From: Clostridia bacterium
GTDB lineage: Bacteria; Bacillota; Clostridia; Oscillospirales; CAG-272
Length of the DNA: 64,000 nucleotides
Assembly (NCBI GenBank): GCA_017453205.1
Contig: JAFTKO010000032.1
Coordinates: forward strand, 1 to 64,000
Reading direction: 5' to 3'
Positions within the stretch are counted from its first letter, which is position 1; each line of letters opens with the position of its first letter. Shown piece after piece: positions 1 to 64,000 of the stretch. The translations under genes and the position numbers were made by a program. Below the pieces are notes generated by a model that saw only the letters and a program-made list of their open reading frames with translations, made no database searches and was not told where the DNA came from.

Positions 1-749
1 ATAACAAGATTCGCTTCTTGACCGAGGATAACGAGATCACGGAGCTTTCCGATGATGGCGTGTACCTCTGCCTGCGACTGGGGGATACCGCAAATATCGG
101 CGACACTATTGAGTTCTCGCCTTACGGCAGCGAGGAAACCTATACAGTCAAGGTAGCAGGCTATCTGCGTTCACTCGCCAAGGAAAATATCGTGATGACC
201 GACACCTATGCCGACAGCGTGGGAATCGATTATCACATCGGCTCGATTTATACCGATACCGCATCCGAGGATATCGAAAGCTCGTCTATCATCTCGGGTA
301 AACAAGAGAAGCAGATGATTATGGATAGCTATGATACCTTTATGGAGATCATGAATGTGATGATCGTCATTCTTGTGATTGCCGCCATCGTGCTTGGCAT
401 CGTGGTGCTTTATAACCTTGGCGTAATGAGCTATGTGGAGCGCCACAGAGAACTGGCAACCTTAAAGGTGCTTGGCTTTCGCGATAAAGCCATCGGAAAG
501 CTCCTTGTAAGTCAGAATATATGGTTGACCTTCATCGGCGTGCTGATCGGTCTTGTCGGCGGCTACGGCGCTCTTTACGTGCTTGTCACCGCCCTTGTCA
601 GTGAATACGAGTTGAGTATTACGATAGGCTGGATAACCTATATTGTCAGCATCGCGCTGACCTTCGGCGTATCCCTTCTTGTCGGACTTATGGTGGCGAG
701 AAAGAATAAGAAGATCGATATGGTTGAAGCACTCAAGGGCGCGGAATAA
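1..749 (+). CDS. FtsX-like ABC transporter permease, C-terminal part
   Basis: The reading frame is already open at base 3, so the 5' end lies outside the window. The visible 248 residues hold an extracytoplasmic beta-rich stretch followed by three hydrophobic segments (MNVMIVILVIAAIVLG, WLTFIGVLIGLVGGYGAL and WITYIVSIALTFGVSLLVGL). The cytoplasmic loop between the first two reads ERHRELATLKVLGF, the classic FtsX/MacB permease signature. The protein ends in MVEALKGAE, also typical of the family. It would form the membrane part of a MacB-type ABC complex acting on lipids, peptides or exported proteins. Its ATPase is probably encoded upstream of the window or by the fusions at 1949-6492. Family assignment is firm; the substrate is unknown. 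Confidence 0.9.
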   Translation, partial: NKIRFLTEDNEITELSDDGVYLCLRLGDTANIGDTIEFSPYGSEETYTVKVAGYLRSLAKENIVMTDTYADSVGIDYHIGSIYTDTASEDIESSSIISGKQEKQMIMDSYDTFMEIMNVMIVILVIAAIVLGIVVLYNLGVMSYVERHRELATLKVLGFRDKAIGKLLVSQNIWLTFIGVLIGLVGGYGALYVLVTALVSEYELSITIGWITYIVSIALTFGVSLLVGLMVARKNKKIDMVEALKGAE

Positions 750-750
750 A

Positions 751-1365
751 ATGAACGATAACAAAAAATTCTGGCAACGCTTTGCCAAACTGTATAGCCC
801 ATTTATGGAAAAGGGCAACAAGGATCTATACGAAAAAATTAAGGAACGCTCCATTCCTTACATTAGTCATGATACTAACGTGTTAGAGCTCGCCTGTGGC
901 TCAGGGCAGTTATCCTTTCGTCTTGCCCGTTATGCGAAGCTGTGGGAGGCAACCGATTTTTCCGAAAATATGATTTCGGAGGCAAAGAAGAAAGAGAAGT
1001 CAAGCAATCTTCATTTTTCGGTACAGGATGCCACAAATCTGCCCTATGCGGACGGCAGCTTTGATGCGGTTGTTATTGCAAACGCTCTGCACATCATGCC
1101 CGAGCCCGACCGAGCAATGACAGAGATATGCCATGTCCTAAAAAAAGGAGGCACGTTGATCGCACCGACGTTTATTCACGGTGCAGGCTTCGGATATCAT
1201 TTTCGTACAAGGCTGATGTATTTGATAGGCTTCAAGGCGTACAGTAAATGGAGTGCCGAGCGCTTTGTGGAATACATAAAAAGCTATGGATATGAAATCA
1301 AAGAGCAGACGGTGATGGGGAGTAATATGATGCCTCTCTGCTGTTTGATTGCAAGAAAAGGATAG
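751..1365 (+). CDS. class I SAM-dependent methyltransferase
   Basis: This 204-residue protein starts at an ATG one base after the permease stop, so the two are translationally coupled. Motif I (VLELACGSGQLS, near residues 46-57) binds S-adenosylmethionine. The acidic DFSEN loop, the QDATNLPYADGSFDAVV motif and the LKKGGTLIAP strand follow in the standard order of a Methyltransf_11/UbiE-like fold. The C-terminal third (YHFRTRLMYLIGFKAYSKWSAERF) resembles small-molecule or lipid methyltransferases. The substrate cannot be told. An upstream in-frame start inside the permease was rejected because the homologous fold begins at FWQRFAKLY. Confidence 0.88.
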   Translation: MNDNKKFWQRFAKLYSPFMEKGNKDLYEKIKERSIPYISHDTNVLELACGSGQLSFRLARYAKLWEATDFSENMISEAKKKEKSSNLHFSVQDATNLPYADGSFDAVVIANALHIMPEPDRAMTEICHVLKKGGTLIAPTFIHGAGFGYHFRTRLMYLIGFKAYSKWSAERFVEYIKSYGYEIKEQTVMGSNMMPLCCLIARKG

Positions 1366-1369
1366 CAAA

Positions 1370-1489
1370 ATGGAATTCATAGACGTATTGATTATAATCG
1401 GAATCGTTGTTTGTTTGATTGCCGTCATCACGGGAGTAAAATACTTGTGCAAGAAGCACTTGAAACGGCATCACCAAAAAAACAATTAG
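1370..1489 (+). CDS. small single-pass membrane peptide
   Basis: A 39-residue frame begins four bases after the methyltransferase stop. It encodes one strongly hydrophobic helix (VLIIIGIVVCLIAVITGV) followed by a basic tail (KYLCKKHLKRHHQKNN). The architecture is that of a real one-helix membrane protein with the positive end in the cytosol, and an intrinsic terminator follows directly. No clear Shine-Dalgarno sequence is visible, so translation may depend on coupling. Function is unknown. Confidence 0.55.
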   Translation: MEFIDVLIIIGIVVCLIAVITGVKYLCKKHLKRHHQKNN

Positions 1490-1498
1490 ATATTTTTC

Positions 1499-1527
1499 AA
1501 AAAGGCGGGAGGGTTTCTCGCCTTTTT
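1499..1527 (+). terminator. intrinsic terminator
   Basis: A GGCG/CGCC stem flanked by A5 and T5 (AAAAAGGCG...CGCCTTTTT) lies ten bases after the small membrane peptide and closes the first transcription unit. Confidence 0.8.
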
Positions 1528-1620
1528 GTCTCAATTCCTAAAAGAATGGCGTTTCTTATGATATCGGATACAACAATATAATAAATTTTCATCTATTGCT
1601 GATTTTTTCTAATGAAAATA

Positions 1621-1649
1621 TTGACATTGTATTGAAATTGTGATATAAT
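1621..1649 (+). promoter_or_regulatory. sigma-A type promoter
   Basis: A perfect TTGACA and a perfect TATAAT are separated by 17 bases. The predicted transcript starts near 1656, about 290 bases before the GTG start of the first ABC gene. Confidence 0.9.
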
Positions 1650-1655
1650 ATCTTA

Positions 1656-1948
1656 GGTTTTAGATGAAGTTAAAACCGATTGATCGGTCGCAAGACCGAT
1701 AAAAAATTAAAAAGCAGTTAGCAATCTCTAACCGAATAATTAGGAAACGCATATCGGCCTTCGGGTCGATATTGTATTTTACGGCAATGTTACCCATAGG
1801 TAACAAAATTCAATATCTTGAATTGCGGTCGAAAGACCGTTTTAATAAACCTGTTTGTTGCCTATGGGTAACAAATTTAAGGCGTACAAAAAACAACACA
1901 AGCGGCAAGTCTACGCAGATGGTGAAAGATAGCAAAGGAGAAGATGGC
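1656..1948 (+). ncRNA. highly structured 5' leader RNA of the ABC operon
   Basis: At least eight local hairpins follow each other: 1656-1677 (GGTTTTA/TAAAACC), 1683-1700 (GCAA loop), 1717-1732, 1751-1772 (nine pairs closed by TTCG), 1789-1804, 1807-1824 (seven perfect pairs), 1825-1840 (GAAA loop) and 1857-1872. The stems at 1683 and 1825 are near copies (CGGTCGCAAGACCG and CGGTCGAAAGACCG). In addition 1790-1800 is perfectly complementary over 11 bases to 1861-1871, so hairpins 1789 and 1857 can be exchanged for one long-range helix. There is no convincing ORF. GNRA and UUCG loops argue for selected RNA structure. It matches no riboswitch class I can name. Whether it acts in cis or as a separate RNA is not known. 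Confidence 0.6.
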
Positions 1949-4018
1949 GTGTTATTAAAACTCCAAAACATCGGAAAAATTTATGACTCAAACGACATTT
2001 TGACAATCGGCATCCGAGGTGTCAATCTGGAGCTTGATTATAATGAATTCGTGATCATCGAGGGTGAATCGGGCTCCGGTAAAAGTACCTTGCTCAACGT
2101 GATCGGTGCCAACGATACATACGAGGAAGGCGAGCTGTACTTTGAGGGAATGGAAACCTCACACTATTCGGAGAGCGAATGGGAAAAGTACAGAGAGCAG
2201 AACATTGCTACCGTCTTTCAGGATTTCAATATTATAGAAAACTTAACGGTTTTGGAAAACGTGGAGCTTGCGCTGCTTCGCATTGAGAACAGGAGCGAGC
2301 GTATCCGCATTGCCAAATCGCTCATCGAGCGCGTTGGACTCTCCAAGCAGGCAAACCAAAAGGGTAGCCGTCTCTCGGGCGGTGAAAAACAAAGAACCGT
2401 GATTGCCCGTGCTCTTGCGAAGGACTCTCCGATCATCCTTGCTGACGAGCCTACGGGAAACCTTGATGTGAAATCCTCCAAGGAGGTTGCGGCTCTGCTT
2501 AAAGAGGTATCCAAGGATAAGCTTGTGATCGTGGTTACGCATAACCCCGAATACTTTCATCAGTATGCAACGAGGAAGGTTCGTATCTATGACGGTCGTG
2601 TATCTGAGGATACGGTGATTGAAAAGCCCGATACGAGCCGTAAGGTAGAAAAGAAGGTTGTAAAGCCTGCTACCAAAAAGCAAAATCTCAAAAATACCTT
2701 TTGGCTTGGCGTTCTCAACTACAAGAGCCGTCCCCGCTTTACTTCCTTGATGAGCTGTGCTCTGATCATTGCGGCAATTACGGTATTTATGGTGTTGACA
2801 CTTTTTAGCGGTTCGTTGATACAGCCCATGACCGCCACCCTTGACGAAGTTCCGATAGAAGGAAAGGTCATCGTATCTACCGAGGATGGACTCTTAGAGG
2901 AAATGGAGGTTTCACAGATCGCAGGCGCGACTGAAGCAGGATATTTCCTCGAAGACAATGATATATCCTCCTTTACCATTGAAATCGCCAAAGCGAGCGG
3001 TATGCTCGATGCCTATACAGTACATTGCGTATATGCTCCGTATCAGTATGCCCTTGAAGCCGGAAATGCCGTTCTCGTATTGCCGAGCTCTGCATCGAAG
3101 GATGCTGAAACGATTAAAAATACGTTTCTTGGCGCAAACGCCGGACTTCATACCATTGAGGTGGAGAAAACGCTGACCTCAAATCAAGTGATCCTTTATA
3201 TCGGTTATGACGATCTGACACAGAACGGAAAGAAGATCGAAGCCATCAACTCCGAAATGAAGATTGGTGACGATACTGCTATCGCCTATACCTTTGAAAT
3301 CAATGAGGCGCTTCTTCCCGGGGAGGTCAATCTTGTCAACTCCAACTTTTGGGATGTCAAGGATAAGGGTGTTGTACTTTCCGTCAAAGCAAATCAGGCA
3401 TACACCATTGTAAACGATGATGAGCTGAACGAAAGTGTTTCGGGCGTTATTGTACAGATGAATGCCGAGGATTATAACGCCATCTTCAATGAAGTGATCG
3501 TAGAAGGCGAAGAATCCTGTCTCTACTTTGCAACCGACGAGCTGGCACAGGCGGCAATCGCTAAGCTTCCCGAGGGCTATATCGGTCTGCTTTCCACAAG
3601 CGAGATCTTCGTGCAGGATGCAGGTGAGGTATTCACGACCAACATTATATATTATCTTGCATTGATTGCCATCAGCTTTTGCTTTGCAATGATCATCAGT
3701 ATTATCTTTATGCGTAGCATTAAGATCTATCAAACCGACTTTACGGTTTACAGAACGCTGGGTATTTCAAGAAGAATATCCTCCCGTTCTCTTTACATTC
3801 AAATGGCTTTGATGTTTGTTCCCACACTGTTCTTATTGCCCTTGATTTCCTTTGTGGCAACGGTGATTCCCGGCAGCGGAATGACCTTTATCAGCCTTGG
3901 AAACTACATCTTTATTGAAATTCTGATGCTCTTGATCGTTGAGATTGTTGCATACGGATTTAACAAAAACATTAGCGGTCAGTCGATCCGCAAGAGCTTA
4001 AGGAGGGGATCGAAATGA
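1949..4018 (+). CDS. ABC transporter, ATPase fused to FtsX-like permease (first of pair)
   Basis: The start is set at GTG 1949 because AAAGGAG lies eight bases upstream and homology begins at LLKLQNIGKIY; more upstream codons fall in the structured leader. The 689-residue protein has a MacB/LolD-type ATPase (Walker A GESGSGKST 39-47, signature LSGGEKQR 142-149, Walker B with ADEPTGNLD 165-173). This is followed by one membrane helix near 265-288, an extracytoplasmic domain of about 270 residues, and three helices near 563-587, 617-640 and 654-672. This is the MacB topology. It probably works as a heterodimer with the next gene, which overlaps its stop by four bases (ATGA). The extracytoplasmic domain suggests handling of exported or lipid-linked substrates; the true substrate is unknown. 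Confidence 0.9.
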   Translation: MLLKLQNIGKIYDSNDILTIGIRGVNLELDYNEFVIIEGESGSGKSTLLNVIGANDTYEEGELYFEGMETSHYSESEWEKYREQNIATVFQDFNIIENLTVLENVELALLRIENRSERIRIAKSLIERVGLSKQANQKGSRLSGGEKQRTVIARALAKDSPIILADEPTGNLDVKSSKEVAALLKEVSKDKLVIVVTHNPEYFHQYATRKVRIYDGRVSEDTVIEKPDTSRKVEKKVVKPATKKQNLKNTFWLGVLNYKSRPRFTSLMSCALIIAAITVFMVLTLFSGSLIQPMTATLDEVPIEGKVIVSTEDGLLEEMEVSQIAGATEAGYFLEDNDISSFTIEIAKASGMLDAYTVHCVYAPYQYALEAGNAVLVLPSSASKDAETIKNTFLGANAGLHTIEVEKTLTSNQVILYIGYDDLTQNGKKIEAINSEMKIGDDTAIAYTFEINEALLPGEVNLVNSNFWDVKDKGVVLSVKANQAYTIVNDDELNESVSGVIVQMNAEDYNAIFNEVIVEGEESCLYFATDELAQAAIAKLPEGYIGLLSTSEIFVQDAGEVFTTNIIYYLALIAISFCFAMIISIIFMRSIKIYQTDFTVYRTLGISRRISSRSLYIQMALMFVPTLFLLPLISFVATVIPGSGMTFISLGNYIFIEILMLLIVEIVAYGFNKNISGQSIRKSLRRGSK

Positions 4019-6492
4019 TTAAGATAGAAAATATCGGCAGAGTATTCAATCCCCGTTCAAGAAATCGCAACCAAGTTTTGAAGGGCGTATCCTTTGAGCT
4101 CCCCGAAAAGGGGCTTGTGGCGCTGTTCGGTAAATCGGGTAGCGGTAAGACCACCATGCTGAACATCATCGGAGGTCTCGACAGGCAGGATAGCGGTAAG
4201 ATCTACATAGACGGCGAATGTACAAGCGGAAAGGTAGACCGAATCCGCAATGCCAAGATCGGCTTTATCTTCCAAAACTATTATCTTGAAAAAGGTTATA
4301 CCATTTCCGAGATCATGCGAAATCAAATGATGATCGCCGGATTCAAGGATGAAGCCGAGATTGCTCGCAGAACATCGGCGGTCTTGCAGCTCGTGGAAAT
4401 GGAGCGCTACAAGAACAAACAAGGTGATGCGCTTTCGGGCGGTCAGAAGCAAAGAGTGGCGATTGCCCGTGCGCTTATTAAGGGCGCGGATGTGATCCTT
4501 GCCGACGAACCCACGGGAAACCTTGACGTGCAGAATACCATTAAGGTTATGGATATTCTGAAAGAAATATCCAAAACCAAGCTCGTTGTCCTTGTTACAC
4601 ACGAAATCACTCTGATTAAACGCTATGCGGATAGTTATATCGAGCTTGTGGACGGCGAGATCAGCAACACAAGCACCATCACAGAAAACGTGCGATATGA
4701 CGTAGAGCGCAACAATATTTACGCTGACGAAAGCACCGCGAGAGAGGTAAGACAGGACGGACTCGGTATTACTCTTTACGGAGATCCGATACAGACCGAA
4801 AGCGACCTTCAGATCTTCAATGACGGCGGCACCGTTTACCTAAAGGTTGGCAAGAGTGTTTCTATCATTGATGATGCAAGCGAAAAGAAGGTCGTATTCA
4901 AAGGAAATACCGAGAGTGACATAGCGACAGAAGAAAAAACTCCCGTTCCTGTGTTTGAAAAGAGTAAATCAAAACGAAACGGTAAGCTCTTTAACATCAA
5001 GCGTGTATTTGGACTTTTCCGCAGAGATAGTGAAGAACGCTTCTATTCCACCTCAAACGTATTCAAGCAAATATTTATCTGTGCCATTGCAGCCGTAATC
5101 TGTTTCTTTGCCTTCAACGTGTTTGAGATCGCCAATATGACGATTGAAAACAAAAGCGTAAATGAGAACAGCATTTATACAAGCTTGAACGCTTACTCGG
5201 AGCTACGCCGTATGGATGAGAGCAAGTACGAATCCATTGACTTCTTTGATACCCATATGCTGACAGGTAGCTTCTCGTATAGCGATATGGCGGCACTTGC
5301 CAATATTGAAGCCGATTATACTCCGAAAGCCATCAATACAGGAGATACCTTTGAGGGGCTTTACGGTAAGATGCCCGAGGTTGGAGAAATTCTGATCTCT
5401 CGCGCTCTTGCGGAAAAGCTGAAAACCGAGTTTCGCATGGAGGAGCTGTCAAATGACAAATCTCTCCTTCTCGTATCCTTTGATAACACCTTCAAGATCA
5501 GCGGTATCGTGGACGGCGGCGAATCCTTTGTTTATATGAACAAGAGTGATTATGTCAACTTCCTCGGCGTATTTGCAAGCATGAATTTTTCGGATACCAA
5601 CGGGTTGTTTTTCAAGGACAACTACGGCGCAAAGAATTATACCGTAGAGATACGTCTTGCCGAAAAGGAGCTTGCAAACGATAAAGTACTTGTTGAGATC
5701 AACCGCAACTCGCTTTACAAGATGATGGTTGACAGTACACAGGCGGACTATGAGGTAGAGCTGACCAACACGCAGCTCGCGCATACGCCTTACGCCATTC
5801 AAATTACGAACAGTAAGATGTACGTGGAAAAATTTGAGATCACAAGAGATGTGATGACTACCGATATCCGAATCTATGTCAATTCCGAGGTTTTGGATAA
5901 CATTTTTGTGTATATGTCCCCGAACCTCGATGCTCTTGGAACGAGAACAGCGGCAAACGGAATGCAATCGGCGTACTACTTTGAGATTGAAACCGCCGAC
6001 AGCGCACAACTGACACAGCTTAAAAATGAGCTGCGTGACAGAGGTGTTACGTCGGTAGATATTAACGCCATCTATGAGCGTGAGAATACCGAGATTTTGG
6101 AGGAAAGCCGTGAAGGACTCAACATCTTCTATGTGATGATCGTGCTTCTGCTTCTAATATACTACTTCATTGAGAAATCCGGTAGTATCAAGAACAGTAA
6201 GGAATACGGTATTTACCGAGCGATCGGTGTCAACAAGAGCAATCTACTTTTTAAGGAGTGCATTGCAACCCTTGTCAGCAACATCATCGGTTATCTCGTA
6301 TGCTTCGCTGTTGTAACCACGGTAATTTGTATCAGATACGCAGTGATGAACGTTGTATTTACCGGCTTTGTCGGTATCGCACTTGCTATGTTCGGCATCA
6401 GTGCCGCGCTTATGGTTGCGATCTCGATGATCCCTTATACCTTCGTGCTTTATCAGACTCCCGCAAAGATTCTGACCAAGTTCGATATTTAA
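4015..6492 (+). CDS. ABC transporter, ATPase fused to FtsX-like permease (second of pair)
   Basis: This 825-residue protein overlaps the previous gene by four bases. The N-terminal ATPase has Walker A GKSGSGKT (39-46), signature LSGGQKQR (140-147) and a Walker B ending in DEPTGNLD. A short beta-rich linker (about 245-325, with repeated turns such as TLYGDPIQTESDLQIFNDGG) comes before the first membrane helix (349-370). A 330-residue extracytoplasmic domain follows, then three helices near 701-721, 751-775 and 785-808. The loop SKEYGIYRAIGVNKSNL is the FtsX coupling motif. Two unequal ATPase-permease fusions in tandem point to an obligate heterodimer. The linker has no counterpart in the partner and may be specific to this system. 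Confidence 0.9.
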   Translation: MIKIENIGRVFNPRSRNRNQVLKGVSFELPEKGLVALFGKSGSGKTTMLNIIGGLDRQDSGKIYIDGECTSGKVDRIRNAKIGFIFQNYYLEKGYTISEIMRNQMMIAGFKDEAEIARRTSAVLQLVEMERYKNKQGDALSGGQKQRVAIARALIKGADVILADEPTGNLDVQNTIKVMDILKEISKTKLVVLVTHEITLIKRYADSYIELVDGEISNTSTITENVRYDVERNNIYADESTAREVRQDGLGITLYGDPIQTESDLQIFNDGGTVYLKVGKSVSIIDDASEKKVVFKGNTESDIATEEKTPVPVFEKSKSKRNGKLFNIKRVFGLFRRDSEERFYSTSNVFKQIFICAIAAVICFFAFNVFEIANMTIENKSVNENSIYTSLNAYSELRRMDESKYESIDFFDTHMLTGSFSYSDMAALANIEADYTPKAINTGDTFEGLYGKMPEVGEILISRALAEKLKTEFRMEELSNDKSLLLVSFDNTFKISGIVDGGESFVYMNKSDYVNFLGVFASMNFSDTNGLFFKDNYGAKNYTVEIRLAEKELANDKVLVEINRNSLYKMMVDSTQADYEVELTNTQLAHTPYAIQITNSKMYVEKFEITRDVMTTDIRIYVNSEVLDNIFVYMSPNLDALGTRTAANGMQSAYYFEIETADSAQLTQLKNELRDRGVTSVDINAIYERENTEILEESREGLNIFYVMIVLLLLIYYFIEKSGSIKNSKEYGIYRAIGVNKSNLLFKECIATLVSNIIGYLVCFAVVTTVICIRYAVMNVVFTGFVGIALAMFGISAALMVAISMIPYTFVLYQTPAKILTKFDI

Positions 6493-6558
6493 TTTCGGTA
6501 ATTACCGTCGCCATACGGTTTTACAAAATAAAATTTTTACAGCAAAGGAGTAAAAAAA

Positions 6559-9500
6559 ATGGCAAAAAGTCAGAAAAGAGTCATTACCGCACTTGCCTTG
6601 GTAATGCTGCTCTTACTCAGTGTCTGCGCGTTTTCGGCGTGCGGAAGCAAGGACTACACTGTTACCTTCATGATCGAAGATAAAAGTGAAGTCGTTTCGG
6701 TTGTGGATGGCAAGGTAACACTACCCGAAGATCCCACTAAGGACGGATATATTTTCCGTGGTTGGTACACAGATGAAGCTTGTACTCAGGCATTTGATGC
6801 AAATGCTGAAATAACAAGCGACATGACGGTGTATGCGTATTTCGTACCCGTTACCGCAAATGTTCACATAAATGGTGTGGACAAAGGAGAGGTTCAGATG
6901 AAGGATTATGCTACCTTCACCAAGAGCTATCAGGATGATGCACTTTCGCAGAGCCTCACATTTGACGGTTGGTACATTGATGCAGGCTACACCACAAAGT
7001 ATACTACACAAGATGTAGATGACCTCTACGGACGTTACATGGCAGAGGTTGTCTTTGATAACGGTTATGAGATCGTTTATACAACGCTTGTGCAGACGGG
7101 TACAGTAATGGCTCAGCCCGAGATTGCAAGCATACAAAAGAACTACATGGATGCAGAGGATCTTTCCTATGTTGATGCTGACGGAAACGCATTTGATTTC
7201 AATAAAGAAATTTCTGTCAACACCACGGTAACGGTGCTTTGGAAAACGCCTTACCTCATTTATGAAAAAATCGAGGGTTCGGCAAACTACAAGGTAATCG
7301 GTCTTGCCCGTGACGCTATGGACACTTGGATGCAATATCCTTGTATCTCTATTCTTTCCAAGAACATAACTGTCGGAGAGGATGAGAGCGGTAACAAGAT
7401 TGTTGCAAACGTCGTGTCCTTTGACGGTCAGGCTTCCTCTACGGAGAGCCATTCCTTTGGATACATCAATGCCGCCAAACAGATCATGTTTGCGGACGGT
7501 ATTGAATATATCACCAATCTGCAGGGTACGATGAATAACGTCTGCGAGAAGATCATTCTTCCCGAAACGCTCAAGGTGCTTGAAAAGTCCATTTGGAACT
7601 ACGATATGCTGACATACTGCAATGTTCCCGAGAGCCTTGAGGTCATCATCGACTGCTTCTGGAAGCATTACCTCGAAGGCATTGTAGATACGTACAGAGG
7701 TTCTAATACTTACGATTTTGAGATTGCTATTCCCGCAGGCATCAAAACGTTGGCTATGGTACCCGCCACTGTGAAGTTTGCAGATGGAGCACCCTACGTC
7801 GTTGAGGATGGTATGATGTACAAAAAGGATGGCGATGATAAGATTCTGATTTCTGTATATCAATCGAACGTGAAGGACGGCAATCTGACCGTTCCCGAGG
7901 GTGTAACGAAAATTCACGTCGGCGTACTGAACAAGGTCGATTGCTCTTATATTTATCTCCCCTCTACGCTGACAGGCGTTGAGTACACCGTTGACGCATC
8001 CGAATACGATACGGTCTACGACGGTAGCTATCTTACAAAGCAGCAGTATCTTACAGCACCTATGGGCGTTGGAATGTATAATGATGCTTTTGCACTCACC
8101 GATAAGCTTGATAAATTGACATATGTTGTATTCAACACTACCGCATACCCCTTCGGCGATAACAATTACCTCTTCCTTGCTTCTATTCTGAACAAAGGTA
8201 TCTTTACCTATGATCAGCTTGAGGAAACAAAGCTGGTGTTCACAGGCGAGGTGAAAGAGGGCGATATTTCCGTGAATGTTTCCTATAAAAATGTAATGGA
8301 CGGTACGGATGCAAAAAAGACGACCCTCACGTTCCCCACGGGTACTGTGCTTGAAAGAGAAGCATTCCTTTCCCAGCTTGGCATTACATCCGAGGCGCTC
8401 GGTGTCAACGTTAAGGTAACCTCTATCGAGCAGTTTGGCGTAGAGTATGCCTTTGGTGCAAAGAATTGCAATCAGTATATTGAGATCATTTACGAGTATG
8501 ACGTTAAGGGCTTTACCACTACCGAAAATGCCGACGGTACTCTGACTGTTACCGGATTTGACCAAAACACCGCTCAGCTTCTTGATAACGGAACGTATTT
8601 GATCGTTATCCCCAACGAGCTTGACGGTAAGGTTATCACTGCCATTGCTGAGGGCGCATTTAAGGGCAACAATGCTATCTCTAAAGTGTATATCGGCAAT
8701 AGCGTTAAGACCATTGGTGCGGAGGCTTTTATGAACACCTCCAACCTCGAATATCTCTCGGTAACTCCCGGCGGTCTTGAGGTGATCGGCAGAAGCGCAT
8801 TTGAAAATATGGGCTGTATCAATGAAAACGGCAAATGGGTGATGAACCCCGAAATGCCCGATTTTAAGTTTGTGAACTATACGAAAAAGACAGCATATAT
8901 CTATATTCCTCTTGCAAACCTCAAAACCGTTGAGCCCTATGCTTTCAAGTCTATGGCAATTGCTTCCTTTATGCCCGTAGAGGGAGAAACGGACAGAATT
9001 TTGATGAAGTTTGCTTACGGTCAAGATCCTATGTACCCGAATCCCGTTGAAAACGAATTCTACTATCTTATCGATGCATCGGGTGATGTTACCGGTATCA
9101 TTCAGTATGTTGGTAGGGATACCGTGGAGCAGTACAGTTGTATTGATGCGACCCAAAAGGTAAACGTTACGGTTTGGGATGTACGACTTGTGGCAACGAT
9201 CAGCGGCACAAAAGCTTCGGATAGCATTACGATCGGTTGGGAAGTAAGACCTTTTGCGGCATACTTCGGAGAAGCCTTTGACACAAACGTGCTTCGCTAT
9301 GAAGTTATGGAGGGTTCTGTTTATTACAGATCCAACGTTGCATTCGGTATTGTAAGCAAGGTTCACAAAAACGCTTTCACTGATATGGGAACAACAAACT
9401 CCAGTGGTGAAGAGGTCGAAGGAAAGGTTTCTGTTTATAACCGTACCGGAGATAACGGATGGATCCAAAAGGATGATGTTATCAATCAAAACAGCGAGAT

Positions 9501-9597
9501 ATTTGAAGACGGTTGGTGGGAAGGCATTCCCAACAGCGAGAACACGGTAACGAACGAAGATAAAGTGGGTGACTTCACCTCCTTATTGATTTCTTAA
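6559..9597 (+). CDS. large lipoprotein with InlB B-repeat and BspA-type leucine-rich repeats
   Basis: The start ATG 6559 follows AAAGGAG. A lipoprotein signal with lipobox FSAC (Cys28) predicts anchoring to the outer face of the membrane. Residues 34-95 form a Listeria-Bacteroides (InlB B) repeat with the hallmark GYIFRGWYTDEACTQAFD, and a second, weaker copy follows (LTFDGWYIDAGYTTKY). BspA/LRR_5-like stretches occur at several places, for example AIAEGAFKGNNAISKVYIGN and SVKTIGAEAFMNTSNLEYL around residues 690-745. These modules bind proteins or glycans in known surface proteins. It lies 66 bases after the second ABC fusion and probably belongs to the same transcript, suggesting that it is a substrate-binding or adhesive partner of the transporter. 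The protein has 1012 residues. Confidence 0.85.
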   Translation: MAKSQKRVITALALVMLLLLSVCAFSACGSKDYTVTFMIEDKSEVVSVVDGKVTLPEDPTKDGYIFRGWYTDEACTQAFDANAEITSDMTVYAYFVPVTANVHINGVDKGEVQMKDYATFTKSYQDDALSQSLTFDGWYIDAGYTTKYTTQDVDDLYGRYMAEVVFDNGYEIVYTTLVQTGTVMAQPEIASIQKNYMDAEDLSYVDADGNAFDFNKEISVNTTVTVLWKTPYLIYEKIEGSANYKVIGLARDAMDTWMQYPCISILSKNITVGEDESGNKIVANVVSFDGQASSTESHSFGYINAAKQIMFADGIEYITNLQGTMNNVCEKIILPETLKVLEKSIWNYDMLTYCNVPESLEVIIDCFWKHYLEGIVDTYRGSNTYDFEIAIPAGIKTLAMVPATVKFADGAPYVVEDGMMYKKDGDDKILISVYQSNVKDGNLTVPEGVTKIHVGVLNKVDCSYIYLPSTLTGVEYTVDASEYDTVYDGSYLTKQQYLTAPMGVGMYNDAFALTDKLDKLTYVVFNTTAYPFGDNNYLFLASILNKGIFTYDQLEETKLVFTGEVKEGDISVNVSYKNVMDGTDAKKTTLTFPTGTVLEREAFLSQLGITSEALGVNVKVTSIEQFGVEYAFGAKNCNQYIEIIYEYDVKGFTTTENADGTLTVTGFDQNTAQLLDNGTYLIVIPNELDGKVITAIAEGAFKGNNAISKVYIGNSVKTIGAEAFMNTSNLEYLSVTPGGLEVIGRSAFENMGCINENGKWVMNPEMPDFKFVNYTKKTAYIYIPLANLKTVEPYAFKSMAIASFMPVEGETDRILMKFAYGQDPMYPNPVENEFYYLIDASGDVTGIIQYVGRDTVEQYSCIDATQKVNVTVWDVRLVATISGTKASDSITIGWEVRPFAAYFGEAFDTNVLRYEVMEGSVYYRSNVAFGIVSKVHKNAFTDMGTTNSSGEEVEGKVSVYNRTGDNGWIQKDDVINQNSEIFEDGWWEGIPNSENTVTNEDKVGDFTSLLIS

Positions 9598-9609
9598 CCT
9601 ATTGAAAAG

Positions 9610-9650
9610 CTGCCAACCGAAAAAACAGATTTCGGTTGGCAGTTTATTTT
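9610..9650 (+). terminator. intrinsic terminator between the two InlB lipoproteins
   Basis: CTGCCAACCGAAA (9610-9622) pairs perfectly with TTTCGGTTGGCAG (9630-9642), followed by TTTATTTT. It sits inside the apparent operon, so it may lower rather than stop expression of the two downstream genes. No promoter of consensus quality was found between it and 9680. Confidence 0.85.
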
Positions 9651-9679
9651 AAGCTGCCTCCGAAAAAGGAGAACACAGA

Positions 9680-12600
9680 ATGAAAAAAATCATATTATTA
9701 GTGCTTTGCGGTATCATGATTTGTGCGGTCTTTACGGGATGCGGTCAGAATTCAACATCTGTATCGCCACAGGATGCAATTGCAGATGCATACGGAGATA
9801 CCGAATATAAAATATCCTTTATGTCCGAAGGCCTCAGCACGCCCATTGAAAGCATTACTTATACTGCAAACAAAATGCCGGTCTTACCTACGCCCGAAAA
9901 GATAGGATATATTTTCTCGGGCTGGTATTTCGATAAGGAATATACCGTTCCGTACGTAGACGGTATCCTTTACCTCTATATGCGTGACGTGACTCTTTAC
10001 GCAAAATGGGAAAAAGAGAGCTTTGCGACCAACGGTACCTATGATCTTGAATATAGTGCAAAAATATTGGAAGATACCATTGTGAAAGGTAGCTTCACCG
10101 ATGAGGGTGGCGGATATATGGACTTTACCGAAAGTCTGATCGCCGAAGAAATTTATCTTGAAAAATCCGACGGTAAGCTACTACTGAGACTTCAATATGA
10201 CACAAAATATTTGCTCCCGATGTTTAATTCCGTGGGAGAAGTATACTCCGTAACGGTATCCTCAAGAATGGGAACGTCCGTTTACATAGAGGATAAGGTC
10301 CATTCGCTTGCTGATCCCGTAAAAACAATTTTTATCAATCTTACAGATTTTAATCTTGAAGATACCCTGTATCTTGACATTCAAACGGTTAACTGGGCGA
10401 ATGATGAGCTCAGTGATTCGGAGCGGATCAATACATTGACTCGCTATACCGTTGCCATTGATTTTACCAAGATCATCGGCTTTTCGCGCTCCTACGTGAA
10501 CACCGAAGTCCCGCTGGAGAAGGGGTATTACCTTGTAAAATCATATTACCGTAAGGAAAATAACGGAACAACGATGGCGGATTCATTTAATCCCGTTTAT
10601 TCTTATCTGTATTCCGACGGAAACGAAAATTACACCTTAATTAAGCAAAATATTCCCTATGCAGGACTTACCTCCAATTCGGGATTGACAATAGAAAATA
10701 CTGCCGACAACTACTATAACAGGATGATGTCCTTGATCCCCATTCAGCTTTTTTACGAAATTACAAATCCTCCCGAAGGCAATGAAGAAGTAGAATCCGA
10801 CTATTATCCCGCTACTTACGGTGGGCAGTATTACGGCGCTTATGCGATGGAATATCACGCTGACACAGGCAAATTCTATAATATTTACAATCTTGGCAGC
10901 AATTTGAAAAGTAGTTATATAGTCATGAACGCTGTAACAGGATTTATGGAAATTGCAAGCGGAATGGGCTATAACGATCTTATATTGGAGATTGACTACG
11001 ACCATATTATCAAGCTCGCTACCGTGGATTACGAGCCTCTGACAGGCGACAGCTTCCAGTATCAGACCGATATGCAGTATTATCCCGGTAACAGCAACGA
11101 TCTGTCTAATAAGAATATGTGTTATGAACTTATGACGGACGGCGGTCTTTCTACCGATATGATCAATTTCTTCTATTCTACGTTGGATTCTATGCTTCCG
11201 ACCACCTCGAGAACGCAGTACAGCAGTCGTATCACCGTCACGCCCACTGTCGGTACAAATGCAAATAAGGTGGCGGATTCTCGTTATATGATGGCTTATT
11301 TTGATGTCAACGCGCAGGTGTTCGGTTACGATTATACCTCGGAAGAAAAGCTCTATGCCGATTCTATGACGGTACAGAGTATGGGCATTAGTGGTATGCG
11401 TCGGGACATCGAGATCAACGTGGGCAAGAGCTGTACTGTCGGCGAAACCATACGACTTGCCGAGATCTACGCTGAAAAATGCGATGCCACCACAGATTTT
11501 TCATCCGTTACGTGGACAGCATACGCCATGAAGAACGGTAAAGCCGATTATAGCAATAAGCTGAATATTGGGAATGTCTTTACCTTCTCGGAAAGTGTTG
11601 CCATACTCTTTGAAACAAAGGCAGACACCGGAACGAGAAGAACGCTTGTGGAACTCGCGGAGTACGAAGCACCCGACATCACCATCAAGAGCTCCGAGAA
11701 TTTCCCATATGATGCGAATGCGGAATATGCCGTTGGGGATACCGTAGGTTATCCCAACGTCTCCTATGACTGGATGGGTAAGAGCGCGGATATGATCGGT
11801 ACATTCTTTGCAGACCCGACGGCACAGGAGATTGATTATAGCATCAATATCGTGAAAACGGCGATCTTTGAGGATGCAAATGGAGTATATTACTGGTGTG
11901 GCTACGGTAAATATAATGATACAACCTTTGAGGTTCCTGCGGAGAAATTTATCGTTGTTTACGAGCTTGAAAACAAGTACGGCGAGAAGTATTACCACGC
12001 TGTCCCCTTTGTTTGCAACAGCAGGCTTGACTATTTTGTCGAGAACAGCGCAGGCGACATTTTGGAGACTGATGGAGTCAGATATGATGCCGCAGGTGCG
12101 CGCCGTGCCATTTCTACGACTCTGCAAAGCGAACGTTTGACGGCTGAAAATTATGCGAAATTGTTAAATGAAACATATGTCCTACGTATCGGCGATTTTG
12201 CAAGAAATTATACAATTTACAGCTATACTCTTTATACCGATACTATTACGGAAGAAGAAATTTTGATCAACGAAGACCAAAATACCGCAATAGAGGATCT
12301 TTGGAAAAAGATAGATGGCTCAAAGTACGCTGTGCTGGAGTTGGTTCATAGATTCGGCGATGACAGCGTGATTGCCACGTATTATTACAATCTCAATTTT
12401 GCGGGTAAGCACAGCACCGAAATGCTGGACTGCGAAGACTATTTTGTAGGGCATGAATATGCGTTCTCCACTCCCGCATTGTATGATGCCGAGGGCAATC
12501 GAATCGCAGGAGGCTATGCTTATTGTGGCGAAAGAGGCTCGACGGTGGTAAGGGATTATTACCAATACCGAGTGACCTTCTCTCAGGCGAGCGATTACAC

Positions 12601-13441
12601 CCTCCATCAAAGATACAATTTTGACGGGTTGACCTTGACTTTTTCACAAAAGATCCATATTTGGAACAATAATGTGGACGTTACGGTGACCTATGTGACC
12701 GATGCCGCGCATCCTTTTGATGACGGCACTTTGGAACGAACTGTGACCTATAACCTGACAGAGAATATGTACGCAATGAAAAAGGCGGGCTTTGCCGACA
12801 GTATTCCCGGCTCGGATGTTCTTTATGGTTGGACTATGAACGAAGGAAGTTACTCCATTGTTGTTGGTGGAGGCAAGTTGTTTGAGGATTTCATTGCTAC
12901 ATTTAATTCTAGAAATGTTACGCTGTATACTGTTTGGGATCCCGGTCTGACACTTACGATCAATAGAGGTGACGGTACCTCGTATAAAAAGACTTATTAT
13001 ATCGGCAGCCAAGGCAATTATCAAATTTCTGGTGGTGATTTCAAGGCAACCGTTCCCGACGGTTATCAATTGGCAGGTTGGGAGTGCGGTCTTTTTGATG
13101 GAGTGAGAAAGCAAACGTATTATTATATCAGACCCGCAAAAGTGGATTGGGATAATCCCGATAGCTTTGTTTTGAACCCGGTGTTCAAAAAGGAGCTCAC
13201 AGTAAAATATTCCGTAGATACCAATTATACCGATGCATTCTTCCGTAATGAGACTGTTTTGGAAGGTAATAGTGTGGTTTTTTCTTCCAATAAGATTCAC
13301 GTTAACTGTAAAGTAGATGGCTACGAATTTGCGGGCTGGTATATTCAAGGAGATTCCGAGCAGACCTTGATCGACCTTGAAACCTATATTGTCACCGAAA
13401 ACGTAACTCTCGTTGCAAAATTTGTTCCTGCGGAGGATTGA
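9680..13441 (+). CDS. very large lipoprotein with InlB-type repeats at both ends
   Basis: ATG 9680 follows AAGGAGA. The signal peptide ends in the lipobox FTGC (Cys21). An InlB B-like repeat covers about residues 45-115 (GYIFSGWYFDKEYTVPY, then LYAKWEKE), and several more degenerate copies fill the last 240 residues (DVLYGWTMNEGS, YQLAGWECGLFDG, DGYEFAGWYIQGDSEQ). The long middle, about 115-1000, is beta-rich, unusually full of Tyr, Asp and Thr, and shows no domain I recognise. The 1253-residue length and lipid anchor suggest a long surface stalk or receptor. It is separated from the preceding lipoprotein by a terminator but has the same design, so the two may be diverged paralogues or partners. 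Confidence 0.82.
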   Translation: MKKIILLVLCGIMICAVFTGCGQNSTSVSPQDAIADAYGDTEYKISFMSEGLSTPIESITYTANKMPVLPTPEKIGYIFSGWYFDKEYTVPYVDGILYLYMRDVTLYAKWEKESFATNGTYDLEYSAKILEDTIVKGSFTDEGGGYMDFTESLIAEEIYLEKSDGKLLLRLQYDTKYLLPMFNSVGEVYSVTVSSRMGTSVYIEDKVHSLADPVKTIFINLTDFNLEDTLYLDIQTVNWANDELSDSERINTLTRYTVAIDFTKIIGFSRSYVNTEVPLEKGYYLVKSYYRKENNGTTMADSFNPVYSYLYSDGNENYTLIKQNIPYAGLTSNSGLTIENTADNYYNRMMSLIPIQLFYEITNPPEGNEEVESDYYPATYGGQYYGAYAMEYHADTGKFYNIYNLGSNLKSSYIVMNAVTGFMEIASGMGYNDLILEIDYDHIIKLATVDYEPLTGDSFQYQTDMQYYPGNSNDLSNKNMCYELMTDGGLSTDMINFFYSTLDSMLPTTSRTQYSSRITVTPTVGTNANKVADSRYMMAYFDVNAQVFGYDYTSEEKLYADSMTVQSMGISGMRRDIEINVGKSCTVGETIRLAEIYAEKCDATTDFSSVTWTAYAMKNGKADYSNKLNIGNVFTFSESVAILFETKADTGTRRTLVELAEYEAPDITIKSSENFPYDANAEYAVGDTVGYPNVSYDWMGKSADMIGTFFADPTAQEIDYSINIVKTAIFEDANGVYYWCGYGKYNDTTFEVPAEKFIVVYELENKYGEKYYHAVPFVCNSRLDYFVENSAGDILETDGVRYDAAGARRAISTTLQSERLTAENYAKLLNETYVLRIGDFARNYTIYSYTLYTDTITEEEILINEDQNTAIEDLWKKIDGSKYAVLELVHRFGDDSVIATYYYNLNFAGKHSTEMLDCEDYFVGHEYAFSTPALYDAEGNRIAGGYAYCGERGSTVVRDYYQYRVTFSQASDYTLHQRYNFDGLTLTFSQKIHIWNNNVDVTVTYVTDAAHPFDDGTLERTVTYNLTENMYAMKKAGFADSIPGSDVLYGWTMNEGSYSIVVGGGKLFEDFIATFNSRNVTLYTVWDPGLTLTINRGDGTSYKKTYYIGSQGNYQISGGDFKATVPDGYQLAGWECGLFDGVRKQTYYYIRPAKVDWDNPDSFVLNPVFKKELTVKYSVDTNYTDAFFRNETVLEGNSVVFSSNKIHVNCKVDGYEFAGWYIQGDSEQTLIDLETYIVTENVTLVAKFVPAED

Positions 13442-13445
13442 CGGT

Positions 13446-14741
13446 ATGAAAAGAAAAATGAAATTGTTTTCAACCCTTCTGTGTGCCTTGATGCTCACGC
13501 TTACCGTTTTCGGTGGTGTGCGTGCATCGGCGGTATCTCCCGTAGGCGGTAGCGACGGTACGTATTCCGTTCCCGTCAACCTTGACGGACTTACGATGGG
13601 AGCAGATAATTTTTCCTCCACCGCAGCGGTTGAGAAAAGCGGCGACTTCTATTATATGTCCTTCGGTCATTCATCGAGCATCAGCAATATGAAGCTCGTC
13701 AGCGGCAATAAGGTGAATGGATATACTTCAAGAATCGAAGATGGTTGGACGATCTATACCTACACTTTGAGTGCTTCAAGATTGCAGGGTAACCTCTCCT
13801 TTACCGCTTTTATCACAGCAATGGATAAGGAGGTCAGCTTCTCCATCTCTCTTAATCTCGCAGGAGCAACCAAGACAAGCGACAGCATCCGAGATCTCGG
13901 TGAACGTCCTGCGGAGTTTGTTCCCATATTTACGATGGAGGGCGAAGGAAACTATCAGGTATCGATCGGCTCGGTGTTTGCCGTACCGGAAGCAAGCGCG
14001 GTTCTTGGCTCTGAAGCGTGTGACGTGACCGTATCCGCTTACTATCTCCGAGAGGGAGTAAAAGAGCCCGTTGAGATCACGGACAATCGTTTTACACTCT
14101 CCGAGGTCGGTGAATACCACCTCATCTACAAAGCCACACACGCAAGCTATAAGACCGAGCTTGGCAACGATACCTACACTGAGCTTGATTTCACCATCAC
14201 CTCAGTAGCAGGCGGCAGTCAGCTTGCAAAGGTAGAGGACGAAAAAGGCGTTCTTCCCGAAGATACCGCTATTATGGCGAGATACATCACGGGCGGTACG
14301 GTGTTTGATACGGCAAGCGAGAAAATGGCGACCATTGCCGATAACTTTGAAGTGTTCAGCGTATCTCTCACGGATGCAAGCGGCTCTGCTGTAACGCCTA
14401 CGGAGAACGTGAAGATCTATCTCAAAGCAAAATCGACCTTTGACCGCAACAAAATCGTGGTTTACGCTATGAACGAGGACGGCTCACTTACCGAAATTGC
14501 TTGTGACGGATACGGAAAATACGTGGTGTTTGAAACGACACACACGGGCAATTTCATTGTCTGTGTTCCCGGCGTTGCCTTTGTAATGCCTATGTGGGGT
14601 TACGCGCTTATCTGTGTTGGCGCAATCGTTCTGATTGCAGGCGGTATCACCGCAATTATCATTGTAAAGAAAAGAAAAAAGAAAAAACAGAATCAAGGTA
14701 ACAATACCACCGAAAACGAGTCATCTCATTTCCGGCGATAA
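13446..14741 (+). CDS. membrane-anchored surface protein with NEAT-like domain
   Basis: The start is ATG 13446, five bases after the previous stop, with GGAGG at 13432. An N-terminal signal peptide (about 1-30) is followed by a roughly 105-residue domain starting GTYSVPVNLDGLTMGADNF and containing YYMSFGHSSSISNMKLV and a sequence-ending strand DKEVSFSISLNL. The order and spacing of these elements resemble NEAT (haem/iron surface) domains. The haem-ligating YxxxY pair of the last strand is absent (MDKEVSFSI), so haem binding is doubtful. Two further beta domains follow, then a membrane helix near 384-406 and a strongly basic tail (KKRKKKKQNQ). The protein has 431 residues. The NEAT reading is by eye and needs a profile search. 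Confidence 0.6.
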   Translation: MKRKMKLFSTLLCALMLTLTVFGGVRASAVSPVGGSDGTYSVPVNLDGLTMGADNFSSTAAVEKSGDFYYMSFGHSSSISNMKLVSGNKVNGYTSRIEDGWTIYTYTLSASRLQGNLSFTAFITAMDKEVSFSISLNLAGATKTSDSIRDLGERPAEFVPIFTMEGEGNYQVSIGSVFAVPEASAVLGSEACDVTVSAYYLREGVKEPVEITDNRFTLSEVGEYHLIYKATHASYKTELGNDTYTELDFTITSVAGGSQLAKVEDEKGVLPEDTAIMARYITGGTVFDTASEKMATIADNFEVFSVSLTDASGSAVTPTENVKIYLKAKSTFDRNKIVVYAMNEDGSLTEIACDGYGKYVVFETTHTGNFIVCVPGVAFVMPMWGYALICVGAIVLIAGGITAIIIVKKRKKKKQNQGNNTTENESSHFRR

Positions 14742-14746
14742 AGCTG

Positions 14747-14781
14747 ACGGCGGTGGACTTTCGAGGTTCACCGCCGTTTTG
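14747..14781 (+). terminator. intrinsic terminator closing the ABC/InlB/NEAT-like operon
   Basis: ACGGCGGTG (14747-14755) pairs with CACCGCCGT (14769-14777), followed by TTTT, six bases after the stop codon. Confidence 0.75.
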
Positions 14782-14816
14782 CCAATAAAGAATGTTTAGT
14801 TTTATGAGGAGGCAAT

Positions 14817-15113
14817 ATGAGGCACAAAGAATCGGAAGAAATGTATCTTGAAACAATACTGCTTCTTCAAAAGAAAAACGGATATGCTTGCTGTGTAGAT
14901 ATTGCGGCGGAGCTTGGCTATTCAAAGACGAGCGTTTCCCGTGAAATGAAGCTACTTTCCAAGTAAAAATTATATTACGCTTGGAAAGCACAGCGAGGTT
15001 CTGCTGACCCGACATCGGACAAGCACAGGCGGAAAAGGTTTATGAAACGCATCGCATTGTTATGGATCTGCTGATGCGGCTTGGTGCGGATGAAACGCTG
15101 GCAGAGGAAAACG
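14817..15113 (+). pseudogene. broken DtxR/MntR-type metal-dependent repressor
   Basis: After a strong GAGGAGG site, the frame starting at ATG 14817 reads MRHKESEEMYLETILLLQKK and continues as DIAAELGYSKTSVSREMKLL, the N-terminal winged helix of a DtxR/MntR-family regulator. It stops at TAA 14964. The rest continues in another frame (GQAQAEKVYETHRIVMDLLM, then RLGADETLAEENA), matching the dimerisation region. The gene then runs into unrelated sequence near 15114. At least one frameshift and a 3' truncation make it non-functional as written. It follows the NEAT-like gene, so it may once have controlled a metal-linked surface system, but this is inference. Confidence 0.7.
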
Positions 15114-15285
15114 CCCGTCTGAATGCCGCTATGGATAAGCTCACGGACAAGCAGTATCACGTCCTTTGGAGTACGCCGTGGATGGACTCACTTATGAGGA
15201 AATTGCGTTAGAAATGGGTATCCGCTGGGATACGATGAGAGAGCATTATCACGCGGCTGTGAAAAAAGTTCAAAAATATTTTTGA
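15114..15285 (+). pseudogene. sigma-70 region 4-like fragment, frameshifted
   Basis: The segment LNAAMDKLTDKQYHVL is followed, after a frameshift near 15170, by DGLTYEEIALEMGIRWDTMR and a short tail ending KVQKYF at a TGA (15283-15285). This is the helix-turn-helix layout of small sigma-like regulators often carried by integrative conjugative elements of gut Firmicutes. The 5' part is missing because the segment is fused directly to the DtxR fragment. Confidence 0.5.
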
Positions 15286-15319
15286 CCCCCCCAAAAAAAC
15301 GCCATTTTCGTGGCAATAG

Positions 15320-15471
15320 GTGAAGGGGTCTCTATATTCCGCGCTGCCCCGTTTATACGATTTGTACATTTCTCTTTACATTAAGAATTACACGCAAAAG
15401 GCGCTGGCGGCTGAACTCGGTTATGAGCCCGAGCACATCAGACGGCTTAATAAAAAATTGTTGCTCTTTTT
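15320..15471 (+). pseudogene. helix-turn-helix fragment
   Basis: A frame from GTG 15320 encodes SLYIKNYTQKALAAELGYEP followed by EHIRRLNKKLLLFLQ, a recognisable helix-turn-helix of a sigma-like or phage/ICE regulator. At about 15472 it is cut off and joined to an Ig-like coding segment in another frame. The continuation in this frame is not plausible protein. Confidence 0.45.
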
Positions 15472-16200
15472 GCAGACCAAGATCGTTGGTCTGTCACATG
15501 GGCGGACAGCTCCAACACCAAGAGCGTCACCGAGTATGTGACCGTTACTCCCAAGTCTGACGGAAGCACCAATGCAACCGTCACCTGCTACAAGGCGTTT
15601 GAAGGCAATATCGTCATTACCGTTACCACAAGGGATAGCGGCTTCAAGGCACAGTGTATCGCCACCTATGTCGGAAAGCCCACGGATATCGTCTTTACAA
15701 GCTCGGTCACACCTGCGGCAGACGGATACCACATCGCCCCCGGAGGCGCCTACACCTTTAACGTCAGCATGACGAACCCCTTCGGCTCTGTCGGAAGTCA
15801 GTTTGACGACATCGAAGTGACCGTCAGCGCGGTCGGCTCGGTGGTTCTCGGCTATTATGAGTATTACGTTTCCAGCGGCACTACCAGATGGTATGACAGC
15901 TCCGATGAAACGGTGGCACTCTCCACCATTCAAGATAAGCTGATCTCGGCAAGCTATTCAAATGGCGTTCTGACCGTCAATGCTCTCAAAGCCATCGAGG
16001 ACTACTACGGCAGTATGTAGCGTCTTGACAGCGGCAGAACCCGCGCCTACTCCAACGCTTTCCGTTCCTACGCAAGCGACTGCTATTTTACCGTAACGAT
16101 TACGGAAAAGACCTCGGGACTCTCCGAGACCATCAAGATCCGCTTTGATAATACCGCCGTCGCAAGCATCTCTCTGGATAGCTCCACGCTGTCCTTTTAA
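15472..16200 (+). pseudogene. Ig-like exported protein, 5'-truncated with in-frame stop
   Basis: From about 15472 the frame reads ADQDRWSVTWADSSNTKSVT and then beta-sandwich sequence such as TNATVTCYKAFEGNIVITVT and FNVSMTNPFGSVGSQFDDIE, resembling bacterial Ig-like domains. There is no start region. A TAG at 16018-16020 interrupts the frame, but the same frame resumes as RLDSGRTRAYSNAFRSYASD and ends at TAA 16198-16200. The downstream gene follows with its own strong ribosome site, so these were probably one operon. It is treated as a pseudogene because both ends of evidence (truncation and stop) agree. Confidence 0.6.
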
Positions 16201-16215
16201 GGAGGTGACAGGACT

Positions 16216-16794
16216 ATGATGAAATGGACGAAGATCATCATTTACGTTGTCATCGTGTTGGCGCTCGTCGGCATCTGCGGCTTTATTGCATACTTCACGG
16301 GCGGCTTTACCACCGATTTCGCCAGCTTCTACGTTACGGTTGACGGTGAGGACGTTTTGAGTACGGGCAGTAACTTCCAAGTGCGCCACGACGATCCCAT
16401 GAACGTCGAGGTCAAATATGTCTTTGCCTCGGCAAGTGATGAAGCGAGCGGCTACAGCGTCAAGATCGTTCCCAACATCGTCAAGGACAAAGACTTTGAT
16501 TTCCGTCTCAACGGTGATGTGTACTCCTTCCAAGCCGAAAAGGATCTGACGGCAGGATTTATTATCGAGCAGGAGGAAAACAGCTTTACACTCACCCCGA
16601 AGGGCGATATTACGGCAATTCTCTCGGCGGTCTATCCCGGCTATAACGTGGAGGATTGCAGCGATAAGGGCTACGAGAATATGTTTACGCTCATTGTTAC
16701 CTCTTACAACGGCGAGGCGAGCATCCGCGTCAACTTCACCGTGACCGAGGACATTGAGGGCGTTATCATCGACAAGGAGGTGATCGAGTTTTGA
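16216..16794 (+). CDS. membrane-anchored protein of unknown function
   Basis: This 192-residue gene is the only apparently intact one in the degenerate region. AAGGAGG (16199-16205) precedes ATG 16216. An N-terminal hydrophobic helix (KIIIYVVIVLALVGICGFIAYF, about 5-26) is followed by an extracytoplasmic beta-rich domain (ASFYVTVDGEDVLSTGSNFQ, SYNGEASIRVNFTVTEDIEG). The sequence resembles a single anchored sandwich domain, but I recognise no family. Its last bases contain AAGGAGGTGATC, a near-perfect ribosome site for the next gene, which overlaps it by four bases, so the two are coupled. Confidence 0.65.
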   Translation: MMKWTKIIIYVVIVLALVGICGFIAYFTGGFTTDFASFYVTVDGEDVLSTGSNFQVRHDDPMNVEVKYVFASASDEASGYSVKIVPNIVKDKDFDFRLNGDVYSFQAEKDLTAGFIIEQEENSFTLTPKGDITAILSAVYPGYNVEDCSDKGYENMFTLIVTSYNGEASIRVNFTVTEDIEGVIIDKEVIEF

Positions 16795-17335
16795 TCTACA
16801 CGGGAGCAGTAAAAAAACCGTTGCTCCGCGTGGTCGCAATGGCGATGGTGCTATTTACCTTATTTTCGGTATTCGGTACCGTCGCTTATGCGGCAGACAG
16901 TGGAAGCATCGGCTTCGATAACACAGACGTGCTAGATGATCTTTCTTCCACCACGGCAGGCGGAAAAGCCTTTGATATCAAAAACTATCCCTTCAATGAG
17001 AACGGCGAGGTGCAGATCATCAGCTTTATTGAGTATTGCTACTCATACAAAGCCAACCTGCGCGATCATTACGGGCTGTATATCTACGTTTACAATCCGC
17101 AAGGTCTGAACCTCTCCACCGACTCCAAGCAGAACAAGATACAAATGGCTGTTTCCTATGACGCGGAGGGCAATCCCAACGACTACGAAAAATTCAGTCT
17201 TGAATTTTGCAGTAAGGTCGAATCGGGCGACTATAAAAACCTGTTCTACAAATACAAGGTCATTGACCGAGAGGTGGGCGGCACGACCTTTGTTGAACGT
17301 GTCAACAGCAACGAGCGACGCTATGGAAACGGACG
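16791..17335 (+). pseudogene. exported protein, 3'-truncated
   Basis: Translation starts at TTG 16791 behind AAGGAGGTGATC and overlaps the preceding gene by four bases. A signal peptide (VVAMAMVLFTLFSVFGTVAYA) leads into a domain with FDNTDVLDDLSSTTAGGKAF, EYCYSYKANLRDHYGLYIYV and YNPQGLNLSTDSKQNKIQMA. Homologous-looking sequence ends at ERVNSNERRY (near 17322). After that the frame reads into Arg/Pro-rich nonsense and stops at 17375, while a GH94 segment begins in another frame. The product would have been much longer. No function is known to me. Confidence 0.55.
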
Positions 17336-17889
17336 AGGGCGTCCCGCTTTGTTCTCCTGCGTACATTGCCTTTGATGAAGCGGTTGGACGCATGAGTGGA
17401 ATGCTTCCGGGAATCTATGAGAACGGTGGAATTTATAACCACGCAGACGGGCCGACGAAGCCGTGGCAACCTTGCTCAAGATTTTTCCCGACGGAAAGAG
17501 CAATCCATCAGATGTTACTACCACCGAGCCGTATGTCTTTACGAATTGTTATTTGAAGCATCCAAACTGCGATATGCGTGTTGGTTGGCTCCTCGTGGAA
17601 AACGGGGACGTCGGCGTGGGGATTGATGTTCTGCTACGAGGGGATTTTGGGACTGCAATGGCATTATGACGGTTTGCATATTCAGTCTGCATTTCCAAAG
17701 CATTGGAAAACGGTAGATGCAACTCGAAATTTTAGAGGAAATAAGCTGAACTTCCATTATATCAATAAGGGTGGGGCATCTGTATCTCTTAAAGTGGACG
17801 GCAAGCCTATTGAGGGGAATATTGTTCCGTTGTTTTTAGATTATAGTGAACACGACATTGAAGTAACATTAGGGGAAAGGAGATCTTAA
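17336..17889 (+). pseudogene. C-terminal remnant of a GH94-type glycoside phosphorylase
   Basis: Three frames together give the end of a cellobiose/cellodextrin phosphorylase-like (GH94) enzyme: GMLPGIYENGGIYNHA, then AVATLLKIFPDGKSNPSDVT with TEPYVFTNCYLKHPNCDMRV, then SSWKTGTSAWGLMFCYEGIL and GLQWHYDGLHIQSAFP, ending at TAA 17887-17889. The order GIYENGGIYNHA, EPYV, TGTSAW is that of the catalytic and C-terminal parts of the family. At least two frameshifts and a short deletion after NHA are present and the N-terminal two thirds are missing. Confidence 0.7.
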
Positions 17890-18000
17890 TACGATACATC
17901 CCAATGATCTTGGATTTACTCTATAGAACAACACATTGTGGCTTTTTGACTTTTTGGATAAGACGTTGAAAACTGATGAATAGAAAGGTATTGTAATTAT

Positions 18001-19485
18001 GTATAAAATATCCGTACCAATTATGCTGAACAATTTGGATCGTGGGGATAGAAACGAGGTTTTGAAAATGCTTCATTCATTGGGAGCGGAACGCGTTTTT
18101 CTTGCCCTTGATGCCTATGATTTAGTTATTAAAAAAAGGGAAAAAACATTTGCAGATCTTAAACGACATACCGCATTTTTTAAATCCGAGGGGTTTGAGG
18201 TGGGCGCGTGGACGCTGACATTTGTTGTTTAGGGGGATATCGATTTTACATATATGGTTGCTGTTTCCGAGGGCGAGAAGGTTCTGCAAGGGGCGTGTTG
18301 TCCCACAGACGAGTCTTTTCTTGAATTTTCCTCCGATTACATTGCTGATATGGCTCGTTGCGGTGTGGATCTTATTATGTTAGACGATGATTTTCGCTAT
18401 GCTTTCCTTGCCGGGAATCAAATGGGCTGTCTCTGTGACAATCATATGAGGATGATCGAAGAAATGATTGGGGAGACGCTTCCACAAGGCGTTTGCGAGA
18501 GAAAGTCGATATAGTCAATCCAAAAGTTCGATTGGGTATGTGGCTTCCCACAAAATGAACCCACCTCTTTATTCTTTGGTTGATGACTTCTTTTCAAATA
18601 AATCAGCAAATGGCATTCGTGTTTATGAATTTCCAAAAAAAATTGCTAACATGGATGTGGGAACTACCGTTTTTGATCCTTCGATTTTCCAAAACACCTT
18701 TTTCTGTACCTCGGAGCGCAGTCTTGCGGCGTGTTCAATTCCGACTACATATGAGGGTGAGGGCGTATGCGGTGCCTGCTTTGGACAAAGCGCTCGTTAT
18801 CTTACTCCCGATATGCGAAAAAACGGATTGATTCTGGATGCAGAAGCGGCGAAAATTTTACATACTTTGGGCGTCGATGTTGGCATTGAGTCTTTGGGAA
18901 CACCCGAATCAACTACGGTAGAGCACTTTATCGATGATGGCGAAGTAGTCGTTATTTGTGGTACAAAAGTGTTCAATCATAAGTTTAAGGATGCTGTTCG
19001 GGTTTGTAGTAACGCAGAGGCTTCTATTGGTTCTATGGCACTCTCTCATATGCGATCTGATAACTTCACGCTTATTCCCATGCCTTATCTTTATGAAAAT
19101 GAGGCGGGCGAGAGATATTTCGTTATCAACTTTGATACTCGATATATTACCAAAACAGACAATACGCTTTCTATTCGTCATTATAAACGCTCTCAGCAAT
19201 ATGTGCAATTCATTCCGTGGCTTTCGCGTGGAAAACAACTTCCTGCCTATTGTTTCGGACACTCACACTTATATCTCATGACAGAAGAAGACGGTGTAAT
19301 GGCAGTTGGTCTTTGGAATTTCTTTGCAGATCTGATTGTTGAGCCTGTGATTGAACTTGATAGGGAGTATCAACAAATCCGTTTTTTGAATTGCAATGGT
19401 AAGCTGAGTGGGAAAACTGTAATGCTAACAAATATTGCAGCCCACAGCTTTGCGGCTTTTGAAGTGAAATCGCGATTGGACATGG
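18001..19485 (+). pseudogene. glycosidase-like protein, broken by a stop, frameshift and deletion
   Basis: ATG 18001 starts MYKISVPIMLNNLDRGDRNE and continues as a TIM-barrel-like sequence (GAERVFLALDAYDL, CGVDLIMLDDDFRYAFLAG). A TAG at 18230-18232 interrupts the frame. Near 18500 the frame shifts and about 200 residues of the barrel seem to be missing. The second half is long and clean: NGIRVYEFPKKIANMDVGTT, SIPTTYEGEGVCGACFGQSA and VGLWNFFADLIVEPVIELDR, ending HSFAAFEV near 19466. It resembles large uncharacterised carbohydrate-active proteins of Clostridia with a beta-galactosidase-like layout. The 3' end is fused to a transporter fragment. Confidence 0.6.
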
Positions 19486-19834
19486 AATCCTGCGTTGATC
19501 GTTCCTGCGGCAGGATTTGCATTATCTTACCCAACGGGAACCGTATTTGCGGTTCTGGCGATCCGCCGCGGCTCTCTTGCCAAAACGGCACTGATCGTTT
19601 CCTGCTCTCTGCTTGTTCCCAGCTTCTACGGCGTTCTGTTTTTGAGAGAGCCGATCTCAACCACGCTGATCTTGGGGCTTGCACTACTTGTCGTTGCACT
19701 GGTGTTGGTCAACTATGAAAAGGATGCCAAAAACTCGCAACCGACTACATGGAAATTGGTATTGTTCGTTTCTCTTGCATTCGTTGGAAACGGTATGTGT
19801 TCCACGGTGCTATGTGACCATAGGACGAGTGAAC
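19486..19834 (+). pseudogene. EamA/DMT-family transporter fragment
   Basis: In the frame of 19495 the sequence reads VPAAGFALSYPTGTVFAVLA, GSLAKTALIVSCSLLVPSFY, FLREPISTTLILGLALLVVA and KLVLFVSLAFVGNGMCSTV. These are four hydrophobic helices of a drug/metabolite (EamA) transporter. Both ends are missing: the 5' side joins the glycosidase-like pseudogene and the 3' side dissolves near 19815-19835. Confidence 0.65.
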
Positions 19835-20072
19835 TTTCCCAATTGCGCGGACTGCCCGCTGCACGACCAACTTCGCATCGGAGTGAAAAAAGATCGATGC
19901 CAACCGCAATACGCACAACGGCTAAAACTCCACACGCTACTTGACAACCGAATATGTACACCCAAAACAGTCAAGTGCCGATCACTGACTAAAATCCCCT
20001 TTTTTCGTCGTACTCATTTTTGCTCTTTTTCGAGTTTTTTCTTTGCTTTCTACCTGTAGAAAGCACTAAAAG
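19835..20072. other. non-coding or fully degenerate sequence
   Basis: No convincing gene is visible. A short stretch could encode FPNCADCPLHDQ, which recalls zinc-ligand regions of transposases, but it is too short to assign. The right part is T-rich. Confidence 0.4.
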
Positions 20073-20118
20073 AGCTGCCTCAAATGCCCTCGAATTTGCA
20101 TTTGAGACAGCCCTTTTT
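20073..20118. terminator. bidirectional terminator
   Basis: GCTGCCTCAAATGC (20074-20087) pairs with GCATTTGAGACAGC (20098-20111) with one mismatch, with TTTTTT to the right and AAAA to the left, so it can end both the degenerate + strand region and the HAD gene on the - strand. Confidence 0.75.
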
Positions 20119-20189
20119 TGGCTCTTTCGCGAGGTGGTGCGAGAGGGTGGCTCAATCCATGATGGGAATAGCTTCCCCGATTGTTTATT

Positions 20190-20810
20190 TCAAATATTGA
20201 CGCCTTCGTCTTTTAGCGCTTTTTTCAAGCCGTCGACATCAAAGTCTACAAATTGAAAGCCTCTCATACCGAGCTTGCGTCCCGCTTCGATATTCTCCGC
20301 TACATCGTCGACGAAGAAGCATTCCTCGGGATCAAGGTCATAGGTCTCAAACAGACGGTGGTAGATGGCGGGATCGGGCTTTGCAAGACGGTGTACGGCG
20401 GAGACGATAAAGCCATCCATGAGGCGCATTGCCTCCACGGTGGGATAAAAGGCGTAAAAGCGCGGGGCGGTATTGGAGAGTAGATAACAGCGGTAGCCGT
20501 TTGCTTTCAGTGTGCGTACAAGCTCCGTCATACCCGGCACGGGCGTCATGGTGGAATACCAGGTCTCAAACATCTTGTGTATTCCTGCGTGCATATGGGG
20601 CGGTGTATTCTTCAACCATCTGTCAAGCGCTTCCATTTCGGTCATGGTACCGGCGTCCACGCGTTCCCAGTCCTTGGATGTAAACACCACCTTGACGGCG
20701 AGCTGATAGTCTTCTTTGTTGGGGAAAACGGGCGTGAGGACCTTTTCAATCGTGAAATCCAAAAGGACCTTCCCTTGGTCGAATACGATGTTTTTAATTT
20801 CCTTTGCCAT
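20190..20810 (-). CDS. HAD-superfamily hydrolase (HAD-IA, YihX-like)
   Basis: The 206-residue protein starts behind AAGGAGA. Motif I is VFDQGKVLLDF near residue 10, where the nucleophile Asp is kept and the second acid is replaced by Gly as in YihX-like phosphatases. Motif II (LLSNTAP), the lysine in KPDPAIYH and motif IV (FFVDDVAENIEAGRKLGMRG) follow in order. It probably removes phosphate from a small sugar phosphate or nucleotide in the cytosol; the substrate is not predictable. The gene stands alone, ending at the terminator at 20073. Confidence 0.88.
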   Translation of the reverse strand: MAKEIKNIVFDQGKVLLDFTIEKVLTPVFPNKEDYQLAVKVVFTSKDWERVDAGTMTEMEALDRWLKNTPPHMHAGIHKMFETWYSTMTPVPGMTELVRTLKANGYRCYLLSNTAPRFYAFYPTVEAMRLMDGFIVSAVHRLAKPDPAIYHRLFETYDLDPEECFFVDDVAENIEAGRKLGMRGFQFVDFDVDGLKKALKDEGVNI

Positions 20811-20950
20811 AGTAGTTCTCCTTTATTTTTTATTGTTCTTATTTTATCATATGGAACTCAAAAAGTCAATACGTTTTTTGTTTTCTGTGCGTTTGTTCGG
20901 CTATAAAATCTTTTGGAATTGCACATACTAAGGGCAAAAGAGGTGATGAT

Positions 20951-22258
20951 ATGGATTCCATATGGATAAAAACAGCGGAGCATCCTGCATTTGAGACGCT
21001 GAAAGGAGATATGAAAACCGAGGTATTGGTGATTGGCGGCGGAATTACGGGTGTGCTTTGTGCGCACAGACTGAAACGCGCAGGTGTGGATTGTATACTT
21101 GTGGAGGCAGACAAGGTTTGCAGTGGTATCACCCAAAATACAACGGCAAAGATCACGCTACAGCACGGATTGATCTATGATCAACTGATCACGCGGTTTG
21201 GTGAGGATAAAGCGCGGCGGTATTTGACGGCACAGCGTATGGCATTGGAGGAATATCGTGGGTTATGCGAAGAGATCGCGTGTGATTATCGGGTGCGAGA
21301 TTCCTTTGTATATTCTCTCGGTCAGCGGGAAAAGTTGGAACGCGAAACGGCGGCTTTGAATCGACTTGGCTGCCAAGCGGACTTTGTTGAGAAAATCGAG
21401 CTGCCGTTTTCGGTCGCGGGGGCGGTGCGTGTTGGGGGACAGGCACAGTTCCATCCGCTCAAGCTTTTGTATGCAGTTGCCAAGGATTTGTGTATTTTTG
21501 AGAACACCAAGGTTTTGGAGTTGGTACCGGGCAGAGCGGTGACAAATCACGGGAAGATCAAGGCGGAAAAGATCATTGTCGCCACACATTTTCCGTTCCT
21601 CAACAAGCACGGCTCTTATTTTTTAAAGCTTTATCAACACCGTTCGTATGTATTGGCGCTCGAGAACGCGCCCGACGTGCGGGGGATATACGTGGATGAG
21701 GCAAAGGACGGCTTATCGTTTCGTAATCAAAACGGGTTACTTTTGCTTGGCGGCGGAAGCCATCGCACGGGAAAAAAGGGCGGGAACTGGCAAGAGCTTT
21801 TGAATTTTGCGCATCAGTATTATCCCCAGGCACGGGAGAGTGGTCGTTGGGCAACACAAGACTGCATGACCTTGGACGGCATTCCTTATATCGGGCAATA
21901 CTCCAAACGGACAGAAGAGCTGTATGTGGCAACAGGCTTCAACAAATGGGGAATGACCTCCGCCATGGTTGCGGCAATGATCTTGTGTGACTTGGTGCAG
22001 GGTAGAAAAAATGATTTTGCCGAGGTCTTTTCGCCGTCCAGAAGTATTTTGCGTCCACAGCTGGCGCTCAATGCGGCGGAGGCGGTCATGGGGCTTTTGA
22101 CGCCCACGGTACCGCGCTGTCCGCATATGGGTTGCGCATTAAAATATAACAAGCAGGAGCATTCATGGGATTGTTCTTGCCACGGCTCACGGTTTACGGA
22201 GGATGGAGAACTGATCGACAATCCCGCTACGGCAGATCGCGCAAAAATCCAACAATAA
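20951..22258 (+). CDS. FAD-dependent oxidoreductase with C-terminal Rieske [2Fe-2S] domain
   Basis: The 435-residue protein begins at ATG 20951 behind GAGGTGATGAT. The DAO-type FAD fold has the dinucleotide motif VLVIGGGITGV (Gly 29-34) and an acidic strand end (LVEADK). The C terminus carries a full Rieske cluster site, Cys390-x-His392 and Cys408-x-x-His411 (CPHMGC... CSCHGSRF). The architecture matches the glycine/D-amino-acid oxidase-deaminating plus Rieske family common in anaerobes and Bacillus (YhfW-like). The electron acceptor and substrate are not known. It is a single-gene unit converging with the HAD gene at 22304. Confidence 0.9.
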   Translation: MDSIWIKTAEHPAFETLKGDMKTEVLVIGGGITGVLCAHRLKRAGVDCILVEADKVCSGITQNTTAKITLQHGLIYDQLITRFGEDKARRYLTAQRMALEEYRGLCEEIACDYRVRDSFVYSLGQREKLERETAALNRLGCQADFVEKIELPFSVAGAVRVGGQAQFHPLKLLYAVAKDLCIFENTKVLELVPGRAVTNHGKIKAEKIIVATHFPFLNKHGSYFLKLYQHRSYVLALENAPDVRGIYVDEAKDGLSFRNQNGLLLLGGGSHRTGKKGGNWQELLNFAHQYYPQARESGRWATQDCMTLDGIPYIGQYSKRTEELYVATGFNKWGMTSAMVAAMILCDLVQGRKNDFAEVFSPSRSILRPQLALNAAEAVMGLLTPTVPRCPHMGCALKYNKQEHSWDCSCHGSRFTEDGELIDNPATADRAKIQQ

Positions 22259-22303
22259 AAAATATCGGTCGAGCATTTGAAAAAAGCCCGACCGATATTT
22301 TGT
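22257..22303. terminator. bidirectional terminator between convergent genes
   Basis: AATATCGGTCG (22261-22271) pairs perfectly with CGACCGATATT (22289-22299), flanked by A-rich sequence on the left and TTTTGTTT on the right. It overlaps the Rieske gene stop region and ends both convergent units. Confidence 0.85.
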
Positions 22304-23077
22304 TTAGCTTCGCTCTATCTTTTCCAAATCGGAGATCACGTGTGCAATGGCGTGCTCGGCACAGGGAACGGTAATGCGATCTGCAACTGCTTTTACCGAG
22401 TCAAGCGCGTCCTTCACAGCGTAACCAATGTCTGCTGCGGCAATCATGTCGATGTCATTTTCGTAATTTCCTACAGCAACAACAATGCGCGCACGTTCTC
22501 CCAGCACCTCCTTCATGCGGTGCACCGCATCGCCTTTCCCCGTGCCTGTTGGTTGAAATTCGATGCCGTTGATCCAACTGCGCATCACGATATAGTTCGG
22601 CGCAAGCATTTTTTTGACAATGGCTGTGTGCTCGTCACTTTCCTCGGAGGACGTGCGTAATAAGCACTTGTAGATGGGGGAGGGAAGTAATTCGGGATCG
22701 ATAAAAGCTCCTTGCGGTACTTCGTAAGGCTTTTGGTTACAACCGCAAAAGAAAACAGACTTGAGATTGGGGCAAGCGCGCATAACCTGTTCCGCGGTTT
22801 CTACAATTTCCATCCCTGCGGGTTGATCAAAAATAAAATTTTTACCGGTGGCATCGCAAAATACAGCGCCGTTGATCATGGCAGACCATGTGTTGGGGAC
22901 AAAATATTCCTTCCAATTGAGCAACCAATCGGGATTTCGCCCGCTGGCAACCGAAAACAGCCCACCCTCGGATTGAAAATAGCGAATGGCATCGCAGTTT
23001 TCTTGCGACACCGTGCCGGCGGAACACAAGGTTCCGTCAAGATCCGACATCAATAATATTCCATCAAATTTTCCCAT
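22304..23077 (-). CDS. HAD-superfamily hydrolase, Cof-type (HAD-IIB)
   Basis: The 257-residue protein has motif I SDLDGTL (Asp12 and Asp14), the Cof-type cap with VSQENCDAIRYFQSEGGLFSVASGRN, a conserved GKGDAVHRM lysine and the metal motif VGNYENDIDMIAAADIGYAV. This order is typical of sugar or cofactor phosphatases of the Cof/YidA group. The start ATG 23077 gives the standard N terminus. It is monocistronic and its substrate is unknown. Confidence 0.92.
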   Translation of the reverse strand: MGKFDGILLMSDLDGTLCSAGTVSQENCDAIRYFQSEGGLFSVASGRNPDWLLNWKEYFVPNTWSAMINGAVFCDATGKNFIFDQPAGMEIVETAEQVMRACPNLKSVFFCGCNQKPYEVPQGAFIDPELLPSPIYKCLLRTSSEESDEHTAIVKKMLAPNYIVMRSWINGIEFQPTGTGKGDAVHRMKEVLGERARIVVAVGNYENDIDMIAAADIGYAVKDALDSVKAVADRITVPCAEHAIAHVISDLEKIERS

Positions 23078-23194
23078 GCCCGTATCCTCGGCTTATCAAA
23101 ATACTTTACTGTTTTTATTATAGCATATAATTAAGAATAATTTGTGAATATATAAAAAATGGTGGTATTTTCAAACCCTTTCATTTTGTAAAAC

Positions 23195-23229
23195 AAAAAG
23201 TTTGGGGAAACTTCATTTGAAGTTTCCCC
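23195..23229 (-). terminator. terminator of nifJ
   Basis: On the - strand GGGGAAACTTC pairs with GAAGTTTCCCC (23204-23229), followed by AAACTTTTTGTTTT, eleven bases beyond the nifJ stop. Confidence 0.85.
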
Positions 23230-23240
23230 GGGAAAATCAA

Positions 23241-26834
<3,594 letters not shown>

Positions 26835-26998
26835 GAGTAAATAAACCTCCTGTTTTTTACAGTTATATTTCTATACCACCCTATATCATAACACAAAAAC
26901 CGAAAAAAGTAAAGATGTTTTTGAAAATTTCATGATGTTATTTTATAAAAAATGAGGAAAAGAACTGTATATTGAGAATTTTTATGCAAAAAGAGACC

Positions 26999-27886
26999 TC
27001 AAAATGTATTTTGATGAAAATCCGGTGTATAAGCCGCGGTTGCCGAGGCGCGAAATTGAAAATAACCCTCAAAGCCAAGATGATGGGCGGTGTCAAGCAC
27101 GGCGTTGTATTCAAAGGTTGTCACGCGGCGGCAGAGCTCGGGAAAGGCTTTTTCGGCAAACTGCGGTGTGTATTGGCTCATCAAAGAAAGGAGAAATGCA
27201 TTGGTACCAAAGCGCTCCGCCAATGCTTTTAAAAGGGCAATCGAGTCATTTCTTTGTCCGGGCAAAACCAGGTGGCGCACGACCGTTCCGCGAAGGATCA
27301 ATCCGTCCACGTCAAATCGTGCCTTTCCGCTTTGCCTCAGCATTTCGGCAAGTGCCATGGCGGCAACATCAAAATAGTCGGATGCCGCCGAATAACGCGC
27401 CGCGATGTCGGAAGAAAAATATTTGAAGTCGGGGAGCCACACGTCCACCAAACCCTCCAGTGCGCGCAACGTCTCAACACTTTCGTAGCCTCCGCAATTG
27501 TAGACAACGGGAATGCCGAGCGTCGGCTTGACCTTTTCCAACACGGGGATCAATTGCTTTGCATAAGGCGTGGGGGTGACCAAATTGATGTTATGTGCCC
27601 CCTCTTCCCGCAAACGGAGCATCAGCGCGGCGAGTGCGTCCTCGTCAACTGTTTTTCCGAAAAGCTCACGGCTGATGTTGCGGTTTTGGCAAAAGACGCA
27701 ACGCAGATTACAGCCCGAAAAAAAGATCGTTCCCGAGCCGCGCGTTCCGCTGATCGAGGGCTCTTCCCATGGGTGGAGCGCCGCACGTGCTACCGTAAAC
27801 TCCCAAGGAGCACCGCAAAAGCCCACTGTGCGCGTTCGGTCGACGCTGCATCTACGCGGGCACTGGAGGCAGATGCTTACCATCAT
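26999..27886 (-). CDS. radical SAM protein, PflA-like
   Basis: The 295-residue protein has a Cys-rich N terminus (CLQCPRRC, then VGFCGAP) and the radical SAM motif Cys59-xxx-Cys63-xx-Cys66 in SGCNLRCVFCQN. It resembles the PflA/YfkAB-like group of putative pyruvate formate-lyase activating enzymes (TIGR/COG1313 type) rather than true PflA. AAGGAGGG lies just before two adjacent ATG codons (27886 and 27883). It probably makes a glycyl radical or an uncharacterised modification; no partner glycyl-radical enzyme lies in the window. It is transcribed alone, next to nifJ but separated by 165 bases. Confidence 0.85.
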   Translation of the reverse strand: MMVSICLQCPRRCSVDRTRTVGFCGAPWEFTVARAALHPWEEPSISGTRGSGTIFFSGCNLRCVFCQNRNISRELFGKTVDEDALAALMLRLREEGAHNINLVTPTPYAKQLIPVLEKVKPTLGIPVVYNCGGYESVETLRALEGLVDVWLPDFKYFSSDIAARYSAASDYFDVAAMALAEMLRQSGKARFDVDGLILRGTVVRHLVLPGQRNDSIALLKALAERFGTNAFLLSLMSQYTPQFAEKAFPELCRRVTTFEYNAVLDTAHHLGFEGYFQFRASATAAYTPDFHQNTF

Positions 27887-28016
27887 TATATCCCTCCTTT
27901 CTATATACTGCTCTTTTATTATACAACGCTTTTATCAAAAATGCAAGAGGATAATTATGCTATAATGAATTATGTAAACATACTGTAAAGAAGACTTCAA
28001 AAACATCCTAAAGCTA

Positions 28017-28045
28017 TTTACTTTTTGTTCTTTTGGTGTTATAAT
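28017..28045 (+). promoter_or_regulatory. promoter of mscS
   Basis: TTTACT and TATAAT are separated by 17 bases, 34 bases upstream of the mscS start codon. Confidence 0.65.
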
Positions 28046-28078
28046 AATTACATAAAAAATAAAAGGAGAAAACAAAAA

Positions 28079-28900
28079 ATGGAAAAATTGGAACAAATCC
28101 TTAATGGTTTGATCGATGATGTTGCAAATTTCGGTAAAAAGCTGATTGTTGCGATCATTGTTCTTATCATTGGTAGAATCCTCATCAAATGGGCAGTCAA
28201 GTTGTTGACCAAGAGCAAATTTTCACAAAAGAACGACAAGACTGTTGTCACAGTGCTATCGCACTTTATTACTGCAGGTTTGTATATTGTACTCTGCATC
28301 ACTATCATTGCCATTCTCGGTATTGATACGGCATCGGTCATCACTGTATTGGCTTCTGCCGGTGTTGCCATCGGTCTTGCCTTGCAGGGAGCGCTCAGTA
28401 ACATTGCGGGCGGCATTATGATCTTGGTGCTTCGTCCCTTCCGGGTTGGTGATTTTGTTGATATCGCAGGCAAATCGGGTACGGTTACCGATGTTGGCAT
28501 CTTTTACACCGTACTCACCACAGGGGACAACAAGGTGATTACCATTCCCAATGGTACCGTTATGGGAGATCATATCACCAACTACTCGGTTAAGGACACC
28601 CGCCGTGTGGATTTGGTATTCAATGTTGCGTACGGTACCGATATTGAAAAGGTCAAGAGTCTTTTGTTAGAAGAAGCGGTTAAGCACGAGCTTGTTCTCA
28701 AGGACCCCGCCCCCTTTGCACGTCTTTCCAACCACGCCGAAAGCTCTATTGACTTCACCTTGCGTGTTTGGGCAGAGAACAAGAACTATTGGCAGGTCAA
28801 TTTCGATCTTCTTGAGGCGATTAACAAGCGCTTCGCGGCAGAAGGTATCGAGATTCCTTTCAATCAGCTCGATGTTCATGTGGTCAACGATCAAAAATAA
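28079..28900 (+). CDS. mscS: small-conductance mechanosensitive channel
   Basis: The start is ATG 28079, behind AAAAGGAG; an earlier in-frame ATG at 28025 lies in the promoter. The 273-residue protein has three membrane helices (about 20-40, 58-80 and 86-115). The third carries the Gly/Ala-rich pore sequence AGVAIGLALQGALSNIAGGI, followed by the MscS beta domain (RPFRVGDFVDIAGKSGTVTD). It opens under membrane tension to release solutes during osmotic downshock. Length and motif order match E. coli MscS closely. Confidence 0.96.
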   Translation: MEKLEQILNGLIDDVANFGKKLIVAIIVLIIGRILIKWAVKLLTKSKFSQKNDKTVVTVLSHFITAGLYIVLCITIIAILGIDTASVITVLASAGVAIGLALQGALSNIAGGIMILVLRPFRVGDFVDIAGKSGTVTDVGIFYTVLTTGDNKVITIPNGTVMGDHITNYSVKDTRRVDLVFNVAYGTDIEKVKSLLLEEAVKHELVLKDPAPFARLSNHAESSIDFTLRVWAENKNYWQVNFDLLEAINKRFAAEGIEIPFNQLDVHVVNDQK

Positions 28901-28913
28901 TTTTTTAAATACG

Positions 28914-28965
28914 AAAACCAACAGCCTCCCCCGGCAATCTCCGCGGGGAGGCTGTTGGTTTTAAG
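28914..28965. terminator. strong bidirectional terminator
   Basis: AAAACCAACAGCCTCCCC (from 28914) pairs perfectly with GGGGAGGCTGTTGGTTTT (to 28962), giving an 18-base stem between the convergent mscS and CpXC genes. Confidence 0.9.
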
Positions 28966-29014
28966 AATAACAATTAATTTTGATAGAGAAAATGTCTCTC
29001 GATATTATTTTTCC

Positions 29015-29689
29015 TTATTCCAAGTGAAGAGAGTCGGTGTTAAGGAAGGCGTGGGCGCTGAGTCCCGAATCGGTGGGGATAAAGCGTGAGGCGGCGCATT
29101 TGCGGCAGGAGACCTTCACGCCGTCGTCAAGAATTTCCGCGTCATAATGTCTGCCATTATCGGAGGGATCGCACTTGCAGTAGATCTTTCCCTCGGCATC
29201 CAGGTCGTTGATCACAAACATCACGATCTCGCGGACCTGTGGATCGGTCAGTTCGGGAAAGTCACCGTCTCCGTTATTGTCGGTATTTTCGCCGCCGCCA
29301 AAGAAATCGGCACCGTCAATGCCGCTTTTTTCCAACAGATCAAGCAACTCCAATTCTCCCCGCGCCAGCTCGGCTTTCACTTGATTGATCTCGCCGAAAC
29401 AGGCAATGCCCAGATCGGAATACGGGCATTGCAGAGAGAAGAGATCCTTGCCGAAAAAGAGAGAGGTGTTCAGTGTAAAGCTGTGCGGTGTCGGACAAGC
29501 AAGACAGGGGACGGTCAAGCGGACCTTGCCGTCCTTTTGGAAAACGACGGTCATTTCGCTTTTGCCGCAGGTGCATTTCAGTTTGACCATATCGGCGGAA
29601 AGCGAAAAAATGTTGACCGCGCTCATCACGCCCGTGCCGCACTCGGGACAGCGGTAGGCAACCGTGGTTTGTTTTGCATCAAGTACCAT
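29015..29689 (-). CDS. CpXC-domain zinc-ribbon protein
   Basis: The 224-residue protein has the pattern CPECG (12-18), KCTCGKS, CLACPTP and LQCPYS, spaced as in the CpXC family, and a second Cys set near the end (CKCDPS, CRKCAASR). The middle is acidic and poorly ordered (GGGENTDNNGDGDFPE). The family is common in Clostridia and has no established role; structural zinc binding is likely. It starts at ATG 29689 with AAAAGGA upstream. Confidence 0.75.
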   Translation of the reverse strand: MVLDAKQTTVAYRCPECGTGVMSAVNIFSLSADMVKLKCTCGKSEMTVVFQKDGKVRLTVPCLACPTPHSFTLNTSLFFGKDLFSLQCPYSDLGIACFGEINQVKAELARGELELLDLLEKSGIDGADFFGGGENTDNNGDGDFPELTDPQVREIVMFVINDLDAEGKIYCKCDPSDNGRHYDAEILDDGVKVSCRKCAASRFIPTDSGLSAHAFLNTDSLHLE

Positions 29690-29738
29690 TGCTAATCAAT
29701 CCTTTTCTGATGTCGGTAATACAGTATATTCGACCGGT

Positions 29739-29774
29739 CACAAAATGGCACGGAAAGCTCCATGCCATTTTGTG
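29739..29774. terminator. hairpin between two - strand genes
   Basis: CACAAAATGGCA pairs perfectly with TGCCATTTTGTG. The T-run (TTTTTT) lies on the + strand side, so on the - strand, where the flanking genes are read, it is a strong stem without a typical T tail and may act as a mRNA 3' end or processing site. Confidence 0.5.
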
Positions 29775-29792
29775 TTTTTTATGTGTGTGATC

Positions 29793-32081
29793 TTATCCGT
29801 TCAAGCCGGCTTCGGTGGCAGCCTCGGTGGTCTCCTCGGCGGCGGTGGTTGTTGCTTCGGTCTCGGTCGTAGCCTCACCAAGCTTGTTGAGCACTTTTTC
29901 GTTTACCGTATAGTTGGCGGCAAGCTCGTCCATCCAAGCTTCCAGCTTTTCGGTAACATAGTTGTTCTTCGCGGTATTGTACCAAGTCTCATTGGACTCA
30001 ACGAACGCGGCAATGTAAGCACCCGTGCCCGCAACATTGTTGATTACGGCAACATCGTTTGCTTTGCGATCTGCGGAGAAGAGCCATGCCTTGAGGTTGG
30101 CATCGGTGACCGAGTCCTCGGTAACGGTGTACGAGGTGGTACCGCCCAGTGCGGAGAGCTCATTGATCAACGCCGCGTAGGTCTTGCCGGAGAGCTCGGC
30201 TTTTGCCGCCTCGGCATCAGCTGCATAGGTCGAACTGCTGTACAGATAGTAACCGCCGTAAACAACCTTGTCGGTTTCGAGATACATAGGCGTATTGATG
30301 ACCATGTAAACATTGTAGGTGGTAACCTCATCCTTGGTGGTCTCAAAGGTTTTGGTTTCGTTCTCTGTGCGCGCGGAGGTCAAGGTACCCGTATTGACCG
30401 CGGAGAGCCAAGCTTCAAAGGTGCCTGCCTCGGCATCGGCATCATAGTTTGCGGTTTTGTCGGTGGGGTATACCTTGTCAAGCGAGGTAGTCAGTTCATC
30501 GATGATCTGATAGTAAAGATCAGACTCAAAGGTCACATAGGTGATTTTTGCGGTGGCAGAACCGATCTCGTGCACATATACGATATATGAGGTTCCGTCG
30601 TCATCGATATTCAAAACGTCTTTTGCGGCTACACCGTCCTCAAACACCGCGTCCACAACGGCTTCGGGATGTGTGCTGTTATCGGATGCAAGCGCCTCCA
30701 CATCTACTTTGTCGTATCCTCCCAAAATGGAGGTCACATCGGCAGTGTCGGGTTTCAAGAGCTCTTCGAGTGCGTCAGCCTTTTCGACGTCGGTCTTGTA
30801 GGCAACATTGGGATAGGAAGGCTCGTCCTTTTTGCTTTCCTGCAGATACTTGAGAATATTGTCCTTAAACGATTTGTCCTCGCCGTATTCGGTGCCCTCT
30901 TCAAACTTGTAGAATTTTTCGCGTGCGTTCACGGTGGTCGTGCTTGCCGCCTCCGACAAGAATGCGACAATGTAGATACCGTTTTCGGTTTCCACCGTGT
31001 CTACATCGTACTGCTCGCGGCTGTCATCAAAGAGCCAAGCCTTGAGATCGGCATCCTCGGTGGTTTCGGGCGTGTAGTCTTTTGCTGCTTCAAATGCAAG
31101 CGTATTGAGTGCATCGGTTAGGGAAGTGCCGCCGTTGGCATCGGTCTTGTTTTTGAGGGATGCGACCGCGTCGGCAACCGTCACCTGTGTGGTATACTTG
31201 TTGTAAGCAGTTTTATAGTTGTTTGCAAAATGATCGCTGAGTACCAGTGCCTTGAACTCCTCTGGCGTTTTGCAAGCGGCAAGCTGATCGGCAAGCTCTT
31301 GGTTGTCGGCGGCAAAGGTAATGTAGTCGTTTTTGTAGTAATCCTCGGGATTGGCATCGCGGAAGTTTTCGAGATCCTTCAGCGTGGTTGCCGTCTCAAA
31401 GGAGACCTGCTTTTCGGTGCAGTACGCATCGTAAACTTCCAGCATGGTCAGAGCATCTTCGATGTCGCTCTCCTTTATGCCGTTGCCCATCGCAACCTTC
31501 AAAAAGCCGTTGACCGAGGAGTAGCCGTAGGTGTCTTTCAGCTCCTCAAACTGTGACAATGTTTCCTTGACGCCCGCCTTTACGGCATCGGTTTTGTAGC
31601 AATTCTTGTCTGCTTCGTAAGCCGCATCGCAAACGGCAACATAGATTTTGAGACTTTCAATCACATCATCCACACAGTCGCGCAACTGGTTCTCAAGGCT
31701 GTACTGCGCCGAGGTCAGTGCGTATTCATCCGCAGATTCGTAGTTCGTGGTAATGCCGTAAGTGTCCTCCATTAAACCGTAGGAGCAATAGGTCCAATAC
31801 ATGGCAGAGTTGGAGTAAACGCTCTGCCAAGCGATAAAGGTTGCAATGTTTTGGTTGACGTCGAACTTGCCGCTTTGGCTTTCGATCAAGATTCTGCCGC
31901 GCTGAATAATGCCGTTGGCGGAGATGATGTAGGCGGCAACGCCCACGACGATTGCTACCACAAGCACAAGCGAGATCAATGGAGTGAGCCATTTGGGGGC
32001 GTGTTTCTTTTCCTTGTACTTTTCGGGGTGATCCAATCTGTCTTGCAGATGGATCTGTCTGTTTCTGCTTCCTTTTCCCAT
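29793..32081 (-). CDS. membrane-anchored SurA/PpiC-like foldase candidate
   Basis: The 762-residue protein has a basic N terminus, one membrane helix (32-54, WLTPLISLVLVVAIVVGVAAYI) and a long exported part rich in alpha-helical Tyr/Ala/Asp sequence. This includes a SurA-N-like segment (AMGNGIKESDIEDALTMLEV). Two related copies of a short domain occur, one reading DADLKAWLFDDSREQYDVDT and the other DANLKAWLFSADRKANDVAV, each followed by a strand like GIYIVAFLSEA. These resemble parvulin (PpiC) edges, but the catalytic core is not clear. It ends in a Thr/Glu-rich tail. A role in folding exported proteins fits the many surface proteins here. Confidence 0.65.
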   Translation of the reverse strand: MGKGSRNRQIHLQDRLDHPEKYKEKKHAPKWLTPLISLVLVVAIVVGVAAYIISANGIIQRGRILIESQSGKFDVNQNIATFIAWQSVYSNSAMYWTYCSYGLMEDTYGITTNYESADEYALTSAQYSLENQLRDCVDDVIESLKIYVAVCDAAYEADKNCYKTDAVKAGVKETLSQFEELKDTYGYSSVNGFLKVAMGNGIKESDIEDALTMLEVYDAYCTEKQVSFETATTLKDLENFRDANPEDYYKNDYITFAADNQELADQLAACKTPEEFKALVLSDHFANNYKTAYNKYTTQVTVADAVASLKNKTDANGGTSLTDALNTLAFEAAKDYTPETTEDADLKAWLFDDSREQYDVDTVETENGIYIVAFLSEAASTTTVNAREKFYKFEEGTEYGEDKSFKDNILKYLQESKKDEPSYPNVAYKTDVEKADALEELLKPDTADVTSILGGYDKVDVEALASDNSTHPEAVVDAVFEDGVAAKDVLNIDDDGTSYIVYVHEIGSATAKITYVTFESDLYYQIIDELTTSLDKVYPTDKTANYDADAEAGTFEAWLSAVNTGTLTSARTENETKTFETTKDEVTTYNVYMVINTPMYLETDKVVYGGYYLYSSSTYAADAEAAKAELSGKTYAALINELSALGGTTSYTVTEDSVTDANLKAWLFSADRKANDVAVINNVAGTGAYIAAFVESNETWYNTAKNNYVTEKLEAWMDELAANYTVNEKVLNKLGEATTETEATTTAAEETTEAATEAGLNG

Positions 32082-32239
32082 GGTGGGGAGTTCCTTTCTT
32101 TTTTTATAAAATTATAAAATTATTTGCGGCTGTGCCACACCCAAACATTATAACTTTGTAGTGTGACAAGCCTGTGTCACGAATATGAACAAACACAAAA
32201 CTTTGCGTTTTTTTTGTAAAAAACAGCAAAAAAATGATG

Positions 32240-33931
32240 TTAAACGTTCATAATGACGGGCAAGATCATGGGCTTGCGCTTGGTTTTTGCGTAAAGGAAC
32301 TTGGTGAGATCGTCCTTGACGCACTTCTTGAGCTGCATGCGGTCGACTTGATCGGAATACTCGAGCGTATCCATCAGCGCTTCGTATGCGATCTGCCTTG
32401 CTTCCTCCATCAGCTCCTCCGCTTCGCGGACATAAACAAAGCCGCGTGAGACGATGTCGGGACCGGACAGAATCATGCGCTCGTCGGTATCGACCGTTGC
32501 CACCACCACGATAAGACCGTCCTGCGCCAAATGGCGGCGATCACGCAACACGATATTGCCCACGTCCCCCACGCCGTAGCCGTCCACAAGGATCTTTCCG
32601 GCGGGAACGGTACCGTTAAAGCGCGCGCCGTTTTCGTCGATCTCGAGGACCTTGCCGATTTCCGAAATGAAAATGTTTTGCGGGTTCATGCCCATATATT
32701 TTGCGAGATCGCGGTTGGCGAGCAGATGGCGGCTTTCACCGTGGATCGGCATAAAATACTTGGGCTTGGTGAGTGCCTGCATCAGCTTGAGCTCCTCTTG
32801 GCAGGCGTGTCCCGAGACGTGTACCTCGACAACGGCGTCGTGCAATACCTCGACCTCGTTTTTGGAAAGCTCGTTGATGATGCGTCCAACCAGCTTTTCG
32901 TTGCCGGGAATGGCACTGGCGGAGAGCACTACCAGATCGTTTGCGCCCAAGGTGACTTGACTGTGGTCGGAGAATGCCATGCGATAGAGCGCCGACATCG
33001 GTTCCCCTTGGCTTCCGGTAGTGATCAGTGTCAATTCTCCGGGTTTATAGCGCTTGATCTCGTTGATGTCAACAATGACACCGGCGGGAACTTTCATATA
33101 TCCGAGCTCCATTGCCGTGCTGACGATGTTGAGCATACTGCGTCCCGTAATGGCGACCTTACGCCCGTGGCGTGCACTGGTATCGATGATCTGCTGGACG
33201 CGGTAAACATTGGAGGAAAAGGTGGCGATGATGATGCGCTTTTGCTTGTGCGTGGAGAAGATATATTCCAGCGACGCGCCCACCTTTCTTTCGGACGGCG
33301 TGTGTCCCGGGCGTTCGGCGTTGGTCGACTCGCACATCAGCATCAGAACGCCCTCGCGTCCGAGCTCGCCGAGACGAACGATGTCCATCATTTCTCCGTC
33401 GATGGGAGAGGTATCAAGCTTGAAGTCACCCGTGTGGATCAGCGTGCCAAGCGGCGTGTGAATGGCAAGCGCACAGGCATCGGCGATCGAGTGGTTGACG
33501 TGGATAAACTCGACTTCGATGGCACCGAGCCTTACGGTGTCGCCGGGCTTAACGGGACGCAGATCGGGCTTCCACGGCAGGATGTGTTCCTCAAGCTTGT
33601 TTTTGATGATTCCAAGAGAGAGGGGCGTGCCGTAAACGGGAGGATTGATGGAGCGGAGCATATAAGGCACCGCGCCGATGTGGTCCTCATGTCCGTGCGT
33701 CAGCAGAACGCCGCGGAGTTTGTCCTTATTGTTTTCGAGATAAGTGATATCGGGAATGACGAGATCGATGCCGGGCATGTCATCGTCGGGAAAGCCGAGA
33801 CCGCAATCCACCACGATCATGTCGTTTTCGTATTCGATGACCGTCATGTTTTTACCGATCTCACCCAAGCCTCCGAGCGGTATGACGCGGATCTTTCCCA
33901 TCTGTTTTGCTTTTTTGGGTTTTCTTGGCAT
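32240..33931 (-). CDS. rnj: ribonuclease J
   Basis: The start is ATG 33931, giving MPRKPKKAKQMGKIRVIPLG; the open frame extends upstream but that part is the leader. The 563-residue enzyme has the metallo-beta-lactamase motif His79-Gly-His81-Glu-Asp83-His84, the beta-CASP region (STNAERPGHTPSERKV, FSSNVYRVQQIID) and the C-terminal HVSGHACQEELKLM and PIHGESRHL motifs. RNase J is the main 5' exonuclease and endonuclease for mRNA decay and rRNA processing in Bacillota. It has its own promoter (34175-34203) and a leader of about 235 bases. Confidence 0.97.
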   Translation of the reverse strand: MPRKPKKAKQMGKIRVIPLGGLGEIGKNMTVIEYENDMIVVDCGLGFPDDDMPGIDLVIPDITYLENNKDKLRGVLLTHGHEDHIGAVPYMLRSINPPVYGTPLSLGIIKNKLEEHILPWKPDLRPVKPGDTVRLGAIEVEFIHVNHSIADACALAIHTPLGTLIHTGDFKLDTSPIDGEMMDIVRLGELGREGVLMLMCESTNAERPGHTPSERKVGASLEYIFSTHKQKRIIIATFSSNVYRVQQIIDTSARHGRKVAITGRSMLNIVSTAMELGYMKVPAGVIVDINEIKRYKPGELTLITTGSQGEPMSALYRMAFSDHSQVTLGANDLVVLSASAIPGNEKLVGRIINELSKNEVEVLHDAVVEVHVSGHACQEELKLMQALTKPKYFMPIHGESRHLLANRDLAKYMGMNPQNIFISEIGKVLEIDENGARFNGTVPAGKILVDGYGVGDVGNIVLRDRRHLAQDGLIVVVATVDTDERMILSGPDIVSRGFVYVREAEELMEEARQIAYEALMDTLEYSDQVDRMQLKKCVKDDLTKFLYAKTKRKPMILPVIMNV

Positions 33932-34174
33932 TGTAAAATCCTTTCTGTAAATATTTCGATGTATATAAAAAGCATTCCCCGTTGCAATGCGAAAAAAACG
34001 GGAGCAGACGCAAATGCGTTTCTCTCGACAAAAAAACGGGCAGAAAGACCTCCTACCGACGGAAATCACGCCCCTTCCGACAGAGTGAGGTCACATATGA
34101 TATTCGCAAAAGCACTCCGCCGCATGCCGATGCCGTCGGGCGGATGTGTAAAACGGTCTCATATCGCTACCAAT

Positions 34175-34203
34175 ATTATACTACCCTTTTGGCAAAAAGT
34201 CAA
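34175..34203 (-). promoter_or_regulatory. promoter of the RNase J gene
   Basis: Read on the - strand, TTGACT and TATAAT are separated by 17 bases. The predicted transcript has a leader of about 235 bases, in which I see no clear terminator or riboswitch. Confidence 0.75.
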
Positions 34204-34219
34204 TAGGTATGAGAAAAAT

Positions 34220-34489
34220 TCACAATATCAGCAAGCATACCAGTGCCGCAACGATCCCGCCGCAAAGGATTCCCAACAGAAAAAAGCAGACTCCGCGCGG
34301 CAAAGCTTTGCGCGGCGGACGCGGGTCAAGCTCGCTTTCCCGCAAAATACGGTTTGCCTCACTCAGCATTTCGCTCCGCATCCCGCGGTGTGTTTTGACC
34401 TCCCGCCGAAGTACAAAATACGCTTCGTCAAAATAGCGGCTGTCACCGGTTCTTACTACAATCATCTGTTTTTGCGCGCCTCTCATCAT
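34220..34489 (-). CDS. small conserved-looking membrane protein
   Basis: This 89-residue protein starts at ATG 34489 (or 34486) behind GGAGG. A soluble N-terminal part (VRTGDSRYFDEAYFVLRREV, SEMLSEANRILRESELDP) is followed by a Pro/Arg-rich link and one C-terminal helix (GVCFFLLGILCGGIVAALVC). It lies 54 bases downstream of spmB, so it probably belongs to the spmAB unit. A C-tail anchor facing the cytosol is likely. I do not recognise a family. Confidence 0.7.
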   Translation of the reverse strand: MMRGAQKQMIVVRTGDSRYFDEAYFVLRREVKTHRGMRSEMLSEANRILRESELDPRPPRKALPRGVCFFLLGILCGGIVAALVCLLIL

Positions 34490-34543
34490 ACCAAAAGATC
34501 CTCCGTTCTCGCGTCTTTCGGATTAGTATTTGCCCGCAAAGCT

Positions 34544-35077
34544 TCAAAAAAACCAAAGTCTGCACAAAAAACAGGAAAAAAAGATGCAAAAAAGCATGAC
34601 GGCAAACGCGCACGGGAATGCCCAGCGGGTGTGTCGGATGCCCACCGAGGAACAATACACGCTGATGACATAGACCACGGTATCAGAGCTGCCGAAAATG
34701 ACAGAGGCGCACAGCCCTGCAAAGCTGTCGGCGCCGACCTCCGCAAGCAGCGTGCTGTATGCCGCTGTGGAGGCACTTCCCGAAAAGGGACGTGTGACAA
34801 GCAAAGGTAACAGTTCCGGCGGCAGTCCGAGCTTTTCCGCCGCAGGTGCAAGAAGCTCGGAAAGAAAATTCACCGCTCCCGACGCGTTCAGCATTGCAAC
34901 CGCTACCATCAGCGCTACCATGGTGGGGAGCAGCTTGACGGCGGTATGTAAGCCCTCGGAGGCACCCGCAGTAAATGCCGAAAAATAATCGCGCTTGCCA
35001 AACAAGAAGATCAGCCCTACACAAAGTGCGACTGCGGGCATGGCGAGTGAGGCGAGCTTCTCAGCCACGGTGACCAC
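34544..35077 (-). CDS. spmB: spore maturation protein B
   Basis: The 177-residue protein shows the nucleoside-recognition (Gate) fold: VKLLPTMVALMVAVAMLNAS, LLPLLVTRPFSGSASTAAYS and GSSDTVVYVISVYCSSVGIR, with five hydrophobic stretches. In B. subtilis SpmA and SpmB are needed for spore core dehydration. It overlaps the spmA end by 17 bases, a sign of coupling. Presence of the pair suggests that this organism forms spores or descends from a sporeformer, though the genes also occur in non-sporeformers. Confidence 0.93.
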   Translation of the reverse strand: MVTVAEKLASLAMPAVALCVGLIFLFGKRDYFSAFTAGASEGLHTAVKLLPTMVALMVAVAMLNASGAVNFLSELLAPAAEKLGLPPELLPLLVTRPFSGSASTAAYSTLLAEVGADSFAGLCASVIFGSSDTVVYVISVYCSSVGIRHTRWAFPCAFAVMLFCIFFSCFLCRLWFF

Positions 35078-35705
35078 GCTTTCCGTGCGAGCGAGATGCC
35101 GTGAGATCTCCCTTGACCGTGTTTCCTTTTCGTTCCCATAGCCGCGGCAGAGAGGTGAGCAGAAGCGCCATGCTCGCGCAAAGGATCGAGCTGATCCAAA
35201 CGGGGATCATGACGGCATAGGGACGCTCCGAGCCCGCGGCGCGACGAAGCGCCAAAAGATTGGCGGGAATGAGTGAGACCGACGCAGTGTTCAGCACCGC
35301 CAAGGTGATCTGCTCGGCACTGGCACGCGCTGGGTGAGGGTTGTGCTTTTGCATCTTTTCCATGGCGGCGAGAGCGAAAGGTGTTGCTGCGTTTCCGATG
35401 CCAAGAAGATTGGCACTGATATTGGCGCTGATCTCCTCAACTCCCTCGCCGCTTTGGCTTGCCTCCGGAAAGAACACGCGTAAAAAAGGAGCGAGTAGAC
35501 AGGAAAGACGGCGGATTGCCCCCGCTTCCTGTAAGACGCGCATCATTCCGCACCACAGGCACATCATTCCGCACAGCGACAGTGTAACCTCCAGTGCCCG
35601 TGCCGCACCGTCCAAGACCGCGCTTCCCAGCGCCTCGGTGTTCCCGGTAAAGATCCCAAAGAAAAATGCGATTATCGACATAATTCCAAATATTTTTCCA
35701 AGCAT
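35061..35705 (-). CDS. spmA: spore maturation protein A
   Basis: The start is ATG 35705 behind AAAGGAG, giving MLGKIFGIMSIIAFFFGIFT (214 residues); the frame is open further upstream but lacks a ribosome site there. The Gate motif is clear: CGMMCLWCGMMRVLQEAGAI, SANLLGIGNAATPFALAAME and LAVLNTASVSLIPANLLALR. These match SpmA of B. subtilis. The gene is followed directly by spmB. Confidence 0.93.
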   Translation of the reverse strand: MLGKIFGIMSIIAFFFGIFTGNTEALGSAVLDGAARALEVTLSLCGMMCLWCGMMRVLQEAGAIRRLSCLLAPFLRVFFPEASQSGEGVEEISANISANLLGIGNAATPFALAAMEKMQKHNPHPARASAEQITLAVLNTASVSLIPANLLALRRAAGSERPYAVMIPVWISSILCASMALLLTSLPRLWERKGNTVKGDLTASRSHGKRGHRG

Positions 35706-35792
35706 CGTCAAAAAACTCCTTTTATTTTCTCCTTTTGTCACTTTCTGTCGCAAATTTTTTCAAATTTTTACAAAAATTTCCATAATTGGGTA

Positions 35793-35821
35793 TTGACAGA
35801 TGAAAAATTATGTAGTATAAT
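35793..35821 (+). promoter_or_regulatory. sigma-A type promoter of the AbrB-like gene
   Basis: Perfect TTGACA and TATAAT hexamers with a 17-base spacer lie about 75 bases before the start codon. Confidence 0.9.
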
Positions 35822-35894
35822 AATGCTAACAAGGACAGAATAATTAATTTTGTCAAATAAAAAATTTTTTCATCGAAAAGGAGAATAGAAAATT

Positions 35895-36140
35895 ATGAAA
35901 TCAACGGGAATGGTAAGAAAAGTGGACGAATTGGGACGAATCGTGTTGCCGGCCGAGATCCGTCAGAGCATGGACATTAAGGTCAAGGACTCGATTGAGA
36001 TCTTTACAGACAACGAGCGCATCGTTCTGCAAAAGTACAGTCCCTCCTGCATCTTCTGCAACAATGTGGACAATATCGTTTTGTTCCGCGAAAAGCGAGT
36101 TTGCGCCGAGTGTCTGGAAAAGCTGAAGAACCAATTCTGA
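35895..36140 (+). CDS. AbrB/SpoVT-type transcription regulator with Cys4 tail
   Basis: The 81-residue protein has the AbrB swapped-hairpin DNA-binding domain (TGMVRKVDELGRIVLPAEIR, KDSIEIFTDNERIVLQKY) at 1-48. The C-terminal extension carries Cys52-xx-Cys55 and Cys70-xx-Cys73, which probably bind zinc. This form is common in Clostridia and acts as a transition-state regulator of stationary-phase and spore genes. AAAAGGAG precedes the start. Target genes cannot be read from the sequence. Confidence 0.93.
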   Translation: MKSTGMVRKVDELGRIVLPAEIRQSMDIKVKDSIEIFTDNERIVLQKYSPSCIFCNNVDNIVLFREKRVCAECLEKLKNQF

Positions 36141-36183
36141 TACATTTTATGACGCGTTCGGCTCGGATATGCGTAAACATAAA

Positions 36184-36214
36184 AGGGGGTGGCTCACAAC
36201 CGTGAGCCACCCCA
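36184..36214 (-). terminator. terminator of the Cys-rich membrane peptide
   Basis: On the - strand GGGGTGGCTCAC pairs with GTGAGCCACCCC, followed by CTTTTAT. It lies just beyond the stop of the small gene at 36229. Confidence 0.8.
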
Positions 36215-36228
36215 AAGATTTTATCGGA

Positions 36229-36345
36229 TCAGTTGCAGCCGCAACCGCAGCCGTTATTGTTGTTGCAGCAGGAGAAGAGAATGATGACAAGGATGATCAG
36301 CCAAACCCAGTTGTCGTTAAACAGATTGCAGAAACAGTTATTCAT
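36229..36345 (-). CDS. 38-residue Cys/Asn-rich membrane microprotein
   Basis: A GGAGG site (36353-36357) precedes ATG 36345. The product reads NNCFCNLFNDNWVWLIILV and then IILFSCC with a tail GCGCGCN. One hydrophobic helix (WVWLIILVIILF) is flanked by Cys pairs and Asn runs, with eight Cys in 38 residues. It has its own terminator. Similar tiny hydrophobic Cys/Gly-rich peptides (YjcZ-like) are made in spores of Bacillota, but that link is only by resemblance and by the nearby spore genes. Confidence 0.75.
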   Translation of the reverse strand: MNNCFCNLFNDNWVWLIILVIILFSCCNNNNGCGCGCN

Positions 36346-36449
36346 AATTGTGCCTCCTAATGATATTTGAGTTTTGAGAGCGTCTTTCCCGCCCTCTGTT
36401 ATCAGATTATGCCGAAACCATCGGTTTGTGCACAGATTTTGTCGAAAAA

Positions 36450-37031
36450 TTATTCGCGGTCAAAGAAGCGCAAAAAGAGGCTGAGGGAAAAGCAAAACAG
36501 TGACAGCCCGTCGCCTGCGCGCAGTAAAAAGTAGACGGCGGTCGTCCACAAAAGGAACAGAAAGACAAAGGAACACAGTGTCATCAACCGTCCGGCAAGC
36601 CGCGTCCCGCCCAAGAAAGTCAGCGCGGTCTCAAACATTCTGCCGCCGTCAAAGGTTTGGATGGGTAAAAGGTTGAGCGCCCCCAACACAAGAGACGCGC
36701 AGGAGAATACTTGAGCACCGGTGCTGTACTGCCACAGCGGTGCCGCCACCGCCGCCGCAAGCAGACTTGTCATCGGTCCTGCGGCACATAGCAACCACTC
36801 CTCTCCGTAGGAAAGCATTCGTCCGCTGATCTCAAGTCTTGCCCCGAGAAAGCTCATGCGCAAGCCGCCAAGGGGGATATGCAACAGCTTTGCCGCCGCC
36901 AAGTGTCCGCATTCGTGCAACAATGCCGCACCGACCGTGATAAGCCCAATCCCGCTTCGGTCCCCAAGGATCATAAAAGCCAGCAATACCGCCACTTGCG
37001 GTGCAATTTTTATTTTTTTCAAAAGCTTCAT
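36450..37031 (-). CDS. S2P/M50 membrane metalloprotease, SpoIVFB-like
   Basis: The 193-residue protein has several membrane helices, the zinc motif His39-Glu-x-x-His43 (LLHECGHLAA) and the second ligand motif NLLPIQTFDGGRMF with Asp128. This is the compact core of site-2 proteases such as SpoIVFB, which cleaves pro-sigma-K in sporulation. The usual C-terminal CBS domain is missing, and no spoIVFA lies next to it, so its substrate is uncertain. It is transcribed alone. Confidence 0.88.
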   Translation of the reverse strand: MKLLKKIKIAPQVAVLLAFMILGDRSGIGLITVGAALLHECGHLAAAKLLHIPLGGLRMSFLGARLEISGRMLSYGEEWLLCAAGPMTSLLAAAVAAPLWQYSTGAQVFSCASLVLGALNLLPIQTFDGGRMFETALTFLGGTRLAGRLMTLCSFVFLFLLWTTAVYFLLRAGDGLSLFCFSLSLFLRFFDRE

Positions 37032-37118
37032 TTGAGCCTCCCGTGCAAAAAGTCCTCCTTGAACGATATGCGGAAAAAGAAAGGCTTATACAAAGGCTTT
37101 TTTATTTTTTCATAAAGA

Positions 37119-37171
37119 TTGTATTTTTACTGAAAATGTGCTACAATATATTGTATAATACATTGTATAAT
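37119..37171 (+). promoter_or_regulatory. promoter with palindrome upstream of the rubredoxin fusion
   Basis: TTGTAT (37119) and TACAAT (37142) stand 17 bases apart. The second hexamer starts a perfect 14-base palindrome (TACAATATATTGTA, 37142-37155), and TTGTATAATA is repeated directly after it. Overlap of a palindrome with the -10 region suggests a repressor site, possibly of PerR type; this is inference. Confidence 0.45.
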
Positions 37172-37190
37172 AGAAAGGAGCTTTACAACC

Positions 37191-37814
37191 ATGAACAACA
37201 CAGATGAAAAAGTGGATCTCTCGGCGCTGTTTCAAATCGGCTACGGCTTGTATGTGGTCACCTCCAACGACGGAAAAAAGGATAACGGACTCATCGTCAA
37301 TACCGTCACACAGGTCACCAACACCCCCAACCGTGTCGCGGTTACTGTCAACAAGCAAAATTATTCACACGATGTCATTCAAAAAACAGGGAAGATGAAT
37401 GTCAACTGTCTTTCGGTCGAGGCACCGTTTGAGGTGTTCCGCGCCTTCGGCTTCGTCAGCGGACGGGACACTGATAAGTTTGCCGATTGTACGCCGCCCC
37501 GTTCGGAGAACGGGCTGGTATATCTGCCGCGCCACATCAACGCCTACCTTTCCTTGGAGGTCGAGCGCTATATCGATTTTGATACCCACGGTATGTTCGT
37601 ATGTGCCGTGACCGAGGCAAAGGTCATCTCCGACAAGGAGACCATGACCTATACCTACTATCAAAAAAATGTCAAGCCCAAGCCTCAACCCGCCAAAAAG
37701 AAAGGATATGTTTGCAAGATCTGCGGGTATGTCTATGAGGGTGAGGAGCTCCCCGCGGATTTTGTTTGTCCACTCTGCAAGCACGGTGCCGCCGATTTTG
37801 AAGAGATCAAATAA
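37191..37814 (+). CDS. hrb: flavin reductase-rubredoxin fusion (high-molecular-weight rubredoxin)
   Basis: The 207-residue protein joins an FMN-binding flavin reductase-like domain (QIGYGLYVVTSNDGKKDNGL, NTVTQVTNTPNRVAVTVNKQ) to a C-terminal rubredoxin with Cys175-xx-Cys178 and Cys193-xx-Cys196 (CKICGY...CPLCKHG). Hrb passes electrons from NAD(P)H to flavodiiron proteins for oxygen or NO removal in anaerobes. AAAGGAGC precedes ATG 37191. No flavodiiron gene is in the window. Confidence 0.93.
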   Translation: MNNTDEKVDLSALFQIGYGLYVVTSNDGKKDNGLIVNTVTQVTNTPNRVAVTVNKQNYSHDVIQKTGKMNVNCLSVEAPFEVFRAFGFVSGRDTDKFADCTPPRSENGLVYLPRHINAYLSLEVERYIDFDTHGMFVCAVTEAKVISDKETMTYTYYQKNVKPKPQPAKKKGYVCKICGYVYEGEELPADFVCPLCKHGAADFEEIK

Positions 37815-37816
37815 TG

Positions 37817-37854
37817 GTAAAACACCGCCACTTTTTCAAAAGGCGGTGTTTTAC
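37817..37854. terminator. bidirectional terminator
   Basis: GTAAAACACCGCC pairs with GGCGGTGTTTTAC just after the rubredoxin fusion stop, facing the convergent gene that ends at 37864. Confidence 0.88.
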
Positions 37855-37863
37855 ATCTTACAT

Positions 37864-38793
37864 TTATTCAAGTCTGATGATTTGAAAATCGTGCCTCATT
37901 TGTGTCACGGCGGTGGAGATCAAGGCGGTTTGTGTCTCGGAGAGTAGCAGACGCATATCATAGGCGATGAGGAGATAGTTGCAATCGGTAAAGATTTGAG
38001 CCGCCGCAGGCGAAATTCCCGCATCGTTGATGTCGCTCTCATCTACGAGTTCGGCGGTGAGGTCCAATACAAGAAAATCGCAAACCGCGCCAAGCTCCGC
38101 AAGCAATCGCCAGTTGTTGGTATCGGCGGCGACCGCACGCGGGATCGCAACGCCCACAGGGGCTTTCTCCACGGTGAACTTCACGGTTTTGACATACGCA
38201 GTCAACTCGTCGATATTGTCGGCGCTCGGCGTCAGACCGCACAGCAAGATCTCACTCCCGCCCGCGTGTAAAAATTCCCGAAGCAGGGCACTTTCCTCGG
38301 CGGTAACGGCGTAACGCAGATCGGAGGTCTCTCTCGACAGGGCTTGCGGATAAAACACGCCGCTGATGTAGGGAACAAAGGCGTTTAGTTCGCTCACCGA
38401 CTCAAACAAGCTCACCTCGGTTTCCACGGTCATGCCGAGATGCATAGCGACATCCGAGGTGTAATACAGTGAGCCGTCGGTACGGTTGAGCGCGACCGAA
38501 ACCGACGTCTGTCCGATGACCTCGTCGATATTACCGCCAAGCGTAAACGGATAGGCGTTGACATTCCGCACCGCCGACTGTATGACGGGGGCCGCGGTGG
38601 TTTCGGTCTCCTCTCCCTCGGTCAGCTTGCGGTAAGCTTCATCATCGAGCCAAATATTCAACAGGTTTCCGACAATTACGGTAATGATTACGGCAACCGC
38701 CAGACAGATGCCCACAATGACAGCGGGATGCAGCTTCAGCGTGCCGCGGTTGTGTCCGTGATAATGGCGAAAGCGTTTTCCGGAAAACGGCAT
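37864..38793 (-). CDS. membrane-anchored exported protein of unknown function
   Basis: The 309-residue protein has a short His/Arg-rich cytosolic N terminus (FRHYHGHNRGTLKL), one membrane helix (about 23-44) and an exported domain of 260 residues with alternating strands and helices (SLYYTSDVAMHLGMTVETEV, KAPVGVAIPRAVAADTNNWR, FLVLDLTAELVDE). The fold hints at a TIM-barrel glycosidase-like domain, but no catalytic pattern is sure. It lies 39 bases downstream of the PpiC-like lipoprotein and probably shares its transcript. Confidence 0.7.
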   Translation of the reverse strand: MPFSGKRFRHYHGHNRGTLKLHPAVIVGICLAVAVIITVIVGNLLNIWLDDEAYRKLTEGEETETTAAPVIQSAVRNVNAYPFTLGGNIDEVIGQTSVSVALNRTDGSLYYTSDVAMHLGMTVETEVSLFESVSELNAFVPYISGVFYPQALSRETSDLRYAVTAEESALLREFLHAGGSEILLCGLTPSADNIDELTAYVKTVKFTVEKAPVGVAIPRAVAADTNNWRLLAELGAVCDFLVLDLTAELVDESDINDAGISPAAAQIFTDCNYLLIAYDMRLLLSETQTALISTAVTQMRHDFQIIRLE

Positions 38794-38831
38794 CGGGGCT
38801 CTCCTTTCTCAAAATTCGATGATGATCTTCT

Positions 38832-39842
38832 TTATTCAATGGCAAGCAGATCAAGGCTCTTGCCGTAGTCATTTTTCTCAATGGTTAATTCGGCACGGTA
38901 GGTCTCCACAAGCTGCTCGACCTTTGCCCACTGATAGGAGGACAGCAGGGACACGGAGTTGGAGAGTAGGGTCGTGGGATTATCTTCCACACGGAGAAGT
39001 ACGTAAAATCCGTCCTCGGTCTCGATCACCTCGCTCACTTCTCCCACCTCGGCAAGTGCAAATGCGGCGGTCTCCATCTCCTGGGTATAAACATCTCGCA
39101 CGATATAATAGGGGTTCAGATAGTTCAGCTCCTCGTTGGCGGCGCTTTTGACGATGGCTGTGATCTCCTCGTCGGTCGCGCCCGTCAGCTTTCGGCGCAG
39201 CTCATCGGCGGCGGCACGGTTGGCTTCAATGTCATCGCCCTTGTCATTGCGGACGAACACATGGCGGACATACACGCAATTGCCGTCCTCCAACCAATTG
39301 ATAAATGCGTTGGTATCGTTTTCGATCACACCGAGGTCATCGGTCAAAACGTAAAGCAACTCGTTTTCCATCTGTGTCACGGTCAAAACAAAGCGCATCA
39401 GATGTTCGGTCATATACATGCTCTTTAACTCTTCCGCAAAGGCATCTTCATCTCCCCAAGCATCGACTGCCTCCGATATCTGTCTGTCCACGGCGGCGAC
39501 GATATCCTCATTTTCCATGTCCTCCAACTGCATTCCGTAAGCTTGACAAGCGGCAAGCACGGCATAGTTGTTGAGCATGATCGACCAAACGGTTTCCTCC
39601 AACTCCGCGCGGTATTGCTCGGCAGTGGCGGGATTGTCCCAAATGCCCTCGCCGTAGGTTGCTTCAAACAAATCCTTGTAGGTCAAGGTAACGTAGCGCA
39701 GCTCCTCATATAAAACATCGCAACCCGCGCAGGTGCCGATGACCTTTTGTTCCTGTCTTTTTTGCGAGGAACAGCCCGCGCACAACGCCAAAAGCAAAAC
39801 CGTTGCCACCGTCAAAGCGACAACTTGACAGATTTTTTTCAT
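38832..39842 (-). CDS. PrsA/SurA-like foldase lipoprotein
   Basis: The 336-residue protein starts with a lipoprotein signal (lipobox CAGC, Cys24). The N-terminal helical domain is SurA-like, and a parvulin-like rotamase domain follows with CVYVRHVFVRNDKGDD and FALAEVGEVSEVIETEDGFYVLL, the conserved edge strands of PpiC domains. It would aid folding of exported proteins outside the membrane. The start is ATG 39842 behind AAAGGAG. It is the second foldase-like gene in the window. Confidence 0.82.
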   Translation of the reverse strand: MKKICQVVALTVATVLLLALCAGCSSQKRQEQKVIGTCAGCDVLYEELRYVTLTYKDLFEATYGEGIWDNPATAEQYRAELEETVWSIMLNNYAVLAACQAYGMQLEDMENEDIVAAVDRQISEAVDAWGDEDAFAEELKSMYMTEHLMRFVLTVTQMENELLYVLTDDLGVIENDTNAFINWLEDGNCVYVRHVFVRNDKGDDIEANRAAADELRRKLTGATDEEITAIVKSAANEELNYLNPYYIVRDVYTQEMETAAFALAEVGEVSEVIETEDGFYVLLRVEDNPTTLLSNSVSLLSSYQWAKVEQLVETYRAELTIEKNDYGKSLDLLAIE

Positions 39843-40006
39843 GTTTTTCTCCTTTGAATAAGCTCTTACCCCATCATTATACAGGATACTTGTGTCTTTT
39901 TTATGAATATGAAGAAAAAAGGCGACGAATTTTTCAAAAAGGTATTTTCATTGGAAGAATTTTGTGATAAAATATATATATTCACACCAAGCTGAGGAGA
40001 AGGAGT

Positions 40007-40942
40007 ATGAAAGAACGCTACAAGATCCCACTTTCAACGATCGTGGAGGAATTTCATTTTGAACTGATCGTTAAGCCCGAGAATTATGACGAGATCCAGA
40101 TCATCACCAACGAGGTCAACCGTCCCGGTCTTGCGCTTGCCGGATTTTACGAGATCTTTGAACCCGACCGCATTCAACTGATCGGAAAAGCAGAGACTCA
40201 CTATCTGCAATCCTTGGAGCCGAGCACCAAGCGAGTAATGCTGCAAAAGTTTGTTGACGCAAAGCCGGTTGCCATTCTCTATACCACCAATCTGCCTGTG
40301 GATGAGGTCGTTATTGAACGTGCGCGTATCCAACAGGTACCCGTCATGCGTACACAGGTCAAGACCAGTCCCATCATGGCAAGCCTCATCGCATCCCTCA
40401 ACACGCACTTGGCGCCGCGCATCACGCGTCACGGCGGACTGGTGGAAGTATACGGCGAAGGAATGCTGCTTCTTGGCGACAGCGGCATCGGCAAAAGTGA
40501 GACCGCCATTGAGTTGGTCAAGAGAGGTCACCGTCTCATCGCCGACGACGCCGTAGAGATCAAGCGCGTTTCCGACAAAACTCTGGTCGGCTCGGCGCCC
40601 GAGATCATCCGCCACTATGTCGAGCTGCGGGGAATTGGCATTGTGGATGTGCGCCGCCTGTTCGGTATCGGCTCCGTGAAGCTCACCGAGCGTATCGACA
40701 TTGTCATTCAGCTGGAAAACTGGGTGGAAGGGAAGATGTACGACCGTATGGGCATGGACGAGGAGACCATCAACATCCTCGGCATCGACGTCCCCTCGAT
40801 CACCGTCCCCGTCCGTCCCGGCAGAAACCTTGCCATCATTCTTGAGATAGCGGCAATGAACAATCGACAAAAAAGAATGGGCTACAACGCCGCGGAGGAG
40901 TTTAATAAAAAGCTGATGCGGCAGATGGGAATGGATGTGTGA
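40007..40942 (+). CDS. hprK: HPr kinase/phosphorylase
   Basis: The 311-residue protein has the HprK N-terminal domain and a C-terminal kinase with His142 (RHGGLVEVYG), Walker A Gly157-Ser164 (GDSGIGKS), the acidic pair in LIADDAVEI and the signature RHYVELRGIGIVDVRRLFG. It phosphorylates HPr on serine and is the sensor of carbon catabolite repression in Bacillota. GGAGAAGGAG precedes ATG 40007. It is monocistronic here, without the usual lgt neighbour. Confidence 0.97.
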   Translation: MKERYKIPLSTIVEEFHFELIVKPENYDEIQIITNEVNRPGLALAGFYEIFEPDRIQLIGKAETHYLQSLEPSTKRVMLQKFVDAKPVAILYTTNLPVDEVVIERARIQQVPVMRTQVKTSPIMASLIASLNTHLAPRITRHGGLVEVYGEGMLLLGDSGIGKSETAIELVKRGHRLIADDAVEIKRVSDKTLVGSAPEIIRHYVELRGIGIVDVRRLFGIGSVKLTERIDIVIQLENWVEGKMYDRMGMDEETINILGIDVPSITVPVRPGRNLAIILEIAAMNNRQKRMGYNAAEEFNKKLMRQMGMDV

Positions 40943-40996
40943 TGCAGTCACTTGATTGCGTCTTAAAATATTCTGAAATTATTTTTGCAAAAACTA

Positions 40997-41025
40997 TTGA
41001 CAATCACTTGACTGTGTGATATAAT
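40997..41025 (+). promoter_or_regulatory. sigma-A type promoter of the flotillin gene
   Basis: Perfect TTGACA and TATAAT with a 17-base spacer, about 57 bases before the start codon. Confidence 0.9.
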
Positions 41026-41081
41026 ATAAACGTGATATGGTACCAATATCTCAAAAAATAACTTTTTAGGAGGATTTTATT

Positions 41082-42509
41082 ATGGAACAAATTGCTATCA
41101 TTGTGGGTGCCGTTGTAGGCGCGCTGTTGCTGCTGTTTTTGATCGGCGGCTACCTCAAAGCACCGCCCGACACAGCGTACATCATTTCCGGTCTCGGTAA
41201 AAAACGTATTTTGATCGGTAAAGCCGGTTGGCGCGTTTTGTTCTTTGAGCGCGTGGATAGGCTCTCCTTGCGTGTGATGCAGGTCGATGTGAAGACCAGC
41301 GAAGCGGTTCCCACCAACGAGTTTATTAACGTGACCGTGGACGGTGTTGCCAACATCAAGATCTCTTCGGATCCCGAGCTGTTGGAGCGTGCGTCCGAGG
41401 CACTCCTCAATCTGCGTCAACCCGAGCTTGTGACCTTGGTGACACAAGTGCTTGAGGGTAATATGCGCGAGATCGTGGGTTCGGTAGGACTCAAGGAAAT
41501 GGTTCAAGACCGTCAAGGCGTTGCCAAAAAGATTACCGAAAACGTAGTGCCGGATATGGAAAAGCTGGGCATTGAGGTGGTAAACTTTAATATTCAGAAT
41601 TTTAAGGATGCTGCCGGAACCATTGAGAACATGGGTATCGACAATGTCGAGCAGATCCGTAAGAACGCACAGATCGCAAAAGCCAACGCGCAAAGAGACA
41701 TTTCCATTGCGACCGCGAACGCACAGCAGGAGGCAAACGCCGTGCGCGTAGAAGCAGAAAAGAAGATTGCGGAACAGGACGCCGAGCTTGCCGTACAGCA
41801 AGCGGATATGAAGGTGCGTTCCGAAACCAAGCGTGCCGAGGCAGACGCGGCTTATTCAATCCAACAGGAAAATCAGCGTAAGACCATTGAGATCACGCGC
41901 TCCAACGCCGACATTGCCCGCAAAGAGAAGGAAGCAGAATTGGCGGAAAAGGAGATCGCGCTCAAGGAGCGTCAGTTGGACGCCGAAATCCGCAAGCAAG
42001 CTGATGCGTTGAAGTATCAGATGGAAAAACAGGCAGAGGCAGAGCTGATCAAACAGCAAAAAGAGGCAGAGGCCGAAAAATACCGTGCCATACAGGCGGC
42101 AGAGGCAAAGAGAGCCGAAGCCGAGGCTTTGCGCTACATGATGGAGCAAGAGGCGGCAGGTATCCGTGCCAAGGGTCTTGCTGAGGCAGAGGCGATTGAA
42201 AAGAAAGCCGAAGCGCAAAAGAAGATGGGTGAGGCGTCGGTGCTCGAAATGTACTTGACTGCTCTTCCCGAGGTCGTTAAGAACGCCGCTTCTCCGCTGT
42301 CGCAGACCGACCGCATTGTGATGTACGGCGACGGCAATGCCACCAAGGTGGTCAAGGATGTGATGAACAGCGCCAGCCAGATCATGGAGGGAATGAAAGA
42401 GTCGACCGGCATCGATCTCGGAGCATTGCTTGCGGGAGTCGTCGGAGGCAAGCTCGGGTCTACACCCTCTGTGCCGCCTACTGAAAATAAAGAAGAGCCC
42501 GAGGCGTAA
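41082..42509 (+). CDS. floT: flotillin-like SPFH protein
   Basis: The 475-residue protein has an N-terminal membrane helix (IAIIVGAVVGALLLLFLIGG), an SPFH domain (about 30-190) and a long Ala/Glu/Lys coiled coil with repeated EA motifs (200-390), then a short hydrophobic end (GALLAGVVGGKLG). This is the FloT/flotillin plan of lipid-domain scaffolds in Bacillus. AGGAGGA precedes ATG 41082. No NfeD partner gene is seen next to it. Confidence 0.92.
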   Translation: MEQIAIIVGAVVGALLLLFLIGGYLKAPPDTAYIISGLGKKRILIGKAGWRVLFFERVDRLSLRVMQVDVKTSEAVPTNEFINVTVDGVANIKISSDPELLERASEALLNLRQPELVTLVTQVLEGNMREIVGSVGLKEMVQDRQGVAKKITENVVPDMEKLGIEVVNFNIQNFKDAAGTIENMGIDNVEQIRKNAQIAKANAQRDISIATANAQQEANAVRVEAEKKIAEQDAELAVQQADMKVRSETKRAEADAAYSIQQENQRKTIEITRSNADIARKEKEAELAEKEIALKERQLDAEIRKQADALKYQMEKQAEAELIKQQKEAEAEKYRAIQAAEAKRAEAEALRYMMEQEAAGIRAKGLAEAEAIEKKAEAQKKMGEASVLEMYLTALPEVVKNAASPLSQTDRIVMYGDGNATKVVKDVMNSASQIMEGMKESTGIDLGALLAGVVGGKLGSTPSVPPTENKEEPEA

Positions 42510-42532
42510 ACAAAACACTTTACATACCAAAA

Positions 42533-42556
42533 GCCACCCCCTGCAAAGGGGGTGGC
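42533..42556 (+). terminator. hairpin after the flotillin gene
   Basis: GCCACCCCC pairs perfectly with GGGGGTGGC around a TGCAAA loop, 23 bases after the stop. The T-tract is missing, so termination would be weak or need a helper. Confidence 0.55.
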
Positions 42557-42566
42557 GTAGGCGTTT

Positions 42567-42626
42567 GATACGAATTTTGAATAAAAGCGTAAGCCTTGTT
42601 TGCGCTTTTATTCAAGCATCCGTATC
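42567..42626. repeat. long two-part inverted repeat
   Basis: GATACG (42567-42572) and CGTATC (42621-42626) enclose a perfect inner stem TTGAATAAAAGCG (42577-42589) and CGCTTTTATTCAA (42603-42615). The structure lies between the flotillin and LRR genes. It could be a REP-like element, a small RNA or an mRNA-stabilising hairpin. Confidence 0.6.
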
Positions 42627-42675
42627 TGTCATTGCATACAAAACGATCCTAATTTTATTCAGAGAGGAAACCAAC

Positions 42676-44289
42676 ATGGCAAAAGAGATAGAAAAACGCG
42701 TCCGCGCCGCCAACGCCGAGGCAGACACCGAGCTGTTGCGCAACAGCGAGATCCGAAACGGGGAATTTGTCCGCTATTACGGAAAGAAAAGTGAGATCGT
42801 GATCCCCGACTCGGTGTCTACCATATCCGAGGGAGCTTTTCGCGGGAATCACAAGCTGACGCGGTTGGTGTTGGGTAAGAATGTTTCGGTCATTCAGCCA
42901 AACGCGTTCCGCAACTGCTCGGCGTTGCGTACAGTGACCTTTCCCTCGGGCTTGCGCATCATCGGTGACGATGCCTTTCGTAACTGTGCTTCGCTGACCT
43001 CGGTGATCTTACCCCGTTCGGTCATTTCCGTGGGTAACGGTGCGTTTCGCGGCTGTTCCTCCCTGCACCATGCGGTCCTTTCCGCAAATGTGACCAATCT
43101 CGGTGCCTATGCGTTTTGCGACTGTGTCGCATTGGACGATCTGACCCTGCCCGAGAACCTGTCGGCGATTCACCGCGGCACCTTTTTTAATTGCTCGTCA
43201 TTGCAGCTCTTGACAGTTCCGTCAAGCGTGCGCACCGTAGGAAGATACGCTTTTGGGCACTGTTCGGCGCTCAAGGAGCTGCATTTACCCGAGGAAGTGA
43301 CATATCTTGGCAGCGGCGCGTTTTCGGATTGCCGCTCCTTGCGTTCGTTCCGCATCCCCCCCATGGTTCGTTTTGTGGGGGACTATACATTTTCCTGCTG
43401 TGAGGCGCTGGAGGAAGTGGAGCTGCCGGAAAATTTGACGCACATCGGTGTCAATGCTTTTTGTTCTTGCCGCGTGCTTCGCCATGTCGAGCTTTCTCCC
43501 ATGCTGACACGCATTGGCGCTTCGGCGTTTTTGGGGTGCCGCTCCTTGGAAAAAGCCATCATTCCCGCCAATGTCCGCGAGATCGGCAAGCGTGCGTTTG
43601 CCTATTGCTCGGCGCTTGCGGATGTCGAGATTCATTCCTCGCTCGACGCCGTTGAGGACGAGAGCTTTCTCTGTTGCTTTGCCTTGACCGAGATCAAGCT
43701 CCCCGACAGTGTCACCCGTATCGGCGAACGCGCGTTTTGCCGTTGCCTGTCGCTGTCCTCCCTGCAGCTTCCCAAACAGCTTGCGCTTTTGGAGGAGCAT
43801 GCGTTTTCTGAGTGCGAAAGCTTGACCGAGATCAGTTTGCCCGCCGAATTGCGGCGCATCGAGAGTCATGTGTTTGCCGATTGTACCGCGCTTTGCACGG
43901 TGATCCTGCCCGAGCACCGCATAGATATCGAATACGGTGTGTTTACGGGTTGCGATGCGCTAAAGACCTTGGTCGTTCCCGACACATTGCGTCTGTTCCG
44001 TTACCGTCTTGACCGCTGGGATGTCCCCCAGGAGACCAATGTGATTTTCCATGGAGAGCTCCAGCTGTCGCTTTTGTTTGACGAATTGACCTCTGCCGAC
44101 TCCTCGGACGAACGCAAGGAAGAATTGCGGCTTGAGATCAAAAAAACACTCTCCCGTGCAAAATTTCGTCGTGCCAAACACAGGGCTCCTGTGTCGGACC
44201 CGCCTAAAATCGAAACGCCTGCACAGGAGGAAAATGTGTCTCAACCTGCCGACGTCGAAGAGAATTTACAGAAAATTGATGATGTTTAA
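42676..44289 (+). CDS. BspA-type leucine-rich-repeat protein without signal peptide
   Basis: The start is ATG 42676 behind GAGAGGAA. The 537-residue protein is a run of about 17 LRR_5/BspA repeats of 23 residues (e.g. AFRNCSALRTVTFPSGLRII, AFCRCLSLSSLQLPKQLALL), each with a Cys at the N(C/S) turn. The tail is charged (DERKEELRLEIKKTLSRAKF). There is no signal peptide or membrane helix, unlike most BspA proteins, so it is either cytosolic or exported by another route. It lies upstream of a lipoprotein and a cysteine desulfurase on the same strand. Confidence 0.88.
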   Translation: MAKEIEKRVRAANAEADTELLRNSEIRNGEFVRYYGKKSEIVIPDSVSTISEGAFRGNHKLTRLVLGKNVSVIQPNAFRNCSALRTVTFPSGLRIIGDDAFRNCASLTSVILPRSVISVGNGAFRGCSSLHHAVLSANVTNLGAYAFCDCVALDDLTLPENLSAIHRGTFFNCSSLQLLTVPSSVRTVGRYAFGHCSALKELHLPEEVTYLGSGAFSDCRSLRSFRIPPMVRFVGDYTFSCCEALEEVELPENLTHIGVNAFCSCRVLRHVELSPMLTRIGASAFLGCRSLEKAIIPANVREIGKRAFAYCSALADVEIHSSLDAVEDESFLCCFALTEIKLPDSVTRIGERAFCRCLSLSSLQLPKQLALLEEHAFSECESLTEISLPAELRRIESHVFADCTALCTVILPEHRIDIEYGVFTGCDALKTLVVPDTLRLFRYRLDRWDVPQETNVIFHGELQLSLLFDELTSADSSDERKEELRLEIKKTLSRAKFRRAKHRAPVSDPPKIETPAQEENVSQPADVEENLQKIDDV

Positions 44290-44344
44290 ACATAAATATG
44301 TTACAATGATAAAAATTCCGCATCGGAAAGGATCGAAAAAATCA

Positions 44345-45478
44345 ATGAAAACAAAAATCAGAACGGCGGCACTTTTGCTCGCCCTCACACTTCTCCTTGG
44401 CTTTACCTCCTGTGTGCGAGACGCCGATGAGAACCTCCCCGAGGGCATGAAGCTTGCCACCGCCGCAGGCGCCGATTTTCGGCTCTATATTCCCACATCG
44501 TGGAACGTCAACACGGCGTATGGCGTTTCGGGCGGTTATGCAACCTTGAGTGCACAATCCACCGTCAGTGTTACCAAGCACGAGATCACCGCCGAGATGG
44601 AGGCACAAATGCAATCCGACCTCCAAGAAAAGGCACAAATCGAAACACAAACCGACGGGACCGGTGAGGAAGTGGACAGAACCGGAGAATTGCGTATCGA
44701 TTGGTTTTGGTCCAATCACTGTTTCCCGACATTGCAGGAGCTCTCTTTGGGCGGTAGCCTTGCCGAGGTTGACGCAAAGACACAGGATCTGCTCAACAAG
44801 TACAACGCATGGCGTTATCACTGGAAGGGCATCGTTGACGGTGCCGAGCTGCACTTTTTGCAGGTCATTACCGAAAAGGACAGCGCTTTTTACCTCTTTT
44901 CCTTTATTGCCGAAAAAGATCAGTATACCTCACATCTTTCCAATGTGGAGCTGATCCTCGACAACTTTATCTTTGCCGATCCCTATTACCCCGATGACTA
45001 TGTCAAGGATCTCGACGCGAATGCCGAGGCGCCCGACGGTATGAAGCTCGCATCCAACAACGATGTGGCATACAACTTTTATGTTCCCGAAAGCTGGACG
45101 GTCAATCTTGACGAGGAGATCTTCTCCGCGTATTTTGAGGGCGACCGTTCCTCGGTCAGCGTGGTTCCCTATATGCCGAATACCGAAAGCATGAGCGTGG
45201 GAGAATATTTTGCGCTTTGCGAGGAAATGATGAAAAACACCACCACTGCCGACGGTTATGAACTGCTTTCCAAAACCGAGGGCGTCGACCTTGGCGGCAG
45301 AGTTGCAACCGCTTATGTTTACCGCTACACGGTGGGCGGTACCGAGTACCGCTACAAGCAGGTGGTTGCCGCATACAAAAGCATGATTTACAGCTTGACC
45401 TACACGGCAACACCCGAACATTTTGACGAACATCTCTCCGATGTGGACGCCATGATCGATGTATTTGAATTTCACTGA
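44345..45478 (+). CDS. lipoprotein with two PsbP-like domains
   Basis: The start is ATG 44345. The signal peptide has lipobox FTSC (Cys23). The 377-residue protein holds two copies of a PsbP/DcrB-like domain: residues 32-200 (PEGMKLATAAGADFRLYIPT) and 220-377 (PDGMKLASNNDVAYNFYVPE), each ending with a VELILDNFIF or VDAMIDVFEF helix. Such domains occur in small lipoproteins of unknown role in Clostridia. The tandem arrangement probably came from an internal duplication. Confidence 0.75.
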   Translation: MKTKIRTAALLLALTLLLGFTSCVRDADENLPEGMKLATAAGADFRLYIPTSWNVNTAYGVSGGYATLSAQSTVSVTKHEITAEMEAQMQSDLQEKAQIETQTDGTGEEVDRTGELRIDWFWSNHCFPTLQELSLGGSLAEVDAKTQDLLNKYNAWRYHWKGIVDGAELHFLQVITEKDSAFYLFSFIAEKDQYTSHLSNVELILDNFIFADPYYPDDYVKDLDANAEAPDGMKLASNNDVAYNFYVPESWTVNLDEEIFSAYFEGDRSSVSVVPYMPNTESMSVGEYFALCEEMMKNTTTADGYELLSKTEGVDLGGRVATAYVYRYTVGGTEYRYKQVVAAYKSMIYSLTYTATPEHFDEHLSDVDAMIDVFEFH

Positions 45479-45493
45479 TTAGAAACATTTTAT

Positions 45494-46666
45494 ATGACAA
45501 AACAAATTTATCTTGACAACAGCGCTACCACACCGCTCTCAAATGCCGCAAAAAAGGCAATGTGTGACGCGATGGAGGTCTACGGAAATCCTTCATCTCT
45601 GCATACGGTGGGACAGGCGGCGCACACCTTGGTGGAACAGGCGCGAAAAAAAATTGCCGTCTCGCTTGGATTGCGTACCGCTGTGGAAGCGGGACAGTTG
45701 ACCTTTACCTCCTGTGGGAGCGAGGCGGATAACCTTGCCATCTTTGGCACGGCATATGCAAAACCGCGCCGCAAAGGTGGGCGGATCATCACCACTGACT
45801 CCGAGCACGCGGGAGTGGAAAATGCCATGCGCGCTTTGGAAAAGGACGGTTTTGAAGTCATCCGCATCGCCACAAAGCAAGGCGTTCTTGATTTTGATCA
45901 ATTGGAATCCGCGCTGAACGACCGTACCTTTTTGATCTCCATGATGACCGTCAACAACGAAACGGGTGCCATGTATGACATTGGGCGTGCCTTTGCCATG
46001 GCAAAAGCCAAAAATCCCAATATCGTTACCCATACCGACGCAGTACAGGGGTACCTCAAATGCCGTCTCTCTCCCATGGTGCTCAAAGCCGATCTTGTCA
46101 CGATCAGTGCGCACAAGATACACGGACCGAAAGGTGCGGGAGCGCTCTACGCTTCGACCGAGGCACTCAAGCGCCGCGATTTTGTCCCCACACTGCTTGG
46201 CGGCGGACAGGAACACGGCTTTCGCTCGGGCACCGAAAATGTCATCGGTATTGTCGGCTTTGGTGCCGCGGTGGAGGAGGGGTATGCCGACCTTGCAAAA
46301 TCGGTTGCATATCTGACTGATTTGCGTGATTACGCCCGCGAGCGTCTTTCGGCACTATCCGTACAATTGAATACCCCCGCCGGCAAATGCGCCCCGCATA
46401 TTCTCAATCTTACACTTCCCGATATCAGAAGTGAAACGATGCTCCATGCGCTTTCGGCAGACGGGATCTATATTTCCAACGGTTCGGCTTGCTCTTCGCA
46501 CTCACACAACGTCAGCTCGGCTTTGACCGCGTTTGGATTAACACCGGCACAAATCGAGTGCTCGATCCGTGTCAGCTTTGGTGTACAAAATACCCGTGAG
46601 GATGTTGATTGCTTGACTGCCTCGCTGGAAACCGCCATTGGCAGATTGGTAAAAATTCATCGGTAA
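45494..46666 (+). CDS. cysteine desulfurase (NifS/IscS family)
   Basis: The 390-residue PLP enzyme has the lysine in SAHKIHGPKG (Lys208), TDAVQGYLK and the catalytic Cys333 in NGSACSSHSH. It takes sulfur from cysteine for Fe-S clusters or tRNA thiolation. The SSHS pattern and the HNVSSAL segment are like the class I enzymes near thiI in Clostridia. No ribosome site is visible before ATG 45494, 15 bases after the lipoprotein stop, so translation may be coupled. No iscU or thiI is next to it. Confidence 0.93.
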   Translation: MTKQIYLDNSATTPLSNAAKKAMCDAMEVYGNPSSLHTVGQAAHTLVEQARKKIAVSLGLRTAVEAGQLTFTSCGSEADNLAIFGTAYAKPRRKGGRIITTDSEHAGVENAMRALEKDGFEVIRIATKQGVLDFDQLESALNDRTFLISMMTVNNETGAMYDIGRAFAMAKAKNPNIVTHTDAVQGYLKCRLSPMVLKADLVTISAHKIHGPKGAGALYASTEALKRRDFVPTLLGGGQEHGFRSGTENVIGIVGFGAAVEEGYADLAKSVAYLTDLRDYARERLSALSVQLNTPAGKCAPHILNLTLPDIRSETMLHALSADGIYISNGSACSSHSHNVSSALTAFGLTPAQIECSIRVSFGVQNTREDVDCLTASLETAIGRLVKIHR

Positions 46667-46687
46667 GTCGATTGGCGCAACAAAAAA

Positions 46688-46726
46688 CGGCATAAATTAG
46701 GGAGATTCCTAATTATGTCGTTTTTT
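46688..46726. terminator. bidirectional terminator
   Basis: CGGCATAAATTAGG pairs with CCTAATTATGTCG, with TTTTTT right and AAAAAA left. It serves the cysteine desulfurase and the convergent XRE gene. Confidence 0.88.
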
Positions 46727-46768
46727 ATTTTTATCCGCTAAATTCGAGGGGATAGAAAAACAAAAGGG

Positions 46769-46987
46769 TTAGTGCAGCTTTTTGGGGGTGTCAATTAATC
46801 CTGCAAGGTAATCGAGGGATATGTTATAATATTTTGCAAGCGTGATGAAATGGTGTAGCGGTATTTCACGTTCTCCATTTTCGTAGAGGGCATACTGTTG
46901 ATATTTCATTCCAAGAATGTCAGCAACTTCGGTTTGATTTTTGTCATTGTCCTCTCTAAGGTCTTTTAGTCTTTGGTAAAAATACAT
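46769..46987 (-). CDS. XRE-family transcription regulator
   Basis: The start is ATG 46987 behind AGGAGAT; upstream in-frame codons lack a ribosome site. The 72-residue protein is a single HTH_3 domain (LKDLREDNDKNQTEVADILG, QQYALYENGEREIPLHHFIT) with the tail YYNISLDYLAGLIDTPKK that is typical of short Xre repressors in Clostridia. Two palindromes lie next to its promoter (47077-47122), suggesting self-repression. Confidence 0.9.
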   Translation of the reverse strand: MYFYQRLKDLREDNDKNQTEVADILGMKYQQYALYENGEREIPLHHFITLAKYYNISLDYLAGLIDTPKKLH

Positions 46988-47042
46988 AGTAATATCTCCT
47001 ATCCGAACCGTAAAAAGCGGCTCTTTTTTTGTGTGTATATAT

Positions 47043-47072
47043 ATTATATCACGGAATCTAAAAAAATGTTTA
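47043..47072 (-). promoter_or_regulatory. promoter of the XRE gene
   Basis: On the - strand TAAACA (47067-47072) and TATAAT (47043-47048) are separated by 18 bases. The spacer is T-rich. Confidence 0.55.
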
Positions 47073-47076
47073 ACAG

Positions 47077-47122
47077 GCATTCAAATGAATGCTATCATTA
47101 TTAAAAGCATTTGAATAAATGC
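47077..47122. promoter_or_regulatory. pair of palindromic operators upstream of the XRE gene
   Basis: GCATTCA-AA-TGAATGC (47077-47092) and GCATTT-GAAT-AAATGC (47107-47122) share the GCATT core, are the same length, and start exactly 30 bases apart, near three helical turns. The first abuts the -35 of the XRE promoter. They are probable binding sites of the XRE protein or another dimeric regulator. Confidence 0.6.
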
Positions 47123-47241
47123 AAAAAAGAGATGAAACAAATGCAAACAAGAAAAAGAGCTCCGCCGAACGATCAGTAACGCACCGAAAACGCTGCTCCC
47201 GATTGTTGCCACACAAATTGCTTATTTTGCCAAGCTCCATT

Positions 47242-47276
47242 AAAAATCCCCTTAGCAAGTTTTTCTTACTAAGGGG
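47242..47276 (-). terminator. terminator of the DUF1854 gene
   Basis: On the - strand CCCCTTAG pairs with CTAAGGGG, followed by ATTTTTAA, eleven bases after the stop. Confidence 0.8.
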
Positions 47277-47287
47277 AACAACTTTTA

Positions 47288-47779
47288 TTATAGATAGGGG
47301 AACAGCAAATATCTGCTGTGCTGGTCGAGCGCTGTGTAATCGATGATCTCGTAGCGGTTATCGTTGGAGTCGCGGATGAGTACGCGCGTACTTCCGTGCA
47401 GACATTTGATGTCACTTTGTCGGTTGCGAATGCGAAAAGCAACATTGCCGCGGTCGGTCTTGACCTTCCATTTGATCGAGCCGAACTTTTCACTGATATC
47501 AAACAGCTGTTCAATTTTGGGGATCATGTAGTATTCCGCAAAGCAATCCTCCAAGGCTTGTACCGAGGCTTCGTCCAATTCTTTCAAATCGCGGACAAAT
47601 GCTACCTCGCGTTCTTCCTTGTCAAGGAGCGTGATGTACATGGTGGTGTTGCTGAAAGGGAAGAGTCGGCGCGGCTCAAGATCTTCGATCACAGTGCCGT
47701 CGCGCATGGTCAATCGAACCAAATAGAGGTCGGTGCGTTCCAAGGTCCCCGTGTATTTGTCAACGTAAATTCTTGCCAT
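47288..47779 (-). CDS. DUF1854-family protein, partner of the ABC exporter
   Basis: The start is ATG 47779 behind GAGGAGGG, giving MARIYVDKYTGTLERTDLYL (163 residues). It contains the DUF1854 features FPFSNTTMYITLLDKEEREV, LEDCFAEYYMIPKIEQLFDI and CLHGSTRVLIRDSNDNRYEI. DUF1854 genes sit next to an ABC exporter gene in many bacteria, in some cases in cyanophycin metabolism clusters. Here it follows the ABC gene by 13 bases. No cyanophycin synthetase or cyanophycinase lies in the window. Its biochemical role is unknown. Confidence 0.8.
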   Translation of the reverse strand: MARIYVDKYTGTLERTDLYLVRLTMRDGTVIEDLEPRRLFPFSNTTMYITLLDKEEREVAFVRDLKELDEASVQALEDCFAEYYMIPKIEQLFDISEKFGSIKWKVKTDRGNVAFRIRNRQSDIKCLHGSTRVLIRDSNDNRYEIIDYTALDQHSRYLLFPYL

Positions 47780-47792
47780 GGTGTGTCCCTCC

Positions 47793-50066
47793 TCAATCAA
47801 AGTTTTCGGCGCGGCGCTCTTCGGCAACCTTGTCGGACATGGACTGGATCTGCACCAAACGGTAATACTTACCTTTCATTTCCATCAGCTCCTGCGGCGT
47901 TCCGCATTCGATGATCTGACCGTTGTCTACGACCACAATCTTGTTTGCTTTGGAAAGGGTAGAGAGACGGTGAGCGATCATGATGGTGGTTCTGCCGCTG
48001 ATCAAATGCTCGATTGCCTCTTGGATTAGGTGCTCGGTCTCGGAGTCCACCGATGCGGTCGCCTCATCAAATACCAGCATTTTGGGATTGCGCAGCATGG
48101 CACGTGCGATAGAGACGCGTTGGCGCTCACCGCCCGAAAGACCTGTACCGCGCTCACCCAACACCGAGTCGTAGCCGTCGGGCTGGCGTGCAATAAATTC
48201 GTGCGCGTTGGCAATGTCTGCCGCGTGGATGACCTCGTCTACCGAGAAGCTGTCATCCCCGTAGGCGATGTTGTTGTAGATGGTGTCATGGAACATCATA
48301 GGCTCCTGTTGAACATAGCCGATATGCGAGCGGTAATACTGCATGTCGATATCGCGGATATTCACACCGCCCACTGTAATCTCACCCTCGTAGTGGTCAT
48401 AGTAGCGCAACAGGAGGTTGATGAGCGTGGATTTGCCCGAGCCCGTGGTTCCGACTATGCCGACGATATCGCCGGGCTCAATGGTCAGATTGATGTTTTT
48501 CAAGACTTTTTTGGAGCGGTCAAACGAAAAACTGACGTTTTTGAACTCGATCCTGCCGCCGATGTCTGCGTCGGTGTTGCCTTTGCCAAAGTCATGCTCG
48601 GGCTCGGCATCGAGAATGTCCATAATGCGCTCTGCCGATGCCATGGCGCTTTGTGTGGAGTCGGAAAGGTTCGCAAAAAAGTTGACGGGCTCGTAAAACA
48701 TGGTAGCATAAGAGATAAAGGAGACCAAGAGACCGACCGAGATGGAGCCAACGGTCCCCGCCTCAATGGCGTCGATGACCATGTTACCGCCAAACGACCA
48801 AATGATGACACTCCCGCAACAGATCAAGCAGTTGACGATGGAGGGATAAGCGTTGAGGATCTTGCCCGCCTTGGTATCGGTCACGCGCCAGTCCTCCACG
48901 CAGGAGGCAAAGCGGTCGACCGCATTTTTTTCATTGGTAAAGGATTTGATGACGCGGATACCGGGGATGGTGTCGGTAAGCGTAGATGTCACCGACGAGG
49001 ACCGCCTCCAAATACGGCGGTAGAAAGGTGCGATCTTTTCACGAAAGATACGCGAGCCGATGGCGACGATCGGTACGGGGAAGAGTGAGAGAAGCGTCAG
49101 CTTCCAGTTGATGCAAAGCATGACCACCACGATACCGATCAGCTTAAAGAATTGCACCACGACCTCCTGTGTGATACGAAGCATAAAGGACTGGAGCGTG
49201 GAGGTGTCTCCGCTGATACGGTTAATGACCGAACCCGTGGAGGTCTTATCGTAAAACCGCATGGGTAGATGCTGAGCCTTTTCGTAGACCTCACAGCGAA
49301 TACCCGAGACGATTTTATCTCCGGTGGCACGGAGCATATAGCCGCGAATGCCCGCCAAGGTAAATCGCACGACGTGGAGCGCGACCAAAGCGACCGCGAC
49401 CATTCCCAACATGGCACGGTCTTTGGAGGGCAGAATGTTGTCCACCAGCTGTTGTGTCAGCAAGGGAGGGACCAGTACGAGCGTGGTGGTGATGATCGAA
49501 ATAAGGAGGGCGATAAGGAGCGTGGGGAGCTCCGGCTTGAGATATTTTCCAAGCTTTCGGATCAAGCGCCCTTTTTTCATACATCCGATACAGGGAACAC
49601 CGGGCGCAGAGAGCGTGCGTCCGCACTTGGGACAGACCGAAAGGAGCTTGGTATAGGAGGCATCGATGGCTTCGAGCGCCTCTTCAAACGGAGTTCCGTC
49701 GCGAATATCGGTGACATAAGTCAAGACCGCGTCGCAAAGCGCGGCGACCGAGAACGTAAAACGGAACACCTCGCGTGTGGAGCCGTCGGTAAGACGCGCG
49801 CGCATCACACCGTTTCCGTACATTCTTTTATTATAGATCTCTTCGATGTCCGAAAACGCCAACGGCTCGGAGCGTGTCTCGCTTCCAAAATCGTAGGTGA
49901 ACAGGTGCGCTCGTGTTGCCAGTAACACACAGGAGCTGTAATGTGCGTGACTTGAAATTTCGCCGACCACCGCAAAGAGGATCGGCTCGTCCTTATCGGC
50001 AAGTCCGATAATTGTCTGAATCTGCTTTTCTTCCAACTTCTGATTGGTTAAAAAGGGAGTATCCAT
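47793..50066 (-). CDS. ABC exporter with N-terminal sensor-like domain and zinc ribbon
   Basis: The 757-residue protein has three parts. Residues 1-140 form a cytosolic beta-rich domain (VLLATRAHLFTYDFGSETRS, DIEEIYNKRMYGNGVMRARL). Cys145-xx-Cys148 and Cys159-xx-Cys162 make a zinc ribbon. A type IV exporter follows with six helices and an ATPase (Walker A GTTGSGKST, signature LSGGERQR, Walker B MLVFDEATASVD, H-loop IAHRLS). This is the MsbA-like half-transporter acting as homodimer. The extra N-terminal domain and the DUF1854 partner mark the group linked elsewhere to cyanophycin loci. The substrate is unknown. Confidence 0.9.
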   Translation of the reverse strand: MDTPFLTNQKLEEKQIQTIIGLADKDEPILFAVVGEISSHAHYSSCVLLATRAHLFTYDFGSETRSEPLAFSDIEEIYNKRMYGNGVMRARLTDGSTREVFRFTFSVAALCDAVLTYVTDIRDGTPFEEALEAIDASYTKLLSVCPKCGRTLSAPGVPCIGCMKKGRLIRKLGKYLKPELPTLLIALLISIITTTLVLVPPLLTQQLVDNILPSKDRAMLGMVAVALVALHVVRFTLAGIRGYMLRATGDKIVSGIRCEVYEKAQHLPMRFYDKTSTGSVINRISGDTSTLQSFMLRITQEVVVQFFKLIGIVVVMLCINWKLTLLSLFPVPIVAIGSRIFREKIAPFYRRIWRRSSSVTSTLTDTIPGIRVIKSFTNEKNAVDRFASCVEDWRVTDTKAGKILNAYPSIVNCLICCGSVIIWSFGGNMVIDAIEAGTVGSISVGLLVSFISYATMFYEPVNFFANLSDSTQSAMASAERIMDILDAEPEHDFGKGNTDADIGGRIEFKNVSFSFDRSKKVLKNINLTIEPGDIVGIVGTTGSGKSTLINLLLRYYDHYEGEITVGGVNIRDIDMQYYRSHIGYVQQEPMMFHDTIYNNIAYGDDSFSVDEVIHAADIANAHEFIARQPDGYDSVLGERGTGLSGGERQRVSIARAMLRNPKMLVFDEATASVDSETEHLIQEAIEHLISGRTTIMIAHRLSTLSKANKIVVVDNGQIIECGTPQELMEMKGKYYRLVQIQSMSDKVAEERRAENFD

Positions 50067-50427
50067 TTCTGTTACGCAGCCAAATTAGGCGCTCTCCTTA
50101 TTGATTTTTGCGTATTATATCATATTGAAAAATGGATGTCAACCCTTTTTTCAAACTTTGTTCATTATTTCGGGAAAATTCGGCAATCTCACAAACCGTG
50201 TTTTGTATATATACAAAATAAAAGTTTAAGGTGTGGATAAATGCACGATTTCGGGCGAAAAAGGAAGAAACGGAAACCAAAATTTTTCGTCAATATGTCT
50301 AAGACCCGCTATCGCAAAAAATGATTTTTAAATCTTGATTTTGGCTTAAAAAGAGCCAAAAACGGGCGAAAACACGAGATTGTGAGGTGCTAAATTAAAA
50401 TAACGAAAAATTTTTTTCAAAAAAGAC
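50067..50427. other. AT-rich intergenic region
   Basis: About 360 bases between the divergent ABC exporter and rplM. A short hairpin (TTTTGGCT/AGCCAAAA, 50339-50361) is the only structure seen; no gene is convincing. Confidence 0.6.
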
Positions 50428-50456
50428 TTGACAAGCCATTTGGGTTGTGGTATAAT
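50428..50456 (+). promoter_or_regulatory. sigma-A type promoter of rplM-rpsI
   Basis: Perfect TTGACA and TATAAT with a 17-base spacer. The transcript would start near 50463. Confidence 0.92.
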
Positions 50457-50508
50457 ATGCAAGCATGAAAAAATGAAAGCTATATTTTTGTATGGAGGAA
50501 ACACTACA

Positions 50509-50937
50509 ATGTCCACATTTATGCAGAAAAAAGAAAACGTAGTTCGCAAGTGGTACATTCTGGACGCTGCGGATAAGCCCATGGGCAGAACCGCTGTTGT
50601 TGCCGCAAACCTGCTCCGCGGTAAGAACGAGCCCGAATTTACCCCTCATGTAGACTGCGGTAACTTTGTTATCGTGATCAATGCCGACAAGGCGATCTTG
50701 ACCGGTAATAAGATGGAAGACAAATACTACTACCGTCACTCCGGTTATATCGGCGGTCTCAAGGCTGTTCAAGCAAAGACCATGATGGCAACCAAGCCCG
50801 AGAGAGCTATGGAGATTGCCATTAAGGGAATGCTCCCCAAGAACACCTTGGGCGACAAGGCATTCACCCGTCTCAAGGTTTACGCCGGTGACGCTCACAA
50901 GCACGAGGCTCAAAAGCCCGAGGCTTATGAGATTTAA
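50509..50937 (+). CDS. rplM: 50S ribosomal protein L13
   Basis: The 142-residue protein starts at ATG 50509 behind GGAGGA. It shows [60 protein letters not shown] and [20 protein letters not shown], all diagnostic of L13. It is the first gene of the conserved rplM-rpsI pair, 25 bases before rpsI. Confidence 0.98.
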
Positions 50938-50962
50938 TTGAGAGAAAGGAAGGACACAACAG

Positions 50963-51364
50963 ATGTATACAAGTTCTAAGCCCTATTTCTACGGCACCGG
51001 AAGAAGAAAGAAATCCGTAGCACGCGTTCGCATCGTTCCCGGCACGGGCGCGATTACCATCAACAAGCGTGACATCGACGAGTACTTTGGTTTGGAGACT
51101 CTGAAGCTGATCGTCAATCAGCCGTTCGGTGTTACCGGAACCGAGGGTAAGTTTGACATTATCGCAACCGTAAACGGCGGCGGTATCTCGGGTCAAGCAG
51201 GCGCTATCCGCCACGGCTTGGCACGTGCACTCGTTGCAGCAGATGCAGAGTACAGACCTGCCCTCAAGGCAGCAGGCTTCCTTACTCGCGATCCTCGTAT
51301 GAAGGAAAGAAAGAAGTACGGACTCAAGGCAGCACGTCGTGCTCCCCAGTTCTCCAAGAGATAA
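50963..51364 (+). CDS. rpsI: 30S ribosomal protein S9
   Basis: The 133-residue protein shows [40 protein letters not shown] and the basic end [24 protein letters not shown] typical of S9. AGAAAGGAAGGA precedes ATG 50963. The C-terminal SKR tail that contacts P-site tRNA is intact. Confidence 0.98.
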
Positions 51365-51408
51365 TATACGCGGCGTTTTATACACTGCAAACATCTCTTG
51401 CCGCGAGC

Positions 51409-51431
51409 CTTGTTTTGCAAAGCAAAACAAG
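51409..51431. repeat. perfect hairpin after rpsI
   Basis: CTTGTTTTGC pairs with GCAAAACAAG around an AAA loop. It lies between the stop and the main terminator and may protect the mRNA end. Confidence 0.55.
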
Positions 51432-51452
51432 AGAAAATTAGGCATAATGATA

Positions 51453-51494
51453 CCCCCGAAAATCAAGGGATTTTCGGGGGCTCTTTCTGTTTTT
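51453..51494 (+). terminator. terminator of rplM-rpsI
   Basis: CCCCCGAAAATC pairs with GATTTTCGGGGG, followed by CTCTTTCTGTTTTT. Confidence 0.88.
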
Positions 51495-51587
51495 ACCACA
51501 AATCTGTAGATTAACTCGATCCAAACAATGCGTTTGAAACCGTCTTTTATACCATAAAAATTATCGCGAGACAAGAAAAAATAGACA

Positions 51588-51616
51588 TTGACAAAGTTGT
51601 ATAATTGTGATATAAT
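51588..51616 (+). promoter_or_regulatory. sigma-A type promoter of the toxin-antitoxin pair
   Basis: Perfect TTGACA and TATAAT with a 17-base spacer, about 30 bases before the antitoxin start. Confidence 0.9.
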
Positions 51617-51645
51617 AATACTACCAACTATGAAAGGAGTTTGTC

Positions 51646-51942
51646 ATGAACCAATCATTTTCTATTAGACCTTCCAAGGATATTCGCACAAATTATGCTC
51701 AGATTTCCTTGCTGGCCAAGAGTAATCCCGTAGCGATTACGGTGAACGGGAAAGAAGATACTGTACTGATGAGTCATGAGGATTTTTTGGAGCAACAAAA
51801 ATATATTTCTGAGTTGGAATCCAAGCTTGCAGTCTATGCTCATTTGGCAGAGGCAATGGATGACGTCAAGTTGGGAAGAACGCAATCCGCCGACGATACT
51901 TTTGCGGAACTCCTCGGTGATTTGGAGAATCTGGAACTATGA
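51646..51942 (+). CDS. antitoxin, Phd/YefM family
   Basis: The 98-residue protein begins behind GAAAGGAG and has the Phd/YefM N-terminal fold (FSIRPSKDIRTNYAQISLLA, PVAITVNGKEDTVLMSHEDF). The C-terminal part (LGRTQSADDTFAELLGDLEN) would wrap the toxin. Such antitoxins bind their own promoter. Its stop overlaps the toxin start (ATGA, 51939-51942), as expected for a pair made in fixed ratio. Confidence 0.92.
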   Translation: MNQSFSIRPSKDIRTNYAQISLLAKSNPVAITVNGKEDTVLMSHEDFLEQQKYISELESKLAVYAHLAEAMDDVKLGRTQSADDTFAELLGDLENLEL

Positions 51943-52262
51943 GTTGTCGGGTTGAGTTTACCGATACTGCAAAGTATGATCTTCGTGAGATTGCATTTTA
52001 TATTGCAGATCAATCCCAAGAAAAGTCCGTTGCGGTTCGATTTGTAACAGAACTTCAAGAAAAATGTAAGATACTTGAAGATTTCCTTGAGAGTGGCGCA
52101 ATACCGAGGGATCGTATGATGAAAAGTACGGGTCATCGTTTCTTGGTGCATGGAGATTATCTGATCTTTTACAAATATGAAACAAGTGAAAATATCGCAT
52201 ATATTTTGGCGGTTTTCAACGCAAAAAGAGATTACATGAAGATTATGAGAAAATTTATATAA
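51939..52262 (+). CDS. toxin, RelE/ParE family
   Basis: The 107-residue protein has the RelE/ParE pattern VEFTDTAKYDLREIAFYIAD, then helix KSVAVRFVTELQEKCKILED, and the strands HRFLVHGDYLIFYKYETSEN and IAYILAVFNAKRDYMKIM. ParE-like members poison gyrase, RelE-like members cut mRNA on the ribosome; the plasmid-stabilisation (ParE-like) layout fits best, but the target is not certain. Confidence 0.9.
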   Translation: MSCRVEFTDTAKYDLREIAFYIADQSQEKSVAVRFVTELQEKCKILEDFLESGAIPRDRMMKSTGHRFLVHGDYLIFYKYETSENIAYILAVFNAKRDYMKIMRKFI

Positions 52263-52271
52263 ATTGGTTCT

Positions 52272-52310
52272 ACCGCCACCCGATACTACTTCGGATGGCG
52301 GTTCTGTTTT
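52272..52310 (+). terminator. terminator of the toxin-antitoxin pair
   Basis: ACCGCCA...TGGCGGT with inner CCCGA/TCGG pairs, followed by TCTGTTTT, ten bases after the toxin stop. Confidence 0.78.
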
Positions 52311-52343
52311 ATTCCCAAAAGGAAGGTTTTTGAAACCTTTCGC

Positions 52344-52390
52344 AACCGTCCCAAACCGTCTGAAAAGATGGGTTTTGGGACGGTTGTTTG
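52344..52390. terminator. second hairpin, probable terminator
   Basis: AACCGTCCCAAA (52344-52355) pairs perfectly with TTTGGGACGGTT (52374-52385), followed by GTTTGTTT. The region 52263-52585 otherwise holds no gene. Confidence 0.55.
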
Positions 52391-52585
52391 TTTCATAACG
52401 CGTTTCAAAATCAAGATTTCAAAACAGTGTCCTTTATGGTACGGTAACCGTAGGTAACGGCTTTTGTCATGCGTGAAATCTTGCAAAAAACAGGTTGCAG
52501 TAATATTTGCGAAAACGTAAAATAATTAATATAGAATCTAATATACACATGAGATCCAATAATCCCCAAAAGGAGACAAACAAAT

Positions 52586-52750
52586 ATGCGCTACATGATT
52601 GTCAGCGGTAAACCCTCACCCTATGAGGTAACTCTGATCAACCAAGATAAGTCTTTTGCAGTAGACGAGTATCTTACCATTAGCGATAAGGCCAATGTAA
52701 AAAAAGGTGAAAAAAATAAGTATTTGATTATTGATGGAAGAAAAAAATAA
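52586..52750 (+). CDS. 54-residue protein of unknown function
   Basis: AAAAGGAG stands before ATG 52586. The product (RYMIVSGKPSPYEVTLINQD... GEKNKYLIIDGRKK) is soluble and mixed in charge, with no signal peptide or known motif. The good ribosome site supports translation. It stands alone between the toxin pair and the solute-binding protein. Confidence 0.5.
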   Translation: MRYMIVSGKPSPYEVTLINQDKSFAVDEYLTISDKANVKKGEKNKYLIIDGRKK

Positions 52751-52926
52751 TTGTTTGTTGCGTCTATCCGTGATACAATATTGTTAACAGAGCAACTGTT
52801 TTGATCGGATAATTTATAAAAGTTGGTAAAAATGCCTGTCACGGAAAAGGGGTGACTTTTTTAGGGTGATGAAATTTCATAGGTTTTCCGATGCTCTGAA
52901 AATTTGTAATCATCAATGAAAGGAGA

Positions 52927-54429
52927 ATGAACAAAAAGACAATGAAACAAAGCACATCCATCTTGCGTGTATTCGCACTGCTCTTGGCATTGGTTTCGCT
53001 CTTGTCGGTATTTGTTGGGTGTCAAAATGAAAAAACGCCCGTCAATACCGATACCGAGGATGAAACCACTGAAAAAAAGGACTCCGAACTGATTGAGGAT
53101 GAATTGCCGGTTAAGGACTACGGCGGCGATCAATTTACGTTGGCGCTGGCATCCAACATGATGTATCAGTTTGACGAAAGCTCAAATGACGTACGCACGG
53201 GTGAGAAGATTGCGGAATGGATCATGTACACCGATGAGGTATACAACATTGAGTTTACCGTAATTGAACAAAACTATCTGAATGTGTTTACGGATATCAA
53301 CAATCTTGCGCTTTCGGGCGAAACGGTCTACGATTTGGTAGGAGGACAGTGCTACCGCGTTTACACGGCGGCACAGCTCAAGGGCTTTTACCAGAACTGG
53401 AACAACGTTCCCTACATTAATCTAAAAACCGATTGCTGGAATCACAACATCAACGAAACCATGACCCTGGGCGGTACGTTGATCGGTCTTAGCGGCTCGT
53501 TGGGACTCAGCAGCATGCAGTACACCATGGCAACCTTCTTCAACTACGATTTGGTAGAAAAGTACGGTTATCCCGCAGAGAAGCTGTACGGGATGGTCTA
53601 CGATCACGAATGGACATTTGATGCCTTGTACACAATCGCGCAAAACGCATGGGAGGATCTCAACAATGACGGTCAGCCCAGCACAGGGGATATGTTCACC
53701 TTTGCGTCGGGCACGGGTAACTCTTACGATCATTGGCTCTATTCTACCGGTCATCAAATCGTGAACAAGGCAGACGATGGAACACTTTCGATCTCACTGG
53801 TCAGCGACTACACAACAAGCGTGCTTTCCAAGCTGCTTTCGTTCTATGAGCTGAACGGTGTCAACCGTATCATGATTTACAGTGCGGACAAGGGAACCAA
53901 TGAGATGATTGAATTCCGCGACGGCAGACTGATGTTTGTTGCATCCACCTTTGCCACCACCTATTCCGCGTACCGCGAAACCTCGTTTGATTACGGTATT
54001 CTGCCGCATCCACTGTGGACGACGGACCAAAAGGAATACTACACCAACATCAATGACCAATTTGCCGTTTACTGCGTTCCCAATTATCTCAGAGACGACC
54101 GCTTGGAGCGCGTTGGTCTGATCGTGCAGTTTATGGCACAGGAATGCCGCCGCGAGATCTATCCCGAGTACTATGAAGCCGTGCTGAAGGGAAGATACTC
54201 TAAGGAACCCGACATGGCGGCAATGGTTGACCTGATCATGGAAAATGTTCACTTTGATTTTTCGCAGATGTACGGTGAATATCTTGACGATATCCCTTAC
54301 ATCTTCCGTGAATTGCTGACCAAGGATAACTCCAATCTTGCTTCCTACTACGGCAATAATGTCAGCAATATCAAGATCAAGTTGAATGACATTAAAAAAT
54401 GGCACGAACAATCTAAAGAATTATCATAA
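52927..54429 (+). CDS. extracellular solute-binding lipoprotein
   Basis: The 500-residue protein has a lipoprotein signal (lipobox FVGC, Cys32 from ATG 52927) and an acidic Thr/Glu linker. The body is of the extracellular solute-binding type used by sugar ABC importers (VKDYGGDQFTLALASNMMYQ, YDLVGGQCYRVYTAAQLKGF, FRDGRLMFVASTFATTYSAY, ILPHPLWTTDQKEYYTNIND). AGGAG nearly touches ATG 52927, so the start may instead be ATG 52942, which keeps the lipobox. No ABC permease or ATPase genes follow; it may work with components elsewhere. Confidence 0.82.
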   Translation: MNKKTMKQSTSILRVFALLLALVSLLSVFVGCQNEKTPVNTDTEDETTEKKDSELIEDELPVKDYGGDQFTLALASNMMYQFDESSNDVRTGEKIAEWIMYTDEVYNIEFTVIEQNYLNVFTDINNLALSGETVYDLVGGQCYRVYTAAQLKGFYQNWNNVPYINLKTDCWNHNINETMTLGGTLIGLSGSLGLSSMQYTMATFFNYDLVEKYGYPAEKLYGMVYDHEWTFDALYTIAQNAWEDLNNDGQPSTGDMFTFASGTGNSYDHWLYSTGHQIVNKADDGTLSISLVSDYTTSVLSKLLSFYELNGVNRIMIYSADKGTNEMIEFRDGRLMFVASTFATTYSAYRETSFDYGILPHPLWTTDQKEYYTNINDQFAVYCVPNYLRDDRLERVGLIVQFMAQECRREIYPEYYEAVLKGRYSKEPDMAAMVDLIMENVHFDFSQMYGEYLDDIPYIFRELLTKDNSNLASYYGNNVSNIKIKLNDIKKWHEQSKELS

Positions 54430-54450
54430 CGATTAAAGGAGATTGAAGAA

Positions 54451-56487
54451 ATGAAAAAATTACTTGTATGTATCCTCTCTCTTGTTATGGTGCTGTCCTT
54501 GATGGCTCCTCTTGCGGTCAGCGCAGATGAGACAGCGTCCAAGTATTCGGGCACACCCGATACCTCTTGGTACAACACCACCGACACCACCTTTACTCTG
54601 ACCACTGCGGATCAGTTTATGGGCTTTGCAAAGCTGCTCAAGGGTGACAGCACCGCAGATCCCGCAGTTGCAGCGGTTACCTTTGAGGGTGTGACCGTGA
54701 AGCTGGGCGCGGATATGATCATCAATGAGGATGTAACGGCGGAAACCGCATACATCTGGGATGCAACCGGCTCTACCTTTAAGGGAATCTTTGACGGTGA
54801 CGGCAAGGCCGTAACGGGTCTTAAGGCGGTTTCTCCCGAAGGCTTTACCAATAACTACGGTATTTTTCCCACGACCGCCGGTACTGTTACTGTGAAGAAC
54901 GTGACCTTTGATCAGCTTTTGATCACGGCTACTATCAAAACGGTTGAAACCACTGATGACGCGGGAAAAACCACCACCTCCTACGTAAGCGCAGGCACCG
55001 CGGGTCTGATCGGTTATGCAAACGGTGCCGTGAACCTTGAAAACGTGACCGTAAAGGGCGACATCAGCGGCTTGCAGAATGTCGGTGGCTTGATCGGCGG
55101 CGCAGGCAGAGTGGCGGTTTCGGTTAAGAACTGTACCGTTGAGGGTACAATTACCGGTTTCCACAAGGGCAATCAAGCACAGGTTGGCGGTTTGTTGGGT
55201 AACACCTTTGGCGAGCTGACCGTTGAGGGCTGTATCGTTAAGGCAGATATTGCGACCAAGGGCGGTCGTACCGCAGGCGTTTGCGGATTCCCGAATAGCA
55301 CGGTAACCGTTACCGACACCACGGTTGAGGGTACTATCACTGCAGACGGCTCCTACAGCGGCGCTGTCGGCGGTATCCTCGGTCAATCGGTAGGCGCTAC
55401 CACAATCGATAACTGCTCCTACACGGGCAGCATCAACGTAACCGGTGAGGGCGTTGGCGGTATTGTTGGTTGGTATCACAACACCATGACCGTTAGTAAC
55501 GTGGTGGTTGTAGGCGACTTGATCAAGGGCTACCGCGCACTGGGCGGTGTGCTGGGTTATAACAACGGCTCCGATAAGGAGATTAAGGTTGAAAACGCAT
55601 ACGTCAATGTTGCAGAACTGAATGCAAGAAAGGATGAAAAAAATCCCGGTGTCGGCGGTATCCTCGGCAGAGCTACGAATGCAAATCTGGTAATTACGCT
55701 GAGCGACTGCATGGCAGTTGTGAAGAATTTGGTAGGTGTCCTGGAGGACGGCGGTATCATTGGCAGCGTGCAGGGGAAAACGCTGACAATGGAGCGCTGC
55801 GCGTTCGTTGGTGACATCATTGAAGCAAATGAGTCGGTTGCGGCTGCCGCTACGTTGGTCGGCGTTGCAAAAATGGAGACCGTTACCATGACCGATTGCT
55901 ACAGCATTGCACTGATCTACTTTGCGGCGGCTGAGGAAGCAGGCACCGACGCGGCAGTGATCCATATGGGTGAGATGACCAAGCTGACCGTTACCGATTG
56001 TTACATGATCGAGGCGTTTACCGAGTACTTTACTTATGCGGATGACTTCAACGTTACGGGTACGCCCAACGCGATCGAGCATAAGAACATGGTTGGCGAC
56101 GCTGCTGTTACCAACATGACGGGTCTTGACTTTACCAACGAGTGGGTAAAGACCGACTACTATCCGATCCAAAAGGATTTGATCGCCATGATTGCCGACG
56201 ATCTGATGCCCGAGGCTCCCGAGGGACTTGATGACTCCACTACCACTCCCGGCGAAGGCGAAGGCGAAGGCGAGGGTGAAGGAGAAGGCGAAGGCGAGGG
56301 CGAAAGCGAGGGCGAGGGTGAAAGCGAAACCAATGCTCCCGAAACCAACGCTCCCGAAACCAATGCTACAACCACTACGGCTCCCGTAGACGAGGAAAGC
56401 GGATGCGCGTCCACCGTTTTGGGCGGCGTATCGGCAATCATCATGGCTGCAGGTGCGGCAATGTTCCTCAAAAAGAAAGAAGACTGA
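54451..56487 (+). CDS. GLUG-repeat surface protein with membrane anchor
   Basis: Start ATG 54451 follows AAAGGAG, 21 bases after the lipoprotein gene. The 678-residue protein has a signal peptide (about 1-25) and a GLUG region (about 180-400) with repeats such as VGGLIGGAGRVAVSVKNCTV, VGGLLGNTFGELTVEGCIVK and VGGILGQSVGATTIDNCSYT. A Gly-Glu linker (600-628) and a TNAPE triple repeat follow, then a C-terminal helix (ASTVLGGVSAIIMAAGAAMF) with a KKKED tail. No LPxTG motif is seen, so it is membrane-anchored. GLUG repeats form beta-helix-like binding or adhesion surfaces. Confidence 0.88.
   Translation: MKKLLVCILSLVMVLSLMAPLAVSADETASKYSGTPDTSWYNTTDTTFTLTTADQFMGFAKLLKGDSTADPAVAAVTFEGVTVKLGADMIINEDVTAETAYIWDATGSTFKGIFDGDGKAVTGLKAVSPEGFTNNYGIFPTTAGTVTVKNVTFDQLLITATIKTVETTDDAGKTTTSYVSAGTAGLIGYANGAVNLENVTVKGDISGLQNVGGLIGGAGRVAVSVKNCTVEGTITGFHKGNQAQVGGLLGNTFGELTVEGCIVKADIATKGGRTAGVCGFPNSTVTVTDTTVEGTITADGSYSGAVGGILGQSVGATTIDNCSYTGSINVTGEGVGGIVGWYHNTMTVSNVVVVGDLIKGYRALGGVLGYNNGSDKEIKVENAYVNVAELNARKDEKNPGVGGILGRATNANLVITLSDCMAVVKNLVGVLEDGGIIGSVQGKTLTMERCAFVGDIIEANESVAAAATLVGVAKMETVTMTDCYSIALIYFAAAEEAGTDAAVIHMGEMTKLTVTDCYMIEAFTEYFTYADDFNVTGTPNAIEHKNMVGDAAVTNMTGLDFTNEWVKTDYYPIQKDLIAMIADDLMPEAPEGLDDSTTTPGEGEGEGEGEGEGEGEGESEGEGESETNAPETNAPETNATTTTAPVDEESGCASTVLGGVSAIIMAAGAAMFLKKKED
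56251..56370 (+). repeat. GGCGAA hexamer array and TNAPE coding repeat
   Basis: Thirteen imperfect six-base units (GGCGAA/GGCGAG/AGCGAG) encode (Gly/Ser-Glu) pairs up to 56328, then three 15-base units encode ETNAP/A. Slippage would change linker length in steps of two or five residues without shifting the frame. Confidence 0.8.
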
Positions 56488-56505
56488 TTTTATTCCCGCC
56501 GCCTT

Positions 56506-56761
56506 CTATTCCCATACAAAGCTGTCAACTTAAGGATTTAGAGTTAGGGAAGAAGCGCTTAGCAGCACGATAAGTAACTTTAGGCTCCCTCTTGAGGGAG
56601 CTCCCGCGAAGCGGGTGAGGGAGTCCGTAATACAAAGTTTCTTTTTTGAAAGGACTCCTTCCGTCTTGCGTTGCTCGCCACCTCCCTCAAGAGGGAGGCT
56701 AAAAGTAACTGTGCCAAAACAAGCATCCTTTTCTTAAATTGACAGCATTGCTATTCCCATA
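56506..56761. mobile_element. MITE with 11-bp direct repeats
   Basis: The direct repeat CTATTCCCATA occurs at 56506-56516 and 56751-56761. Between them the 234-bp element starts CAAAGCTGTCAACTTAAG and ends with the inverse of CAATGCTGTCAATTTAAG (16 of 18 match). A second inner inverted repeat (AGTAACTTTAGGCTCCCTC near 56569 against the complement near 56690-56710) and a short hairpin (CTCCCGCGAAGCGGGTGAG) lie inside. It carries no ORF, so it needs a transposase from elsewhere. It sits between the two GLUG genes. Confidence 0.8.
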
Positions 56762-56823
56762 GAGGGTGGCACACCCCACATAAAAAATAAAAACAAAAAA
56801 TAAAAATGGAGGCGCAAACTCAA

Positions 56824-58785
56824 ATGAAAAAGTTTATCTCGTGTTTACTGACTTTCGTATTGATCCTTTCTCTCATGGCACCTCTCTCCCTCTGCGTAAG
56901 CGCAGAAGTAACGGCATTGAGCCAAGACTCTGACGGCTATTATTTGATCAATAACGAAGAAGAGCTTTGGTTTTTTCAAAACAATTTCGCAACCTTTGCA
57001 AGCGCAAATATTAAGCTGGTAAATGACATTACCATCACTTCGGAGGATCAATGGACTCCTTCCACAACGGCGTTCACGGGAATTTTTGACGGTCAAGGTC
57101 ATACTATTAGCGGCTTAACAAGAACAAGCGGATTTGGCAATAACTTTGGTTTCTTTTCTCAAACCGGTACTGCAACAATTAAAAATCTGAAATTGGTTTT
57201 GAGTAAGTGGATAAACAATAGTCCTTTGGGGGCTTTGGTTGGCTACCAAGCTTCAGGTACGCTTACCATTGACAATGTTCATGTTACTGCTAATTCGGGG
57301 TTTTATCAGAGTCAAAACAAAGCCACCGGCGGTTTGGTTGGTGCAGTAAACTCATCATGTACAACTCAAATTACAAATAGTAGCTTTAACGGTGCAATTA
57401 CCGGTGCAGGTAAACCAGTTGGCGGTTTAGTCGGTAACACTTACAGTGCGCTCACAGTTCAGAATTGCAGTGTAAACGGTAGTATTACCAGCAGTGCGGC
57501 AAATATAGCCGGTATCATTGGATTTGCACAGAACGGTGCATTGAAAATTGAAAATACGGATGTAAACATGAATATTACCTCCAACGGTAGTTTAACCGGA
57601 GCAAGTGGCGGTTTGATTGGTCAAGCCCACTCTGTCGCTTCTGTGACTGTCGATAAGGTATCTTACAACGGAACGATCTCCGCAACAGGTGAAGGCATTG
57701 GCGCTATTATTGGATGGAATAACCCTTCCGGAGCGACAACCATTTCAAATGTTTTTGTTAGCGGTGAATCCATTTCTGCTTATAGAGCAGCCGGCGGCGT
57801 GATTGGTTATCAAGCGGCAGGTACCGGTGTTGCAATTTCCAATGCGTATGTATCCACCACGGCAATTACCGCGACAAACAGTAGTACCCGTCCCGGTGTG
57901 GGTGGCTTAATTGGTAATTCACAGGTAGATGCAACATTGACAGATTGTGTTGTTACTACAGATATCACCGGTAATACCAATAACGGCGGCTTGATCGGTA
58001 CGATTGCGAATAAGAGTGTTACTGCCACTCGTTGTGTGTTTACAGGTTCTCTTAACGAAAATGGCTCGGGTGCTGCAACCGGTGCTTTGATCGGCGATGC
58101 TACAAATGCAACATTGATTGAATGTGTAACGATTGCAACGCTTTATGCCGCTGGTGCTGAGTACACTACTTTGCCTGTCGTTAATTCGGTAAGCGGAACC
58201 CTTTCTGTAACCGATTGTTACTATGATTCGACCAAGACAGCAGCATTGACAAATGCAACCGACATCAAAGATCTTCCTCTTAACAGCGCTAACGGCGCAA
58301 AGAATCTGTCCGCGCTCTTTGACGAGGACAGCTGCGCAAACTGGACCATCACCGACAGTTGCCCCATGCCCACTGCGGCACTAAAGGGCTGCAACGTGGC
58401 AAATCTCGAAATGCTTGCATTCCAAACCAAGCCGGAACAACCGGTAACGGGCGAATATGACATTCGTTTTGTTGGCTTTATCAACAGCACGGATTACAAA
58501 GAGGCAGGCGTCATCGTGAAAATCGGTGATAAGGAAGCAAAGCTTGCCGCAACGCACGTTTACAATTCCATTAACGAGAAGCTTGGGGACACAACCGCCT
58601 CTTCCGACATTACCGACTACGGCTACCAAACCGGAGACGGTCATTTTCTCGCGATCGTTCTTAAGGGCGTTCCCGCAAGCGTAACCGAGTTTACCGTTAC
58701 CCCGTATGTTGTCACCAATGATGACATTACCGTTTACGGCGTATCCGGCACGGCAGCTGTAACCGTTGCCACTGTAACCGAATAA
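56824..58785 (+). CDS. GLUG-repeat exported protein with C-terminal beta domain
   Basis: Start ATG 56824 was chosen over ATG 56806 because GGAGG (56808-56812) lies between them and a clean signal peptide begins at MKKFISCLLTFVLILSLMAP. The 653-residue protein has GLUG repeats (about 110-460: LGALVGYQASGTLTIDNVHV, VGGLVGNTYSALTVQNCSVN, VGGLIGNSQVDATLTDCVVT). A C-terminal domain of about 105 residues reads YDIRFVGFINSTDYKEAGVI, AATHVYNSINEKLG and FLAIVLKGVPASVTEFTVTP. No anchor is visible, so it may be secreted. The same C-terminal domain is found in the gene at 61781. Confidence 0.87.
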   Translation: MKKFISCLLTFVLILSLMAPLSLCVSAEVTALSQDSDGYYLINNEEELWFFQNNFATFASANIKLVNDITITSEDQWTPSTTAFTGIFDGQGHTISGLTRTSGFGNNFGFFSQTGTATIKNLKLVLSKWINNSPLGALVGYQASGTLTIDNVHVTANSGFYQSQNKATGGLVGAVNSSCTTQITNSSFNGAITGAGKPVGGLVGNTYSALTVQNCSVNGSITSSAANIAGIIGFAQNGALKIENTDVNMNITSNGSLTGASGGLIGQAHSVASVTVDKVSYNGTISATGEGIGAIIGWNNPSGATTISNVFVSGESISAYRAAGGVIGYQAAGTGVAISNAYVSTTAITATNSSTRPGVGGLIGNSQVDATLTDCVVTTDITGNTNNGGLIGTIANKSVTATRCVFTGSLNENGSGAATGALIGDATNATLIECVTIATLYAAGAEYTTLPVVNSVSGTLSVTDCYYDSTKTAALTNATDIKDLPLNSANGAKNLSALFDEDSCANWTITDSCPMPTAALKGCNVANLEMLAFQTKPEQPVTGEYDIRFVGFINSTDYKEAGVIVKIGDKEAKLAATHVYNSINEKLGDTTASSDITDYGYQTGDGHFLAIVLKGVPASVTEFTVTPYVVTNDDITVYGVSGTAAVTVATVTE

Positions 58786-58800
58786 GGAGGATTTGTGAAA

Positions 58801-58938
58801 ATGAAAAAATATGTATCTGCTTTTGTTGAAATCGTTTCTCTTGAAGAATCCGACGTGATCGTGACCTCGACTCCCGTTCTCTTTAGCGGTAGTGCCGACG
58901 GTGACGAGTTTGTATACGATGAAGTTTTTAAGGCATAA
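58801..58938 (+). CDS. 45-residue acidic peptide
   Basis: GGAGG (58786-58790) precedes ATG 58801, 15 bases after the GLUG gene, so it is probably made from the same mRNA. The sequence begins MKKYVSAFVEIVSLEESDVI and contains VTSTPVLFSGSADGDEF. Short proteins starting KKY-x-P/A-x-x-E-I-x with a DVI-x-TS centre are, from memory, frequent in Clostridia, often near exported proteins, and have no known role. It has no signal peptide. Confidence 0.6.
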   Translation: MKKYVSAFVEIVSLEESDVIVTSTPVLFSGSADGDEFVYDEVFKA

Positions 58939-59068
58939 TCCTTGTTCCTGAGCTACAGGGCGGTTGACCGCAGACAGGTTGTAACATTTCTTACAATTCG
59001 CCGGCAGTACAACCGCCCTTTTGCGCATTACCGTTGTATCATCGATTTTTCCGATTTTATTAAAATTT

Positions 59069-59097
59069 TTGACTTTACAAGCTTTTTTTGATATAAT
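59069..59097 (+). promoter_or_regulatory. promoter of the AraC-MBL operon
   Basis: TTGACT and TATAAT are separated by 17 bases, 30 bases before the AraC start codon. Confidence 0.85.
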
Positions 59098-59126
59098 AGA
59101 GATACCATAAAATAAGGAGATTCTCT

Positions 59127-59978
59127 ATGAAATATTTTAATTTTGATTTGAACAAAGAACTTGATTTTTACGCTTACCGCGAAACCTCCGACCATGGCGG
59201 TAAAATGAAGCATTCCGAAATGCACACCTTTTGGGAAATCTATTTTTGCCTTTCTCACGCTTCACAGGTGATGCACATCAACGGGCATGAGTTTTCCAGC
59301 AATCAGCCTTGCATTGCTATCAGCGCGCCCTTTTCGGTACACGATATGAACGTATACGATTGTACGGATTATGACCGTTACGTGATCTATTTTCGCAAAA
59401 CGTTCTTCCAAAAAGCACAGTTGGATATTCGTCACTATGGCAATACTGTTTTTTTGCTGACCGACGAGCAGGCAAAGGAGCTGCAGTGTTGGATCTCGTT
59501 GATCGATTGCCACCGCGAGCGTAATGTGTTTGCACGAAAGGAATCCAATCGCTTGTCGCACACGGAATGTGTGAGCATGATGAGCGGATTTTTTGCTACG
59601 CTTGACCGTCTGAAGCCGGAAAAACTGTCATTTCCGTATTCTCCCGAAATCTCTTACGTCGCCGACGTTTTAAAATATATTTATGAAAATCTGAGCGGAG
59701 ATCTAAGCGCTGTTGCGATTGCAAAAAAATTCAATATCAGCCGCAGCAAGCTTGACCGTGATGTAAAAAACTATTGCAATCAAAATTTGCACGAGCTGGT
59801 GGTAAGGGTGCGTCTCAGCTATGCACTTGATATGCTGCGTAATACCGACTATCCCATCTCTAAGCTTGCGGAGAGCTGCGGCTTAAATAACGAAATTTAC
59901 TTTTATTCCTTTATCAAAAAGCACACGGGTAAAAATCCGTCAAGCTTTCGACAATCCTCAAAAGAAAGAAAGGTTTGA
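59127..59978 (+). CDS. AraC-family transcription regulator
   Basis: The 283-residue protein has a cupin-like ligand domain (SDHGGKMKHSEMHTFWEIYF, INGHEFSSNQPCIAISAPFS) and a C-terminal pair of helix-turn-helices (YIYENLSGDLSAVAIAKKFN, ISKLAESCGLNNEIYFYSFI, then KKHTGKNPSSFR). AAGGAGA precedes ATG 59127. Such proteins sense sugars or metabolites and control neighbouring genes, here probably the MBL lipoprotein and GLUG-MBL genes that follow. Confidence 0.93.
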   Translation: MKYFNFDLNKELDFYAYRETSDHGGKMKHSEMHTFWEIYFCLSHASQVMHINGHEFSSNQPCIAISAPFSVHDMNVYDCTDYDRYVIYFRKTFFQKAQLDIRHYGNTVFLLTDEQAKELQCWISLIDCHRERNVFARKESNRLSHTECVSMMSGFFATLDRLKPEKLSFPYSPEISYVADVLKYIYENLSGDLSAVAIAKKFNISRSKLDRDVKNYCNQNLHELVVRVRLSYALDMLRNTDYPISKLAESCGLNNEIYFYSFIKKHTGKNPSSFRQSSKERKV

Positions 59979-59980
59979 TT

Positions 59981-61768
59981 ATGAAAAACATTTTGGCACG
60001 GCTTGCACTTTTATTGACATTATGTCTGACCGTTACCTCCGTTATGATCTCGTGTCATTCGGGCGACTCCAAGCCAAATGGCACGACCGATGGCGGCGCG
60101 ACCGAAAACGGGATGGTTGAAACGGAGAATTCCGAAACCGAGAGCGAAACTCTACCGCAGGACGAGACGCCCCGGCTTCCTACCAACAACGAAACCGTCC
60201 TCAACCTTGCACTTGACGGAGATACGCCCTATACGATCCTTTATTCCCGCAAGAGCGGTTCTTGGTGTTCGGACGCGGCGTATGACCTTGCCGACCGGCT
60301 GGAGGAGCTTGTGGGGGACAAGAATGTGACGGTTATGAGCGATCGTTATTACGCGACCAAGGAGACCGAGAGCAAGCTGATCTTTGTCGGCAATTCCACG
60401 GCGCCGGAAGCCGAGAATTTTGCCAATGCCGTTGGCTACGGCGAGTATGGCTACTATGCGGCAGGGGAACGGATTTGCATTTTGGGATGGACGTCCGAAA
60501 CGCTGAGCGCCGCAATGGACGATTTTTGCGACCTGTTGGCAGACCACGTAACCGAAGCGGACGGCAAAAAATCGATCTCCCTGCAAATCGAAGCTCCCGT
60601 GATCAACGCTAAGAAAAATTTTGATGTAAACGTGGAAAAGCTTGCGGATTCCACCGATGCGTATACGCTTGCCAACAACAATATTCTGGTGCTTGCCAAC
60701 AACGGCACGGCAGAGGCGTTCCACGCTTATGCCGCCAAGCTGGAGCAAAAGGGGTATACCAAAACAATGGAGAATACCATTGGCTCTAACCTCTACCGCG
60801 CATACAAAAATGATACGTATGCAGTTTACGTTTACTATACCGCTGCGGAGAATATGATCCGCATGGTTGGTGCAACGCTGACGAATGCCCGTCAGCCCGT
60901 GTTCGGGGAGGCTTCTGCCGACGGAACGGTTTCCGCAAAATTGGCGGTCATCAACATGGATTACGACGGTCAGGCCTCTAAGGACAACGGCATGGGCTTG
61001 GTCTTTACACTGGACGACGGCAGCTATCTGATATACGATAGCGGCTACAACGCCAACGATGCGAAAACGCTTTACAATTATCTCAAAGACAACAACAAAC
61101 GTACCGATGGTAAGATTGTGATCGAGGGATGGTTTGTAACACACGGTCACGAGGATCACTACGGCGCGCTGGAGCAGTTTTCGTCGCTTTACAGCACGAA
61201 AGTGACCGTAAAGACCTTCTATTTCAACCCCGTAACGTGGGCGAGCGAGACCGACACGATGCTGACGCTCGGAAACACCTTAAAACGCAAATTTGACGGT
61301 TGTACGCTTGCCACACCACACACGGGTATGAAGCTTCAGATCCGCAATGCAACCGTTGAGGTACTTTACACGCACGAGGACAGAATGCCGAATGCCATCA
61401 ACAGCCTAAACGACGCCAGCGTGGTATCCCGCGTAACGGTGGGGGAGAAAACCGTATTGATCACGGGGGACATTCAACAGACCTTCGCATCGGATATTCT
61501 GGTCAAAAATTTTGGCTCGTATCTCAAGAGTGACGTTTTTCAAGTGCCTCACCACGGCGACAGCGGCGGAACCAAGGCGCTGTATGCGCTGGTCGATCCC
61601 ACCGCAGTGATCTATACCACCGCACAAAACAAGTTTGAGGAGCGCAAGCTGGCAAGCTGGCCGCCGCACAATATCCCCGCTCCCAACTACTATCTACTCA
61701 ACGAATTGCACGTCAAGGACGTTTATGTGGCTGACGGCTACGTGAAAGAGATCGACTTGACAAAATAA
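59981..61768 (+). CDS. lipoprotein with metallo-beta-lactamase-fold domain
   Basis: ATG 59981 lies two bases after the AraC stop. The 595-residue protein has lipobox MISC (Cys25), a Thr/Glu linker, and residues 70-200 that resemble the N-terminal domain of glycoside hydrolases (YTILYSRKSGSWCSDAAYDL, ILGWTSETLSAAMDDFCDLL). The C-terminal half is an MBL domain of the ComEC/Rec2 type with His388-Gly-His390-Glu-Asp392-His393 (WFVTHGHEDHYGALEQF), LITGDIQQ and VFQVPHHGDSGGTKALY. All metal ligands appear present, so a phosphodiester or phosphoester hydrolase outside the cell is likely. The substrate is unknown. Confidence 0.85.
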   Translation: MKNILARLALLLTLCLTVTSVMISCHSGDSKPNGTTDGGATENGMVETENSETESETLPQDETPRLPTNNETVLNLALDGDTPYTILYSRKSGSWCSDAAYDLADRLEELVGDKNVTVMSDRYYATKETESKLIFVGNSTAPEAENFANAVGYGEYGYYAAGERICILGWTSETLSAAMDDFCDLLADHVTEADGKKSISLQIEAPVINAKKNFDVNVEKLADSTDAYTLANNNILVLANNGTAEAFHAYAAKLEQKGYTKTMENTIGSNLYRAYKNDTYAVYVYYTAAENMIRMVGATLTNARQPVFGEASADGTVSAKLAVINMDYDGQASKDNGMGLVFTLDDGSYLIYDSGYNANDAKTLYNYLKDNNKRTDGKIVIEGWFVTHGHEDHYGALEQFSSLYSTKVTVKTFYFNPVTWASETDTMLTLGNTLKRKFDGCTLATPHTGMKLQIRNATVEVLYTHEDRMPNAINSLNDASVVSRVTVGEKTVLITGDIQQTFASDILVKNFGSYLKSDVFQVPHHGDSGGTKALYALVDPTAVIYTTAQNKFEERKLASWPPHNIPAPNYYLLNELHVKDVYVADGYVKEIDLTK

Positions 61769-61780
61769 TGAGGTGAAACG

Positions 61781-64000
61781 ATGAAACAATTGATTTCGGT
61801 CATTCTGACGTTAAGTATGCTGTTTACACTCGTCTTGCCCTTATGCTTCTCCGCAAGCGCGGAGGGAGACGTGGCAGAGATCGGAACAGCAGCCGAGCTG
61901 ATCGCCTTTGGTAAAAATCTCGGCTCTTACAGCGGCAAGACCGTAAAGCTGACCGCCGATATCGATATGAGCGGACAAATGTGGAGTCCCACGGGCACGG
62001 CTTTTGCGGGAACGCTTGACGGAAACGGACACAAAATCAGCAATCTCACAGCGGCAACTACGGGAAACTACAATTACGGCTTTATCCCCAACACCACCGC
62101 AGGGGCGGCGATATGCAACTTGACCTTTGAGGGGATCGAGATCTCTCATAGCGGTACAAGCGGTGTTTTGGGCGGCTTGATCGGCTATCATAATTCGGGA
62201 TCGCTGACCGTACAAAACGTACATCTTCAAAATGCAGAGCTTACCTGCACCAACAAGGGCGCGGGGGGCTTGATCGGTGCGGTCGGTGTTGCCGACGTAA
62301 CGGTTTCTCGTTGCAGCTTTGACGGAACGGTGAGCGGAAAGGCGCAAACAGGCGGTATTGTTGGCAATACCTACGGTGCGTTGACGATCGATGGTTGCAA
62401 CCTAAAAGGGGAGATTATCGGCACAGAGCAGGTTGGCGGCTTGATCGGTGCAAGAAATTACACCACTGATCTGCAGGAGCTGAATCTGCTGGATTGTGTG
62501 ATGACTGCAACCGTTAGCGGCACTGCCTACAGCGGCGGTTTGGTAGGAAAAAGTCAGGCTATTATCAAGGCTGTACGCTGCGTAGTAACGTTGGACGCAA
62601 CAACCGCCAATACGGGTGCTTTTGTGGGTTACGCCGAGCAAAACGTGATCATGAAGGAGTGCTTTACCACGGCAATTGCGAGTACCGCTGTCAACGCGGT
62701 CAATTTGGCTGACGGAAAAACACTGGAAGCGATTGATTGCTATTTGGTTGAAGACACAAACGTTTCTTTTGATAACAAAACGTCAACCTCCAATATCATC
62801 AGCGTCACAAAGGATCATCTTTCAGATATCACCGATACGGAAATTTCCGAGCTTGATCTGACGGGAGACTGGACGGTGACCGACGGCATCATTCTTCCTA
62901 CGGGCGGTGCGCAAAAGGATGCATCTGTTTCCATGTTGGGCTATCAAACGCGCGATAACGGCACCGCGTATGACATTCGTTTTTGCGCGTATATCAACGA
63001 TACCGATTATCGGGGAGCGGGGATGCTGATTAGTCTGGACGGCGGCACACCCGTGGAGCTTGCGGCAACGCACGTCTACGAATCCATAAACGAAACGCTT
63101 GGCAACAGCGCGAGCGCATTGTCAGTCAAAAAGCATTACGGATATGCAAGCGGATATTTTATGGCGATCGTCATCAAGGGCGTGCCGAGCAACGAGGCGC
63201 ACGCCTTTTCCGCAGTACCGTTCGTGGACACCAACGAGGGTGTCCGCGTGTACGGATTTTCCGGAAATACGATTCTTTTGGGAGAGGATAGCAACGATTT
63301 CGGTGCGCAAATACTTTCCGTGCTTGGATTGGATTCTTCTACTGCCGTTACGCCGTTGGCGAATGGGAACGTGGAGATCGTGACCGCCGCGTCGATGGAC
63401 GCCTTATCGGAAAAGCTTAGCGGCTACACGCTTGTGATAAGTAACGTCATCGGTGAGAACGAGTATCACGCGTATACGAACGATCAATATATGATCTATA
63501 TGTACACAGCAGATGGCACTACCCGTGTGATTGCTTCCCACATAGAGGACGCTCACCTGCCCGAGAATTTTGGTGCGCAGGCGGTCGGTGGAACGAACGA
63601 TCCCAAGCTCGCGATCTTGAATATGGACTATGCGAATCAGCCTGCACAGGATAACGGTATGGGCTTGATCTTTACGCTTGACGACGGCAGTTATCTGATC
63701 TATGACAGTGGCTACAACGCAAACGACGCGGTGAATCTCTATAATTATCTTGCGGCGAACAATCAACGCAAGGATGGAAAGATTGTGATTGAGGGGTGGT
63801 TCATCACGCACGGGCATGACGATCACTACGGTGGACTTGCGCAATTTATGACGCTTTACAATGACAAGATAACGGTAACCGGCTTTTATTACAATCCCGT
63901 GATCAATGCGGAAGAGAGCGATCCCTTGGTAACGTTGGGAAGCGAGTTGGCAAAGAATTTTGCAGGAAGCCGACTTTATACCGTACACACGGGAATGAAG
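61781..64000 (+). CDS. GLUG-repeat protein fused to an MBL-fold domain (3' end outside window)
   Basis: The frame is open from ATG 61781 (after GAGGTGAAACG) to the window end, 740 residues. Signal peptide, GLUG repeats (about 120-290: LGGLIGYHNSGSLTVQNVHL, TGGIVGNTYGALTIDGCNLK, VGGLIGARNYTTDLQELNLL), the YDIRFCAYINDTDYRGAGML beta domain shared with the gene at 56824, a linker domain, and an MBL domain with His677-Gly-His679-Asp-Asp681-His682. The MBL part is clearly homologous to the preceding lipoprotein (GMGLIFTLDDGSYLIYDSGY is nearly the same in both). This fusion links the GLUG and MBL halves of the locus in one chain. The missing C terminus should hold the remaining ligands. Confidence 0.88.
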   Translation, partial: MKQLISVILTLSMLFTLVLPLCFSASAEGDVAEIGTAAELIAFGKNLGSYSGKTVKLTADIDMSGQMWSPTGTAFAGTLDGNGHKISNLTAATTGNYNYGFIPNTTAGAAICNLTFEGIEISHSGTSGVLGGLIGYHNSGSLTVQNVHLQNAELTCTNKGAGGLIGAVGVADVTVSRCSFDGTVSGKAQTGGIVGNTYGALTIDGCNLKGEIIGTEQVGGLIGARNYTTDLQELNLLDCVMTATVSGTAYSGGLVGKSQAIIKAVRCVVTLDATTANTGAFVGYAEQNVIMKECFTTAIASTAVNAVNLADGKTLEAIDCYLVEDTNVSFDNKTSTSNIISVTKDHLSDITDTEISELDLTGDWTVTDGIILPTGGAQKDASVSMLGYQTRDNGTAYDIRFCAYINDTDYRGAGMLISLDGGTPVELAATHVYESINETLGNSASALSVKKHYGYASGYFMAIVIKGVPSNEAHAFSAVPFVDTNEGVRVYGFSGNTILLGEDSNDFGAQILSVLGLDSSTAVTPLANGNVEIVTAASMDALSEKLSGYTLVISNVIGENEYHAYTNDQYMIYMYTADGTTRVIASHIEDAHLPENFGAQAVGGTNDPKLAILNMDYANQPAQDNGMGLIFTLDDGSYLIYDSGYNANDAVNLYNYLAANNQRKDGKIVIEGWFITHGHDDHYGGLAQFMTLYNDKITVTGFYYNPVINAEESDPLVTLGSELAKNFAGSRLYTVHTGMK

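Follow-up and report, generated by a model that had tools for sequence, protein, structure and literature searches.

The window, by which we mean the whole stretch of 64,000 nucleotides that was analysed, carries a strong promoter, a leader of 293 nt with eight short stems, and an operon of ABC transporter and surface-protein genes that ends in a broken regulator gene. The features, including the stems (the first stem-loop, A1, B1, A2, B2, the stem-loop at 1807-1824, A3 and B3), are the following:

1621-1649, + strand: promoter TTGACA-17-TATAAT with 12/12 consensus matches and TG preceding the -10 element; promoters of 11-12/12 are typical of the operator-bearing genes of the genus
1656-1677, + strand: 5'-terminal stem-loop of 8 pairs, at the expected transcription start
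1683-1700, + strand: hairpin A1, GCAA tetraloop, 7 pairs, followed by an A-rich stretch without a U-tract; ends 15 nt before B1
1716-1731, no strand assigned: palindrome B1, GTTAGC-AATC-TCTAAC, one mismatch from a genus-wide DtxR-type operator
1751-1772, + strand: hairpin A2, TTCG tetraloop, 9 pairs, terminator-like; ends 16 nt before B2
1773-1780, + strand: U-rich tract TGTATTTT, ending 8 nt before B2, the commonest spacing in the family
1789-1804, no strand assigned: palindrome B2, GTTACC-CATA-GGTAAC, a variant with two symmetric changes, from the palindrome search
1807-1824, + strand: stem-loop AATTCAA-TATC-TTGAATT, read from the sequence
1825-1840, + strand: hairpin A3, GAAA tetraloop, 6 pairs, then TTTAATAA; ends 16 nt before B3
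1857-1872, no strand assigned: palindrome B3, GTTGCC-TATG-GGTAAC, a variant and near-exact inverted copy of B2, from the inverted-repeat search
1934-1940, + strand: Shine-Dalgarno sequence AAAGGAG, preceding a GTG start at 1949, read from the sequence
1949-4018, + strand: ABC protein 1, ATPase domain and membrane part (ABC_tran match)
4015-6492, + strand: ABC protein 2, ATPase domain and membrane part (ABC_tran match)
6559-9597, + strand: surface protein with a Listeria-Bacteroides repeat and BspA-type leucine-rich repeats (Pfam)
9680-13441, + strand: large surface protein with Listeria-Bacteroides repeats (Pfam)
13446-14741, + strand: surface protein (431 aa) without a family match over the cut-off; its G028 orthologue has weak NEAT/IsdC matches
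14817-14966, + strand: N-terminal piece of a DtxR/MntR-family gene, broken afterwards (PF01325, 2.7e-7, 31.1 bits, cut-off 26)

The original prediction had described a perfect promoter followed by a leader of about 290 nt with eight short stems, three of them closed by GCAA, TTCG and GAAA tetraloops. All of this was found, the three tetraloops being those of A1, A2 and A3. The RNA fold of 1656-1948 reached -87.6 kcal/mol (z -6.5), a value as low as which was seen in none of 200 shuffles, and a second fold run gave z -6.2. When the three B palindromes were scrambled in place, z fell to -2.7, -3.5 and -3.9 in three runs, and with the palindromes cut out it was -2.5. The complementary strand of the leader also folds well (z -5.1). 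Because scrambling or removal of the palindromes weakens the fold and the complementary strand folds as well, much of the fold signal comes from palindromes that are sensible as DNA.

Two stems had been described as near copies, which is correct for B2 and its inverted copy B3. The long-range helix claimed for 1790-1800 and 1861-1871 is also real and is longer than stated, with 20-nt arms (1788-1807 and 1854-1873) that are 95% complementary. Since B2 and B3 are near-exact inverted copies of one palindrome with complementary half-sites, the alternative pairings and the long-range helix follow automatically. The helix needs no switching role, and a switch formed by the two pairings is not supported. 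The layout had been said to belong to no known class, and Rfam agreed: there was no match at the gathering score, and a relaxed search gave four, the best with an E value of 0.25, far below gathering.

When the leader was searched as DNA against 295 family genomes, the matches listed outside the source genome numbered 34, of which 31 covered the promoter region only and three were to different stretches of 23-29 nt. A stretch of the leader is repeated with 100% identity on contig C37 of the same assembly, where the leader and at least two other stretches of the window lie at mirrored coordinates; this is apparently redundancy or duplication in the assembly.

The B palindromes match GTTAGC-N4-GCTAAC at 11/12 (B1), 10/12 (B2) and 9/12 (B3) positions. 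A search of five genus genomes with GTTRSS-N4-SSYAAC returned, besides the window pair, GTTAGC-N4-GCTAAC palindromes, often paired. The perfect form is present in 31 of 35 genus genomes, often as pairs, and the sites adjoin FeoB, ABC and ZIP genes and a DtxR-family gene of the genus. Their position was counted at the listed 11-12/12 promoters with a site nearby, window and orthologue excluded (n = 32), and at 31 of these 32 strong promoters the site begins 1-13 nt after the -10 element. Other sites lie exactly within the -35/-10 spacer (loci L108 and L121); at L099, L123, L126, L169 and, with one mismatch, L114 the site begins 79-91 nt upstream of the -10 end. Spacer and upstream sites cannot be RNA hairpins of that transcript, and the class therefore acts as a DNA operator; GTTAGC-N4-GCTAAC is a predicted operator of the DtxR/MntR type. 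Other members of the regulon have their first operator at the position where the leader has the stem-loop 1656-1677, which may be a 5' stabiliser or a diverged operator; no operator was found at the transcription start in the leader.

The B2 form, GTTACC-N4-GGTAAC, is at background in the family, occurring in 12 of 246 genomes including the source genome. This is about the same as for the reversed control, and such palindromes were rejected as a class of their own. The simplest account of B2 and B3 as candidate sites would be an operon-specific regulator with its own variant operators.

The operon itself offers a candidate for such a regulator. Its DtxR-like piece (14817-14966) is 55% identical over 47 residues to a 126-aa DtxR protein in the orthologous operon of genome G028. 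The supposed continuation, in another frame, reads like a continuation and gave no Pfam match, and a PF02742 search of the 73%-complete source genome gave neither a match nor a complete regulator gene. The recognition helix of the piece is SKTSVSREMKLL; 8 of the 13 genus loci listed have SKPSVSRAMGLL and the rest have close forms. Judged from the protein sequence, this helix change would fit the altered operators B2 and B3. From about 15,110, after the broken DtxR/MntR-family gene (14817-15300 region), the sequence reads like mobile-element DNA. As for the first two genes, a two-gene ABC-FtsX system had been expected. ABC_tran was matched by both proteins and FtsX, at E 0.001, by neither, though the gene ending at 749 matches it; the expectation was thus borne out only in part.

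Only one true orthologue of ABC gene 1 was found, in G028, with 60% protein identity and conserved neighbours. Its leader (L043) keeps variant B-type palindromes, namely GTTAGG-CAAT-GCTAAC, GTTAGG-CATA-CCTAAC and a weaker one upstream of the promoter. It has no A hairpins and is not alignable with the window leader; in this one orthologous leader, with its 60% identical ABC protein, the expectation that the hairpins are kept on divergence held for the B-type palindromes and failed for the A hairpins. The G028 leader has T7, then 8 nt, then GTTAGG; the terminator hairpin there is weak (-3.9 kcal/mol), and neither a hairpin nor a T-run precedes the second B site. One palindrome changes symmetrically between the two leaders, from GTTACC..GGTAAC to GTTAGG..CCTAAC, a change in a single unalignable leader that DNA symmetry explains equally well.

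Further along, the G028 operon encodes a DtxR/MarR-like protein of 127 aa, two ABC proteins of the exporter type, a transporter of the ECF type and the 126-aa DtxR protein. This locus (L185, G028:C14:1-12000) thus brings the ABC and surface-protein genes together with ABC proteins resembling CydDC, an ECF transporter resembling MptD and two regulators of the DtxR/MarR kind, and the operon is possibly a metal or heme uptake island. Heme uptake as such was considered and set aside: the G028 protein matches NEAT (0.0028) and IsdC (0.0032) only weakly and the window protein gave no match. Upstream of the orthologous operon lie an ABC pair and then ZIP and methyltransferase genes with a perfect operator pair (L098:14121-17068, - strand). 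The leaders of 28 other ABC homologues were read (14 + 14; the homologues are more numerous) and none had such an array. Five leaders of other ABC homologues in the family (L084, L096, L073, L089 and L090) carry GTAAC ... CGTC/TATA boxes, which resemble ECF sigma-factor promoters; no such boxes were seen on reading the window leader.

Hairpins A1, A2 and A3 end 15, 16 and 16 nt before B1, B2 and B3, all within the 15-18 nt of the module described below. A T-run about 8 nt before the operator is present at A2-B2 (TTTT, gap 8) and absent at A1-B1 and A3-B3. The full geometry of hairpin, TGTATTTT, 8 nt and palindrome is thus found only at A2-B2, A1 having no U-tract and A3 a poor one. A2 was scored as terminator-like in an 8-kb scan that gave seven such sites, no more than the 7.6 of shuffles. 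Canonical tetraloop hairpins, counted as C(GNRA)G or C(UNCG)G loops on at least 6 pairs, number three on the + strand of the 64-kb window, all three in the leader, and two on the minus strand; 55,004 bases from elsewhere in the source genome contain 11 on the two strands together. Such hairpins are not rare in the genome, and it is the cluster of three in the leader that is rare. CGGTC-N4-GACCG, the A-type palindrome, was not supported as a second operator, with no second cluster among the matches listed.

The spacing between hairpin and operator recurs across the order. Operators that follow a strong promoter at a distance of more than 25 nt number 26, a set that includes B1, the G028 site and 15 sites of the orthologous feoA-feoB type by position, and in this set T has a frequency of 0.73-0.92 at each position from -15 to -9 (feoA was named by reading the neighbourhood and the C-terminus; FeoB alone was matched by profile). 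Hairpins were tested in 124 oriented views of loci fetched regardless of T-runs (L189-L218 left out), a number that counts orthologues and both directions, with L127 and L128 each counted twice. Non-operator hairpins ended 15-18 nt before the operator in 20 of the 124 views, against 6.2 ± 2.2 and a maximum of 13 in 200 shuffles; not all of these 20 views have a T-run. With operators counted as hairpins the number rose to 24, four of which were neighbouring operators. Runs of at least five T ending 8-10 nt before the operator were present in 17 of the 124 views (shuffles 3.1, maximum 11).

When 395 family genomes were searched with the gap pattern, 181 matched, from 52 of 71 genera, and the gap from T-run to operator was exactly 8 nt in 45 of the 150 matches listed. 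The other families of the order gave matches in 103 of 295 genomes, with a gap of 8-9 nt in 63 of the 128 matches listed after removal of the window's own family; some of the 150 and the 128 are two views of one site. A phylum sample matched in 14 of 319 genomes, two of them in the order; outside the order 12 of 315 genomes matched, and 4 of the 17 matches listed there also have the 8-nt gap.

A FeoB gene lies downstream in 59 of 274 oriented views, a set that includes L189-L218, which were fetched by the T-run pattern. T-runs or hairpins at the module spacing also precede DUF2325, ABC, NifH-like and weakly DtxR/MarR-like genes. Where the leader belongs to the first gene, the module follows the one strong promoter found and precedes the gene. 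Locus L125 has two modules in tandem. At L221 and L113 the palindrome of the first operator, with T-rich sequence, replaces the terminator hairpin before the second operator, and at L127 and L128 one hairpin lies midway between two operators, 16 nt from each, and would serve both directions. At L206 a NifH-like gene (PF00142, 4.2e-94) follows the T-run and operator, and the regulon may include nitrogenase-like proteins.

On balance we lean, with modest confidence, towards a leader built of three hairpin-operator modules in tandem, which would form a repressor-switched attenuator before a metal-related transport and surface-protein operon. The B palindromes would be DNA operators of a metal-dependent repressor of the DtxR/MntR family, probably the product of the gene with which this operon ends. 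Each A hairpin would just have left RNA polymerase, or be leaving it, when the enzyme meets the repressor at the next B palindrome. A polymerase stopped by an operator-bound protein would have its active site at the U-tract, and since the U-tract would sit there we propose a terminator made by the repressor. With plentiful metal, the bound repressor would hold the polymerase, the hairpin (and at A2 the U-tract) would promote its release, and transcription would stop in the leader. When metal is scarce the repressor would leave and the polymerase would read through. The metal-loaded repressor would in this way convert a weak terminator into an effective one. Because A1 has no U-tract and that of A3 is poor, A1-B1 and A3-B3 may act as hairpin-backed roadblocks.

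This reading builds on what is established, namely the sequence anatomy, the operator class, the promoter positions, the recurrent spacing and the DtxR-like piece in the operon. From these we infer that B2 and B3 are bound, that termination occurs and that the metal is iron. Several points speak against it: of the 12 positions of the operator consensus, 2 are changed in B2 and 3 in B3, the regulator piece of the operon is broken, the hairpin of the orthologue is weak, and the transcription start has no operator.

The operators may be real and the repressor a plain roadblock or an agent of DNA looping, with A hairpins that stabilise the message or keep the B arms apart and no termination at all. 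Operators do occur on both sides of promoters, many repressors act as roadblocks (PMC10310618, accessible part), A1 lacks a U-tract, and the accessible text on the chlamydial repressor YtgR proposes that it blocks polymerase independently of a specific RNA structure (PMC6504234). Such a roadblock leaves unexplained why hairpins end at 15-18 nt and why T-runs throughout the order end 8-9 nt before operators, and we consider it unlikely.

It is quite unlikely that the leader is a ligand-sensing riboswitch or an RNA-only attenuator in which the local B2 and B3 hairpins exchange with the B2-B3 helix. The fold is strong, three stable tetraloops are clustered in 293 nt, the pairing in B3 is preserved via G-U, and B2 and the second G028 site share the CATA centre with two stem pairs swapped, all of which would suit an RNA. 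Against this, there is no Rfam match, the orthologue has no A hairpins, and several operators of the class cannot be in a transcript. One-mismatch operators, which are necessarily asymmetric, are also more frequent (n = 14) than two-mismatch operators (n = 8), and among the four two-mismatch sites listed the two symmetric ones are those of the window and G028 leaders. The CATA centre of B3 is moreover on the opposite strand only, as DNA would allow. The choice of riboswitch, attenuator or stand-alone RNA in the original prediction can thus be narrowed: an attenuator fits best, and for an RNA switch there is no RNA-family evidence. The multi-hairpin leader is most likely not a riboswitch, and what switches the attenuator is probably a metal repressor on the DNA and not an exchange of RNA pairings.

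The module could also serve insulation, with the terminator ending upstream transcription and the operator governing an internal promoter for the gene that follows, an arrangement like that of the trpRBA intergenic region in Chlamydia. The position upstream of a FeoB gene in the 59 oriented views given above would suit this, as would YtgR, which, in the accessible part of the report, represses an internal promoter and ends upstream transcripts (PMC6504234). At L112, L125, L127, L128 and in the window, however, just one strong promoter was found; the module lies between it and the gene, where a further promoter would hardly fit, and we regard insulation as very unlikely. That only B1 is a relic operator, with B2, B3 and the A hairpins belonging to an unrelated RNA or DNA element, is likewise very unlikely: pairs of the B2/B3 forms were found nowhere else, and most of the 35 genus genomes have more CGGTC-N4-GACCG palindromes than matches to the reversed control, so that A-type palindromes exist elsewhere, though with no second cluster among the matches listed, but the spacing of 15, 16 and 16 nt matches the order-wide module and the orthologue likewise has symmetric variants.

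Returning to the repressor-switched attenuator, the leader is best filed as a variant of repressor-dependent attenuation in a DtxR-type regulon, and the general module is the more interesting result. More tentatively, the module may represent an order-wide class of repressor-gated terminators, in which a DtxR-family repressor about 8 bp past the U-tract (15-18 bp after the hairpin) would turn on a weak intrinsic terminator. A single protein would then govern the start as well as the end of transcription for feoAB, ABC transporters, a DtxR-like gene and further genes, and the window leader would be a three-module version tuned to an operon-specific paralogue.

Repressors bound to DNA and intrinsic terminators are usually regarded as two distinct levels of control. 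Roadblock-assisted termination is known from TTF-I and Reb1 at rRNA genes, and if the spacing of terminator and operator is fixed across many genera and gene families, the module would be a natural bacterial counterpart. It makes the cooperation of bound protein and hairpin in RNA polymerase release directly testable. The leader is also a warning that multi-hairpin leaders found by sequence alone can be DNA operator arrays.

In the accessible parts of the open-access literature we found no described class that joins a hairpin and a bound protein at a fixed spacing. Intrinsic-terminator attenuators and DNA-bound roadblocks, as covered in the accessible part of PMC10310618, are like the leader in that control is exerted after initiation, by hairpins or by bound proteins. 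The operator of EqbA from Streptococcus equi, GTTAGA-TGTA-TCTAAC inside a 36-bp palindrome, is needed for gel shifts, which Fe2+ and Zn2+ enhance, according to the accessible text of PMC3672683. As in the window class, a DtxR-like regulator there serves a metal-uptake locus (equibactin) through half-sites of the same length and spacing; unlike the window leader, the locus is described in that text with a single 36-bp palindrome at the promoter and no leader array. MntR at mneP of Bacillus subtilis offers a parallel for the array, since the available part of a preprint (PMC11275975) describes several weak sites in a row that take several dimers of this DtxR/MntR-family protein. The four mneP sites span 84 bp and serve activation, whereas the window sites are about 70 bp apart inside a transcribed leader. 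Iron-dependent termination at an operator has a precedent in YtgR trans-attenuation of trpRBA in Chlamydia trachomatis, where, in the accessible parts of PMC6504234 and PMC7755916, an iron-dependent repressor at an operator inside the transcription unit ends upstream transcripts, as the operator-bound repressor would in the leader. Steric blockage without a specific RNA structure is suggested for YtgR in the accessible text of PMC6504234, whereas in the module described here a hairpin, often followed by a U-tract, precedes the operator at a fixed distance, and does so in several gene families.
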